Source: Picocystis sp. L7
Lineage: Eukaryota; Chlorophyta; Picocystophyceae; Picocystales; Picocystaceae
DNA length: 64,000 nt
NCBI GenBank assembly: GCA_020975725.1
Contig: QXJR01000007.1
Coordinates: forward strand, 558,001 to 622,000
Reading direction: 5' to 3'
Shown here: positions 1-64,000 of the stretch, piece after piece
How positions within the stretch are numbered: the stretch's first letter is position 1
Layout: each line of letters begins with the position of its first letter
Position numbers and translations under genes: made by a program
Notes under the pieces: generated by a model
The model's database searches: none
Seen by the model: the letters and a program-made list of their open reading frames with translations, nothing else
Told to the model about the DNA's origin: nothing

Positions 1-1
1 A

Positions 2-3000
2 AAGAGTCTATCTGTATGCAATGTTTCCCTGCCCTCGTCTCTTACGCCTGGTGGAGCTCCTATTAGTGGAGGGTTATATGATCCTCACATGGGCCCTTTG
101 GATCCTGCATCGGGGCCGTGTGCAACATGTGGGCTCCTGCACTCTCGTTGCCCGGGCCACTGTGGGAGAGTTGACCTTCCTTTACCGGTGATGCACCCTC
201 TTGCTGCCTCAGACGCCTTGAAAATTTTGAGGGGCACTTGTTTCAAATGCTTCTATTTTCGCAAGAAGAATGCATATACTACTGACAAAGTTTGCGAGCT
301 GAATGAACCTGGCCGCCCAAGCATTGGGGATGCAGCAAACGGTAGCCTTAACACAGAGGATGGGGATGAAGGAGGTGATGAACAAGGACTTCTGGTAGCA
401 AGTCGCAAAAGGAATACACAAAAGAGAATGCTAGCAATGGAAAGAATCAAGGCCTCACGGATTTCGAAATGTGAGCACTGTGGCGCGCACTCCCCGGGAG
501 TCAAAAAGGATAGTTCAACACGCTTCGCTCTCGCAGCTCTACCAGCCAAACAGGCCCAAGAAAACTTGGCGAACGGACATGTTCTGCAGATCTTAATAGA
601 CAGAGAAGATGGCGATGTGCAGGGGGAAGTTGATGCACTTCTCAATGAAGATCTGAGTGCAGAAAACAGAGATTTTCGCAAGTCACGAGTCCTCACAGCA
701 CTCGAGATTGAAAGAATTTTTGAAAAACTTTGGGCCAACGAAAGGAAAACATGCACATCCATCTGGAAGGAGGTAAATGGAACCTATTCGTCATCGTCTC
801 CTGGTTTCATTTTTATTCGCACACTGGTCGTCCCACCAAATAAATTCCGGCCACCGTCATTTCTGGATGGTAGGATGTATGAAAATGTACAGAACACACA
901 CTATGGTAACATCATTGAAGCAGCATTCAAAATTCAACAGTACGGAGGTGGACATGCGGATGAACCACCCAACGTCGAGAAAGTTTTGTCTGCTTGGATA
1001 GAGATGCAGGATGCAGTCAACTCTCTGATCGATTCCGCAAGCTCTGAAAAAAATAATGCTGCCAAGGAAGCATCTCCTGGTATTCGCCAGCAATTGGATC
1101 GGAAGGAAGGATTATTTCGAAAAAACATGATGGGGAAGAGAGTTAACTATGCTGCACGGTCGGTCATTAGCCCGGATCCTATGATTGCAACATCTGAAAT
1201 AGGGGTTCCTCCTTTTTTTGCAATGAGGTTGAGTTATCCTGAGGGGGTCTGCCACTGGAATGTGCAAATGCTACGCAAGCTGGTTGAGAATGGGCCTAAT
1301 GTGCACCCAGGTGCAGTTGCTGTGGAAGATGAGCAGGGCCGGGTCATAAACCTTGCAAGCCTGAGCCAGCAGCAGCGACAAGCGCTTGCAGCAAGACTGA
1401 CGTCTACTTCTATGGTGAATAAGCCAGGTTGGTCCACAATAAATTCACATGAAAATCAAACCATGCCAGCTTCAAAGTTCAAGGTCGTGTATCGGCATAT
1501 GAGGGATGGCGATATTATGCTGGTCAATCGACAACCAACTTTGCATAAGCCCGGTATCATGGCCCACACAGTCAAGGTCATTAACACTGGACAGCGCACT
1601 ATAAGGCTGCACTATGCAAATTGCAGTACGTACAATGCAGATTTTGATGGGGATGAAATCAACTTGCACCTTCCACAAGATGTCATAGGCAGAGCAGAAG
1701 GCTATGGGATTGTGAGTGCTGACGAACAATACGTAAGCCCTACTGCAGGGGCTCCCTTGAGGGGACTTATCCAGGACCACGTTGTAGGTGCTGTTCTACT
1801 TACAAAGCGTGATGCTTTATTTACCAAAGAGCAATATGCTCAGCTACTTTATGTGGCATGTGGGCATGCTCTTGGAGGTGGTGTCGCCAACTTTGCAGCT
1901 TCCAAAAAAAACTTGAAGAGCTCAATCTCTCTGTCGCCGCCGGCTTTGGTAAAGCCAGTGTGTAGATGGACAGGCAAGCAGGTGCTTGAGGCAGTAGTTG
2001 GGTTCATTGCAGGTGGGCTTCCACCGCTAACATTTTCGTCAGGTTCAAAGATTCCACTGGGTTATTGGGGGAAAGACAGCTTGGAGGATAAATTTTGTTT
2101 CGTTGACGGTAAGTTTTCTCCTTTGTTGTGAACTTCAATGCTCACCGTGTGAATGATAGTAAACCGTCTCACTTGGCCCAAGTTAGCTAAGCTACGCTGT
2201 GCCACCAACTTTTTTTCCAAGCCCTTTGACACACGTGTAGTAATGTCGTACTTGTCTTAGCGTAGGTACGGATTGAATACTTACTGACCTGTTCCCTGCA
2301 CTGTGCTGCAAACGTTTCTCGATTAATCAGGGTGCCTGGTGCATGGAGTTTTTGACAAGGCACAGTTTGGCAGCTTTGGCTTGGTTCATGCAGTGCATGA
2401 AATGTATGGCCCCACAGCTGCAGGGGAGTTGTTGTCTGCACTTTCGCGTTTGATGACTTGCTACTTGCAGTGGCATGGTATGACATGTGGATTGGACGAT
2501 ATGATCATTCAACATTCTGCAGAGAAGGAGCGGGCAGTGCAGTTGTGCAGAGCAGATGAAACTGCAGCATCTGCTATTGCAGAGTTTGTAGGTGGGAATA
2601 AAGCTGAATTGGAATCTCAAATTAGTAGCAGAAACTTGACTACCAAGCTTGAAGAGTTGCTTCTCAGAAGACCTGGGGACGAATCTGTTCTTGACATGAA
2701 GGTGTCTAGTTCCTTAAACCCTATCACATCTGGAATTATCAAGTCCTGCATACCAAACGGGCAGCTGAAGTCTTTTCCTGAGAATTGTCTGAGTCTCATG
2801 ACTATGACAGGAGCTAAAGGAAGTTTAGTCAATTTCTCCCAAATTTCATCACTTCTTGGACAGCAAGAGCTTGAAGGACGGCGTGTCCCTAGGATGGCCA
2901 GTGGAAAGACTCTTCCTTGCTTCCGGCCGTGGGATCTAAGTGCCAGGTCAGGAGGTTTCATTGGAGATCGTTTTTTATCTGGTTTGAAACCACAGGAATA

Positions 3001-4966
3001 TTACTTTCATTGTATGGCTGGTCGTGATGGCCTTGTGGACACAACAGTCAAAACATCCAGGTCGGGCTATTTGCAGCGATGTCTAGTAAAGAACTTGGAA
3101 ACCCTAGTAGTACAGTATGACCATACTGTGAGGGACTGTGATGGAAGTGTCATTCAATTTCAGTATGGAGAAGATGCTTTGGATCCAAGTAAGGTGCCAT
3201 ACCTGAACAAATTTTCCTTCATCTTGCAAAATGCAAGACAAGCTGCCATCAATGTGGGAATGGATGGTTTCAAGTGGTCGAAACTGGATCAACAGCAGGG
3301 TACTGGAGCACATAACCCTGTGTGTGGCAACCTACCTTGCCTTGCAACAAACTTCCCCACTGCACTGGGAGCAGTGTCAGACCTTTTTCGGCAATCCTTA
3401 ACTGATTACCTGCAAACCAATCCGGATAAGCTCCTTCAAGAGGGAACATTACAGCATCAGCCAGTGAAGGAGAATTTGTCTGAAGAACGCTTTTTAAAGC
3501 TAATGGAACTACGATATATGAAATCCCTTGCGTCGCCAGGCGAGTCTGTGGGTGTAATTGCAGCACAAAGTATCGGAGAGCCTTCAACCCAGATGACTCT
3601 GAATACTTTTCACTTCGCTGGCAGGGGTGAAGCAAATGTGACCCTAGGGATTCCAAGGTTGAGAGAGATCCTCATGGTTGCATCCCAAAATATGAAGACC
3701 CCAGTAATGAGTCTACCTTTAGTTGAAAACGATTCCCAAAGAAAATGTCTTGCCAACGCAGAAGAACTAGCACATCGATTGAGAAAGGTGAGATTGGCAG
3801 AAGTCCTCTCAGAATTGGTTGTGTTTGAATTTCCTTGTGTTCGCAATGGGACAATGCGGGAGTATCAAATTCAAATGAATTTTCAGCAGGAGGAGGATTA
3901 CAAACAAGTAGCTCACATACCTTTCGCCCGCATTGCTGAGGTTTTCAAAACCACATTTTGTGGTCAAGTTAAATACCTCTTGTCTTTGGAAGTACGAAAA
4001 AGCTCTTTGAAGGGGCTTCAGAATGTTGATGTTCCCACCACAAAGGCTGCAGACAGAGCAGACAAAGTAGAACCTGACAAGTCGGAAGACAACGTCGAGA
4101 AGAAAGAAGGCCACCAGTGTCCACCCATTGACGATGAGGAAGAGGAAGAGGAGGAAGAGGAGGATGGTGATAAAGAATCTGCTAAAGAAGCATTCCGAGA
4201 TTCTTTCCGCAAAGCCTCGTATCAGGATGAAGATGAAGATGATACAGCTGCAAAGAAAGGCACGCATAAGCTGACTGAAGTGAAAGAGCAGGAGGATACC
4301 GACGAGCAGTCTTTCATGGAAGGCAATGAAATGGAAATTATCAAAGTGGATGAAAAGAAGAAAGCATGCCAACTTTCTCTCTTCATGCCCATAGATGCAC
4401 CAAAGCTGCTGATGTTAGAAATAGTCGAGAAGGCAGCTGTAAAATCCGTGTTGTTAAGCACAGATGACATTGAAAAGGCTTTGGTGGTGGGAAGCAGTCT
4501 AGGCAACACTTTTCCTATTGTCCAGACTGAGGGTGTCAACTTGCAAGCAATGTGGAAGCACCATGATTTGATTGACGTACACAATATCCGGACAAATGAC
4601 ATCCATGCTGTACTTCAAACCTATGGAGTCGAAGCAGCAAGAGCATGTATTGCTTCAGAAGTAAAAGACGTCTTTGATGCATATGGCATCAACGTTGACG
4701 CTCGGCATCTTAGTCTCATTTCTGACTTCATGACAGTGGATGGTACTTATCGTGCATTTAGCAGATTGGGTATTCAAGCTGCAAGTAGCCCAATCTTAAA
4801 GATGAGCTTTGAGACAGCAACAAAATTCCTTGTGGATGCCTCTCTATACGGTGAGCAGGATCAGCTGCGCTCTCCATCTTCAAGGATCACTTTAGGACAG
4901 GTTGCAAAGCTTGGCACTGGCATGTGCGATGTCTTGCTAGACCTGGCCATGTCAACACACAGTTGA
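2..4966 (+). CDS. RPA1: RNA polymerase I largest subunit (RPA1/RPA190), 5' end cut by window edge
   Basis: Catalytic largest subunit of nucleolar RNA polymerase I, which makes pre-rRNA. The frame is open from base 2, so the true start lies to the left; about 1580 residues are visible against roughly 1660 in yeast RPA190. Seen in order: the N-terminal clamp zinc site (CATCGLLHSRCPGHCG, from about base 116), the catalytic Mg motif NADFDGDE at 1634-1657, the trigger-loop region (SPGESVGVIAAQSIGEPSTQ, from about 3535), and a very acidic stretch around 4130-4200 typical of the Pol I jaw insertion. One intron, 2109-2330 (gtaagt...cag, phase 1), joins FVDG to CLVHGVFDKAQFG. The GGLYDP...GPLD context just after the window start and the FDKAQFG motif fit RPA1 rather than the Pol II or Pol III subunit. 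Ends with TGA at 4964-4966. Confidence 0.95.
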
Positions 4967-5186
4967 ATGTTGGGATCATTGTAAGTTACACTCTGGTACA
5001 TTGCACAAGTGCATCTGTCCTCATATTTCTGGTTCGACAAGGCTAATCTTGCTTGCCTCGGTGGGCGGAAACTTTTCCTGCCGTATTTCTTTTTGCGCCG
5101 GATTGCCATATTCATTGATGCTCGGTAAACATTCATGATTTAGCTTGCCTTGCCCATTGTTTGCTTGAGAAAAAGTTTAATCAAAG

Positions 5187-6346
5187 CTATCTCCAACACT
5201 TCAAATCAAAAGGCCCTTTCCAAAGCGTACATTTGATAGTCGGCCAAGGGATGAATGGGGCACCTTTGCCTTGATCAATCATGTCTTGAATGAAGAGGAA
5301 ACGCATGTGCGTTTGTCTAACCTCGCGTGCCATGGGTACGACATCCCGTCCTCGTGGACTTCCCATCAACAAGGGCTCCTTGTTGCTTTCCCAATCCCAA
5401 TACATTCCTTTCATTTAGAAGTCTACCATCCGATCTATTGAAAGATCACTTCCCCATTCGAGTACATTGAGTGCTAGTTTGCTCCCTAAGCGTGTATTTT
5501 GGGACATTGATTGTGGTGTCGGATCCATACTCGTGAATTTGCAGCTCAGATGGTCGATAGAACGGTATCATTGCAATACTCATACCAGCCTTTTCCGTGT
5601 CTCATCTCCCGCCCCCTTCCATGAACATGGCTATTTCGTGATAAGGGATCGTCTTATAAAACTTCTCCGTGATTAGCATAACGAATTCGTACTTGCATTT
5701 GTTGATAACAATACTCCTTAGTATGTCAACCTCGCATTTCGTGCTATATGCAAACGACACCGATCTTTCTGATACCTCCGATGTTGTTCTTCACGATCTT
5801 TGTTTGCATCCGATCGAAATAGTTGAACATCGTTCTTTTCTTATCCATACAAACGCAAGGATTGGTCGGCCCATGATAATTGTGATTAGGTCGATCGTAG
5901 GAACTCACAGTGGGCTATGCTCAATTCCACATACAAGGAAACGCCGCATTCTCTGCGCCTTTGATAGAGGTGCAAGAGATTGTACCACGCGCACTAGAAG
6001 ACGATCGCTTGTAAGGATTTTCGATGGCATGTTTTTTCGATCCAGATGCTTTCTTTCGCCTGTTGACTTATCCGTGGCAACGTTTGTACCACAGTCCACG
6101 TAAAACACGCGCTTGATGCCTTGCATAGAGACACCCTTGGCGGATTCCCCGAGGAAAGTTGAGATTAAGTGAGGTCGATCCTGAATGAGATGTCCGCTGG
6201 GACCCACAAGAAAAGCCTTTGATATTGAAGGACCGAGGCACATGGACCCTTGTCGGATTATGTTCTCTCCAGAGATTCATTTCACAATGCCTCATTTCAC
6301 GATGATTCCAATCGGGACTGTTCGTGTAGCGTGGAACGCTAGGCAC
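5187..6346 (-). mobile_element. Fossil Ty1/copia-like LTR retrotransposon fragment
   Basis: On the minus strand at 5187-5414 the translation contains RQTHMRFLFIQDMIDQGK followed by FIP, which resembles the end of a copia RNase H domain (H.RTKHI..R..FIQ....G...FIP). Minus-strand frames at about 5905-6346 weakly recall the end of a copia integrase region (FLGESAKG...RVFYVD). The element is old, much shortened and broken in several places. No LTRs or target-site duplication were recognised. The family call rests mainly on the RNase H tail. Confidence 0.35.
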
Positions 6347-7675
6347 GTTAGTACAACATCGAGTGCTTAACGAGCACGATTCAATAAATATGCCTACACT
6401 TCCAAATTTGCACCAAGGACTCCCACCATTGCACGTTTTGCCAATTGGAACCCTTGACCTAACCCATCCTTTTCAATATGGCCACCTTGTTCGAGGAAAT
6501 CCTCGCTATGGTGCGGATAATCTTTCGTCACTTGATCCCAATATTCTGTCCATTCAAGAAGGCAAGTGCTCATGGATAGCCCATGGTAGGGAAAATGCCA
6601 AGGATGCCCGATTCTCAGATTTCGTAACTAGACATTCCTTGGTCAATGATTGGACTTATGGGGAGTCTTAGGGGTGCCGTCTAATCCGTCACATATTCCT
6701 TTGCTTAGCAAGTTTCCTTTTCATCAAGAATTTGGTTAATATAATAGGTGGCACCATCCTTTACTTGATATACCATTGATTTTAATGCAAGCATGTGTTT
6801 GAATCCGACCTATAACTTGTGGCATGTAAGATTGTGCAAGAATATTGCCCATGTCGCGGGCTTCGGAATGTTTCACCTCGTTTCACCTAGCTATGAACAA
6901 GGAGAAGTCGGGACGAATAAAGTTAAACAACGCCACGCCAAAGATGCGAGAGTAAGAACAAGTTACAAGCACACTGCATTCCCTTGGGTTTCATGAGTGA
7001 ATCTCGTCAAAAGGGCCTACTACCGCCCCATGCCCACTAAGCATTGCCCATTGAAATAATGTAAGTGTCTTTGGTATAATTTCGAGATATTTGTTCGATG
7101 AAGTGACACATTGTAGGGATGGATGCTCCGTCACAACACTCTTGCACATACTTGTATCAGAAGGGCAAGATTGATGCCAATATGCCAACAAGTTTGGCTA
7201 TCATTGACGGCAAAATATACACAACGCTCTTTCTTGACTCGAAGATTCCTTAAAATCGCCAATAACACGTGCACGTTCCTACGCACTGGCGAAACTGGAA
7301 GCTAGGTGCTAATTTACAATTAGCCAATCTTATGGCAAGGAAAACGATGAAGGGGGCGGGACATTTTTATACCATTCATTGAAGCATTTTGAATGACGAT
7401 TTTTGGCATCATCCTCTCGTGTACAACTCGGACGCAATACATGCACCACTTCATGAAAACGGGCTAGAAGGGCTTTCAACTGAAGGTACTCCGGAAGAAG
7501 TTTCAACAATCAACAACGAGTTTAGGTCACGTGGGGCTTCGCTCTTTTGTGCTTCGAATTCTCGAAGGTAATTGCGAAACAGAAGCTACTATTTCAGCAT
7601 TCCACGAAGCAACAACGATCGACTCCTTTTCGCGGGGAGCGATGCCGTTCACGTAGGACAGACATGTGTTCGAAT

Positions 7676-7679
7676 AAAA
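7676..7679 (-). terminator. Pol III T-run after the permuted tRNA
   Basis: On the minus strand a TTTT run lies 25 nt beyond the last base of the tRNA 5' half (7704). This is the usual RNA polymerase III stop signal and sets the likely 3' end of the precursor. Confidence 0.5.
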
Positions 7680-7703
7680 GGGAACTCCTCGCATGCCTTC
7701 GAC

Positions 7704-7830
7704 CTTAAGTCCCTCTCCTTAACCACTCGGACATGTTGACAACCCACGTCCGGCTGGCCGGCAACCTATTGGTACGACTGATATGTCAACAGTGGGGTTC
7801 GAACCCACGCGCACTGTACGTGCAAGGGAT
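7704..7830 (-). tRNA. Permuted tRNA-Leu(UAA): 3' half lies upstream of 5' half
   Basis: Read on the minus strand, the 3' half comes first (7830 down to 7784), then a 43-nt spacer (7783-7741), then the 5' half (7740-7704). The 5' half is exactly 37 nt: acceptor GTCAACA, TG, D-arm TCC/GGA with loop GAGTGGTTAA, G26, anticodon stem AGGGA, then CTTAAG (anticodon TAA). The 3' half is A38, stem TCCCT, a 16-nt variable arm with a GCAC/GTGC stem, T-arm GTGGG-TTCGAAC-CCCAC, acceptor TGTTGAC and discriminator A. Acceptor (7/7), anticodon (5/5), T (5/5) and D (3/3) stems pair fully only when the halves are joined across the spacer. The break falls between positions 37 and 38, the usual tRNA intron site. 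The long variable arm and A73 fit Leu rather than Ser. CCA is not encoded. A TTTT run (7679-7676) follows the 5' half. Confidence 0.88.
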
Positions 7831-7903
7831 TTCTCCCACCCGATCTCCGGGTGACTGCGAGCGTATCATGGGCATAAAAGTCCAATTTTGGGACTTAACA
7901 CAA

Positions 7904-7911
7904 TTTTATAC
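7904..7911 (-). promoter_or_regulatory. TATA-like box upstream of the permuted tRNA
   Basis: The minus strand reads AGTATAAAATTG about 75 nt upstream of the tRNA 3' half. In the permuted order the B box (in the T-arm, about 7794-7805) precedes the A box (TGTCCGAGTGG, 7733-7723), so an upstream TATA element could help place Pol III. This is an inference from sequence only. Confidence 0.3.
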
Positions 7912-8280
7912 TGTTACTAAATCCCCTACTGGCGCCGGTTTCGTTCAACACCCTTCCAATCCCGCTATGAGCTTGAAACGACGAACAAGCGATCGCAAGT
8001 TCGAGAGGAAAACAGGCTACGTCAACCATACGTCAGCGCAGCTACGGTTCGCTTAGCGTCAAGAGCGTCGCCACCGACAGGGGAAACCATGGAAGTGCTT
8101 TACCCCGGCAGAATGGTACCTAAGGTGCATCGTCTACGTCTTTGAACACACGATGAAATGACCACAGATACTTGGCATCAAACAAGGCGTAAATAATCGG
8201 AAATTTCATGAGAATGATACGTGTCCGAAATGAGAATGCAAGTGTATGCATCCGTTTTATTCAATCGTACCAGGCAATAC

Positions 8281-8988
8281 TTACTCTGGAGGCGAGGGCT
8301 TACGTTGTTTGCCGTAAATGTCCAATTCGTCATCGACGTTGTGTAGGGTTGGTCGTGATTGAGGCGCATTTCCATCCGCTAGCATCGAGGACTTGAATTC
8401 TTCCCAAATCTGTGCAATGAAACCAACTTTGTATGTCAGAAATCCCAGCAGCAGTCCCCCGCCACTCATTCCTTCGCCGACACCCCATTTGTTCCATGTA
8501 CTGTACATCAGCGCAAGAGCGGCAGGTATGAGCAAACGCTCGTTGAGTAGTGCCAACTTGGATCCCTCAAATACTTTCAGCATCAACTTCGGAACCGCTC
8601 CTTGAACCCTTGAAACACCTTCGAATCCTTGGAGCCTTTCAGACGAATACTCTTCAACGCTCTTCGTGAGCAAGAGCAGGTACAAGGTCGCCCCCGCTGT
8701 GCCGAGGGCAAAGCTGGCACCAACCGCATTTCCGAAGCCTATCAGGCAATACCCCGTGCCCACAGCCGATGCTAATGCCGTTCGTTCGAAGATTCTCTGT
8801 TTGAGTGCCTCGAATTCCGGAAGCTTTCCTTTCACCCTCGACGGTCTCGTCGTCGAGGCTTCCGTTGTCCTTGCGATCGCCCTCCCTCGCCGACCGCCAC
8901 CCGGACCACGACGTGTTCGCGTTCGCTTGTTCTTGTCTCCCAGTCCCACCACGGTCGTCTTCCTTCTCCCACCACAAGCGGTGGCCAT
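8281..8988 (-). CDS. Plastid-type multi-pass membrane protein, AtpI/CGL160-like candidate
   Basis: A 235-residue protein from the ATG at 8988 (MATACGGRRKTT). The same frame is open further upstream to 9150 but that part looks like 5' leader. The first ~65 residues are Arg/Ser/Thr-rich and lack acidic residues, as in a chloroplast transit peptide. Four hydrophobic segments follow: a pair around LIGFGNAVGASFALGTAGA and LYLLLLTKSVEEY, and a later pair around LLIPAALALMY and GLLLGFLTYKVGFIAQI. The motif LYLLLLTKSVE resembles the AtpI family and the green-lineage CGL160 protein that helps assemble the chloroplast ATP synthase. The match is by eye and moderate; an unrelated plastid envelope or thylakoid protein is possible. 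It lies tail-to-head with the SDR gene on the same strand. Confidence 0.65.
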   Translation of the reverse strand: MATACGGRRKTTVVGLGDKNKRTRTRRGPGGGRRGRAIARTTEASTTRPSRVKGKLPEFEALKQRIFERTALASAVGTGYCLIGFGNAVGASFALGTAGATLYLLLLTKSVEEYSSERLQGFEGVSRVQGAVPKLMLKVFEGSKLALLNERLLIPAALALMYSTWNKWGVGEGMSGGGLLLGFLTYKVGFIAQIWEEFKSSMLADGNAPQSRPTLHNVDDELDIYGKQRKPSPPE

Positions 8989-9174
8989 CTGCGCAAAGTC
9001 GACGCGCTCTCCAGTCCGAGGCGGCGAAACGAAACTGCGCTTCAGAATCCAGCTCGTTCCCAATCTCCACCGGGGTGGGGATGGAAAACTGGGTTCCGAA
9101 GGAGGCACTGGTGCGGGACTGGAGCATCCTCGATCCTCCGATCCATCCAACGATGAACCGACTTCCCTTCGTTT

Positions 9175-10239
9175 CTACCGGTACAAGAGACCCGACCGAG
9201 ACTCGGACCCAGGACAGGAGGTGAAAGGCACCGCGGATGGGAGGGCGGGAGGAGGTCCCACCAAGGATCCAAACGCTTCCAACCAAGGTTTCAAGAGGTG
9301 CTCCAGGTGGGGTCGATGAACCAAAGAAGAAGGGGGCACGACCTGTCCATCAAACCAGTAACTGCCATGTGTGGCTGCGTCGGTCGTGGCCGTGTGAACC
9401 ACACCCTTGGCCGCTTGAGAAGCACTGCCAAGGAGTCCAACGAAACGAAGGACCACACGGTACAGGACAACCAGAAACACAGGCCATTCGCGCGTCAGTC
9501 CACTTCCGAATGCGCCCGGATCGCTGGCACACGCCATGCCCCTCCGTCCCACCATTTCTCTGGCCGTGTCTAGAAGCAGCAAACAAGCGAGCTTGGAGTG
9601 TTGATAAGCAGATGCCGGCAGGTAGGTGCGGCTTTCTTTCCCTGCGGACAGTTTTTGCATCCAGTCCATCCAATCCATGTAGCTCTTCCTTGTGGCAGCT
9701 CGATGAGTGAAAGAAGATACAAACACCACGCGGGGGCTGATGGATCGTTCTAGGAGAGGGGCCAAATTTCTCGTGAGAAACAAGGGACCCAAGCAGTTTG
9801 TAGCAAACGTGCGCTCGAATCCATCGGCAGTGACGTGCAAGGTATCGGTCAGACAGGCAGCGTTGTGAACCACCAGTTCCAGCTTGGGCCTGCTGTCTTC
9901 CGTAGCGATGATTTGATTGGTGAACCGTAGGATGGAAGTCGGATCTTCCACATCTACACGAAAAGATTCTACAGCTGCCATGGGGCAGTGCCTTCGAATT
10001 CTGTTTTGTACAGTATCGGCACTCTCCTTGCACTTGCAGGCCAAGACGAGATGGTATCCTTTCTGTGCTAGTTGGATGGCGATTTCTTGTCCCAACGCAC
10101 CATTCCCCCCGGTTACGATTGCACAGGTGGGAACGGTCGAGGCTTCGGTGGGCGATCGGTATGCGTTCGGTTTCTTTGGGGCTACCTTCCAGAACGCGAT
10201 GAACTTCGAGTAGATCAGCGCAAGCATCCATCTGCTCAT
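9175..10239 (-). CDS. Short-chain dehydrogenase/reductase (retinol dehydrogenase/FEY-like)
   Basis: A 354-residue NAD(P)-dependent oxidoreductase starting at MSRWMLALIYSKFIAFWK (ATG at 10239), whose hydrophobic start suggests an N-terminal membrane anchor. Rossmann glycine motif TGGNGALG (about residue 43), the NAG-like motif VVHNAACL, an active-site region VVFVSS, and the catalytic YQHSK (YxxxK) are all present, so the enzyme should be active. The long form and the serine before the YxxxK resemble the WW-oxidoreductase/retinol-dehydrogenase/FOREVER YOUNG branch of classical SDRs, but the substrate cannot be read from sequence. The C-terminal tail after HLEHLLKPWLEAFG is Pro/Ser-rich and not part of the fold. 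The frame is open upstream to 10329. Confidence 0.85.
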   Translation of the reverse strand: MSRWMLALIYSKFIAFWKVAPKKPNAYRSPTEASTVPTCAIVTGGNGALGQEIAIQLAQKGYHLVLACKCKESADTVQNRIRRHCPMAAVESFRVDVEDPTSILRFTNQIIATEDSRPKLELVVHNAACLTDTLHVTADGFERTFATNCLGPLFLTRNLAPLLERSISPRVVFVSSFTHRAATRKSYMDWMDWMQKLSAGKESRTYLPASAYQHSKLACLLLLDTAREMVGRRGMACASDPGAFGSGLTREWPVFLVVLYRVVLRFVGLLGSASQAAKGVVHTATTDAATHGSYWFDGQVVPPSSLVHRPHLEHLLKPWLEAFGSLVGPPPALPSAVPFTSCPGSESRSGLLYR

Positions 10240-12712
<2,473 letters not shown>

Positions 12713-13029
12713 TCCTTTCTCCTGTTGTCTGGCGTGGTTCCCGTTGCCTCGGCCCTTGCTGTCTTGCGTTTTCAACCCTCTCCCTGCCGCCTCCTGGTTT
12801 TGGTTGGCTGCGTCGATCTTTCAATAAATGAGGCGTGTGTCCTTGTGTTTGAATCCAGGTCCGATTGGGAGTAGGGATGGGGTGGTTCGTTCCCACGTGT
12901 CTGGTTGTCCATCCTCCACGCCCCCTTGGACGCCTTGGTACGGGTGTGGGTACGGATCCCACCCCCTCTCTACCCCATGGATCAAGCACCATTCGAGGAT
13001 CCAACTTCGTGAGACGTCGACTGGAGACG
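12713..13029. other. Spacer between RUVBL2 and hydrolase genes
   Basis: 317 bp with the RUVBL2 3' UTR (CAATAAATG near 12822) followed by the promoter and leader of the hydrolase gene. Nothing else seen. Confidence 0.6.
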
Positions 13030-14145
13030 ATGTGGCGAACAACGATGGCGCTAAGCAACGCCACGGCGAAGCCGGATGGGAAAACCAGGCCAGAACGGTT
13101 GGAACGAGATCCTGCGGGAAGGTTGAGGATGGCTAGACCGGCAAAAGACGGCTGGAGATGGTACCAGTTCCGTGGTTGGAACGTACACTATGGATCCATG
13201 GACCGACGAAGCGTCAGCCTGGAAATGGACCAAGAGAAGGATACGCTCGATGAAGTGGCGGAAGCCGTAGCGTTAGGGATCGAACGAGGAAGTGAAGCGA
13301 GCGAGGAAACGCAAAAGGCAATGGGAACAGAACTGGGAACACCCGTGGTGCTGGTGCACGGCTTCGGAGCCAGCGGATACCACTGGAGGTACTGCGCACC
13401 AACACTCGCCGAGAAACACCGCGTCTACACACCGTGCCTGCTGGGATTCGGTCTCTCTGACAAGCCAAAGGATGCGTCCTACGAAGATGGAGAGCTGTGG
13501 AGGGAACAACTCGTACACTTCCTAGAAACCGTGGTCGAAGAACCTGCTGTACTGGTCGGAAATTCGCTGGGAGGGAGAACCGTTCTTCACGTTGCGGCCA
13601 CCAGACCAGACCTTGTCCGAGGACTGGTCCTGGTGAACTCTGCAGGTAGATTTGAGGAAGACAAAAACAAAGCTTCCATGGCTGAACCAGTAGAAGAGCT
13701 GACCGCACTCACGCGAATCAGACAGTGGCTTCGAATGGCGATTCAGAAGGCAGTTCTGTCCTTTACATTTCTTTGGACGAAGAGGCCTGCAAGGGTCAAA
13801 CAAGTGTTAGAAGCTGTCTATAACAACCAAGACCGGATTGACCAAAGCCTGGTGGATTCAATCGTCGAACCTGCCCTCCATGAGAATGCCATGGATACTT
13901 TCATCAAGGTGGTGGGCCAAACAAGGACACAAACCACGGTAAATGAACTACTGCGGAAACTTCAAGTCCCCACACTGCTGCTATGGGGTATGAGAGACCC
14001 ATGGATCCGACCAGACAAAGCAGACTACATCAGGAAATTGTATCCCCAAGCAGAGTTTTATCCTCTTGATTCAGGGCACTGTCCGCAAGACGATTCTCCC
14101 GAGGAGTTTGTGGGAGCTTTGACAGAGTGGATGCAGAAGTTATAG
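13030..14145 (+). CDS. Chloroplast alpha/beta hydrolase (CLD1/pheophytinase-related)
   Basis: A 371-residue serine hydrolase starting at MWRTTMALSNATAKPDG; the first ~45 residues are basic and hydroxylated and read as a plastid transit peptide. The fold is marked by the oxyanion motif LVHGFGASGYHWR, the nucleophile elbow GNSLGG (Ser nucleophile), the acid in LLLWGMRDPWIRP and the histidine in SGHCPQDDSPEE, so the catalytic triad is complete. The layout resembles plant chloroplast hydrolases such as chlorophyll dephytylase CLD1 and related pheophytinase-like enzymes, which remove phytol in chlorophyll turnover or repair. A generic epoxide/haloalkane hydrolase-type activity cannot be excluded. 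The frame is open upstream to 12865, but that region looks like leader. It is convergent with the polymerase kappa gene. Confidence 0.85.
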   Translation: MWRTTMALSNATAKPDGKTRPERLERDPAGRLRMARPAKDGWRWYQFRGWNVHYGSMDRRSVSLEMDQEKDTLDEVAEAVALGIERGSEASEETQKAMGTELGTPVVLVHGFGASGYHWRYCAPTLAEKHRVYTPCLLGFGLSDKPKDASYEDGELWREQLVHFLETVVEEPAVLVGNSLGGRTVLHVAATRPDLVRGLVLVNSAGRFEEDKNKASMAEPVEELTALTRIRQWLRMAIQKAVLSFTFLWTKRPARVKQVLEAVYNNQDRIDQSLVDSIVEPALHENAMDTFIKVVGQTRTQTTVNELLRKLQVPTLLLWGMRDPWIRPDKADYIRKLYPQAEFYPLDSGHCPQDDSPEEFVGALTEWMQKL

Positions 14146-14221
14146 GGACATCTACAAGATAATACGTGCTAATCAAAAATTAAGTGTTGTTAGAAGCACA
14201 ATAAAACTGTGATAGCCTTCT

Positions 14222-15961
14222 TTACTTTGTAAAAATTTCAGCCAAAGTGGCCTGCCTTCCTCGTTTTGGAACTGGTTCTAGACCGCTTAGCAGCCTTTCC
14301 CGCTTCTCGACCTGCAACGCAAGATGATAATCTTCATGCTCACTTATATCCTCTTTGAGTACAACCATGTCACAGATGGTGCACCAGTATGAGTCCGAAT
14401 CAAAAGAGCTCCTCCTCTCCCCGCAAACCGAGCAGCTTCGTGTTCCAGCAGTACAGTTGAAAAAGGTACAAGTCTTACACGACCACCCAATCTTGGACCA
14501 GGCACGTACTGGTCCCGCCCCATTCTCATGCACCCTGCTGTCTGAGACATGAAGTTTAGCGTTCGGAGTCGGATGTAAGCTTTCTTTTTCGCTCCCTCCG
14601 AAAAGATTGTCAAGCGACGTCTGGCCTTTGGGAAGGACAACTTTCTCTTCAAAGTTGGACACGCGGACCCCAAGAAGCCTCAATCGCACTGGAAGCTCTT
14701 GGTGTAATAACCTCAAAGCCTCATCTGCTATCTCCATCTCGGAGCAAGTGAAATGAGGGAGAGTAGTCGACCGTGATTTGATCTCAAAGCCTGCTGTCTT
14801 CATCTTTAGCGTTATCGTCTTTCCTCTCAAACCTTCTTTTTCAAGGTCTTGTACCAGATGGTGCACCATCTGCTTGCACTTATCGACCAACAGTTGTTTA
14901 TCTGCAGTTTCCTTGAAGGTGCGCTCGCAGGACATCCCTCTCCTACCCACTTTTCCTTCCTCCAGCTCCTCGTGTTCAGTCGCACCGATGCCAAGCCCAA
15001 CAGCAAGCAGAAATTCCGCGCTTGACGGTGAGAACAACCCCACAATCAACTCTTTTTTCTCTATCAGATCTCCGCAAAGCGTCACCCCCACAGCATCCTT
15101 CAGAACTTTCTCCATAACTTTTCCTATCCCACTGATTTTTCGAACTGGGAGCGTTTCCACGAATTTCCGAATGGCTTGGTTGTGATTCGGCAGGCAGTAT
15201 TGTCCGTTGGGCTTGTTGATATCCGAGCACACCTTGGCAAGCCTCCGATTTGCAGCGATTCCTACGCTGCAAGTCAAACCTGTGGTGGCATGGACTTCGT
15301 CTCGGAGTTCTTGTGCCAGTTGCCATGCACTGATGGATCGTTCGGCGAGGAGAGGCGTCACATCCAAGTAAGCTTCGTCCAAGGACATCATTTCCAACTC
15401 AGGATCGTACTTGGTCAGCACTTTCCTCACTTCTTGCGAGGCTGCATTGTATTTCTCAAATTTTGTCTTGATCAGCAACAGATTCGGGCACAAATGCATA
15501 GCGATGAATGGAGGCATAGCAGATCGGACGCCGTATTTGCGTGCTTCATAGTTGGCGGTGGAAATCATGGACTTTCCGCCAACAGCAACTGGTCTTCTGT
15601 GAAGGGAAGGATCTTTGAGCGCCTCTACTGCAAAAAAGAAGCAGTCCATATCCACGTGCATCCACGTTCTGGACAGGTCTCTGGTCAACTCCAGCTCCGC
15701 CAGAACGCCTTCTGCGACCTTTCGTAACCGTGAACGTTCGATTTCCCGCAGTCTATCTCGGGCCAGAACCATTTTCTGTATCCTTTCGTTGTTGGCTGCC
15801 ATTTTCCTCTGTTCGTTGATGAAATGAGGGCTCCCTTTGCTGAGCTCGTAGACCACTTTCTTGACGTGGTCCGGATCCACCTGGTCCATGCCTGCTTTGG
15901 CGTTGGTGAACACGGTGTCATAATCCTGCCACCGAGTACGCGAGTTCACTTGTTCTTCCAT
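14222..15961 (-). CDS. POLK: DNA polymerase kappa (Y-family translesion polymerase)
   Basis: A 579-residue bypass polymerase for damaged DNA. The N-terminal extension (FTNAKAGMDQVDPDHVKKVVYELSKGS) is the N-clasp found only in kappa. Palm motifs are WMHVDMDCFFFAVE (about residue 100) and SLDEAYLD (about 197), giving the catalytic Asp and Asp-Glu. The thumb HhH region is RKISGIGKVMEKVL and the little-finger domain follows. The C-terminus carries a RanBP2-type zinc finger (WSCKTCTFFNC...CSVCGERR), then a C2H2/UBZ-like finger (YWCTICDMVV..HEDYH), and ends with a PCNA-binding box (QATLAEIF). The RanBP2-type finger is not typical of animal Pol kappa, which has UBZ fingers. Uninterrupted by introns. 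Convergent with the hydrolase gene (76 bp between stops) and divergent from the 2OG-oxygenase-like gene. Confidence 0.93.
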   Translation of the reverse strand: MEEQVNSRTRWQDYDTVFTNAKAGMDQVDPDHVKKVVYELSKGSPHFINEQRKMAANNERIQKMVLARDRLREIERSRLRKVAEGVLAELELTRDLSRTWMHVDMDCFFFAVEALKDPSLHRRPVAVGGKSMISTANYEARKYGVRSAMPPFIAMHLCPNLLLIKTKFEKYNAASQEVRKVLTKYDPELEMMSLDEAYLDVTPLLAERSISAWQLAQELRDEVHATTGLTCSVGIAANRRLAKVCSDINKPNGQYCLPNHNQAIRKFVETLPVRKISGIGKVMEKVLKDAVGVTLCGDLIEKKELIVGLFSPSSAEFLLAVGLGIGATEHEELEEGKVGRRGMSCERTFKETADKQLLVDKCKQMVHHLVQDLEKEGLRGKTITLKMKTAGFEIKSRSTTLPHFTCSEMEIADEALRLLHQELPVRLRLLGVRVSNFEEKVVLPKGQTSLDNLFGGSEKESLHPTPNAKLHVSDSRVHENGAGPVRAWSKIGWSCKTCTFFNCTAGTRSCSVCGERRSSFDSDSYWCTICDMVVLKEDISEHEDYHLALQVEKRERLLSGLEPVPKRGRQATLAEIFTK

Positions 15962-16429
15962 GCTTCTACCTTGCTTTTCCGTTCCTCTTCGACCGCCTCT
16001 GCCTCATCCTTCACGCGGTGGAAGAGGACGTTTCGACCTCGGCTTCGCGCGTGTTTCGAAGGGACGCGATCCCTTCGGGATAGACACCCCGTCCCATCCC
16101 TTGGACAAGAAGGAATGGATCCGGGTTCGAAGTTCGGGTCCACCGGGTCAAAGGGTGGACCGACCCGGCGTCCACCCAGGGATGAAGGGGGCCTGTCCCC
16201 ATGGGTCGGTTTCGATCCACCTTCCAGGGGCACCTCGGGGTCCCTTCCCGATCCGTGGACCGCGAAATACCACGGTCTTTTGAACCACGGGGAAAGAGGA
16301 ACAGTAGGTCGAGGACCGTGCAGGGACCGTTCCGGTCGAGCCTGGACCGAAGGCAGTCCTTCGATGGAAGTGGATCGACCCTGCCGTGTGGCAAGCTTGC
16401 GAGACACGCCCACGAGGCACACAGGAACG
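15962..16429. other. GC-rich divergent promoter between POLK and the 2OG-oxygenase-like gene
   Basis: About 470 bp, GC-rich, with open frames on both strands that are compositionally biased and not protein-like. It should hold the promoters of the two diverging genes. Confidence 0.55.
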
Positions 16430-17107
16430 ATGGCGCAAGCCAAGGGAAGGATGAGGCTCGACAACAAAAGAAAGGTGCTTCCTGGGGATGGAACGGAAAG
16501 AAGGAGAGGGATGGGAGGTGCGAAAGCCACGCGATTCCAACGAAACGGTGGGATACTGTACCTGAAGGAAGTGTTCGACCGAGACTGCTTCGAAAGGACC
16601 ATACTGCCGGAAACAGATAGAATCGCAAGAAGCAAACTCAGACCTGAAAGGTCCAGCAAAGCAAAGGGACGTGTGGGCTGCTACATCCCCAGCACGTCGC
16701 CCCTGCACCGTCTCCTCCACGGACACAACCTGACCGAGCGCCTGCAGGACATCCTGGGCGAACCCGACTTGCAACCCAGCGACTATCCTTCCGAGTATCG
16801 CCTGTATACTATTGGGAGTGCCATGGAATGGCACAGAGACGAGTGCATGTACACAGAACCTCAGATTGAATGCGTGTACACCATTTCGAACACATCAGAC
16901 AGCCGAACAGAGTGGATCGACACCGAAGGAAATCTGCACAGCCAATGGACAGAACCAAACTCATTGCTACTGATCAAAGCAGAGGGAGCCGAGCATCGTG
17001 TGGGAATGGTTAGAAGGGGTGAGAGGTCGATTCTCAAGTTTGTCTACTGCACAAGTTTGGAACGGACACCGGCTTATGATGAAAATCTTCTGCAAGCTTA
17101 CATATGA
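16430..17107 (+). CDS. Putative 2-oxoglutarate/Fe(II) oxygenase-fold protein
   Basis: A 225-residue protein starting at MAQAKGRMRLDNKRK; the frame is open upstream to 15824 but that part is unlike protein. The core reads FDRDCFERTILPE ... YRLYTIGSAMEWHRDECMY ... WTEPNSLLLIKAEGAEHRVGMV ... RSILKFVYC. The H-x-D pair in WHRDECMY, the later histidine in AEHRVG and the basic residue in RRGERSILKF are spaced as in the double-stranded beta-helix iron/2OG oxygenases (HxD...H...R). The N-terminal basic stretch may be a targeting leader. I do not recognise the subfamily; prolyl hydroxylase-like or AlkB-like relatives are options. It has no intron and overlaps nothing. Confidence 0.7.
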   Translation: MAQAKGRMRLDNKRKVLPGDGTERRRGMGGAKATRFQRNGGILYLKEVFDRDCFERTILPETDRIARSKLRPERSSKAKGRVGCYIPSTSPLHRLLHGHNLTERLQDILGEPDLQPSDYPSEYRLYTIGSAMEWHRDECMYTEPQIECVYTISNTSDSRTEWIDTEGNLHSQWTEPNSLLLIKAEGAEHRVGMVRRGERSILKFVYCTSLERTPAYDENLLQAYI

Positions 17108-20100
17108 GAAGATCTCCTGCCTTTGTGTGTGTCAGCGTTTGTACCGTCTGGAATATAACAGACTACTTTCAAATTATGCCGTTTGGATCTTTGCACTTGT
17201 GCATCCTATTGAAAAGGTGTTGAAGCATGGCAGGAGCGCCTTGCCAGGGGAGATGTGCTTTTGAGATGGCAGTGCCCCTCAAATCATGTGCAGCGCAGGA
17301 AAAAAGTGACGTCCTAGCCTGCTGTCGTAGACTTTCCTGGAAAAACCCACAGTTGGACAAAAAGACAAAGCTGCATCGCAAAGACTCACGTTAGCAGCAC
17401 AGCGACCTTAGAGATGGACAGGTTCCCACTTAAAAAAAAACCTCCTTCACTATCTGATCGATAGTTGAGATTGGCTTGGGTTCAGGAGCACGACCGAAGA
17501 AATCCACTGGTTGCTTGGACTGTTATGCAGCTGCAAAAACGGATGTCGGTATGTGTTTACGTTGCTTTAGACAGCAGGTTTGCAGGTGCAGTTGCTGGGT
17601 GTCCGAGCGTGCGAGCGCTTGCTCAAGGAAGTCCACAAAAAATTCCACCTGTGTGCACACGCTCTGCATTTCACTTCCAAGGAAAATGGGGGGGCTGACG
17701 TTGTGCTCTTTCTCTTACCTAGTATTGGAAAGACGAACGAATCCAATGCTGCGCCACTGAGGTGTCTTTCCTTGGATTACCTTCTTGGAATCAAGCTGTG
17801 TCACGGCAACATTCAAAGCTTGCTCTCCGGCTCTGGGCTGCGTGTCAAGGTTCCAGGCCGTGGAAAACAAGCAAAGCATCAAGAAAAAAAGAGAGAAGCC
17901 CATCCAATCCCATACTTTATATATTGGCTGCTCTATCTTGAATCAAATGTCCAACATTTTTTGCTTTTTTACGTCGCAGATGTGCATGAATAGCTAGTTT
18001 GTGTGGCCAAATGAGGATGCCAAGATGATGCTGGTGTATCGTATTTACATACTGATGTAATTTTGTTGTTGAGTCCTCCAACATTGCTCGTATGGGACAA
18101 TGACTCTGGCTGCAATACTCTCCTTTACTCTTTCTGTGTTGGTCGGGGAATGTTTCTGGGACAAGACAGTGCGGAAGCCAGCTAGGCATATAGAAACGCT
18201 GGCGACAGGCCAGGGACATGTGTTTTTGAGGAGGAAGCAGATTGTTCTTGATGATGGACGCGAAGGTGAAGGCATGATACTGGTTCCATACCATGAGCAA
18301 AGTGCACCAGAGGTTGACAAAAACAGCGAAGCAGGTGACAATTTTGGGGTCTGTGATCTACGGGCCAAGAGGACCCAATGTGCAAAGCGGATGCTGCTGG
18401 CACAAGAGGACAACAATCCTGGCACGGACCCCAGATTCCACACTCACCTGTTTTTCAAGCCCTTGTCAGGTTTGCATATGAGGTACTCTTACCAGTCAAG
18501 CTTGAAGAATCGCTGGCAGAAGTTCAAGGACGTAGTAATACTAAGGCCATGTGGGATGCTGAATCTTGGCACATAGAAAACAGGTGACTGCATGGGGAAC
18601 GCGAGCGAGGGCATTGCTTCTTTGGTAGGAGTTGTTGATGTATGTAGTGGGAGAGGTGGTGTCTCGCAGCTTTTAAACATGGTAAAAAACCACTGCCAAG
18701 GCCCAGACCTGGGTAGCAAGCAAACGGAAGAAAAAGAGGTCTGAAGGTATGGATTAGAACACAGGACATGTGCAAAGAGTTCAAAAGAGCCCAATGGGCA
18801 TCTCAATTGGTCATCGCATCATACCTTGGTTTGTGAAGACATACGCAAGTGGAGTTCTTTGGTTCACCGGCGGCTCTCAGAATGTATTGATTTCAAGTTG
18901 CATTGGAAATCCAGAGTGTTCCATTGCAAAGCTTTGTATCGAAACACAAAATTTAGTCGTTACCCCGCTTCTTGCTTCTTCACCCAACAATCCAGGTTTG
19001 TCGACACAACGCACGGGCATTCTTTTACTCCACCTTCTTTGGAGGCTAGTGGTAGTCGCAAGCAAGTGTACAGCTCTCTTGTTTCTATCTACACGACGTT
19101 TGGGAGGTTGTGTGCTTGCTTCTGGGATCCCGAGTTGCACCTTTTCCAAAGCATGAACTTGACTTTATGTTGTGCTCTCTAGCTCGAATGGGAAAAGTAA
19201 AGTTCTCCTATTGTATTGCTAGTACTCTTTTCTGCTTCCATCAGGATTGCTTTGGCTTGTGAGGAAGTCAGTTTGCTCTTGCAACGTTGAGTCATAGCTC
19301 CGCTTCGATGTTCGCTTGGTTCACATTTCGCCTATTTGGTTTCGACCTTCTCACGAATTGCAGTTGGAGGTTGTTAGGTGAGAGCTTCCTACTTCTTCAA
19401 CTCCACTTGTGTGGAGGAACTTGCCTTGGAGGTTGAGGAGATGCCTAGGAAGCTTCTCTTACTTCAAGGTCAAGATCCACTTAATAACAATGTGCGTGTC
19501 AAGGAAGTTAAGTACCTCACCCCATCGAGGGATAACCATCCATTGGGGCGTTTCAACTGGGTGAGGAACCAACGAATGGAATCGGTTCCAAACAGAGGCG
19601 TTCTTTCTTCATTTTTCTTATCAGTACTTTGTACATTTCCTTGCAACTTCCACGATTAAGAAGGCGAATATCCGTCCGTGCAAATTTCTTTCCGGCATCA
19701 AATGTACACTTCTACCGTTCCTTTGCATCATCCTCTTCCAACGGTGTGCTTCCAACGCCCTCGTGTTGGTTCCGTAATCCCCATTCCTTCATGTTTGCAT
19801 CACCTTGCTTATGTTTCCCCTCGCCACGTTTTTCTCGTGAACGGCAACCAAACACGTGTGTCACCTCTCGTCACGTTGCAAGCCGTGTGTCGCTCTTGTT
19901 TGTTCCACGCCGTTCCCTTCCAACCGGATCACGTCTAGAGGGATTGGCGCGACGTGATGGGACGAGTTCCCTTTGATCACATCGATTGCAAAGGTGAAGA
20001 CGTGGAACCTTCCGCTCCACATGGCTCATCTCCTCGTCGGATCCAAGGGCACTTGCGCGCGAACGAACAGGATGGGCGTCCCACCATCCTATCCATTCTT

Positions 20101-20816
20101 CACCACCGTGTGGTGTTGATTGGGGGAAGGGGAGTTAATCGAGCAGGTTCCCAAGTCCCACCTTCCCCCCGGTCCAGGGGGTCCTTCCGCCTTTTGACCG
20201 CCTCGGGTGTGAGTGCCGCAGAGGATGGAATGTTCCACCCTTACAACGTGCCTCTGCGGTCCCGGTTTCTCACGTCGATTCGACTCCGTCCCGATCCGAC
20301 CGGGGGAGCGGTGCTCTCGGGCGACCCTCCGTGTCCCTGTCCTCCACCCCGTCGATCCGTTCTCCTCTGCGGTCCACGTTTACCCCTGGGGGATCCGCCC
20401 CTCGCGAACCGGACCGGTCCTTCTCCATCCTCCATCCCCCGCGTCCTACGAACCTTCTCGAAGCATCGGGAAGGGGAGGAGGCCCGATCGACCGTGCACG
20501 AGACGCGGGTGACGTCCACGTGCCCCACCCCGACCGGGTGGGAGAGACGGGCAGGTCCCACGGGCACTGTGTGTGGCAGGGTGGGGCGTGGGGGGGGGAA
20601 ACGAAGCGAAAAGAACCACCTAGAAGCTTTCGTCCCCCCCCTCTCCCTCCTCCGACCGACAGCCGCCGGAATCAGAGTCGATAGCACGCGCACGAACACG
20701 CGCGCATCGCCGACCCCCCGCCAGAAGAGCGAGGCAGTTGCACCCGTGCCAGTCCGCAGAAGCCTGTGGATCTTAGAAGCAGAAGCAGAAGCAGAGTCGA
20801 AGCAGACACAGTTAAA
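17108..20816. other. Gene-poor region, 3.7 kb
   Basis: Up to about 19.9 kb the sequence is AT-rich with only short frames (the longest, at 17580-17993, 18100-18576 and 18770-19156, resemble nothing I know). From about 19.95 kb it becomes GC-rich and leads into the HSP70 promoter, with biased open frames on both strands that I take as non-coding. A run AGAAGCAGAAGCAGAAGCAG lies just before the HSP70 start (about 20776). No RNA gene was recognised. Confidence 0.5.
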
Positions 20817-22978
20817 ATGACCGACGGACCCGCGATCGGAATCGACCTCGGCACTACCTACAGCTGCGTGGGCGTGTGGCAGCACGACCGCGTGGAAATC
20901 ATTGCCAACGACCAGGTACGTGGAAACGGGAGCATTTGGAATCGCACGCCAAGGCGAAGAACCTAGGAAGCACGCGGTCTATTCCGTCGACGCTTGGAAG
21001 ACGACCGTCGCCGTCTGAATCCTGTGGGGTTAAATGGCAACGAAACTGCGAAATCGGGGCGGGTGAGCAGGTGGATCGCGAGGACCGAAACTGACCGAGG
21101 ACTCGACCATTGGCGAACGTGTAGGGTAACCGAACCACGCCTTCCTATGTCGGATTCACCGATACTGAGCGCCTCATCGGAGATGCGGCCAAGAACCAAG
21201 TCGCCATGAACCCGACGAACACCGTGTTTGATGCCAAACGCTTGATCGGTCGCAAGTTTGACGACCCCACCGTTCAGTCGGATATCAAGATGTGGCCCTT
21301 TACTGTCAAGCCTGGACCCGCGGACAAGCCTATGATCCACGTGCAGTACAAGGGTGAGGAGAAGGAGTTCTCGGCAGAGGAGGTTTCTTCCATGATCCTG
21401 GTCAAGATGAAGGAGACTGCTGAAGCATTTCTGGGCAAAGAGGTGAAAAATGCAGTTGTCACCGTTCCAGCTTATTTCAACGATTCCCAGCGTCAAGCTA
21501 CAAAGGATGCTGGTGCAATTGCAGGCCTCAATGTTCTGCGTATTATCAACGAACCTACAGCTGCAGCCATTGCGTATGGACTTGACAAGAAGGCATCCGC
21601 TGGAAAGTCGGAGAAGAATGTTCTCATTTTTGATCTGGGAGGTGGTACATTTGATGTGTCCCTCTTGACCATCGAGGAGGGAATCTTTGAAGTCAAGTCT
21701 ACTGCTGGTGACACCCATTTGGGAGGCGAGGACTTTGATCACCGTCTCGTGCAGCATTTCTGCTCAGAGTTCAAGAGGAAGCACAAGAAGGATATCTTGG
21801 AATCCAACAATGCCCGTGCCATTCGCAGGCTGCGCACTGCATGTGAAAGGGCAAAGAGGACACTTTCGTCTACAGCCCAGACTTCTGTGGAGATCGATTC
21901 GCTCTTCGAAGGTATTGACTTTTACACGTCTATCACAAGGGCGAGGTTTGAGGAGTTGAACATGGATCTGTTTAGGAAGTGCATGGATCCTGTTGAGAAA
22001 TGCCTGAAGGATGCTAAGATTGACAAGGGTCAAGTGGACGAGATTGTGCTCGTTGGCGGATCCACGCGTATTCCGAAGATCCAGCAGTTGCTCTCCGACT
22101 TTTTCAACGGAAAGGAGCTGAACAAGAGCATCAATCCCGATGAGGCTGTTGCTTACGGAGCGGCTGTCCAGGCTGCTATCCTAAGCGGCGAGACACACGA
22201 GAAGGTTCAGGATCTTTTGCTTCTCGATGTCACCCCCCTCTCCCTTGGTTTGGAAACCGCTGGTGGTGTGATGACCGTACTGATTCCCAGGAACACCACT
22301 GTTCCCACGAAGAAGGAGCAGGTCTTCAGCACATATGCAGACAATCAGCCCGGTGTGCTTATCCAGGTGTTTGAGGGTGAACGTTCTAGGACCAAGGATA
22401 ACAACCTTCTGGGTAAGTTTGAGCTTACCGGTATCCCACCTGCACCACGGGGTGTACCTCAGATCAATGTTATTTTCGACATTGATGCCAATGGCATCTT
22501 GAACGTGTCTGCTGAGGACAAGACCACTGGAAAGAAGAACAAGATCACCATTACCAACGACAAGGGCCGTTTGTCGAAGGATGAGATTGAGCGCATGGTC
22601 CAGGATGCAGAGAAGTATAAGGCTGAGGATGAAGAGCATAGGGCTCGCATTGAGGCCAAGAACCAATTGGAAAATTATGCCTACAACATGAAGAATACCC
22701 TGGGAGAGGAGGCTGTTGCACAAAAGATCTCCGCTGAGGACAAAGCCACCATCGAGAAGGCGATCGAAGAGGCAATCTCATGGTTAGATGGCAACCAGCT
22801 GGCCGAGAAAGACGAGTTTGAGGACAAGATGAAGGAGCTTGAGGGAATCTGCAATCCCATCATCCAGAAGCTATATGCTGCTGGTGGTGCTGCTCCCGGT
22901 GGGGCACCAGACATGGGTGGCATGGGGGGCGATGCTCCTGGTGCAGGTCAAGGGCCAACTGTGGAGGAAGTGGACTAA
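20817..22978 (+). CDS. HSP70: Cytosolic heat shock protein 70 (HSC70/HSPA family)
   Basis: A 650-residue ATP-dependent chaperone. Exon 1 20817-20915 and exon 2 21125-22978, with intron 20916-21124 (gtacgt...tag, phase 0) joining IIANDQ to [20 protein letters not shown]. The three family signatures are present: IDLGTTYS near the start, [14 protein letters not shown], and [14 protein letters not shown]. The substrate-binding domain and lid follow, with a [16 protein letters not shown] linker and the terminal EEVD that marks the cytosolic/nuclear form and binds TPR co-chaperones. The intron location shortly after the first signature is close to the position seen in many plant HSP70 genes. No clear canonical heat-shock element was found by eye upstream, only scattered GAA/TTC triplets at about 20600-20640. 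Confidence 0.97.
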
Positions 22979-25554
22979 GTCCAGCCTAGTTGCAGTGTGC
23001 GTTGGGCCTAAATTTTGGCAGGAGATTCCGATCTCTGCAACGTTGCATATGCGTGGTGCTCCATGAAATAGATTTTTGTTTTAGTCAAATCTTCCATTAC
23101 ACTTTCGCAGTCACAGATCCCACCTGCTTCTCTTGGATCGATCCGGAAAAGATCGCAGTAAATTTGTTGCTATCAAATACTAGAATGAGAGGAATGTCAC
23201 ATATTTCTGTTACGGGCATCCCATCACCGTGTATGGAACACAGGGTTAAAAGGCAGACCCGTTCCACCCGAATTTGCGTACGCACGTGTCTTCAATTTGA
23301 AAGATGGGTCATCGGATTTGAGTAACAATGCTTTGGCGTTTGATACTGAACTATTTTTATAATTGTTATGCATACCCTTCGTTGGTTTTGCTTGGGGGGA
23401 ACTTCGTCAACCATTCAATCCGGGTGGATTCCACTCCTTTCGTTTTTGATATAGAATAACGTTTACTAGCCACCATTTGTACCATTCTTGTTGGGAGGTT
23501 GGAATGCATTGCCCCTCGCACATTATAGGGAAACTTGCAAGTATGTGTGTTTGTTTTCTTGTTTTCACAAGATAAGGATGTTTGTCGTGGCCTAGAATTC
23601 ACTTCCTTTTGATGCATGTTACACGGGTCTCGTGAGGTCTACGTACCATACACTGGTGGACAGATCATGCCTCAAGCATTTTGCCTTGCTTCCGGTTTCG
23701 GCGCTACACATGTGGCATCAAACCGATGTAGCTAAGAATGTGTAGGACAAGCCACAACTACGCAACAATGCGAGCCTAGGTGGGACGGACGTGCTTGTTT
23801 TCCGCAATTTCAATCCATACAATGCGGCCACATGTACATCGAGTGTAAAAACAAGCCCATTCATTTTAATTCTTCGAGTCCCTACCTACGTTTCGTCAAA
23901 TGTCCCATATACCCGTCCTAAGACTCTCCATTAAGCCATCCGGAATGGATGTAACCGTCCCTCCTTTTCCAAACTAGCCAAATACTTTAGGGCGAGTTAT
24001 GTTGGTGTGTTGGTTTTCTCACCATGGACACGCTTGTTGGATTCAGAGTTCTTTCCAACGGTGCGCAACCAAAGCCAAGCCAAACCGGGGGAAAAATGAA
24101 ACTAGCCCTTCTTACAAGTTGAAACGAAAAATCTAACGAAGAAGAATGGCAAGGCGCCCTTGCTCACGCCACGAGATCAAGCGATTAATTAACACCGATG
24201 AACGTTTGCACACCGAAGTCTCTATGTCAAGACTCCGTGCTTGACTCGCTTGAGCTCAATATTTGAAGCATTGAGAACCAAATATGTAGGATGACTTTCA
24301 CATGTGCATCTAAGTAATGGCCATCCGTCTACGAAAACCAAGCATCTGGCACAAGATGTATGGCTCTTGCGGATTGCTACCTCCGCCACAAATCATTGAG
24401 CAAGCCGCAAGTTCGTAACCTCTTTAGAACAGACTATCCATTGGACGGCCGGTTTCCTCCCAAATGACCACGGTCAGATAGTGTTGCAACTATTTCCGGT
24501 TTTGGCTCGGATCCACAAACAAGGGCGGACTCGATCCCAAATCGATAATCGTCCTTCCCCTCCCTTTCAACGGAAAGGTGGATCCCGTCAGCGTGGAAGA
24601 AGTCCCGCTTCTCGGATTCATTTGATTAGGCCGAGGGTAGAGGGACGAGTCCGTCCCATTGCCCTTACTACCCTTGTGCCACTTTTTCTCTTGGGTGTGA
24701 ACGTGAGTCACTCTTTCCTTCATGTTGCCAGAGACGGCCGACAAAGACTTGGCGAACTCGACATAGCCTCTTCTCCGTTTCACATCACACCATGTCAATC
24801 GGCGACTTTGTTCCGAAACGGCTTTCCCTACATGTTACAAAGCCTTCCTATTCGGCATGATCATGAGTCCGATGGCTCCCATGTTTAGCTTGCCGGTGGG
24901 TTGGAATTCAAGATTGTACACCTTTGCAACCATGGATTGGATGGCCTTGAGACAAGTCGCATTCGAGAGATCTTGACGTGCAAGTTACAATGCTAGCATC
25001 CGCTTGCTCTCAAATAGGTTGTGCGCGATTGTAGAGGCCCGAAACCTACATGCACCTCAACAAGGTTCCATTCGACCCGCTCGAAAGGCGGGTTTTGCAA
25101 CGCATCTCCTCAACCACGCGCGGGAATGGGACGAAACACCTTCGCAAAGAAAGATCGGAAGCGGTGGCACGGACGAGGAGGGAAAATGCGCACACAAGCG
25201 GCGTGGTGGGCGCCCTCCTTCGTGTCCCCATTTGGGGCGCCAAATAGGCAAGAAAAGCCTGGTTTTCAAAAATTTCGAGAGTGACCTCGCAAGGGTTCGA
25301 TGCCAGGGACGCAATTCCTGCACGCGGGACTCCTACCAGCGGAAAGAGCATCGAACATCGTGCTGAACGCGACCAAGCACGTGCCGGTTGGATCACGAGG
25401 TGGCATGGAAGCCTCGGAGACTCGCGACCCCAACGAGTGGCGCAGGGGTGGATCCACCCCCGCGTCCTCGGCGTCTGGGTTGGTCATTGGGTTCGACCCC
25501 TGTCTTGGTTCCTTTCAACTGGTCCCTTCTTCCAATCAACAACGTACCACTCAC
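22979..25554. other. Gene-poor region after HSP70
   Basis: About 2.6 kb. The first 250 bp is HSP70 3' UTR-like. The middle (23.3-24.9 kb) is AT-rich with no long frames. From about 25.0 kb it turns GC-richer and leads into the transporter gene. Nothing recognised. Confidence 0.5.
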
Positions 25555-27466
25555 ATGGATGGATGCATGGGAGAAACGAAAGGCACACCTTTCGTGATGG
25601 AACGTGCTTTGGCACCACCTCTCCTGTCCCGCGGCGTGCACGCATTGCGCAGGAACAAAACCATGTCGGAAGGGAAGATGAAATTCATGGTGAGGATCGG
25701 AGGAAGGCGTGGTCAAATACCTACGATGCGTTCGATGAGGTGCAGGGCAGATGGAAGCAAGCCCGGTCTGGAGAACCAACTGCACGAACAACACCCAACG
25801 AACCGATGAAGCACGCCACGTGCCCGCGCAAGGACGTCGATACCCCCTCCGATGGTCGTGGTCACCTGGACAGGATCCCACACGCATGGAAACGCGGAAC
25901 ATCCGAACGTAGAACCGAAAGTCTCGATGGGGACCGTGGAGGAAAGATACCGTCGACGAGACGCACAAGACGCTACGAAACGATCCGAACGACTGACCCA
26001 CAACAAAGGTGCTGCTCTTGACTTTCCTGAGCTACACCCTCTATCACGCCACCAGGAAACCGCCCAGCGTCGTCAAATCCGTCCTGAAAGGTGGAAAAAA
26101 CCTCTCCGGAGGAGGAAAAGCGGAAGGCTGGGCGCCGTTCAACGGGGATAGAGGAGACGTCCTGCTGGGAAACGTCGACTCGGCGTTCCTCTTGACGTAC
26201 GCAATCGGGATGTTCTTTGCGGGTAGAATCGCAGACTCGGTCAATCTCAGAGTATTCCTCGCCATTGGAATGATGGGTACCGGAGCGTTCACGGTGCTGG
26301 TGGGCATGGCCTACTTCTGGAACATACACAGTTACTCCTATTTTATAGTCATGCAGGTGATGGCGGGATTGTTCCAATCCACTGGTTGGCCTAGCGTTGT
26401 CGCGGTCATGGGTAATTGGTTCACTGGCAAAAGAGGACTCATCATGGGTATCTGGAATGCTCACACGTCCACCGGTAACATCCTGGGTGCGGTCGTTGCC
26501 GCGGCTGTTCTTTCGCCCCCCTGGGGGTGGGGGTGGTCTTTCATCTTGCCCGGATGGATGATGATCATGGGGGCGGTCCTTGTCTATGGTTTCCTGGTCC
26601 CCACTCCTGAACGCGATGATGATCACGACCGTATCCAGCTCGTCCACTTGCGATCTGCTGCCCGACTTGACACCCCAGACTATCGAGAAAGCGATGGCAC
26701 TAGAGGTGGCATTCACAAAAAGCCGTCTGAGAAGCAAAAGCCGGTCGGAATCGGTATGGCCCTGAGGATTCCGGGGGTTTTGGCGTATGCATTCTGCCTC
26801 TTCTTTTGCAAGCTTGTTGCCTATACCTTCCTCTACTGGCTACCTTATTACATTAACCAGGAATCCATTGGAGGCCGTCATTTGAGTCCGACCGAGAGTG
26901 CTCAGGTGTCAATCATGTTTGACGTTGGTGGTGTGTTTGGAGGGATCGCGGCCGGACACCTATCCGATCAATTCCAGGCAAGGGGACTGGTGAGTGCAAT
27001 TTTCTTGTACTCAAGCATACTCATGCTTTACCTTTACAAGTCCTTTGGTACGATAAGTCTGGCAGTGAACATAGCCTTGATGGTCATCAGCGGTGCATTT
27101 GTCAATGGACCATATGCATTAATAACGACTGCGGTTTCTGCAGATCTCGGGACTCATGAAAGCGTGCATGGGAGTGCCCGAGCACTGGCCACTGTTACAG
27201 CCATTATCGATGGCATGGGCTCTTTAGGAGCTTGTGTAGGACCAAGCCTTACTGGATATTTGGCGGAGTACAGCTGGGAGGCCGTGTTTCTAATGCTATA
27301 TCTGTCTGCATTCACAGCGGCAGTCCTTCTCACGGGCCTGGTGTTCTCGGATTTGCGTGCAATCCGTGAACGCTCCAAAATGTCCAAGCAAAATGGGCAC
27401 GTTTCGTCCATGCAGGAGCTTGGTGAGATGGAGACGCACGCACTCTTAGGATCGGACATGGAATGA
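25555..27466 (+). CDS. Glycerol-3-phosphate permease-like MFS transporter (SLC37/GlpT family)
   Basis: A twelve-helix major facilitator of the organophosphate:Pi antiporter family. The main exon 26009-27466 opens with VLLLTFLSYTLYHATRKPPSVVKS, the family hallmark (TF.SY..YHA.RKP..VVKS), and continues with FNGDRGDVLLGNVDSAFLLTYAIG, GLFQSTGWPSVVAVMGNW and the C-terminal half. An in-frame stop at 25994-25996 shows the start is spliced. The best donor is GTGAGG at 25690 and the acceptor ends at 26008, giving a 319-bp phase-0 intron and an upstream exon ending MERALAPPLLSRGVHALRR...MKFM. The first ATG may be 25555 or 25597; 25555 would give 530 residues. The first exon is inferred. Substrate may be glycerol-3-phosphate or a sugar phosphate. 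Confidence 0.85.
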
Positions 27467-28501
27467 AGACGGCACTGGAGTTTACTTCCTGGACATGTCT
27501 GTAATAACTTAATCACCCCGCAAGCACAAACCAGTACTGTTTAGCTGAAAGTGGTGGGGAACACGACATCTCGAAGATGCCCTTCACTGGAGGGGGATGA
27601 AACCGTCAAGGATACAGAAGGCGAAGACATCAATCCTTGCTTGAAAGTTGCAGGCGAATAGTGACCTGCTGTGTTTTTTAGGGGGGCATTGAAATTTTGT
27701 TTGCTCTTCGTCTTCGTGTAACACACTTTTGATTCTGCACTGCGAGTCCTTTTCGTTGGCATCCGTGGAATGATCCATTTGTGAACTTCCCGTTCCTTCC
27801 ATGGTGCCCGCTTCTACCTATAGGCAAATGCGTCTCTTTGCCATGCAATGGCGTATGAGGGACAAGGCAAGCACGCAGAATGCACCAGCCTGGGCGGTTT
27901 GGAAGATCACTGATACGATGGGATCCTTGAAGCGCGTTTTCAAGCTGGCATTGTTCCCTTCCATCGCGTTCGGCGTGGACCGGTCCTTCTGGCGCAGACC
28001 CTGTCGAGACGTTCGTTCATTACATCTGTGGAAGCAGAACCTGCATGATCCCTGGAGCAGACCCATGGATGGAGAGAGGAGGGGCGTTCATCGACCGCAT
28101 GCCTGACTCTTCGTTTCCCGTCGCGGTGCCAATGTAGCTTGAACAGCTCGTGGCGATCCATTTCGATCCTTTTGCTCTTCCCTTGCTCCATTGTCGGCAA
28201 GACACCGTTTCCTGCACGTGCTGCTCCAGGTTTATCCTGTTTGCATGCATGCCTTGGTTCCTCTGTTTCATGGCGAGTTGTGACACATGGACAGGGTCAT
28301 CACCCAGCCCTCCCCTTGATTCCTCTGGGGTCCTTGTTTTTTCCACTCCTCCCGAGCAGGGCATCCCCCCCCCTCCCCGTGTGTTTCGAAGGGGAGCAGG
28401 GCGGGGTTCCCCACGCTCGTCGGGGCACAAAGCCACATCGAGCGACGAGGATGCGGTGCCTCCGCCATTCCCCTTCCCAACCGAAACGGATCGCGAACGG
28501 G
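27467..28501. other. Spacer between the transporter and UCP genes
   Basis: About 1 kb. The first part is the transporter 3' UTR. A minus-strand frame at 27818-28066 ends in a hydrophobic stretch (VSVIFQTAQAGAFCVLALSL) and could be a tiny membrane protein, but there is no further support. The last 250 bp is GC-rich promoter for the UCP gene. Confidence 0.4.
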
Positions 28502-29578
28502 ATGGCGGATGAAGAAGGCGCGACGAATCCGGCTCGATTGGCCGTCCTTTTCGCCCAATCGGGACTCGCCGCGTCCGTGGCCGAGACCGCCACGCTCCCC
28601 CTCGATACCGCCAAGGTGAGGCGAACGGCGCAGGACGGAAGGATGGTCGAGCTCGTGGCGCAGGACCACCACCACGCCCAGCGGACGTGCGGACGACGGA
28701 TCGAATGAGTCGCGTGGATGACGTCTTCTGTTTGCGAAACCCGTTGCGAACGATCACAGGTGAGGCTCCAGCTGCAATCCCTTGGAAAACTGGCGAGCAC
28801 GTCGGAAGTCCGGAAGTACAGAGGGCCCTTGCAGACCGTCCTCGCCATCGCCAGAGAAGAAGGATTGGCTGCACCTTTCAAAGGATGGGCACCCGGGATA
28901 CACAGGCAAGTGATTTTCACCGGAGTCCGGCTGGGAATGTACGAGAAAGGAAAGGCCATGCTGGCAGGAAGCAACGATCCAGAAGCCAAAGCGCATCTGT
29001 CCATCGGCAAGAAGATCGCGGTGTCGTTGGGGACCTCTGGGTTGGGCATCACACTGGCCAATCCGTCGGACGTGGTCAAAGTCAGGTACCAAGCCTTTCA
29101 GGGAGCATCCAAGGCACAGAGGGAGTACAGCTCCGTCTACCAGGCCTATCGTGAGATCGCAAGCACGGAAGGTATCTGGAAGGGACTGTACAGGGGGTAC
29201 AGTGCCAATCTGGCCAGGAACATGATCATCAGTGCGACTGAAATCACGGTGTACGATCAGACCAAGCAGGTCCTCCTGGCGAACGGTCTGCCGGATCAGG
29301 TGGGCTTACATCTGGGCTGCGGTTTCGTCGCTGGTCTTAGCGCCACTTGTCTTGGTTCGCCCATGGACGTGGTTGGGACCAAGATGATGGTCAATTCTGA
29401 TGGGAGGTACGGTTCGTCGATCGGATCGGTGATTGTCCAAATGCTTCAGAAGGAAGGCATACGTTCCTTCTACAAGGGTTTCTGGCCGAACTTCGCGCGT
29501 GTGGGATCCTTCAACGTGGTGCTTTGGACTTCGTACGAGCAAATATCCAAGCTGGTGGAGGCGACGACAGGAGGATAG
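28502..29578 (+). CDS. UCP: Mitochondrial uncoupling protein/carrier (plant UCP1-like)
   Basis: A 310-residue inner-membrane carrier of the SLC25 family. Exon 1 28502-28615, intron 28616-28759 (gtgagg...cag, phase 0), exon 2 28760-29578. The splice rebuilds the first carrier signature, TLPLDTAK/VRLQLQ. The second signature is NPSDVVKVRYQ and the third SPMDVVGTKMM. The sequence between them (FKGWAPGIHRQVIFTGVRLGMYE, RGYSANLARNMIISATEITVYDQ, FYKGFWPNFARVGSFNVVLW) tracks plant uncoupling protein 1 closely, so proton-leak or dicarboxylate/amino-acid exchange is the expected role. The third signature has G-T-K where plant UCP has K-S-R, an unusual change at the matrix salt-bridge lysine. Confidence 0.92.
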
Positions 29579-30287
29579 GTTCCTGTTTCGACGTGCTGGA
29601 TTCTACGCTGCTTCTACTTCGACGTTTGCATTGGGACCCATCCCACCCTCCACCTTGGACTCCCTATTCTTTTTACCATTCCCCACACCCAACTGTCCAG
29701 AGAGTGCATTCCTTCCTCTGTTTTTTGTCGCATTCCCTTCGCGCATGGTCGGTGTTCGGGGGTCCGGGTCGTCTCCCATCTTCTGGATGGGAGGCTCTTC
29801 CGATGGCCCAGGGCTGTTGGATCCGCGACCGTCCTTCGTCTCCCAGGATGCAGGCGTGCGACGCGTGGGTCGTTCCACTTGTTTCGATCCCCTCCTTCGG
29901 CCCCTCCTTCGGGGTCTCAGGTCCCCACCCACCGGGGTAGAAAGGGAGGGAGGTCCGGTTGAAAAGGCGAGTCCCCCGGGTTCGGGTTCGGTGGAAAGGC
30001 CTTGGGGATGTGCTTCCATCTACCCCCCCGGGCAGACCGGGAAGAAGGGACACGAGAGAAGGAAGACCAGGGAGGACAAGGAAGAGAATGGGGAAAGGTC
30101 AGACCAGGGGATAGGAGAAAGGGGAAAGGAAGAGAAAGGGGATAGGAGAAAGGGGAAAGGAAGAGAAAGGTCAGACCAGGGTACAAGAGGAAGGGAGAAA
30201 GGAAGTGAAAGGAAGAGAAAGGGGAAAGGAACCAGGGAGGACAAGGATCGCGTGTGGGTGTGGATGTGGGTGGTGGTTCGACGAGCG
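29579..30287. other. Spacer between UCP and snurportin genes with polypurine tract
   Basis: About 700 bp. The first 450 bp is UCP 3' UTR and GC-rich spacer; the rest is the purine tract listed separately. A continuous open frame runs through it into snurportin, but the composition is not protein-like. Confidence 0.6.
30035..30245 (+). repeat. Polypurine tract with imperfect GGAAAGGAAGAGAAAGGGGA repeats
   Basis: Some 210 bp made almost only of G and A on the plus strand. A unit close to GGGGATAGGAGAAAGGGGAA repeats around 30109-30165, and AGAAAGG and GGAAAGG words recur to about 30235. Such long homopurine runs can adopt triplex (H-DNA) structure. It ends about 45 bp before the snurportin start codon. 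Confidence 0.85.
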
Positions 30288-31658
30288 ATGCCTGCCCCTC
30301 GCGACGTTCGTGCGTCTTTGGACGCGGTCCAATCCCGACGTCGATGGCGCGCCAGGCAGATGCAGGTGCTTCACGGATGGGAGGCACGGAGAGAAGCACG
30401 GGCCAAGTCCATCGCCGACCCTCCTGCGGACGTGGACGTCGTCCCGTCCGCCCGTCCAGGTGGATCCTCGAACCGTCGCCATCGACGCGAAGGTGCGCGT
30501 TGGTCGCGCCAGCTGTGCCTCCACGAGTGGATGGTGAGCCCGCCAGACGCCATGGCCGCTCGTTGGCGGGTTGCACCGCGTCCATTGGGTCCCAGGTGCG
30601 TCCTGGTGTCCCGTCGAAACCACCACGTCGACCTCTACGACGCACGTGGCCAGCACCTGGGCGCCTTTCGCGCACGCCTTCCCGATCGAACCGTGCTCGA
30701 AGCGGTGCTGGTGGGATCCAAACGAGCACCGAAAGACGCGTGTGGATCCGCCTCGTCCTGTGCGTGGCTGTACGACGTGCTGTGTTGGCATGGACGCCTC
30801 CTGTTGGACTGCACCGCTTCGTTCCGACACTTTTGGTTGCAGAGCCGGATGGACGAGCTGAGCATGGAAGCTACCTCGTCGCCGCGCGTCCAAGCATGGC
30901 GAGACGCGAAAGGAAAGGAACTGGAGATGGTGGCGGTGGCTTGGTGCCACGCCGACGTGGAAGGGATCCAAGTCGCGATGGAAAGCGCCCAAGACGGACT
31001 GCTGTTCGTGCACGAGGAGTCGCGGTACGAACCAGGCATGCGCACGCCGCTCGTGCTGCGTTGGAAGGACGAAGGATGCAGCCCGCACGCGAAAGACACC
31101 GACGGATCCGGCAAGGAGACGGAGGCGTGCGTGGCCGTGCTGCGCGTGGACCAACAGGGACGCGTGCGTGCCGACGGAGACGAGGAACGCGTGCTCGCCA
31201 ACATGGACGAAACGTGGACATGGCGCACGAAACCAGACCGAATGGAAGGAACGAATCGAGACACAAGTCGATCCCGTTCGAAACGAGAGGAACCGAAAGA
31301 CGCGCTGGTGCGATTCGTGGTCCACGAACTCGAGTGGAACGAAGGACAAGTGGTCCAAGCGAAACTGGAACCGATGGAACGTGCAGGAAGAGGGAGGAAA
31401 AGAGCCGACGACATCACCAAAGTCGTCTTCCAATACAACCTCAGGCACGATCCCATCACCAGGCACCAACTGTTGGAAGCATCCGCACGGGTCGAGGAGG
31501 AAGACGAATGGTCGGAGGAAGAAGTGCCAATGGAACCAGAAAACACACCGGACGATGCAGATGGTACAAGCGGATCCACCCAGGATGGATCCAACCACGA
31601 TGCAACGATGGAAGAAGAAACGACCAGCCCTCCAGACGCCCTTTACAGCACCCCCTAG
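30288..31658 (+). CDS. SNUPN: Snurportin-1, import adaptor for m3G-capped snRNPs
   Basis: A 456-residue protein from MPAPRDVRASLDAVQSRRRW. Residues ~5-45 are rich in Arg and match an importin-beta-binding segment (RASLDAVQSRRRWRARQ). The cap-binding domain follows: RQLCLHEWMVSPPD, where the Trp aligns with a cap-stacking residue of human snurportin, then RCVLVSRRNHHVDLYD, LYDVLCWHGRLLLDCTASFR, FWLQSRM, GLLFVHEESRYEPGMRTPLV. This is the order seen in human SNUPN. The C-terminal ~150 residues are acidic and low-complexity and lack a counterpart. Strongly GC-rich codon use, unlike the Pol I gene. ATG 30288 is the first Met of the recognisable domain; an upstream in-frame ATG at 30264 is possible. 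Convergent with the TRAPPC8-like gene. Confidence 0.88.
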   Translation: MPAPRDVRASLDAVQSRRRWRARQMQVLHGWEARREARAKSIADPPADVDVVPSARPGGSSNRRHRREGARWSRQLCLHEWMVSPPDAMAARWRVAPRPLGPRCVLVSRRNHHVDLYDARGQHLGAFRARLPDRTVLEAVLVGSKRAPKDACGSASSCAWLYDVLCWHGRLLLDCTASFRHFWLQSRMDELSMEATSSPRVQAWRDAKGKELEMVAVAWCHADVEGIQVAMESAQDGLLFVHEESRYEPGMRTPLVLRWKDEGCSPHAKDTDGSGKETEACVAVLRVDQQGRVRADGDEERVLANMDETWTWRTKPDRMEGTNRDTSRSRSKREEPKDALVRFVVHELEWNEGQVVQAKLEPMERAGRGRKRADDITKVVFQYNLRHDPITRHQLLEASARVEEEDEWSEEEVPMEPENTPDDADGTSGSTQDGSNHDATMEEETTSPPDALYSTP

Positions 31659-31848
31659 GCGCACCTCGTCAACCGAACAGAAAAACACACATGGTCGTTG
31701 ATATGATGCAGCACAGACGAACGAAGAAACCGATCCTCTAGATCCACTGATCTCACACCACTTCATGAACGGGCTTGCAAAAACATGGATGGTGGTGTCG
31801 GGGGTAATAAAACTACCAAGGTCCGACCAACTGGTCCGTTCCATGCTG

Positions 31849-34800
31849 CTAGTGCACAACATGGATAGAACAAAAACTTCGTGCGCTATGCCTCTCACCA
31901 TCATCCGCTTGCTCAGAGCTCTCCTCCAAAAAGCAATTCACGCAATACACGCCCGGCTTCAAGAAAACCATACCAAAATCATGCTCTAGTTCGCTCTTCC
32001 CTGCAACAAGTATTGGTTGAGTGTCCTTGACACCATGCCACATGGCAGCTGGGAAACTCCTATTGTCCGACTGAGGACAGGATGGGCCTTCAAAATCGGG
32101 TGCGGAGTGGGGAGACAAGGTGACTCTTAACATGCTACTGCTGCAGCTGTTGTTTTTTGCCTGAATGCGAAAGCCTATGGGATCCATGATTTTCACTGTG
32201 GGGGACTGTCCACTCAAAGTGTCCACGTTGGACCCATGCCATGGGACTTGCGATATCAAGACTCCGAGAGCAGGCTCGCCACCTGGCGTTGATGGCTTTT
32301 CTTGCCCAGCCTGATGGGTGGAAATGTCCAGGGACCCCTTGTTATCTGCTCCAACAAAGCTCCATACCAACTTCTTTTGCCTGATCGGTTTTGCCGATGC
32401 TGATTCGATACCATTTCTCCCAGAGCTTCGCATCTGAGCGTTGTTTGGATGCAACTTCTGCCTCTCGATCAAGATGCACTTCTGAGCTCTTGGAGACAAT
32501 ACAAATGGAGCATCATCTGATGCTGTCTGCACAGGAGCAACAACAGAGACTTCCAACTCGCGTTTGGTCTCGTTTTCTACCTGCAACACTCTGCCCCAGT
32601 CACTACAAACCTCGGAAGCAGCTGAAGCTCGAGCTTTTATTGGAAATTGATTTGTCGATATCATGGCTGGTTTGATGTTGATATTGAAGCTAGTAGTGGC
32701 TCTGCGCAGACAAGCGTTTGATTTGCTGCTCAGGCGCACATAATCGACATGAACCTGAACGGTAGTTTTACCTATGCTTGCATCATTAGCTTCAATATGA
32801 ATCTTAAGAGCTACTACAGCATGTTGACCTGGATGCAAGGACTCTGGTAACTTCCCGTGGCTTACGTCCAGAGCATCTGCATGGGAAGATCCATTCTTCC
32901 GAGCAGAGATTTGCCTCAGCGATGCTGGCATATGCCCCGTGTTGACCAGTGCCACGTTGATATCTAGCTCCTGGCCAGCATATAGGTCAAGCGCATGGAA
33001 ACGACTGGGTAAAGTTGCAGAAGCAGATATGCTGGGTTCCTCTTGACGGACAGGTATGTTGTGCATTCTCTCAAGCGTGGACTTTTTCCCTTCGGAGCAT
33101 GTTTCTGTCCATATCTCATCCCAGCACATTCCATCAACGTCCATCGAACAACCAACGATGTCCATGCTTCCGCCTTCCACAGCCCGTGCATTAAAGAAGG
33201 CTTGTGTCTCCTCCAGTGGTCCAATTTTGAGGGAAAGTGTGGAGCAAACAACACGTACCCCTTTAAACATGATCCCCAAATGTCTTATTTTGGCTTTCAC
33301 TCTGAGTGGATTCTTCACTCGCACGACCACCGTAAATGTATCGCCCTCAACAAGCTGTGGATGGAGTGACTCCTGCTGTTTCAACTTGTCCATAGAATTG
33401 ACAATAAAGAGTTGTGAACCAGATGTTTCAGGGGCTTGAGGAGCGCATGGTTCATGGTAAGCAAGGCGTATAGGCTCAGTCATCCCCAGCAACATGGCTC
33501 GCTGACAGGTCATCTCTGGCTGGCCTTTGCACAAGTCCAGCAAATGCTTCCAAACGAGAAGCTGGGAACTTCTGTCCAGGTATTTATGCTGATTTTTCAA
33601 AATATGCGAAAAAGTGTTCCATTGCAGGTCTGCAGTATGATTCTCTGCAGAATAGGCACTCAACTGGCGCAGAAATCCGAGGGCTACGCCAGGCCACCGG
33701 AAGAGTGACAGGCCTTCTCCACGATTTACCAAATTTTGCCAAAGCTTTGAAATGTTTTTGCATGTAGGGACTCTATATTCCTCTTCGTTTATCTCATTTG
33801 GCATTGACTTGAGAATTTGTGCCAGGTGATAGCAAGCCTTCCGCCATGCGCCAAGTTCCATATACAGAAGGCACACCTCAGACTGAATCCATAGGTATCC
33901 TTTCGCTCGTGGCATCATCTGCAACGTCTGTTGTGTCTCGTTGAGGAAGCTAACCGCCTCATCCCTGTTGCCTTGATCTCCTCTTACGAGAACCTTGCAG
34001 AAGATCAGGTTCAGTCGAACAGCTTCAGTAGGTTCATTCATTCTGAGGTGAATGGCGATGCATTCCTGAAATAGAATCTGCAAGTCGTGGATTTCTCTGG
34101 TTTCAAATCGATGAGAACCCCTATCAAGAAGCAATATCATCGTTGCCACCAGTCTTCTCTCGGCAATGAATGGAAGCAAGGAGTCAACACCCAGCATGCG
34201 ACACTTTTCTTCAGCAGAATCAAAGTAACTTAGGGAAGCGATCCCATTGTTGACTAGCAGCTGCGCCTCACCATGAAACAATTTCTTCTGCACTTCTTTC
34301 CACGTTTGTTCGGCTATTTCACGTTCTGCTACAGATGAAAGTTCCAGTAAGTGCTCATCAACCAAGCTATCAAAGATGGGATCTCCGGGTGCTGCCTGGG
34401 ACATTCGCTGTCCGATTTCCTGGACAAGCAGCGTGGCAATGCTTTCCATGGCCGTGACCATGGGCACGTCACTAGGTGAGGAGAACAAGGCTCCATCTTG
34501 CAACCAGCATTGCTTCACGGTCGCGTCCTCGTGCACAATCAAGTACTGTTCGACCATGGAGTGCGGGAACTTTTCCTTCACATTTCGGAAGGACGTTTCC
34601 AGACCTTCCATGTCGAGATTGGAGTCGGAGTCGGAGACAAGGACGACTCCATACACGATTTCTTTGAGGGAAGCTTTTTCTTTGGCTTGGTGTTCTCTTC
34701 CTCTCACAAAATTGAATCGAACTCTTCGTTGGATGACTTCTCCTTGTGCTCCTTCTCCGAGGAACGTCCTGGCTTGTTCGGAGAAGGCGTGGTAGACCTT

Positions 34801-34923
34801 TCTGAGGTGCAACGTGTCTTGCATCCGCATGGTGAACAGGGATTCTTCAAACCACGTGGGAGACACCCCTTTCGCCGGGACCACCGCCACTTTGATCCAA
34901 TATTCGCGCACCGCTTCGTCCAT
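31849..34923 (-). CDS. TRAPPC8: TRAPP complex subunit, TRAPPC8/Trs85-like
   Basis: A 1024-residue protein from the ATG at 34923 (MDEAVREYWIKVAVVPAKGV); an alternative upstream in-frame ATG is at 35082. The N-terminal part has WFEESLFTMRMQDT and YHAFSEQARTFLGEGAQ, the middle is helical (tetratricopeptide-like, for example FNETQ-like SFLNETQQTLQMMPRAKGYLW), and the C-terminal third is beta-rich with VEGDTFTVVVRVKNPLRVKAKI and several immunoglobulin-like stretches. This layout is that of TRAPPC8, which acts in ER-Golgi tethering and autophagy as part of TRAPPIII. The match is moderate; TRAPPC9/10-type subunits share a similar beta-rich end. No intron seen. It is convergent with snurportin and its start faces the small frame at 35008. 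Confidence 0.65.
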   Translation of the reverse strand: MDEAVREYWIKVAVVPAKGVSPTWFEESLFTMRMQDTLHLRKVYHAFSEQARTFLGEGAQGEVIQRRVRFNFVRGREHQAKEKASLKEIVYGVVLVSDSDSNLDMEGLETSFRNVKEKFPHSMVEQYLIVHEDATVKQCWLQDGALFSSPSDVPMVTAMESIATLLVQEIGQRMSQAAPGDPIFDSLVDEHLLELSSVAEREIAEQTWKEVQKKLFHGEAQLLVNNGIASLSYFDSAEEKCRMLGVDSLLPFIAERRLVATMILLLDRGSHRFETREIHDLQILFQECIAIHLRMNEPTEAVRLNLIFCKVLVRGDQGNRDEAVSFLNETQQTLQMMPRAKGYLWIQSEVCLLYMELGAWRKACYHLAQILKSMPNEINEEEYRVPTCKNISKLWQNLVNRGEGLSLFRWPGVALGFLRQLSAYSAENHTADLQWNTFSHILKNQHKYLDRSSQLLVWKHLLDLCKGQPEMTCQRAMLLGMTEPIRLAYHEPCAPQAPETSGSQLFIVNSMDKLKQQESLHPQLVEGDTFTVVVRVKNPLRVKAKIRHLGIMFKGVRVVCSTLSLKIGPLEETQAFFNARAVEGGSMDIVGCSMDVDGMCWDEIWTETCSEGKKSTLERMHNIPVRQEEPSISASATLPSRFHALDLYAGQELDINVALVNTGHMPASLRQISARKNGSSHADALDVSHGKLPESLHPGQHAVVALKIHIEANDASIGKTTVQVHVDYVRLSSKSNACLRRATTSFNINIKPAMISTNQFPIKARASAASEVCSDWGRVLQVENETKRELEVSVVAPVQTASDDAPFVLSPRAQKCILIERQKLHPNNAQMRSSGRNGIESASAKPIRQKKLVWSFVGADNKGSLDISTHQAGQEKPSTPGGEPALGVLISQVPWHGSNVDTLSGQSPTVKIMDPIGFRIQAKNNSCSSSMLRVTLSPHSAPDFEGPSCPQSDNRSFPAAMWHGVKDTQPILVAGKSELEHDFGMVFLKPGVYCVNCFLEESSEQADDGERHSARSFCSIHVVH

Positions 34924-35557
34924 GTCGCCTCCTCCGTCCGACACCAACGGTTGTGAAGGGGAATCGTGGGTCACAACTGTGTCTGTCTGGGCAGGGGTGC
35001 TTGGTCCATGGAAGAGCCTGCACCCACCAAGGCCCTGAGAAACAATTCCAAGAGAGACATTCGAAGCAAACAGGAAAGGCAATCAATAGATGTGCCTGAA
35101 TCTGCTCCCGGTGAGGTGGACAGAGGGAATCGTGCACGAAGACGCACTTCGAATGGAGGCAAAACAAGCGCAAGCATGGAACGGCATCGATGCAGTCATT
35201 CAAGCGCACAAGAACCGCTCCCTCCTCTTCCAGTATGCATGTGCGGGCTGACGTTCCGAAGGGCTGGATCCATACCGCTTCCGTGTGAGGACAAAGAACG
35301 CACGGTGGACGATGAGCTACTTTTCAGCAAAGCCGTATGCACTGCCTTGGAAGAGAGTGTGCTCCTTGGAACGCACGTGAAAAAAGCATTCACAGCTTTG
35401 TCAAGGAAGGCACCATCCATGTTCTAGATGGAAACCGTACCTCCTCCAATGCGGCCGCACAGGCACTGGAGATCGTCGGTGGGACCCTCGTGAGGGAAGA
35501 CCTATGTTCAGAAGCATATCAGGAAAGGGGGTGACCACGCTTCGAAGCTATCATAAA
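34924..35557. other. Spacer between TRAPPC8-like and RING genes
   Basis: About 630 bp between two minus-strand genes. It contains the TRAPPC8-like promoter and a possible small plus-strand gene listed below. Confidence 0.5.
35008..35427 (+). CDS. Possible small gene of unknown function
   Basis: A plus-strand frame of 139 residues from MEEPAPTKALRNNSKRDIR. The second half (CEDKERTVDDELLFSKAVCTALEES...THVKKAFTALSRKAP) looks protein-like and helical; the first is basic. An optional in-frame intron fits well: donor gtgagg at 35111, acceptor ag at 35232-35233, 123 bp, phase 1. That would remove an Arg/Ser-rich stretch and leave about 98 residues. No family recognised. It lies head-to-head with the TRAPPC8-like gene, which supports a divergent promoter. 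Codon use could also be chance. Confidence 0.35.
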   Translation: MEEPAPTKALRNNSKRDIRSKQERQSIDVPESAPGEVDRGNRARRRTSNGGKTSASMERHRCSHSSAQEPLPPLPVCMCGLTFRRAGSIPLPCEDKERTVDDELLFSKAVCTALEESVLLGTHVKKAFTALSRKAPSMF

Positions 35558-36259
35558 TTACCAGAAGCACTCCATGATCATCTCAATTGGCTCTCGGCAG
35601 GTCGGACAACGGTTGTTCTCGGCCTGGATGCGCAGGGCACAATCCCTGCAGGCAATCAGATGCTGGCACGGCAGCATCAGAATGTTTTTGCTTTTTTCGT
35701 AGCATATGCAACACAGGGTTTTTTCCTTCTCCGCCTCGCATTCGCTGTTCAATTGGTCCACTTGCAACTTGAGCTTCTCGTTTTCCTGCTTTAGGCCGTT
35801 ACACGCCAGCTCGGTTTCCATGGCACAGGCTTCGGCCATTCCCGCCCTTTCACGGAGCTCCATTTCGGCCACCGCACGGAGGTCTAGTTGCTCCCGCAAC
35901 GAGTTGCACGCCACCTTTTCGACCTCCAGCTGCGATTGAAGGTCCACGACTTGGTTTTCCAGGTGGAGCATTAGGTTTCCCACGCGTCTCCGTCCTTCCA
36001 AGGGCCATCGTAGCTGCTTTCCGTCCTCTTGGTTCCGCCACGTTTCGAGGCGCAACTTTTTTTCCGGAGGTCCGTATTCGTGCTTCGACCGGGTTTCTCG
36101 CTTGCACTTTTCTCGTTTCGCCATGTCTTCTTCCACGACGTCCAGCATCACTTCGTCCACGCACAAGTCTTCATGCCTGGGCTTCTTGCTGGCTCTCGCC
36201 TTGCCCAGCTTCCCCTTGGTCTCGTCCGCAGGCCGCTTCCCACGGAGCGGTGCGCCCAT
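35558..36259 (-). CDS. RING-finger protein, BOI/SBP1-like E3 ligase candidate
   Basis: A 233-residue protein from MGAPLRGKRPADETKGK. Residues ~90-180 form a coiled coil (LMLHLENQVVDLQSQLEVEKV ... ELACNGLKQENEKLKLQVDQ), and the C-terminus is a C3HC4 RING: CCICYEKSKNILMLPC-QH-LIACRDCALRIQ-NNRCPTC. This pairing of coiled coil and terminal RING matches the plant SBP1/BOI class, with a RING close to that of IAP proteins; the likely role is ubiquitin ligase. The N-terminus is basic and may be nuclear. The RING metal ligands are all present. Confidence 0.85.
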   Translation of the reverse strand: MGAPLRGKRPADETKGKLGKARASKKPRHEDLCVDEVMLDVVEEDMAKREKCKRETRSKHEYGPPEKKLRLETWRNQEDGKQLRWPLEGRRRVGNLMLHLENQVVDLQSQLEVEKVACNSLREQLDLRAVAEMELRERAGMAEACAMETELACNGLKQENEKLKLQVDQLNSECEAEKEKTLCCICYEKSKNILMLPCQHLIACRDCALRIQAENNRCPTCREPIEMIMECFW

Positions 36260-37482
36260 GGTCTAGTCCTGCACCTGTTCTATCCCCTCTCCACCCCTTC
36301 GATCGCCTCGTGCGCACGAAGAGTCGTCCGCGACGCGCCAAAGAAGACGCGGAGGAATGCAACTGGTGGTGGAACCATGGCCGAAAGACGAACGGGAGAG
36401 GAATCGACAGTTGTGAAGTTCCCAACCATCCAGACCCAGGGGCTCCGCCTCGACGGGTGATGCAGCGGAGGAAGGAGCCGGTAGGGAAACCGGTCGACCG
36501 ATGGAGAAGGAGGGGCAACTTTCGAAGAGGAGGGATGGGGACGAGGGTCCGAACCTCGTCCTTCCAATCCATCAGGAAGAAAAGAGTTCGTACACACACG
36601 AGACGGACGGATAACTGGAGTCGCAAGAAGGAAGACCTAGTGGTTCCGTTTGTATTCGACGAAGAGAACGAGAGCATGATTTGTCGGCGGGGTCTAGGCC
36701 TTGGGTGTCCGCCACAAACAAGAATCCTTGCCATGCCGTTTCATTGCAGCATCTTGGGAGACGATACAAGCAACCCTTCATCATCGCAAAGGCACAACAC
36801 GCAACCATGTATCTCCGTACTCTACATCCTCTCTTTTTTATGAGAACGCCCCGCTGGAAAAATCATGCCGTTCGGCAGTTGGCGACCCGAACATGGGTGC
36901 ACTTGGAAAGAACACCCGTGCAAATCCAGAAGACAAAGGCGGGAGACACAATTGGCCATCGAGGAAAGCAGGATGGGTATGGATCAGAAGTATCGCTTCC
37001 AAGGCGTGAACATAGAACGAAACTTGCATAGTTCGAACGGAATGTCCATTGTCCGATTCATGGGGCACATTGCGGGTCGAGCACGTAACGTCTTCAAAAA
37101 GTCACACCCTTATAGGACAAGTTACGTATGGGTTCACATCCGTTTTCCTCGTGCACCGTGGTGCGGACGGTTTCGCAATGTTTCCACACGGAATATTGCA
37201 TCGGGTCTCGTTTGTTTCGTTGGAGGAGTGAGCTCTCCATCCTCTAGCAATCGCGACCGTTATCGTCCGCCTCCGTTTGGCCGGTAGTGGTAGAACGTGT
37301 TGGCATGGGTCGCGTGGAGGGTGGAGTCCCTCCTATTCGTCCCTCGTGGTGTCGGTTGAGAGGGCCTGAGTGGGAGAGGCTCAGAGAGGGGAGGGGAACC
37401 ACCCCAACGGTCTCTGAACCGTTGCCCGACAGATAGGATCCACACACTCAAGGCGTGTTTGTGTTTGTGTTTCGAAGGGAAC
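36260..37482. other. Spacer between RING and DUF1664 genes
   Basis: About 1.2 kb. The first 400 bp is GC-rich and is promoter/leader of the RING gene; the middle is AT-richer with no recognisable frame; the last 200 bp leads into the DUF1664 gene. Confidence 0.5.
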
Positions 37483-38328
37483 ATGGCGAGCGCTGGGACG
37501 CGAACCGGAGCCTCCTCGCTGTTCCTGGCAGCCTGTGCAGGTGCTGCAGGAGCAGCTGCGCACGGGAAGGTCGCCTGGGTGGGAGAATGGATGCGTGCGA
37601 CGACGGGACGACAAGGAGAAGACGGGTCGACCGTTGCGGAACACCTCGCCAAGCTGACCAATGATATGAGGAACATTGCCCAAGCCAGCCACACATCCCA
37701 AAGGAAGGGATCTGGAGGCGGGACCTGGGCGCTAGCAGCCTTTGGAATGGTGTTGGGGGTTGCAATGGTCAAGATGAGAAAACTCCGCCTCGACGATCTG
37801 ATGTACGTGACACAACATACATTTCGAGGGGGGATGGAGTGCATGCAAGAAGCGGTAGAAAGCTTACAGTGCAAATTCGAATGCCTAAAAACCTTCCTAG
37901 TAGAATCCTTGGAAAAGTTAGAGGCTCAGCAAAAGGAAATTCATCAGATGCAGCATGGACTGAAGACAAACTTTCAGAACATCCAACAGCAGCTGCTGGA
38001 ACTGGGAGACAATCTTGAAAGCAAACAAGATGCTACTTTACACGGTGTGTTTTTATTGTGCAAAATGGTTTCTGGGAGTCAGGCCGTAGATAAGCGCCCG
38101 AAAGATGCAGAGGAGCTTCGGCTCTACTTGATGGGGGACAACCATTCCATGGATACGGTATGGACCCATTCCGTTGGACCAAAGCATCTTGCACCGAACC
38201 AAGTTTCTCAACAATTGCCACAAAACCATCCCAGTGGTGGCACCGATCCACCGTGCAGATTGCGCAATTGGAAAAGTCTGGTTGAAGAAGGACGTAAGAA
38301 CATCGTCCAACACGTGAGTGCCAGCTAG
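37483..38328 (+). CDS. DUF1664-family protein (membrane segment plus coiled coil)
   Basis: A 281-residue protein starting at MASAGTRTGASSLFLAACAG. A first hydrophobic stretch (SSLFLAACAGAAGAA) may be part of a signal or plastid/mitochondrial leader. A second membrane segment (TWALAAFGMVLGVAMV) is followed by KMRKLRLDDLMYVTQHTF, the signature of plant DUF1664 proteins (W.L.D.M.VTR). A coiled coil then spans about residues 125-190 (LVESLEKLEAQQKEIHQMQH...QQQLLELGDNLES). The C-terminal tail is polar. Function unknown in plants. The in-frame sequence MCLCFEGN upstream (37459) is a weaker start. Convergent with the lipase gene, with 45 bp between the stops. Confidence 0.8.
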   Translation: MASAGTRTGASSLFLAACAGAAGAAAHGKVAWVGEWMRATTGRQGEDGSTVAEHLAKLTNDMRNIAQASHTSQRKGSGGGTWALAAFGMVLGVAMVKMRKLRLDDLMYVTQHTFRGGMECMQEAVESLQCKFECLKTFLVESLEKLEAQQKEIHQMQHGLKTNFQNIQQQLLELGDNLESKQDATLHGVFLLCKMVSGSQAVDKRPKDAEELRLYLMGDNHSMDTVWTHSVGPKHLAPNQVSQQLPQNHPSGGTDPPCRLRNWKSLVEEGRKNIVQHVSAS

Positions 38329-38373
38329 GGAGAAGTGCAAGTTGCCTTGTTCTTGTACTTCACACGTCAGTGT

Positions 38374-39345
38374 CTAACAATCGCCAGTATGCATCATGTT
38401 CAACCCATAATATTGCAAGTGGTCAGAAATAGAAGTGCAGAATCCCAAGTGGCACATACTAGCTGAGCAAGTTGGATCTTCTCCACTCCCATCACACACC
38501 TTTTGAAAGATAAAGTCTGGAACAAGTGCACCGAGCTCGATGTTAAAGGACCACACCTCCCTCGGCACATGATGGAATCCAAAGGATGCAGGTGGGAGAG
38601 ATGGGACGATGTCGCTTTGGTGAGTCATCCTCACAGAATAGGGTATGGTCCTGTTGAAGAATTCAGCATAGGCAAAGTTGCCGACCCTTGGACTTCCAAA
38701 CGTATGCACCTCGAGATTGGTGATGTTGTAATGGACAAAAATGTCCAGTGCGTACAGCTGAGCCATTGCCGCTCCAAGAGAGTGACCAAGGATGAAGAAT
38801 CGTATGTCTGGATCTCGATCATGGACGCTTTTTGCGATGTCTTTCAACCTTTTCTGCAGCAAACTTCCATGGTACGCTTCGTAGAATCCTTTGTGAACGG
38901 TCGCATTGCCCGCTCCTTTGTATGGCAAGACCTTCCGGGCCTGTACGGAATTCAAATCTTGCAACCAGTTACGTAGGCTTCTCGAGTTGGATCCTCGAAA
39001 CACCGTAAGAATGGATTTGAGTCCTGGATAGTATCCTATGTATGCAACAAGGTCTCTCTTGACGTCGTAGACCACGTCGTACATTTGGAATCCTGTGGTC
39101 CTCCCTCGGCATCGCACGCAAGACCAGGACCTCAAGGTGTCCAAGTCGTAGCAATAAGCAGCCGATTGAAACTCGGCCAGGGTAACGGCAAGGTATTCGC
39201 TGTATTCGGACGCGTTTCTCACGGCATTCGACGTCCCGAATTCCCACCCAGCACGGACCTGCCCCTTCCCAGCTCCCTGGAGGACGAACAAGCACCACAC
39301 GACTGCGATTCCGCTTCCCTTCCTGGACCACGTGCTTCCATGCAT
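38374..39345 (-). CDS. Secreted class-3 (fungal-type) triacylglycerol lipase
   Basis: A 323-residue lipase from MHGSTWSRKGSGIAVVW, with a signal peptide whose core is GIAVVWCLFVLQGAG; the frame is open upstream to 39441 but this Met gives the best signal. The catalytic serine lies in ILGHSLGAAMAQ, the Asp in THQSDIVPSLPP, and the His in ISDHLQYYG, all in the expected order. TVFRGSNS is the oxyanion loop of class-3 lipases. N-glycosylation-type sites (NAS, NAT, NIT) and many Cys (CVRCRG, CDGSGEDPTC, CHLGFC) suggest a secreted or luminal, disulfide-bonded enzyme. Substrate glycerolipids cannot be fixed further. Confidence 0.9.
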   Translation of the reverse strand: MHGSTWSRKGSGIAVVWCLFVLQGAGKGQVRAGWEFGTSNAVRNASEYSEYLAVTLAEFQSAAYCYDLDTLRSWSCVRCRGRTTGFQMYDVVYDVKRDLVAYIGYYPGLKSILTVFRGSNSRSLRNWLQDLNSVQARKVLPYKGAGNATVHKGFYEAYHGSLLQKRLKDIAKSVHDRDPDIRFFILGHSLGAAMAQLYALDIFVHYNITNLEVHTFGSPRVGNFAYAEFFNRTIPYSVRMTHQSDIVPSLPPASFGFHHVPREVWSFNIELGALVPDFIFQKVCDGSGEDPTCSASMCHLGFCTSISDHLQYYGLNMMHTGDC

Positions 39346-39441
39346 GTCCCACGTGCCTCTTTTATCCGAACACCGCACGTGCATCGACGAGCGGTGCTCG
39401 CTCCGCCTCTCCTTGTCGACGTGGAACTTCCCTTCCGACAC

Positions 39442-41912
39442 CTCTTCGTCTCGTCCAAGATTCCCCTCGAATTAATGTCGGAAGTTAACTGCGAGGGCGG
39501 GCCCGAACGCGGGGGGGACGCTGGGACGTCCATTTCGGAAGGTAGGTGGACGTGTGGCGAGTTGGCGACATTTCGCACACGTTTGTTCCGTACGCGTGGA
39601 AGCGGACCGTCCGTCCACACGCGGAACGTGAACTTGGATGATGAGCGCCACGGATAGGGTGCTCGAAACCCTTCACAAAAGACTTGAGGAGGAGGTTTAT
39701 CGCAACGTAAAAGTATTCGGTTGCGACGTGTTGGATACAACAATGGATATTGGTTTGCGGAGGCAAAAGCAAAATAAGTGCGCAGCTTCCCGCACCATGT
39801 TCGACAGCCAATGCCTTCGATGTATGATTACACTTGTGCGTAATCCAAGCACCTCGACCCTTGGCGTTACAAAAACACGAGGACAAAAACGAGGGAAGCG
39901 ATAGATAATGCCATGCTCATTCACAAACTCCAAAGTATTTCCTTTGCACTTGACAAAACAAAGATGAGTATTTTCCTAGCATGGTACCTCCATTGCGATT
40001 TGTCCATCCACGAGCCATACGATTCTACCCTCGAGTCCTTGCGCTTTCGTCCACTAGCCACGCATGACCACCAACACCCTCTTCATGGGCTTGGTTAGCC
40101 CTCTCATTAATGGGTTAAGGCTGAGCGAATATACTTCACTTCATTGGATGAGGACGAAGCAACATGTTGAAACGAGGTGAGGTGGGTGTCTTGTGCGTCT
40201 CAAGTAACAAGTTCAACAAAAAACATTTGTGTCGACAAAAAAACAATGCAATATTTTCCACCAAGCTACTTTTAAATAATGTTGGTTCCACAAGAGACGT
40301 GGGGATTTTCTTCTCGTACCTCGTAAATATTGTCGAAGATTGAACATTAAAGCCATCTCCAAATCAGGCGGCAAAAGGAAAGGACCTTTCCACCTTATGA
40401 AAATCGGTTCCTTTACAATCAAAGTTCGAAAGCCATGCTAGTGCGCAGATGGAGGATAGCTACATAATGCCGACAACTTAGCAAACTCTATGACGATCAC
40501 CAATGCATCTGAGAGAGGTGTGAAGCCCACATTGCGTTCCCGTCCACTCAAAACCACTGATCTTGAAAAATGCGACATGATCATTGGTATTGATCCTAGT
40601 AGAAAGGCTTCCTTACTCACTTCGTGGAAGTATTATCATTCGCAAGAGCTGAAACCGACCAAATGCCTTTGGGTCGATCATTTCGGAATAATTTGTTGTG
40701 TTCCATTCCAAGGTCAATTCTAGCCTTGAACATCTTCGCGGGTTGCGCATGTCTTTTGCGTGGAATGGGTATAAGCGCTGCTCGTTTGCAAGTAAAATAA
40801 TAATTCTTCTAGTTGCCACAAGTTAAAAACAACGAATAGATTTACAAGGATGAACTTTACTTGCATCCTCCACGTTGTCTCTTTCTCGAGGAAGCAGGCA
40901 CCGAACTTTCCGACAACATTGATTCATCCAACAATAGTTTTGCCACTCGATCACAACGTTTGGCTTGACACTTCATTAAGATCTATGGGCATAGTTTAAA
41001 GATTTTGCAATCGCGCAATTTCCTCGGTTTGCATCGGAATGGAGTGGCATCGAGCACATTTTTTTCGTTGCATCTTGTCCCGTCCCTCGCTCGCTCCATT
41101 TCCGCTCACCCCGTCCATCTTGTTTTGTGGAGTGAATTCGCACGTGTAACTTGTTCTAGTTTTGGTTTCAATGCCCAGGAGGTGGTAGAGAGTTTTGAGG
41201 AGAACAAAGGCCAGCAACGCACACGAAGCTTCGTCCGACAAGAAGGTAGTGTCGTACTTCTGCGTTTTCCAATCCTTGGCAAACCGCACTTTACTCCACG
41301 ATGTAACTTAATGGCATGCTTGTTTCCATGCGTGCACATGGGACAAGAGGGAGAAGCTCAGCCGGAGGTCTCGCAACGCACGCCTCTGTCCGGTCGTCTG
41401 CGTTGGTTCCCTGTTTCTGTCCATCCGAATCCGTGCATGTTTCCTTGGTTGTTCCGTGATGGGGTTGGGCAAGCATCGCGGTGCCACGTGCTTCTAGTCT
41501 CTCTTGTTGTGTACTTCGGGAAAGCTCCCAGGCCACCGATGCCCCTCTTCCCCATCCTGGACCGCCCTATCGACGTCTCTCATTGGTCCAAACACCGAAG
41601 CCTTGGGGGGGCGGCCGTCCTCTACGCACCCGGGCAGATCACCCCCCACGTCTCTCTTTTTTCTCTGGTCCCTCCTGCGCCACAGAGACGCCTGCCGTGG
41701 AGGAGCCCCCCCTTCCCCGTGCGAGAGGAGGGCGAGCCAAGAACACAGGGTGGGGTCGAAGATCTCGATGGGAGGCATCGAGATCTCGAGATCGAGGGTG
41801 GGACACCACGAGTGGAGCACGGACTGCGTTCGCCGCGCGTTTGCGCGGCTTTTTGAGCCGACTTCGCGGCACAATACTTCGCATCACAAGGAGGAAGGAG
41901 GGAGTTTGGAGG
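39442..41912. other. AT-rich gene desert before the GNAT gene
   Basis: About 2.5 kb. To about 41.3 kb the sequence is AT-rich with short frames only; a possible copia-like scrap lies near 40.2-40.6 kb. From about 41.3 kb it becomes GC-rich and leads into the GNAT gene. No RNA gene recognised. Confidence 0.5.
40213..40620 (-). mobile_element. Possible fossil scrap related to the copia-like fragment at 5.2 kb
   Basis: Minus-strand sequence at about 40346-40405 shares a run of similarity with the end of the element at 5.2 kb, both reading WKGPF followed by a Leu-rich tail, in the place where copia elements have their TK.L..F end. The fragment is short, old and broken; support is weak and no termini were seen. 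Confidence 0.18.
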
Positions 41913-43023
41913 ATGGAATGGACAGGAGGCGCATCTGATGTGCCGTACGCCAAGCCAGGGCTCGAAGGGAGCGTGATCGAAGCGGTGGACAGCCGAGACC
42001 TGTGGCACAAGCACGTGAGGGAGATGTGGGAGCTGTGCAACGAAGCTGCCAGGAGGAAAGTGTCCAGCAAGAAGAAAGGTGGAAACGAATGGATCGAAAA
42101 ACCAGGTGCGTGATCGAAACGAAGCGAAATCGATCGCGAATGACTGCGCTTTCTCGTCGAGCGAGAAGCTGGAAGGAGTGTGCTGGGGTTTCGGTGCTGA
42201 CGCACTAGAGTGATTCAAAATAGGCGGAGAGATCAGCATGGACTTCATCATGCAAAGGGTGGAGATTGACGATCCCATCACGGGATACATGGTGCGCACT
42301 GCCACTGGAAACCAGCTGCAAGGGTTTGTGTGGTACACCACGTTCACCGTGTGGACCTTCTTCTTCAAATGGGACTCCAACGCCACTCAGGCCGGTCTGA
42401 GACGAAAGGATGCGAAAGCTGGTAGGAAAATCGACGTAGATGGTGGCCTGGCAAGAGAGCTTGAAATGCAATGCAGAAACGGACACCCAGATGAAGAAGG
42501 AGTGGTGTTTCCTACCATTGCAGAAGTGGCTGTAGCCGGTGCCTTAGGATGTGGCAGCAACCTGATGCAACGCATACTAGATGACATACGGGACAAGGGA
42601 GTGTACGATTATGTAGTTGTGCAGGCAACAGAGGGTTCGATCAAATTTTACGAGCGATTTGGGTTTCGCCGCGTGGGCGCAGTTGCACGCTACAACAAGA
42701 GACATTCAGGGGATCCAAGAGAGGTGATTGGGTACAGGCATTGGCTCCATGCTGATGAGAAGCTGCATGTGACAGACCGGCCTTCCTATATGATGGCTTT
42801 CAAGGTGGTCAAGGATGCAAAGCCCCAAACACAGAACGAAGTTTGTGCACCAAGTACTTACTCGCTTCGAAGTCTGGGAAGACGAGCCGCATCGTTCCTT
42901 TTTGACAATCGCACACGTTTGCTATCGCCGACAAGCTTCTCTCGAAACAAGCGACTGGCGCAACCACAGGTGCAGGAGGTTGTTCCGTCCTCGCCATTGA
43001 AGCGTCGCCGTGTACATTCTTAA
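41913..43023 (+). CDS. GNAT-family N-acetyltransferase-like protein
   Basis: A 330-residue protein. Exon 1 41913-42105 (MEWTGGASDVPYAKPG), intron 42106-42223 (gtgcgt...tag, phase 1), exon 2 42224-43023; the join reads WIEKPG-GEISMDFIMQRVE. Conserved GNAT core in exon 2: FVWYTTFTVWTFFFKWDS, EVAVAGALGCGSNLMQRILDDIR (motif A, acetyl-CoA pyrophosphate loop region GCGSNL) and VVVQATEGSIKFYERFGFRRVG (motif B, ...FYE..GF). The C-terminal 80 residues are basic and end in SPLKRRRVHS, which looks like a nuclear localisation signal. The substrate is unknown; histone or other nuclear protein acetylation is only a guess from the tail. Confidence 0.8.
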
Positions 43024-44011
43024 GACATGAGAACCATGCCGTAGGTGAACTTATACAGACAATAAACTAATTTGCATCAATCCACAGTGATTCCCACCTT
43101 TCCCTGCGCTCCAGAAAATGAAAGGATAGGAACATGTCTACCGTTTCTGGACACACGATGTTAGAGATCTTGTTCTCATGTCGAATGAAGAGCACCTTGC
43201 CACATTCACGTCCCGGAGCTTTTTGTGTCACAATGCTTGCATCCTAGCATAATCTTTTACGACACCTTTTCTTTGACCTTCCCCAATCAAGCATTTCCTG
43301 GTGCGCTGGGTGGAGAATAAAGTTCTTTTAGCGCTGTAGAATCCGTATGCTTGCTCCGTGCGTGAGCAAGGTTTCCGAGTGTGAGGTTGCAGCGGATTTC
43401 TTTTGTCTCCAAAGAGGTTCTGTATTGTAGAAGGAATTTCTCCCTGTTATGTTGCCGGTTTGTCTTTCAAGGTACCACATGGAGGGTCCAGTAAGAGGAT
43501 TGAGGGCCTGCTTCGGTTTACTTTCCCATAAATATACCGGGCCGGTGTCCCATTTCCGCTCCGTTCCTCCGTCACAGTGGAATTGGCTTACTTACGAACT
43601 ACTGCATGGGAACTGATTTCAATGCATGACTACCCTTTTCATTCTTGTCTGTTACCAATGTCACGGGAAGAAGCCATTCTTGTTTCATTGCTTGGTCTGC
43701 ACTCTCCCGCTCTCCCACCCATGATTCTCTCTTCTTTCCTCTCCACCAAATTTGAATGCTATTGCTTCCACTCGTTGACGATGGAATCATCCTCCCTACT
43801 GCTCCCATCCTCCCTGGTGGGTGCAGGGGAGTGTCGGTGGGTGCCTAGGATCGGTGTGGCACTGAGCTTCGTGTGGGGCTGGGACCCGGTGTGTGACCCT
43901 CCTTGCAAGCCTTGGAGTGCCCCTGGTTTCGATTGGGGGTATTTTCTGGTTTCGATTGGAGGTGTTTTCTGGTATCGATTGGGAGGTGTATGGGTCAGTC
44001 GAGCAGAGGCA
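43024..44011. other. Spacer before VPS53
   Basis: About 1 kb, holding the GNAT 3' UTR (AATAAA-like near 43060), an AT-rich middle, and the VPS53 promoter. A continuous frame from 43577 joins VPS53 but its upstream part is not similar to Vps53 proteins. A short tandem repeat lies at 43924-43987 (listed separately). Confidence 0.55.
43924..43987 (+). repeat. Three imperfect ~22-bp repeats (TTTCGATTGGGGGTATTTTC type)
   Basis: Three head-to-tail copies of a unit close to GGTTTCGATTGGGGGTATTT immediately upstream of the VPS53 start. They may be leader or promoter elements; function not known. Confidence 0.75.
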
Positions 44012-46462
44012 ATGGTGAGGAGCATGGCCGACGCAAGCGCGCAGTTGGACGCGGAAACGTTCGACCCTGCCGCGTTCGTGAACGAGGTGTTTCCCACAGA
44101 ATCGTCTCTTGGAGACGTGGACGACATCGTGGAAAAGGTCAGGCGACGCATCAAGGACGTGGATGGGGAAATACGGGCTTCCGTGAGATTGCAAAGCAGC
44201 GCAGGACTTCGAGCCAGAGAAGACCTTGGAAGTGGACAGCATGCCATCCAGGAACTGGGAGAGAAGGTCAAAGAGATCAAACAGAAATCCGAACAGAGCG
44301 AAAGAATGGTGCAGGAAATATGCAGGGATATCAAGAAGCTTGACAACGCCAAGAAACATCTGACCCTCACCATCACCACACTCAGAAGACTGGCCATGCT
44401 CGTATCGGCCGTAGAGCAACTCCAAGGGATGGCGGATCGGAGAGAATACAGGGATGCGGCGAGCCTGCTGGAGGCGGTCAACCAGCTCGTAGCCTTCTTC
44501 GAACCTTTTTCCTCCGTTCCTAGAGTGGAGGAGCTGAGAAATACCCACAAGAACATCAAAACACAACTGCGAAGCTACATACAACATGATTTCTCCACGT
44601 TGGCCGTGCAAGCTAGCCCAGAAAACGATGCAGAGTATCAAAGGGAGAAGGGGGTGCTCTCCGACGCGTGCCTTGTGGTGGATGCCTTGGAACCTCAAGT
44701 GAAAGAAGAGATTGTGAGCAGCATATGCAACCGGGAGCTAGGATCGTATGCACAGATTTTTGCAGGGTCGGCAGAAGTTTCACGACTGGACAAAATTGAT
44801 CGGAGGTATGCTTGGTTGAAGAGACAATTGAAGCTGCGCGAGAGCATGTGGGATGTTTTCCCATCCAGCTGGAAAGTACCCCAAATAGTGTGCGCAACGT
44901 TCTGCAAAATCACAAGGGTCCAGCTTGCAGAAACACTGGATGCAAGGAAGGGAGAGGCGGATGTAGCAACTTTGCTTACAGCCCTTCAGAGGACTATTGA
45001 GTTTGAGAATGAAATGATGGAGAGATTTTCACCCGTAACAACTAGCCGAAGATCGGATGTGGATTTCGTGGACGCATCTTTGTCCGATGCGATGAGGAAA
45101 AAGTACAGTTTGGATGACCAAAGCCACACCTCGAAGGAATCTGAGTACGTGGAGGATGCAGCAGAGGCTGTGTCACATGTTCGTTTCCGCGGGGCCATTT
45201 CAGGGGTGTTCGAATCTCATCTACAATGCTATGTTGACCTGGAAGAAAGTAGTTTGATGGACGTGCTTGATGGGCTTCTGAAAGAGGAGACATGGAAGAG
45301 TGCTGATGAGGACAACAAGGTGCTTATGAGTAGCATGGAATTGTTCCTTCATATGAAACGTTCATTGAAGCGTTGTAGTGCATTGACCCGCAACCAGACT
45401 CTTTTCAGCCTGTTTGGTTCTTTCCAGAAGATCCTATTGTCTTATGCAAAAAGGTTAGAAGATAAGCTACCGCGCCCCCCTGCAGGAATGAATGCTGTAC
45501 CATCGTCAGACAGGTACGATTGGCAACTAAGGATCAGTGAGGAGGAAGTGGAAACAATATGCAATATTGTAAACACAGGCGAATATTGCCTCGAGACCAC
45601 CACCAGTTTAGGGGAGAATTTGACGAAGATCTTGGAAGAACCTTTCTCAGAATCAGTGGACATTTCGCCACAAGAAGATGCTTTTAAGGATGTCATCACC
45701 AGATCCTTGAACGTTCTCATGCTTGCCATTGCTACCAAAATGGAATCTGCACTTGTTGCGATGACAAAGAAGAACTGGGCAGGGTTAGACAGTGTTGGGG
45801 ACCAGTCAGAATATGTCGGAGCTCTCCAAGATATGCTCATCAAGAGTGGTCAGGCCATTGGAGGATTTTTGTCCCCTGTGAACTTCCAGTACTTCTGTGA
45901 GAAACTGGTTGCATCGTTTGTCCCTAGAATTTACTCCACTGTCTTGCAATGCAAGAGATTGGGCGAGACAGGTGCGCAGCAACTTCAGGTGGACCTGCAT
46001 GCAATCCAAGCGTATATGCTTGAACTTCCCACGACTGGTGGACTTGACAAGGTGGATGCATCTTTCTCAAAGTATGTGAGTCAAGAAATGGGAAAGTCTG
46101 AAGCGATTTTGAAGATCGTGTTGTCACCCCCCCATTCCCTGGCAGAGACTTTCAGCACATTATTGCCTGGTGCTAACGTTTTGGACTTTGGTCGGATCCT
46201 GGAATTGAAGGGCATCAAACGTCAGGAGCAACAGGAACTTGTGGATCTTCTGTCTGGAGAGAAGACCTTGCGCGAGACACAGGAGTCACCCGCGGAAGTC
46301 GACTCCTCCAACTCGACGAAGACATCCGAGGTGGTGGGCAAGGCGGTAGCTGCCATGCATCGCAGTCGCGGTAGCTTCCGCACCCACGCGGAAGACTTCA
46401 GCTTGAAGATCGGCGACCGTCTCCGTCGGGCTGCTTCGGAGAGCAAGCGTTTTTTCCACTAG
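44012..46462 (+). CDS. VPS53: VPS53, subunit of the GARP/EARP tethering complexes
   Basis: A protein of about 812 residues from MADASAQLDAETFDP (ATG 44024; an ATG at 44012 adds MVRS). The N-terminus matches Vps53: FDPAAFVNEVFPTESSLGDVDDIVEK, then a coiled coil (EKVKEIKQKSEQSERMVQEICRDIKKLDNAKKHLTLTITTL), and LDKIDRRYAWLKRQL, the most conserved stretch of the family. It tethers endosome-derived vesicles at the trans-Golgi (GARP) and recycles cargo (EARP) with VPS51, VPS52 and VPS54/50. The C-terminal tail (SRGSFRTHAEDFSLKIGD) is basic and variable. No intron seen. Codon use shifts from GC-richer to more neutral along the gene. Confidence 0.93.
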   Translation: MVRSMADASAQLDAETFDPAAFVNEVFPTESSLGDVDDIVEKVRRRIKDVDGEIRASVRLQSSAGLRAREDLGSGQHAIQELGEKVKEIKQKSEQSERMVQEICRDIKKLDNAKKHLTLTITTLRRLAMLVSAVEQLQGMADRREYRDAASLLEAVNQLVAFFEPFSSVPRVEELRNTHKNIKTQLRSYIQHDFSTLAVQASPENDAEYQREKGVLSDACLVVDALEPQVKEEIVSSICNRELGSYAQIFAGSAEVSRLDKIDRRYAWLKRQLKLRESMWDVFPSSWKVPQIVCATFCKITRVQLAETLDARKGEADVATLLTALQRTIEFENEMMERFSPVTTSRRSDVDFVDASLSDAMRKKYSLDDQSHTSKESEYVEDAAEAVSHVRFRGAISGVFESHLQCYVDLEESSLMDVLDGLLKEETWKSADEDNKVLMSSMELFLHMKRSLKRCSALTRNQTLFSLFGSFQKILLSYAKRLEDKLPRPPAGMNAVPSSDRYDWQLRISEEEVETICNIVNTGEYCLETTTSLGENLTKILEEPFSESVDISPQEDAFKDVITRSLNVLMLAIATKMESALVAMTKKNWAGLDSVGDQSEYVGALQDMLIKSGQAIGGFLSPVNFQYFCEKLVASFVPRIYSTVLQCKRLGETGAQQLQVDLHAIQAYMLELPTTGGLDKVDASFSKYVSQEMGKSEAILKIVLSPPHSLAETFSTLLPGANVLDFGRILELKGIKRQEQQELVDLLSGEKTLRETQESPAEVDSSNSTKTSEVVGKAVAAMHRSRGSFRTHAEDFSLKIGDRLRRAASESKRFFH

Positions 46463-46923
46463 CATGGTCCAAACGAACACCATGGGATGGTCATCTGTGG
46501 CTTTGGATTCCTTTCTTCCATCTTGGGGTCCAATGGTGGGGAAACCATGCTCCCCCTTTTTCTTCGATCGTGTGCCCCCCTTCGTGGTACCTTGGCCGAG
46601 GAAGGCGTCCCTCTGCCTCCCTCGCCACCCTCGTCCTGGATCGAACCGAAGGGGGGCATTGGATGCTTCCTCTTGGGTTGAGCAGTAATAAACGCCACTT
46701 GGCCTTCGTCGAACACGTCTGAATCGCTTCGCGAGGCGACAGCGAAGCGGAGCGAAGGGAGATACGTAGGCGTCATGAACGTCCTCGATCACAGTGCGTC
46801 GCGTGGAGGTGGAGCACGGACGATGGAACGAAAGAGAAAGACGCCAGGAAGGAGCAAGAGCTGACCAAGCAAGCCGAACGTGGCCACGACAAAACGAAGT
46901 CTCGCAGTTCGGACAGAGGCCCA
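46463..46923. other. Spacer between VPS53 and AGTRAP-like genes
   Basis: 460 bp of 3' UTR and promoter. A few short biased frames; nothing recognised. Confidence 0.5.
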
Positions 46924-47634
46924 TGGACGTGCTGAACGACGTGGATCGCGTGCTCCAAGCGGCCAAGTAAGTGCCACCGACGCGAATCGATGCCGTACAC
47001 GCGCTGCGAGACCGATGGGAAGGAACACCGGACGTGGTCCCGCGCAAGTGGCGAATTTCCACTGACGTTCGTCGGAAACACGCCAGGCTTCTCCTCCTGT
47101 TCCAAGTCGGATGTGCGATGTTTGGGGAGCTTGGGCACGCCGGTGCTGCATACCTTAGTAGTACGTCGTTGGTGGCGCGTGCGTCGGTTCTCTCGAACAC
47201 GTCGAGCCTTGGCTGACAACGTGATGGCGCCTGGGAACGCCTGCAAAGATTCCTTGGCAGTTTCTTTGTTTGGAATGGTGGCCTTGGAGCTTGCGACCTT
47301 CCAGCAAGCCACGAACCTGTGCATGATTTACGGCATGCTGCTGCCTTGCATGGTCGGGCTAGACGTGTTCTGGATGGCAACCAACAAAGCAAGCAAGCTC
47401 GTCATTGCCATGGGCATCCTTAGTTTTATCGCCAGGGTATTCTCTGTGCCATGCTGGATGAGCATGTGGCAGCAAGGATTTCTGTTTGCCAGCGGCAATT
47501 TCGCACCCGTGCTCCAGCCAGATGGATACAGTGGTCCGCCGTCCAACAAGAGCTATCCTGGGAGCTCTTCCCAGAATCCCGCACAAGCACCAGGCAAGGC
47601 TCCCGTTGTGGGAGGGTACCAAAGCATCACGTGA
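46924..47634 (+). CDS. AGTRAP-like small multi-pass membrane protein
   Basis: Three short exons fit together in frame: 46924-46967, 47087-47160 and 47249-47634, with introns 46968-47086 (gtaagt...cag, phase 2) and 47161-47248 (gtacgt...aag, phase 1). The product, about 167 residues, starts MDVLNDVDRVLQAAK and has four hydrophobic segments: LLLLFQVGCAMFGELGHAGA, SLAVSLFGMVALELATF, NLCMIYGMLLPCMVGLDVFWM and LVIAMGILSFIARVFSVPCW, followed by a polar Gly/Pro/Ser tail ending GGYQSIT. Size, topology and the LVIAMGILS..ARVFSV segment (AGTRAP: GVGMAILSLLLKPLSCC) resemble angiotensin-receptor-associated protein, a Golgi/endosome membrane protein. The small second intron is the weakest part of the model; exons 2 and 3 are inferred from phase and hydrophobicity. 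Confidence 0.65.
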
Positions 47635-48062
47635 TGGGTGGTGCCGTGCATCGTGCGCATGCTGATGGAGGGCGTACATCGCTACCCATTCCATGTAACG
47701 CTGAAAATAATCGTTCTTTCCATTGCTGATGTTGTACGTTACCCAATGCATAGAGCATTTCGCTGGTCGTGTAGGTCGATGGCATCCGCCCATGACTGGC
47801 AGAACATCCACCGCCATCTCCGTTGGACCAAGCTGATGTTTGGTTCGCCTTTCTTCTCTTTCGTTCCACGGACCGTGCTCGCCACTCTCTGAACTTGCAC
47901 CGTCCAAGCAGATGGACTTCCGGAAGTTGTGGATCCATCCTGTGATGGACCGTCGATGGATCGAATTACACCCCCTTTTCACGATCCCTGCATCCCCGGG
48001 ACGGTCTCCATCGGTCCTTGTCCCTAGGCGTTTGTCAGTGTGGACCGTGTGGACCGTATGGA
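47635..48062. other. Spacer before the PAPS-type transporter
   Basis: 430 bp of 3' UTR and promoter for the following gene; GC-rich toward the right. Nothing recognised. Confidence 0.5.
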
Positions 48063-49286
48063 ATGGGATCCGAGGGTGGGTTTCCCTCCCATCTGTGGTC
48101 CAATCGCGCGAGAAGAAACCAATCGTCCCAAACGCGGCAGCTTGCGACGGAAGCCATACGTGTGCGCTCCGGCCGCGGAGGCGGCTCCCACTCGTCTTCT
48201 TCCGAAGGAGACGTGGTTGAAGCGCAGGAGAAGCCGCAAGACGCACCCGAAAACATGCTGAAGATGCTCGCCGTGCCCTGGATCAACGTCACCTTCTGCG
48301 TGGTTGGGATCGTCGGCAGCTTGATGGTCTATGGATTCCTGCAGGAGAAGGTGATGACAAGACCGTACGGTGTGGAAGAAGAGAAGTTCACCTACTCCAT
48401 GTTCATCGTGCTCAACAACCGTCTGATCAGCTGTGCGGTCGCCGTATTCGCCCTCTGGCTCAAAAGTTCCCCCGTCGCACCCGTTGCACCTGTTTACAAG
48501 TACTTTGGCGTCTCCCTGTCCAATGTGATTGCCACCTTCTGCCAGTACGAAGCGCTCAAGTACGTTTCCTTCCCCCTGCAAACACTGGCCAAATGTGCAA
48601 AGATGATACCAGTCATGATCTGGGGATACTTCATCATGAAGAGGAGGTACAATGCTAAGGATTATCTGGTTGCCTTGTTGGTCACGGGAGGGTGCACCGC
48701 CTTCCTCCTGTATGGAGACGTCGGCCCCTCTCACGGATCGAAGTCCAAGTCCAACACGACCGTGTACGGCATGCTCCTCATGCTCGGATACTTAGGATTT
48801 GATGGATTTACTAGCACCTTCCAGGATAAACTGTTCAGCGGATACCAGATGGAAACGTACAACCAAATGCTGTATGTCACTGCCTCCTCCACATTGATCT
48901 CGACCATCAGCTTGCTCTCGTCCGGGCAAGTGGGTCCAGCAATCGCGTTTGTGACGAGGCACCCAGATTGCATGGTGAACATTCTGACACTTTCCGCTGC
49001 ATCCACCATGGGCCAACTTTTCATTCTGTACACGATCAAGGAATATGGGGCACTCCTTTTTGCAACAATCATGACCACGAGGCAGTTCTTGTCCATCTTG
49101 CTCAGCTGCATCGTTTTTGCACATCCACTGACATGGCAACAATGGGTGGGTACGGGCGTCGTCTTTAGTGCACTGTATTACAAGACCCTGTCGAAGAAGA
49201 AGACACCGGAGAAGCCCGTGCAAGAGACCGCAATGGCTTCGACCAGTAGCGCAGAGCAGGAGAAGAACCCCCTACTCCCACAGTGA
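48063..49286 (+). CDS. SLC35B2: PAPS/nucleotide-sugar transporter (SLC35B2/B3-like)
   Basis: A multi-pass Golgi/ER transporter of the drug/metabolite superfamily, 407 residues from MGSEGGFPSHLWSN, or 343 from MLKMLAVPWINV (48255). Family hallmarks: YGFLQEKVMTRPYG, FNNR-like IVLNNRLISC, SLSNVIATFCQYEALKYVSFPLQTLAKCAKMIPVM (core of the PAPST/UTR5 group), GYLGFDGFTSTFQDKLF, and ASTMGQLFILYTIKEYGALLFATIMTTRQFLSILLSC. This spacing matches the 3'-phosphoadenosine-5'-phosphosulfate transporters SLC35B2/B3 and also the UTR/SLC35B1 group; PAPS for Golgi sulfation is the likely cargo. The N-terminal extension is basic and Ser-rich and might be extra leader. The C-terminus is polar and lysine-rich, as in retrieval-signal proteins. 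Confidence 0.85.
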   Translation: MGSEGGFPSHLWSNRARRNQSSQTRQLATEAIRVRSGRGGGSHSSSSEGDVVEAQEKPQDAPENMLKMLAVPWINVTFCVVGIVGSLMVYGFLQEKVMTRPYGVEEEKFTYSMFIVLNNRLISCAVAVFALWLKSSPVAPVAPVYKYFGVSLSNVIATFCQYEALKYVSFPLQTLAKCAKMIPVMIWGYFIMKRRYNAKDYLVALLVTGGCTAFLLYGDVGPSHGSKSKSNTTVYGMLLMLGYLGFDGFTSTFQDKLFSGYQMETYNQMLYVTASSTLISTISLLSSGQVGPAIAFVTRHPDCMVNILTLSAASTMGQLFILYTIKEYGALLFATIMTTRQFLSILLSCIVFAHPLTWQQWVGTGVVFSALYYKTLSKKKTPEKPVQETAMASTSSAEQEKNPLLPQ

Positions 49287-49417
49287 GGAACGTTTTGGAC
49301 ACATGATACACAGAGAGCCACGCGGCTGCTGTATTTACAGGAGGCATGGAGTGCCACTCTCATTTCTTCGTGGAATTTGGGCTGAGACTCGTAAGCATTA
49401 CAAATGGCAGGGTAGGA

Positions 49418-50371
49418 TTACCTTCGTCGCACCTTCTCCCGTGACCCCGCGGCATCGCCTGACCACTGGCTTGTAAGGTACTCCGCCACACCAGTGGGCT
49501 TGTCCTCCGCTAGCCCCTCCCAAACGCCTTCCTCTCGTCTCTTCCATCCTGGAGCGAGTGAAACGACTTCACCTATCACTATCAGCGTCGGCGATTCCAG
49601 TTGCGCGGCGCCGACTTTCTCGCACAGTTTCGAGAGGTTTGCAAACACTGCTCTTTGTTCTGGCAGCGTGCCGCGTTCCACTGCGACGGCCGGCGTGGTC
49701 CCTTCCATGCCCCCTTCTCCAAGTTTTTCTACGAGCTCAGGCAACGTAGAGAGGCCCATGTAGACCACAAGGGTCGTTTCTTCTCCGTTCACATGATGCA
49801 GGTTGTCCACTGGGACGCTTCCATCGGTTCGCAGGTGTCCGGTGAGGAAGCGTACGCTGGTGGCCAGTCCTCGGTGGGTCATCGGGATGCCCAATTCGGC
49901 ACCGATACCTGCTGCTGCGGTGATCCCTGGCACGCAGTACACCTTGACCCCTCTTTCTTCCAGGTATTCCATCTCTTCGCCGCCTCTTCCGAACACGTAC
50001 GGATCGCCTCCCTTCAAGCGGAGCACCGACGCTCCTTCTTCGGCGAAGAACTGCATCAGCTGGTGGATCTCTTCCTGCTTCCTGGTGTGGAAGCTCTTTT
50101 CCTTTCCCACGTACACCATCTTGGCCCCTTGATGCACCATCTGCAGGATCTCCGGAGACACCAATCTGTCGTACAGCACGACGTCGGCCGTCTGCATCAG
50201 CTTCCACGCACGCAAGGTGAGCAGTCCTGGATCCCCTGGTCCGGTTCCCACGAGATACACCCGACCCACCTGGGTTCCTTGTCCGGTCACGTCCCTTCCT
50301 CTCGAAGCATGGAACCGTGTGGTGCTCCGACGGACGCTTCCGAGGCGCAGAGGCGGCTTGCAAAGCGCCAT
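49418..50371 (-). CDS. UPM1: Uroporphyrinogen-III C-methyltransferase (siroheme branch), plastid
   Basis: A 317-residue SAM-dependent enzyme that makes precorrin-2 from uroporphyrinogen III, the first step toward siroheme for sulfite and nitrite reductases. From MALCKPPLRLGSVRRSTTR the first ~35 residues read as a plastid transit peptide. Motifs: VYLVGTGPGDPGLLTLRA, LRLKGGDPYVFGRGGEE, VPGITAAAGIGAELGIPMTHRGLA and TLVVYMG, the standard cobalamin-type (precorrin) methyltransferase set. The frame is open upstream to 50587 but that sequence is GC-rich leader. The stop lies about 130 bp from the PAPS transporter stop, so the two genes converge. Confidence 0.93.
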   Translation of the reverse strand: MALCKPPLRLGSVRRSTTRFHASRGRDVTGQGTQVGRVYLVGTGPGDPGLLTLRAWKLMQTADVVLYDRLVSPEILQMVHQGAKMVYVGKEKSFHTRKQEEIHQLMQFFAEEGASVLRLKGGDPYVFGRGGEEMEYLEERGVKVYCVPGITAAAGIGAELGIPMTHRGLATSVRFLTGHLRTDGSVPVDNLHHVNGEETTLVVYMGLSTLPELVEKLGEGGMEGTTPAVAVERGTLPEQRAVFANLSKLCEKVGAAQLESPTLIVIGEVVSLAPGWKRREEGVWEGLAEDKPTGVAEYLTSQWSGDAAGSREKVRRR

Positions 50372-51806
50372 CTTCTCGTCGAGCGAAGTGCGAATGGAGG
50401 CGAACTCCGACCTGGTTCGGTTGTAAACCCTTCCCGAAGTTAAGCACGGAATGAACCCCGGGGGGGGACATCCTCTGCGGGTGCGGGATGGCGACCGGGT
50501 CGGGGAGGGACCTCGCCATAGGACGAGGGGGTGGGAGGGGTCGTCTCCCGTGGAGGCATTCCACGTCTGTCCCTTGGACCGGGCCAAGGGTCGTCCATGG
50601 GACCCACGTGGGGTCCAGCTGTGACAAGGACGTCCATGCCCTGTGCTGAACCCGAACGCTGTTTATTGTTGTGAACCGTTGGGAAGATGCCGGGAGGGTT
50701 TCTTCCTTCTCCCAAGTAGATTCGACCACGGATCTTCCGCGACATTGCGTCGATTGCGGTATCGTCGTACGGATCCAGACTCACTCTCCAAAGCTCGATG
50801 GAGTGGACAGGCACGTTCTCGTGTCGCGCCAAGTCCGGAGTTCTAGTACAAGCAAGGTGTCTCGCTCTTCCGACAATCGTATGGGTTTGTTCGTCCAATG
50901 CGGGTAACTTCGAACGGTTTCATGGTGACCGACGTGAGCTTGTCACTGTGCTTCGTTTCCTTCGTCAGACCACATGTGGATCCGTCCATCGATCTGTTGG
51001 TTTGGATCAAGGGAGGGATCCGCCTGGTTGAGGCTGGAGACCCTCCCTGTACTATAGGTGCTTCAACGCCCGCTCTCCTTTGGTTGCATGGGGATCCATG
51101 GAAGCGAGATCGTCGAAAAGGCGAGAGTCGACACACGTGGTGAGGAGAGCACCAAACGAGCGAAGCGGGACGCGCCTCGATGCCCGCCGACGGACGAGGT
51201 GGAGGGGAGGGACGGGATACGCACGGCCCACGTCATCGGCGGGTCGGACCACGCACGAAGCCGCGTCCCCCACGTCGCGCCTCCCTCGACTTTCAACCGC
51301 CGCGTGGATCCCAGGACGTGTGCGTGGAGGCGAGGTTTCGCGTGCACGTACGTCCTTGGACGCCTCGGTGTTTCCCATCTCTTTTTTCATTCGTTCGTCG
51401 GTTGGTTGGAGGACGTCTCGGAATCGACGCACGTCCACCGTTCCCTCCAATCCGATTCGTCCTTGGAGATGCAGGGGGGGGTGGACCCCAACCATCGCGT
51501 CCCGTGCCGTCGAGGAAGGTCGCGCTCCTTCCCCTCGTCCCCGGTGGATTCCGGGAAGGAGGGTCCCGGATCCTCGACGGGCACGGATCGAATCCTCCTC
51601 TCCCCCCGCCTGCCTCCGTTCGCCTGGGTGGGTTGGGGCAGGGGTGGGCACCCTCCCTTTCGATCGGACGTCCTTGATCGAGTCTTCCGATCAAGCCTTC
51701 CCTTTCCTTCCCGGTTGAAAGGGGCGTGTCCACCCTCGTGTCCAAGAGCAGGTCCACGAGAACGGTTGAGGTGGTGTGCGGCGAAGGTCGACCGAAGCAC
51801 GCCACG
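50372..51806. other. GC-rich spacer between methyltransferase and thioredoxin genes
   Basis: About 1.4 kb. Large overlapping open frames exist on both strands (51058-51948 plus, 51387-52532 minus) but show no domain and strongly biased codons. A G-run/C-run stretch occurs near 51470-51480. The two genes diverge here. Confidence 0.5.
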
Positions 51807-52274
51807 ATGCGCTTGCACACGTGCGCCTGCCGCGCTTCCGCGGGGGTGCGAGGCACTCCCCTGCGCCTCGGACGCGTCCGTCGGACGCGTGCTTCGCCTG
51901 CACCCCTCCGTGCCGCGTTGGAAGCCAACGCGGAGACCGGAAACGTGATCGAAGTGTTCAGTCCGGACGAATTGCAGGCGCAGCTGGACCAAGCTGGCGA
52001 CAAGCTGGTGGTGTTGGACATCGCCACCAAGACCTGTGGACCCTGCAAGCTCATCTTTCCCACCGTCGTGGAGATGAGCAAGGAGTACACCGACGCCGTG
52101 TTCCTGAAGATCATGGGCGACCACGACGCCGAAACGCGTGCGCTGATGAAGCAATGGGGTGTCAAGGCGGTGCCGATGTTCAAATTTTTCAAGAACGGCG
52201 AGCAAGTGCATTCGCACACCGGTGGCAAGCCGGACAAGCTCAAATCGTACTTCACGGAGCACTACGGTGCATGA
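51807..52274 (+). CDS. Plastid thioredoxin f-like protein with CGPC site
   Basis: A 155-residue protein from MRLHTCACRASAGVRGTPL: Arg/Ser/Cys-rich transit peptide to about residue 35, then the thioredoxin fold VIEVFSPDELQAQLDQAGDKLVVLDIATKTCGPCKLIFPTVVE, with the CGPC redox site, the buried Asp replaced in context by DIATKT, and the cis-Pro motif AVPMFKFF followed by TGGKPDKL. The closest plant type is thioredoxin f, which reduces Calvin-cycle enzymes. The residue before CGPC is Thr, not the usual Trp, so its redox behaviour may differ. Upstream in-frame ATGs to 51726 are not needed. Confidence 0.88.
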   Translation: MRLHTCACRASAGVRGTPLRLGRVRRTRASPAPLRAALEANAETGNVIEVFSPDELQAQLDQAGDKLVVLDIATKTCGPCKLIFPTVVEMSKEYTDAVFLKIMGDHDAETRALMKQWGVKAVPMFKFFKNGEQVHSHTGGKPDKLKSYFTEHYGA

Positions 52275-52495
52275 ACCAGGGAGGACGTGGCGGGCTTTGC
52301 CTGCGACGACGAGAGATCGGTGGTGGTGGTCCTCTGGTTTCTCTTCTTTTTTTTTTTTGGTTCTGGTGGTGGTGCTCGATGTGGCGTTGTAACCCGTGCG
52401 TGTGTGTGTCTTTGTCCGTTCGCACGTGCTGCATGCCTTTCGAACGCAAGCCAGGACGCGCAGGTGCGACCGCCACGTCCCTGGCGCGGTCTGGT
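52275..52495. other. Short spacer
   Basis: 220 bp between thioredoxin and the orphan gene stops. Contains a TC/TG-rich run (a stretch of T about 52345-52355). Nothing else seen. Confidence 0.5.
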
Positions 52496-53278
52496 TCAGT
52501 CGCAGAGCGCCCAGGACACGTGACCGCTCCACGTTTCGTGCGGTTGGAGCACGCTTCGACCGCTCCTACGTGTGGATTCCGCGTCTTCTGGTTCCATCGT
52601 CTGGAAGTAGAGCTCGCCACCTTCGTCTTCGCCTGCGTCTTGGAGCAGAGACGCCAACCAGGCGTTCCAAGGCGCAGGAACGGACGCACGCGGTGGCGAC
52701 GACGCGCGACGCACGTGCGCCGCGACGTCCGGGAAGCCTTCCCAACGACAACGTGTGGTCAACCTCCTTCCACGATCGCGCATGTCCAACGCAGAGGCAC
52801 GTCGCTCGAACTGCAGTCCAGCCACGTCGGCCACCTTCCAGTGCGCCTCCACGTTCGGATGGACGCACCAGGCGCGTTCCGCATCGCGGTTGCGACACGT
52901 GACCTGCACCTTCACGTCGGCATCCGTGATGCGGACGCACAAAGACGTCGACACCGGTCCTGCCTCGCCACAAAGACACACCTCGTCCACCACGCCGTCC
53001 TGGCCTTGGTCTGGAAGGCGCCAAGCCACGTCCACGAGCTCGGAAGGTTCCGAAGGAAGCGCCATCGCGGCGCCAAGGTGGTGTCGCACGGGACGTGCGC
53101 GCAGGTCCAGGACGATTCCCTGTTCGCAAAGCATCTCCTCCCGTCCGCCATGGAAGGCCACGGCCGTCCAGGAACACACCTTCGGCGGAGATAGGCGCAG
53201 GTGCAGGGACGCGCCGCTGGGACGCGCCAGGCGCACCTCGCGGTGGGCGGGCATGGCGGAACTGAACGGCGTCGGCAC
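52496..53278 (-). CDS. Orphan protein of unknown function
   Basis: A 260-residue protein from MPTPFSSAMPAHREVRL (an ATG nine codons in, at 53254, is also possible). It is GC-rich and largely soluble, with many Arg, Val, Cys and Trp residues: VCSWTAVAFHGGREEML, VDVAWRLPDQGQD, HPNVEAHWKVADVAGLQF and WSGHVSWALCD at the end. No signal peptide or membrane segment. It looks beta-rich. No family recognised. It faces the thioredoxin stop and lies between two spacers, and a reverse-strand frame of similar length overlaps it, so translation is only moderately sure. Confidence 0.5.
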   Translation of the reverse strand: MPTPFSSAMPAHREVRLARPSGASLHLRLSPPKVCSWTAVAFHGGREEMLCEQGIVLDLRARPVRHHLGAAMALPSEPSELVDVAWRLPDQGQDGVVDEVCLCGEAGPVSTSLCVRITDADVKVQVTCRNRDAERAWCVHPNVEAHWKVADVAGLQFERRASALDMRDRGRRLTTRCRWEGFPDVAAHVRRASSPPRASVPAPWNAWLASLLQDAGEDEGGELYFQTMEPEDAESTRRSGRSVLQPHETWSGHVSWALCD

Positions 53279-53574
53279 GGGCGCACACGACCACCATGGC
53301 GCAGACGTGATCCTCCACCATCTGCTTCCATCTTGGACATCAAGAGGAGGAGGACGAAGAGAAACGGGAATGGAAAGCAGGATCGCACGTGTGGCCTTGA
53401 CGAAGCATGCGCCACCTGTCCCAGCTGAGAAGGAGGCAGACCCGACCCTGTCCCAACCAGGGACATAGGTGCATGTCCAGGTGGTGGGAAGACCCCCACC
53501 AGGACAGGCCCGAAGAATGGACAGGAAGGAACCCAGGGGTCACGTGCCATCCAGGCAGAAACGATCGTATGGAT
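53279..53574. other. Spacer before IPI1/TEX10
   Basis: 296 bp between the orphan start and the IPI1/TEX10 stop. Nothing recognised. Confidence 0.45.
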
Positions 53575-56262
53575 TCACGTGAATTGACCCATGGCCACGC
53601 TGGCGGCGGCGAGGCTACGAGACAAGCGGGCCCCACAACGTGCAGCAGCCACGGTGCCTTCACCGAGGGAAAGGACCCGATCTTCCAGGTGCTTGTATGC
53701 AGCCAACACGACCTCCTTGTGTTGGGTCAGGCTTGTACGTAAACGCTGGTCTTCCGCCACGTCTTGAAAAATCGAGGCCAAAGTGCAAAGGTAGTGTTCG
53801 ACCTGCTGTGGATCCTCCATGGGAATCCTCAAAGACATGCATGCCTCGAAGAACGCGCCCATCATCTCAAACCTTGCCAGCATTCCACGACAAACGGAAG
53901 AGGCATCCGGTGCGTTGGTGCAGTACCACGGTAGCACACGAGCAACGCAGGAGGCAAACGTGCTCGAAAGGGCTTCCTCGTCCGTGTCCGTGCCATCCGA
54001 TGCAACACTGCAGGCCAACAGGATTCCCATAACCTTCCTTATGTCTTTCTCCCTGCATGCACAATCAAGTAGCTGGGGTTCCATGAGGGCAATGATCTTG
54101 CGGAAGCTCAGGAAACTTGCCAAGTTAGAACTCGCGGCTTCCACCACCAACTTCTCTTCCCCCCACCCGGTGCATGACGTGGTTGAGCGACCAGAATCGT
54201 CATCCCACCTATATCCCATGGCCATGCCTTGGACACGTCCAATCAATACCGTGAACAGGAAAGAAACGTAAAGATTCGGATCCAGGTTCCAAGCATTGAA
54301 TTTCAGGACGTTCAACAGTCTTAGGGCAAGAGAGTAAGGAGTTGAGCGCATCAAACAGAACGTTGCCAGCAACTTGAACGATTCCCTCGAAAGTGTAGGT
54401 AGGTAGTACACTGCATCAATGATCTGTACCTGGCTGGTAGACGACAATGCAATAATCGGTCCGCTGTTAGCCTTTGTTTCTGCACCTGGAGCGTCAGAAA
54501 CACACGACACCAACATCGAGCAAAGGATGTGTTCCATGCCTGGAATACCATCCGAAGGGATCCAGCGAATGATCTTGCTCATGATCTCCACGGCCATAGA
54601 TGATACTGTGTGCCCTTCAGGGTGGACTTTCAAAGCAATTTGTGGCATTTGCTGCGCCCAGCGGACGTGCCAATCCGACACGCCGTACAAAACTGCGTGA
54701 GCAGGCGAGGTCAACAAGCCAATGGCTCCCAGGCATCCTAAAAGTGATTCGGTGCATTCGTGTTGTTCTTCTAGTAGCTTCGTCACATTTTCAAGTAAAA
54801 GATGATAGTCGTGTGCACGGCAAAACTTCAAGATGTTCTCTAAGTTGGCAAAAAGTGATTGTCGCGCTGCTCTGACGGCTTCTGCAGATGTTTTGAACTC
54901 ATCTACACCAGCACAGGAGTCACTCTTCAGCAGTTGGCCCGTGCTCAAAGCGTCGCAGTAGAAGCTGATCAGCGTTGGAAAGAACCGGAAGAGTTTCTGC
55001 TTCCAAGATTCATCCTCCACTTGGTCCGAGATGCAGACCAAAGAGCAGAGTAGATCCGCCGTGGAGGAATTTAGTTTACTCATAGCCTCCAAGATCTCCC
55101 CCTTCACAACGACCTGGGGGTAAGCAAATGGAAAGTAAGCAATCACTCGCTGCACGAGCAAGCGACGAAACAATTCTTCCGATGAGATTTTCCCTTTCTT
55201 GTTCTTTTGATTGGAGGCATGGATGTTGGACTCCGAGCTTATTTTATGATGGATCCTGACAATTCTGCCGAGCAGTCTGGCAATACTTTCCAAGGATTCT
55301 ATGTGCAATTGATTGGGTGCTGTGCTAACTTCTGATGGGGTGCATTCCATCCAGCAATCCAGGAGCGAAGTTCCTACCGTGATCCACATGCCGTGGGCTT
55401 TCATGCCTCCAATCTCTTCCAACCCGCCGGTAGATGCATATGAGACGCCCTGCTTTGCGCACACGGAACCTTTCCTTTTCCATCGTGCTGGTGCTATCAC
55501 CTCGTTGAACTCGTCAAAGTGAACTGAATTCCCTACTTTGTCCTTGTTAGCCTCCTTGGCATGGAGGGAACGTTCAAATCCATCCACATACACGTCCAGA
55601 CTCTTGGACGCCTTCAGGATCGACTCGACATTCTGTGCGGACACAGATTTTGCTCGATTCCCTCTGGTCAGCATTTCATTGTATTGTTCCAAGAAAGGGG
55701 TGGCGAACGGGACCAAGTTTCGGGCACTGTGTCGCACCAGCATCTCCACCACCGGCAAGGCTGCCAGGCGCACATTCCGGTGGATGTCGGTCATGGCGGC
55801 AGCGATGTGCGCCACCAGGAGCGGTATGAAGGGAGCCATGGCCTTTTCGTCGACGTTTCTCAGCACTGTGTCTTCGAAGACGACGTTCATGGCCTTCCTG
55901 ACGGGAGCTTCGCTGTCGGCCATTCGTTCCGCCAGCGCTTCTACCACGTCCTTGAGCCGCAAGTTCAGCAGCTCGGGCTTCCTGACGATGGTCGCAGCCA
56001 CAGATTCCACTGCTTCCCTCCTCGCATGTGCGTTGGTGTGCCTTGTCCTTGCAAGCAGCTGATCGAAGGTGTACTTGGAGGCACCGCCGCCTCCTCCTTC
56101 GTCGTCTTCTTCCCCTTGCAGCATGCGCTGGACCGGCATGTGCACGTGCTTCACCCGCAAGTCCATCGTCACTTCATTGGCAGATTTGGGAATCCGCTTG
56201 CCCACTTTGCGCTTGAGTTTGCGAAAGTCAGGCGCCGATGCGCCACGCCGACGTTTCGGCAT
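53575..56262 (-). CDS. IPI1: IPI1/TEX10-like pre-60S ribosome-assembly protein
   Basis: An 895-residue protein from MPKRRRGASAPDFRKLKRKV; the frame is open upstream to 56442 but this Met opens the conserved part. The N-terminus is basic (RKLKRKVGKRIPKSANEV), like TEX10/Ipi1 (KRK...KVGKKKPK), then a HEAT-repeat region: YTFDQLLARTRHTNAHARREAVESV, FIPLLVAHIAAAMTDIHRNVRLAAL. Ipi1/TEX10 with Ipi2/3 (or the rixosome) joins pre-60S particles for ITS2 processing. The rest is long, helical and poorly conserved. No intron. A plant TEX10-like orthologue would have similar length. Confidence 0.8.
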   Translation of the reverse strand: MPKRRRGASAPDFRKLKRKVGKRIPKSANEVTMDLRVKHVHMPVQRMLQGEEDDEGGGGGASKYTFDQLLARTRHTNAHARREAVESVAATIVRKPELLNLRLKDVVEALAERMADSEAPVRKAMNVVFEDTVLRNVDEKAMAPFIPLLVAHIAAAMTDIHRNVRLAALPVVEMLVRHSARNLVPFATPFLEQYNEMLTRGNRAKSVSAQNVESILKASKSLDVYVDGFERSLHAKEANKDKVGNSVHFDEFNEVIAPARWKRKGSVCAKQGVSYASTGGLEEIGGMKAHGMWITVGTSLLDCWMECTPSEVSTAPNQLHIESLESIARLLGRIVRIHHKISSESNIHASNQKNKKGKISSEELFRRLLVQRVIAYFPFAYPQVVVKGEILEAMSKLNSSTADLLCSLVCISDQVEDESWKQKLFRFFPTLISFYCDALSTGQLLKSDSCAGVDEFKTSAEAVRAARQSLFANLENILKFCRAHDYHLLLENVTKLLEEQHECTESLLGCLGAIGLLTSPAHAVLYGVSDWHVRWAQQMPQIALKVHPEGHTVSSMAVEIMSKIIRWIPSDGIPGMEHILCSMLVSCVSDAPGAETKANSGPIIALSSTSQVQIIDAVYYLPTLSRESFKLLATFCLMRSTPYSLALRLLNVLKFNAWNLDPNLYVSFLFTVLIGRVQGMAMGYRWDDDSGRSTTSCTGWGEEKLVVEAASSNLASFLSFRKIIALMEPQLLDCACREKDIRKVMGILLACSVASDGTDTDEEALSSTFASCVARVLPWYCTNAPDASSVCRGMLARFEMMGAFFEACMSLRIPMEDPQQVEHYLCTLASIFQDVAEDQRLRTSLTQHKEVVLAAYKHLEDRVLSLGEGTVAAARCGARLSRSLAAASVAMGQFT

Positions 56263-57771
56263 GATGTCGAAATGGACCCATGGCCTTCCCTCCTGGGTGA
56301 GAGGGCATGGGAGTTGGACAGACAATGCAGTGGACGTGGACAAAGGGAGCATCCAAGTGCAACATGGAGGTGAAAGAACCCATGGTAGGGCAGATGGATG
56401 GGGTGGAACCAAACCCCGGGGTGTTCTCCACGAACGGTGCAAGCGATCGTCGATGTAGATGTGTGCCGGTCGTCAAAGGTCCAAGACATGTGTAGGAACG
56501 CGAAGCTCCGCCTCCCGCAAACAATGGAGACGCTTGCCATTCACCCGTCGGAAGATACGAGGATAGCAACGAACGGTGGGGCACATCATGCCTTCTTGCA
56601 ATCCCTTGCGTTCGAAGGAGGGCATTGCTTGTATTCCACCCGTGGGACTGCGATGTAAGCCGTACCTTGCCTCCATTCGCCAGTGGTGAGGACTCCGAGA
56701 CCCCATTCCAAACTGACTCGGCGTTTGCATGCGTTTACATTCATAACATGCGATCGATGGAACTGCTAGGTTCAAGCATTGGTGGCGTGTCGTTCCCCAA
56801 GCGGAGTCGACACTCGGAATTTTGCTTCGTGCGTGGGAGAACTCTCCACATTGCCTTGGATCAAGCAAAGCGTATGCTCAAGCGGGGTAAAAGAATTGTA
56901 ACGATACATCCTCTTCAAGATCGCGCAGGCCCTTCGAGTCTTGGACTGCCTTTGCCACCACCACCATGATTATCGAGAGATGCGTTCTATGGAAGTGGTC
57001 GTTCGTTAGTGCGTCACATCATCACCTATTGTGCACACGTGGAAGTTGGCATGCCTCGCCCGACGTTCCCGATGGATATCAATTCAATCTACAACAATCT
57101 CTCGTGTCGACTCGGGGAGTAAATGTTGTGTTGGATCGATCCTTTTGCCTGGAGAACCACCCATCTAGCGTGTGACAGCGTCCTAGACGGTTGGGTAACG
57201 TTTTGGTCCGGTTGCTCCACGACCGTTGTGCGTTGATTACAAAGCGAAACCAATCATCCCAAGACGTAATATTGGTAGATTTTACGAGGTACACTTTTTT
57301 TTTGTGTGAAAGGGATTGCATGCCGTGGCCGATCGTTCGTTTGTGCCAGGCACGATTTTTTCCGCGACAAGAAAGCAGAGTGCCTTTAGTCTTGTACCGA
57401 ATGCCGTGGCATTGCCGGATCCAACCTTATCGTTTCACGCCGCAGATCTCTTGGGGTTCGACCTCCCTCGCTTAGGCCACATGCCGTTCGATCTTCCTTG
57501 CATTGCCTCCGTTGCCATCTCCTTCTCCCGACCTGTCCTAGGTGGACGTCTTGGCGCCTCTACACACCCAATCCAGGTCTCCCTGTTGGGATCCACCGGG
57601 GATCGAACCCCACAGGTCTTCCTTCTGGCTTCCCTTCAATCGGGGGTTCGTTCCGGGTCTCACCCGGGTGGGATGGATCGATCCTGGGTTAAGCGAAACG
57701 GAGCGAGTTAATTCAGGGGATCCTGCCAAGGTGGAAGACGCGTTTCCATCGCTTCGATCGACGCCATAGCC
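56263..57771. other. Spacer between IPI1 and VPS45 promoters
   Basis: About 1.5 kb between two divergent genes. The central part (56.6-57.5 kb) is AT-richer and has no clear frame; both flanks are GC-rich promoter. A GGGG-TTCGAT-CCCC hairpin near 57598-57613 resembles a tRNA T-arm but no tRNA can be built around it. Confidence 0.5.
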
Positions 57772-59672
57772 ATGGCCACAAACGCGACGAATGCGGTGGC
57801 CACGGTGCGAGAATACGTCCGAAAGATGCTGGTAGACGTGACGGGAATGAAGGTGCTCCTCCTCGACCGAGACACGCTCAAGGTCGTCTCCACCGTGTAC
57901 AGCCAGAGCGAGATCTTGCAACAAGAGGTGCGTCCGTTGAAACGAGCGCCTGATCGACCGCCGTGAACGAAAGAAGCTCAAAGAAAGAGCCGGGGCTGAT
58001 TGAAACGATGGTGAACACGATCCGGACTGCGCACGTGCGATTCGGACGCACCACGAACGTGGACGACGTCCAGGTGTTTCTCGTCGAGAGGCTGGACCGA
58101 GACGGGACCGAACCCATGTTGCACATGAAAGCCGTCTGTTTCGTGCGACCGACTGGAGAAAATGTGGCGCTTCTGAGAAGACATCTGAAAAGCCCTTGTT
58201 ACGGGGAGTTCCACATCTACTTCTCAAACATCGTCAAGGACACCTACTTGCAGGAACTGGCTGAAGCGGACCAGCAAGAAGCGGTCAGTCAAGTGCAAGA
58301 GTATTTCGGCGATTACGTGGCCTTGGAGCCCCATCATTATTGTGTACCCATAGAGAACGAGGCAATATGCCTCCAACCACCGAGCTGGAGCCTCATGCAA
58401 AGCAGCAGGATCATTGATCGCACGGTGGAAGGCCTGGCCGGACTGATGCTCTCCCTCAAGTGCCGACCCCACATCCGCTTCCAAAAGTCATCCGACCTGT
58501 GCAGAAGAATATCGAACGATCTGTGGAGACACATGTTTGAAACTGAAAAGGAACTGTTCGACTATAGGAAGGGAGAGAACACCCCAGTGCTCCTGGTGAT
58601 AGACAGGCTTGACGATCCGGTGACACCTCTCCTGACGCAGTGGACATACCAAGCGATGATACACGAGCTGTTGGGAATCCGCTTCAACCGTGTGTCCTTA
58701 AAGAGCGAAGCAAAATCCACCAAGCAGGAGGAGCAAGAGTTTGTGGTGAGTTCCGAGGCCGATCCGTTCTTCAAGTCCAACATGTACGAGAATTATGGCG
58801 ATTTGGGAAACAACGTAAAGGAACTTGTGGATGAGTTCGCGCAGGATAGCAACCAGCACAGCAGCATCTCCACTGTAGCCGACATGCAGCATTTCGTGGA
58901 AGCTTATCCAGAATTTCGAGCCAAGGGGGGACACGTGTCAAAGCACGTGACCTTGCTGACTGAGATGAGCAAAATTGTGGACAAAAGGATACTTCTCTCC
59001 GTTTCTCAGATCGAGCAGGAGCTGGCATGCAGCAGTGGGCTTAGCAGCGCAGCAGATGCAGTTTCAGAAGCCATCGGGAATCCGTCGATCTCTGACAGCG
59101 ACAAACTTCGCCTCGTCATGCTGTTTGCATTGCGTTACGAACGCGATGGCACAAGATACCTTTCTGAGTTTGTCCAGAGACTGAGCGATCTTGGTTTGCC
59201 AAACCGAAAGCTCGATCTTATCTATACCCTGCTGCGTATTGGTGGTGAAGAGAAGAGGACGGGGGATTTGTTTGGAACCAAATCCCTGAGGGCTAGGGCG
59301 GTCAAGATTGCACGTGGTTTGAAAGGTGTGGAGAATGTATATACACAGCACGCTCCGTTATTGGCCAACACTATGCAGCAGTTAATGTCTGGTCGTTTGA
59401 GAGACGTGGACTATCCTTTTGCGGGGCCTGATAGCAGCCACCCGGCAAGCAGTTCGATACCTCCTGAGGTGATCATCTTCGTGGTGGGGGGAACCACGTA
59501 CGAGGAGGCCAGGTTCGTCGCGTTGCACAACGGAGGCACGACTGGCACATCGAGTCAAGTGGCTGGTGCAGCGACCACCAAGTTTATCTTGGGAGGGACC
59601 AGCGTACTGAACAGCCGTTCCTTCATTGCCCAGCTGGCAGAGCTTGCAGACATGGAGCGCAGCAAGTTCTGA
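57772..59672 (+). CDS. VPS45: VPS45, Sec1/Munc18-type regulator of endosomal SNAREs
   Basis: A 584-residue SM protein. Exon 1 57772-57927 (MATNATNAVATVREYVRKML), intron 57928-58073 (gtgcgt...cag, phase 0), exon 2 58074-59672; the splice joins VYSQSEILQQE to VFLVERLDRD as in Vps45 (YSQTEILQ.EV.L.E). Further family landmarks: KAVCFVRPTGENVALLRRHL, FSNIVKDTYLQELAEADQQEAV, ENTPVLLVIDRLDDPVTPLLTQWTYQAMIHELLGI, NVYTQHAPLLANT and FVVGGTTYEEARFVAL. Vps45 acts with Tlg2/syntaxin-16 at trans-Golgi/endosome fusion. Its stop (59670-59672) lies inside the METTL9 coding region on the other strand: 50 bp of overlap. Confidence 0.95.
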
Positions 59673-60591
59673 TCTGTCCGGTGTTCGGGCGCAGCACGAA
59701 CACAGCATCGTCCAGCGAGTACACGGGGTGATGGAGATCACCTTCGCACAGGTACGGCGCTCTGGAAATGCTCAGGATGGAGTACCCTGCGGGCACTAGC
59801 ACTCTTTCCGCCATGAGATGCACCCCTTCTTCCCACGTGCAGTTGACGGGCAGTGGCAGGCTTTCCTTGGGGATTCGCCTCGTCGTACCGTCTTCCACGA
59901 AGGGTCGGAACGGCAGCACAACGGCCAGCACCAATTTCCCGTGCATGGGATGCAATAAATTCCGGACGGTTGCGAGCATCGACCACGGCTCGTCGCACCT
60001 GTCCAACACATGGAGCAGCAGGATCGCATCGAACCACCGTCCCTCGCGAAGGGGCACGCCTGCATCGACTGCGCGTTCGCGAACGTCCGCCAGTTGTCCT
60101 CGTCCTTCCTTCGGTTGGTAGACGACGTATTTCTTCGCCTTCAGCCGACGCAGCATGGCAGGTGCGGTTTCGGTGACGACGGTGTGTTGGAAGAGTTGGG
60201 CGAACTGGTCGGTGATGGCACCGTTCCCTGCACCTACGTCCAGCAGGCATCCCTTTGATTTTCCTGTGGTTCTTTGCAGCATCTTCTTGGCTTGTGCGAT
60301 GGACACCAGGTGCATCTTCCCTGCATCCAACCAACCGTTGGCGTCGGTGGTGGACATGTATCGTTTCAACACCGTCCTGGCGTGGTGTTTCCACGCCACA
60401 CGCAGGCGTGCGATCCAACTGGCGTCCCTGCATCGTTCCAGGAAGGCTTTGGCCTCCTCGTCGCACGTCAGAAGCAGCTTGGATGCACCGAATGGGGACG
60501 TGCAAGCCATTCCTTCGTCCCATTCGTATTCCAGTCGGTGGACCACGCCGCATGCGCCACAGCACGCCTCTTCCTCGCCTGCGCTTCTCAT
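59623..60591 (-). CDS. METTL9: METTL9/DREV protein-histidine methyltransferase
   Basis: A 322-residue SAM methyltransferase from MRSAGEEEACCGACGVV; the frame is open upstream to 60777 but the Met lies 23 bp from the MDP-1 start on the other strand and later sequence is conserved. Motif I is CLLDVGAGNGAITDQF. Then YVVYQPKEG, DAILLLHVLDRCDEPWSML, KLVLAVVLPFRPFVEDG and the family hallmark SRAPYLCEGDLHHPVYSLDDAVFVL. Human METTL9 (PYLCEGDM...YYVLDDAVFVL) methylates His-x-His motifs. The N-terminal zinc-like CCGAC..C may be structural. Convergent overlap with VPS45. Confidence 0.93.
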   Translation of the reverse strand: MRSAGEEEACCGACGVVHRLEYEWDEGMACTSPFGASKLLLTCDEEAKAFLERCRDASWIARLRVAWKHHARTVLKRYMSTTDANGWLDAGKMHLVSIAQAKKMLQRTTGKSKGCLLDVGAGNGAITDQFAQLFQHTVVTETAPAMLRRLKAKKYVVYQPKEGRGQLADVRERAVDAGVPLREGRWFDAILLLHVLDRCDEPWSMLATVRNLLHPMHGKLVLAVVLPFRPFVEDGTTRRIPKESLPLPVNCTWEEGVHLMAERVLVPAGYSILSISRAPYLCEGDLHHPVYSLDDAVFVLRPNTGQIRTCCAPCLQALPAGQ

Positions 60592-60614
60592 CCTCCCGTC
60601 AACGGCCGCAGGCG

Positions 60615-61196
60615 ATGCCACGCCGCCTGGACGTCGAACGCGACGCCTCGGACGCGTTCCAGGCGTCGCGCGACGCGTCGCGAATCTCGCTCGAAGGGTG
60701 CGCCTCCCTTCCAGGTCTGGTGGTGTTCGACTTGGATTACTGCTTCTGGCCTTGTTATTGCGAGATGTACCAGCCACACCACAAAGCCAAGGTGTTCCAA
60801 TCGGCCTTGGGCGTGCTGGAAGCGCTGGTCGAACGAAACGTGAAGGTGGCGGTGGCGTCGCGCACGCCGACGCCAGACGTGGCCCGTAGCTTCCTGCGTC
60901 AGCTGCAGGTGGAAAGCAAGTTCTGCAACCTCCAGATCATCCCAGCCCTGGACGGATGCGACCACATCACCGCACAGAAGGACCTGGAACACTTTCCAAA
61001 CCTGCGCAAGGAGACCGGCGTGGCGTACGAGGACATGCTCTTCTTCGACGACGAAGAACAGAACGTCGTCCGCGTGTCCAGGCTGGGCGTCAGCTCCGTC
61101 CTCGTGGATCGGAGGCAAGGCATCCATCACGACGTGCTGCACGCGGGACTCGCGCAATACGTGCAGCAGAAGGACGGCCGGAGGCGGTCGACGTGA
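60615..61196 (+). CDS. MDP1: MDP-1-type magnesium-dependent phosphatase (HAD superfamily)
   Basis: A 193-residue HAD phosphatase from [20 protein letters not shown]. Catalytic motif [15 protein letters not shown] (nucleophile Asp of DLD), motif [17 protein letters not shown], and motif [24 protein letters not shown] are intact and in order; PHHKAKVF is the MDP insertion. MDP-1 acts on protein tyrosine phosphate, sugar phosphates or glycated amines. The start is 23 bp from the METTL9 start. Its stop TGA is immediately followed by ATG (61197), which opens a possible exon. Confidence 0.9.
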
Positions 61197-61345
61197 ATGG
61201 AGGAAGCGGAGGAAATGGACGCGCGAACCACGTATTCGGCCCAGGTGGCGTCGGCGTTCCATCGCGTCGCACGGCGCGTTCGTCCCTTTCGGACGTTGGA
61301 AATGGTGCGACGGGACGGAGGTGGTTCCGAAGGCGCCGAGCAAGT
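61197..61345 (+). other. Possible first exon of a small gene after MDP-1
   Basis: A frame begins with the ATG directly after the MDP-1 stop ([20 protein letters not shown]...GGSEGAEQ) and ends at a good donor GTAAGC about 61346. It looks like the short first exons of other genes here, but I could not find a matching second exon before FtsH, so it may only be leader or 3' UTR. Confidence 0.25.
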
Positions 61346-61610
61346 AAGCAACCTTCGTGGACGCGGTCTTCCTGCACGGTGCGTGTGCGTACGGTTGGTT
61401 TCCCAGGCGCACCATTCGTCCTTCCATCCCTCCTTGTGGATCGCTTTCCCAATCGAACCCGACCCGTTTTCGGGTGCCCGTTTCGCCTCCCTCTTTCCTT
61501 CTCCCACCTGCATCGCGCGGGTCCCGCGACCGCCTCGAACGGAGGCGGTTCCGTCGCGTTCTCGTCCGCCATCACGTGGCGGAGGAACGTCGACACGTCC
61601 CTTCCTCCGA

Positions 61611-61704
61611 GGGAGTTTCTTCTCTCCTTCCGAAACCCTCCCACCCTCATCCCCGCGAGGGAGTTTCTTCTCACCCCCACCGAAACCCATGGGAGTTTCT
61701 TCTC
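61611..61704 (+). repeat. Three copies of GGGAGTTTCTTCTC
   Basis: Exact copies at 61611-61624, 61659-61672 and 61691-61704, each followed by a C-rich stretch or GGCGG. Two carry a CCGAAACC word before the next copy. Possible regulatory elements; function not known. Confidence 0.85.
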
Positions 61705-61902
61705 GGCGGTTCGGGGCGGGAGGGGACCGGGTGGGCGCCTGCTTGGCCCTCCTGGGCCCACGTCGCCCCCCCCGGACACGGGACGGTCCACGTCCACCGC
61801 GTGCCGACGAGGACGGGGAGGGGAGATAGGGACAGGAGAAGGCAGGTACGGTCCGTTCCTCTGCGACGACGGCACGAAACCCAGACCACGAGATGAACAG
61901 CA

Positions 61903-61945
61903 CCCGCAGAGGACGGGTGAGGATTCCTCACCCGTCCTCTGCGGG
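61903..61945. repeat. Perfect 21-bp inverted repeat with a 1-base centre
   Basis: Left arm CCCGCAGAGGACGGGTGAGGA (61903-61923) is the exact reverse complement of the right arm (61925-61945). No base mismatches; the flanks do not extend it. Could form a hairpin or cruciform; could also reflect a tiny transposon-like remnant. Confidence 0.9.
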
Positions 61946-62182
61946 AAGGATGCTCCATCCCCGCCCGCCTCGACCCGGACCTTCCTCCTCTACCCGACGA
62001 GGACTTCCAGAAATCTTTCTGACCTTTCCTCTGCGGTTCGCGTTCGGTTTCTCGTCCTTCCACGTGGATCAGGCCGAGCCTTGGCGTACGTCCATCGTCA
62101 CAAATCGCGCAATCCACACGTCGTGCTGCGCCTCCAGAGCGCCGAAAGACACCTCGCGAACGCGCCTCGAAGACTTCTCGCG

Positions 62183-64000
62183 ATGGCCCACGCATGCCTG
62201 AAGCACGGTGCCGTGCGCCTGCAAGGCAAAAACGCCGGGATGCGCGCCAAGGCGGTCCGTCCCGTGCGCGCACAAGCGCAGCCGAAGGTGAGCGACACGT
62301 CGTGCTTGCATCGAAAAAGGACGCGTTTTCGCATCGAAAGGGTCGCTGACGAAGCTTCTCGCCTTGGGAAAACGCAGCAGGACGTCGTCGTGGCGCAGGA
62401 ACGAAGGCAGATGCTGAAAGGAGCGGCCTTGGCGGCAGCCACGGCCTGGACTGGTCTGGTGGGATCGGCACAAGCTGCGGACGAACAAGTGGCCTCCTCG
62501 CGCATGTCGTATTCGAGGTTCCTTGAGTACCTGGACATGGGACGGGTGAAGAAGGTGGACCTGTACGAAAACGGAACCATTGCCATCGTCGAAGCCGTCA
62601 GCCCAGAACTCGGAAACCGCGTCCAGAGGGTGCGCGTTCAACTCCCAGGCACTTCCGCAGAGCTGCTGCAGAAGTTCCGCAACAAAGGAGTGGACTTTGC
62701 CGCGCACACCCAGCAGGAGGACGGAGGTGCTGTCTTCCTGAACCTCCTCGGAAACCTGGCCTTCCCTTTGCTCCTTGTGGGAGGTCTGTTCCTGCTCTCG
62801 AGGAGGAACCAAGGAGGCATGGGCGGACCGGGAGGTCCAGGCAACCCGCTCTCCTTTGGAAAGTCCAAGGCAAAGTTCCAGATGGAGCCCAACACCGGCA
62901 TCACTTTCTCGGACGTCGCCGGTGTGGATGAGGCCAAGCAAGACTTCATGGAGGTAGTGGAATTTCTCAAGCGTCCGGAACGCTTCACCGCGGTCGGAGC
63001 CAGAATCCCCAAAGGTGTCCTGCTTGTAGGACCACCCGGTACGGGTAAGACCTTGCTCGCCAAGGCCATCGCTGGTGAGGCTGGTGTGCCATTCTTCAGC
63101 ATCAGCGGATCAGAATTCGTGGAGATGTTCGTGGGCGTTGGTGCATCCCGCGTGCGTGATCTTTTTAAGAAGGCAAAGGAGAACGCGCCTTGTATTGTTT
63201 TCATTGATGAGATTGATGCAGTGGGTAGATCCCGCGGTGCTGGTGTGGGCGGCGGAAACGACGAGAGGGAACAAACCCTGAACCAGCTCCTTACGGAGAT
63301 GGATGGATTCGAGGGGAACACCGGAATCATTGTGGTCGCCGCTACCAACCGTGTCGACATCTTGGATAGTGCGCTGTTGAGGCCAGGTCGCTTTGACAGG
63401 CAGGTCACCGTGGACGTACCGGATATCAGGGGGCGCAAAGAGATTCTCTCTGTGCACGCGCGCAACAAAAAGTTCGAGGAGGGCGTAGGTGTGGAGACCA
63501 TTGCCATGCGTACACCAGGGTTCAGCGGAGCGGACTTGGCCAACCTTCTGAACGAAGCTGCCATTCTCGCCGGCCGCCGTAACAAGGAGGCCATTGGACA
63601 GAAGGAGATTGATGACAGTGTAGACAGGATCGTTGCTGGGATGGAGGGCACACCCATGACGGATGGCAAGTCAAAGAGCTTGGTCGCCTATCATGAAGTT
63701 GGGCACGCTATCTGTGGTACCTTGACCAGTGGGCATGATCCTGTGCAGAAGGTTACTTTGATTCCACGTGGACAGGCGCGTGGGCTCACTTGGTTCATCC
63801 CGGGCGAAGACCCATCACTGGTCAGCAAGCAGCAGATCTTTGCTCGCATTGTTGGTGCACTCGGGGGCAGGGCTGCAGAGGAGGTGATCTTCGGGGAAGC
63901 TGAGGTCACAACAGGGGCTTCGAGTGACCTCATGCAGGTATCAAACATGGCCAAGCAGATGGTCACCAACTTTGGCATGAGTGACATCGGACCTTGGAGC
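62183..64000 (+). CDS. FTSH: Thylakoid FtsH metalloprotease (FtsH2/VAR2-like), 3' end cut by window edge
   Basis: A nuclear-encoded AAA+ zinc protease of the photosystem-II repair cycle. From [15 protein letters not shown] the leader is basic; [20 protein letters not shown]...AQA reads as a twin-arginine-like thylakoid signal. One membrane segment ([21 protein letters not shown]) follows a luminal part. Walker A GPPGTGKT (~63029), Walker [24 protein letters not shown], and the zinc-binding HEVGH (63692-63706) are intact. A possible short intron 62288-62377 (gtgagc...gcag|cag, 90 bp, in frame) sits in the leader; both retained and spliced versions stay open. Last residues are cut at 64000. Similar to plant FtsH2/FtsH8 in order and motifs. 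Confidence 0.93.

Follow-up and report, generated by a model that had tools for sequence, protein, structure and literature searches.

On the minus strand of the window (the whole 64,000-nucleotide stretch that was analysed, which lies on contig C5 of a 20.5-Mb assembly of 30 contigs), the halves of a tRNA-Leu(UAA) occur in reversed order: the 3' half (7830-7784) comes first, followed by 43 nt and then by the 5' half (7740-7704). Long reading frames flank the locus at 2339-4966 (plus strand, RPA190) and at 8281-9150 (minus strand), and shorter frames overlap it. Read 5' to 3', its parts are:

7904..7910, minus strand: TATAAAA, on a weak basis a possible upstream Pol III element, 80 nt 5' of the 3' half
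7856..7861, minus strand: leader strand CTCGCA, complement of trailer 7693-7688 and paired with it in the minimum-energy fold
7837..7853, minus strand: leader hairpin CACCCG...CGGGTG, present in the fold in which the stems of the permuted tRNA are forced
7833..7836, minus strand: leader bases -6 to -3, opposite anticodon-loop bases 35 to 32 (3 of 4 pairs), a putative central helix of bulge-helix-bulge-like form
7784..7830, minus strand: 3' half, 47 nt, with A38, the anticodon 3' strand, a long variable arm, the T arm with the B box, the acceptor 3' strand and A73
7741..7783, minus strand: 43-nt intervening sequence, whose predicted excision by RNase P and tRNase Z would follow circularisation
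7704..7740, minus strand: 5' half, 37 nt, with the acceptor 5' strand, the D arm with the A box, the anticodon 5' strand, the anticodon TAA (7707-7705) and G37
7688..7693, minus strand: trailer strand TGCGAG, complement of leader 7861-7856 by sequence match
7676..7679, minus strand: TTTT, a likely Pol III terminator, 25 nt 3' of the 5' half

The 3' half terminates in the discriminator base, A73, and the 5' half in G37. In this genome, a TATA-like string is found between -15 and -70 for 7 of 28 normal nuclear tRNA genes; the TATAAAA of the permuted gene, at -80, lies beyond this range and is untypical of the genome's tRNA genes. A TTTT at most 60 nt downstream is found for 21 of the same 28 genes and for three of the four permuted genes described below, the fourth having it at +67, while at the locus itself minus-strand TTTT occurs within 7500-8100 at 8012, 7879 and 7679 only, with none between the halves. 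The D arm of the gene (window 7733-7715, TGTCCGAGTGGTTAAGGAG) is nearly the same as in Ser(AGA), Ser(CGA) and Ser(TGA); its resemblance to the D arms of the three normal-order Leu genes seen is weaker.

When the halves are rejoined in swapped order, the resulting 84 nt form a cloverleaf with an acceptor stem of 7/7 pairs, an anticodon stem of 5/5, a T stem of 5/5, a D stem of 3 bp, a long variable arm and the anticodon UAA, and ARAGORN calls it tRNA-Leu(taa). The minimum-energy fold of the rejoined RNA contains the T and D stems and has a z-score of -2.3, equalled by 5 of 200 shuffled sequences. The unaltered window, in contrast, yields no tRNA with ARAGORN, whether introns are allowed or not, and no Rfam match at gathering scores; with E values up to 10 admitted, the sole sub-threshold match to the locus is a plastid 3'UTR on the opposite strand. 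The initial annotation, which had proposed a permuted tRNA-Leu(UAA) gene here, is borne out in its coordinates, in the swapped order of halves lying 43 nt apart on the minus strand, in the closing of all four stems when they are exchanged and in the placing of the junction at 37/38, with a 5' half of exactly 37 nt that ends at G37 and a 3' half that starts at A38. Its further observation that GTCAACA and TGTTGAC have no second partner nearby also holds, each occurring once per strand in 7500-8100 as the two strands of one pair of sites. The leader hairpin and the match between leader and trailer are likewise present as it described them, and the case made here is independent of both.

A more quantitative line of evidence comes from a covariance model of a tRNA permuted at 37/38, termed R2, whose input was 20 of the genome's normal nuclear tRNAs with their halves swapped, Leu(UAA) being left out. 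R2 matches the window at 7704-7819 on the minus strand with 29.2 bits (E 2.9e-7), its second-best match in the window being a bare T arm (E 0.81). The sister model R1, which has the Leu(UAA) gene as one of its rows, gives 38.8 bits in the window, a score that is not independent for that reason, as the score of R2 is. Since normal-order tRNA genes can match R1 partially, with up to 19.8 bits and E 1.8e-5, the E-values of such models need to be read with care. A structural scan asking for a T stem of 5/5, an acceptor of 7/7 in swapped order, the conserved D-arm bases and an anticodon stem of 5/5 with a 37/38 junction finds one site in the window and none in 100 windows randomised with a first-order Markov model.

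The reading of this locus as the source of the cell's tRNA-Leu(UAA) depends in part on whether the gene exists elsewhere in ordinary form, the case that the initial annotation, provided that the permuted copy was silent, had named as refuting its proposal. BLAST of the mature 84 nt against the 20.5-Mb assembly finds no normal-order copy at its sensitivity, the sole match being the permuted locus itself in two swapped pieces. Normal-order genes with class II D-arm patterns were found for Leu(TAG), Leu(AAG), Leu(CAG), Ser(GCT) and Ser(TGA), and none of the five decodes UUA, which for the three Leu anticodons TAG, AAG and CAG follows from established decoding rules. Codons of this kind are in use: across nine of the window's long reading frames (open reading frames rather than curated genes), 36 of 6408 codons are UUA. 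As UUA is used and no other reader of it was found in the assembly, the permuted Leu(UAA) gene is, on this reckoning from codons and genes, likely to be essential.

The gene does not stand alone, as a partial survey of the same genome revealed three further nuclear tRNA genes permuted at 37/38:

Arg(UCU), L078, on C4 near 241,300: intervening sequence 33 nt; R1 61.6 bits, R2 58.7 bits (E 4.6e-17)
Ser(CGA), L106, on C10 near 633,400: intervening sequence 44 nt; R2 32.9 bits (E 1.8e-8)
Ser(AGA), L105, on C1 near 1,333,200: intervening sequence 83 nt; recognised by its stems, the ARAGORN call and the structural scan

The last of these is aligned in full by neither model, R1 giving 13.5 bits and R2 only the T arm. 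All four permuted genes have a 5' half of 37 nt, a 3' half that opens with A38, an acceptor stem of 7/7 and an anticodon stem of 5/5. Applied to the window and 145 loci (358,894 bases, including overlaps and copies of the Leu(UAA) locus), the structural scan returns these four genes only. The presence of three additional permuted genes makes a one-off accident or an error of assembly unlikely. B-box-like strings are, it is true, very common in this genome (GGTTCGAAYCC occurs at 338 places, against 12 for the reversed-pattern control), which is what a chance juxtaposition of tRNA-like pieces would draw upon, and a misassembly could in principle swap the halves of an ordinary gene. Set against this, none of the 100 randomised windows contains such a site, and the four loci lie on four contigs, with acceptor and anticodon strands that differ in sequence from locus to locus yet are complementary within each; we consider both chance and misassembly extremely improbable.

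The survey drew on several searches of differing reach. A genome search with RF00005 produced 710 first-look candidates, 63 of which were scored, and, having missed tRNAs that were seen otherwise, it provides a lower bound. The pattern GGGTTCRANNCCY occurs at 199 places, compared with 25 for its control, and from the places listed (C1 to C15) 50 were taken, chosen so as to be without known tRNAs, repeats or doubtful T loops. R1 has 26 matches in the first 40 of these loci, of which L078, with 61.6 bits, is alone in being full-length with all arms, the others reaching 13.6 bits or less; the last 10 loci contain no permuted gene. For GGTTCGAAYCC the places listed are those of C1 to C8, and they include 14 AATCC forms, two within the 50 and 12 extra, with no permuted gene in the 12. 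Four other patterns were followed at 6 of 8 places (control 7), 8 of 27 (control 47), 4 of 5 (control 2) and 2 of 3 (control 0); what was left over is the Leu(UAA) gene and an organelle place for the 8-place pattern, an organelle contig for the 5-place pattern and L078 for the 3-place pattern. Contigs C16 to C28 were reached by BLAST, RF00005, PF01974 and these four patterns only. Two features of the sequences themselves came to light in this work. The palindrome GGTTCGAACC is strongly over-represented in the genome, being contained in all but 14 of the GGTTCGAAYCC places listed (for example at C1:257600-257611 and C7:303163-303195), and in the window it occurs only in the tRNA-Leu(UAA), at 7796-7805. 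At C3:259983-277222 there is a tandem array in which one B-box-like match occurs eight times, at intervals of about 2,461 bases.

In this partial census, the nuclear tRNA genes seen number 33, comprising 28 plain genes, one with an intron and the four permuted ones. The gene with the intron is that of the initiator Met tRNA (L110, C19:258899-259300), which is in normal order and carries an 18-nt intron at 37/38 that keeps a G at -3; an intron in an initiator Met tRNA gene is unusual. Outside the 33 stands a possible gene for tRNA-His(GTG) (L132, C15:357674-358016), which ARAGORN calls, with an intron of 29 nt, only when introns are allowed. The Thr(CGT), Val(TAC), Ala(TGC) and initiator Met genes (L049, L054, L059 and L110) have A in place of T at the first position of the T loop (ATCGA).

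Opposite loop bases 32-35, leader bases -3 to -6 would form the central helix of a bulge-helix-bulge splice site. Pairing between them is seen at 3 of 4 positions in Leu and at 4 of 4 in each of Arg(UCU), Ser(CGA) and Ser(AGA), giving 15 of 16 pairs in total; the weakest of these helices is that of Leu(UAA), which has a G-U pair and an A-G mismatch. The pair C32-G(-3), which we take to be the anticodon-intron pair of eukaryotic tRNA splicing, is present in all four permuted genes and in the initiator Met intron, for which 3 of the 4 positions pair. Loop bases 34-35 vary among the permuted genes, and the leaders vary alongside. Upon reassigning the leaders among the four genes, 2 of 24 assignments, the true one included, score equally, and with the Met intron added 3 of 120 do so; the fit between leader and loop is therefore supporting rather than decisive evidence.

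The predicted fold of the precursor does not show this helix. In a calculation that excludes tertiary contacts and protein binding and was made for the Leu(UAA) gene, the naked precursor (7861-7688) reaches -68.9 kcal/mol, as opposed to -60.5 kcal/mol with the stems of the permuted tRNA forced, a difference of 8.4 kcal/mol in favour of the other fold. Pair probabilities in this precursor are about 0.002-0.003 for the acceptor and anticodon stems and 0.001 for C32-G(-3), and the central helix of Leu(UAA) is absent from the minimum-energy fold. The preference for another fold is what one might expect of a relic, a silent pseudogene that a rearrangement had left in permuted form, the real tRNA-Leu(UAA) lying elsewhere or being absent from the assembly. 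Yet a relic sits poorly with stems that are all intact, with a mature sequence that has no other BLAST match in 20.5 Mb, with normal-order Leu(TAG), Leu(AAG) and Leu(CAG) genes that do not read UUA and with three other permuted genes, likewise intact, in the same genome, and we regard this explanation as very improbable.

Apart from the splice-site helix, the sequence-level features are those of a type II (37/38) permuted gene and support the proposal of the initial annotation. The halves are swapped on one strand, the junction is at 37/38 and the 43-nt spacer falls within the 1-74 bp of the intervening sequences of 34 permuted genes listed in the available part of PMC3978253, while the genome encodes the relevant endonuclease family, with two matches to tRNA_int_endo (PF01974) above the cut-off (E 2.0e-21 and 8.2e-18); the lack of a normal-order gene with the same anticodon in the assembly, at BLAST sensitivity, is a supporting rather than a defining mark of the type. 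Judging from these features, we hold with high confidence that the locus is a functional, probably single-copy, type II (37/38) circularly permuted nuclear tRNA-Leu(UAA) gene of a chlorophyte green alga.

Because such a pathway is described for other algal permuted tRNAs in the part of PMC3978253 available to us, a course of maturation can be proposed by analogy, probably leading through a circular intermediate. RNA polymerase III would transcribe the whole unit from leader to trailer, with the 3' half, the intervening sequence and the 5' half between them, as one RNA. The tRNA-splicing endonuclease would then cut this RNA on the 3' side of G37 and on the 5' side of A38, leader and anticodon loop together forming the bulge-helix-bulge-like site. 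Ligation of G37 to A38 by tRNA ligase would give a circle, from the acceptor end of which RNase P and tRNase Z would remove the 43-nt intervening sequence, and addition of CCA would complete a tRNA able to read UUA codons. A different route would be that of a split tRNA, in which the halves are transcribed or processed separately and joined in trans without any circle, as are the split tRNAs of Nanoarchaeum. The sequence by itself fits joining in trans as well as it fits circle formation, and leader and trailer do carry pairing strands; the halves, on the other hand, share a strand and are separated by 43 nt that contain no TTTT, which is not the arrangement expected of separate transcription units, and according to the accessible part of PMC3978253 circular intermediates of permuted tRNAs have been observed in both red and green algae. 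We consider joining in trans more improbable still than a relic. On the evidence given above, the readings as chance, assembly error, pseudogene and split tRNA are all rejected in favour of a functional permuted gene.

The host was placed by its proteins. The RPA190 frame has 80% identity over 99% of its length to one related protein (source tag lgn) and 43% identity at 99% coverage to Volvox and Monoraphidium, higher identities further down the matches being those of short parts only. In a tree of 16 RPA190 rows, the query and this one relative fall inside an eight-row set together with Mantoniella, Volvox, Monoraphidium and three further rows (support 100/98); the pair stands among the chlorophytes, neither with Mantoniella nor within the group of Volvox and Monoraphidium, and the inner fork is not settled by the tree. 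ChlB has 100% and 84% identity to two proteins and 77% to the best named ones. By these comparisons of proteins, the host belongs to the green algae, and the collections searched hold no named organism closely related to it. The organelle contigs differ extremely in base composition: C30, the plastid contig, is AT-rich with 26% GC and carries photosystem, chlB/chlL/chlN and ndh-like genes (names read from translations), and C29, the mitochondrial contig, has 66% GC, with tRNA positions that suggest a unit of about 80.9 kb overrunning the contig ends.

Permuted tRNA-Leu(TAA) genes were reportedly described by Maruyama et al. in 2010 for Ostreococcus lucimarinus and Micromonas pusilla. Table 1 of PMC3978253, in the part available, lists both at 37/38, with intervening sequences of 25 bp and 20 bp, respectively. 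Compared by these table entries, they resemble the gene found here in anticodon, in type (II, 37/38), in having no intron listed and in being nuclear genes of green algae, and they differ in the length of the spacer (25 and 20 bp versus 43 nt) and in lineage. In the red alga Cyanidioschyzon merolae, Leu(TAA) is likewise permuted, but according to the same table its junction lies at 20/21 in the D loop and it has a 21-bp intron at 37/38; PMC13353863 offers only a citation of the C. merolae work. The three companion genes also have counterparts there, with permuted Ser(CGA) entered for Ostreococcus and Micromonas, Ser(AGA) for M. pusilla and Arg(TCT) for O. tauri, and the available part of the same paper further gives permuted Ser(CGA) and Ser(AGA) for the nucleomorph of Bigelowiella natans. 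As far as the accessible text of PMC4494063 goes, the same two Ser genes are permuted in the nucleomorph of Amorphochlora amoebiformis and are inferred for the green ancestor of chlorarachniophyte plastids, while in two chlorarachniophytes of the genus Lotharella no permuted tRNA was detected. Here, Ser(CGA) and Ser(AGA) are permuted at 37/38 too, with spacers of 44 and 83 nt compared with a maximum of 74 bp in the available part of the 2014 table. No further report of permuted tRNAs in green algae was recognised by title or abstract opening in the literature searched, which was mostly without subscription papers.

These distributions bear on whether permuted tRNA genes are old and inherited or have arisen repeatedly. 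Taken over the available portions of the sources, Ser(AGA) and/or Ser(CGA) permuted at 37/38 are common to this lineage, the Mamiellales and chlorarachniophyte nucleomorphs, and Leu(UAA) and Arg(UCU) are permuted both here and in the Mamiellales. That each of the four anticodons permuted here also belongs to the nine green-algal ones of the PMC3978253 table, as available, favours an inherited set, an argument weakened by the bias of our search patterns towards class II. Against inheritance, four tRNAs that are permuted in some Mamiellales, Cys(GCA), Asn(GTT), Ser(GCT) and Ser(TGA), have normal-order genes here, and PMC3978253, in its accessible part, finds no conservation of the permuted species between organisms and inclines towards independent origins. 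Tentatively, and with rather less than even confidence, we suggest that the permuted genes may be an inherited set, older than the divergence of this chlorophyte lineage, the Mamiellales and the green alga from which chlorarachniophyte nucleomorphs descend, permutation having been kept because leader and anticodon loop evolved jointly as one splice site.

A practical parallel is provided by another green alga, Auxenochlorella, where the tRNA set from an ordinary search was incomplete and permuted genes were then detected (PMC12633428, in the part available). In such genomes ordinary tRNA searches miss genes that are probably essential, as at the Leu(UAA) locus, where ARAGORN and Rfam are silent. 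A permuted Leu(UAA) gene with its junction at 37/38 has already been published, and what is new is the host, by which permuted tRNA genes are extended, with at least four of them, to another chlorophyte lineage.
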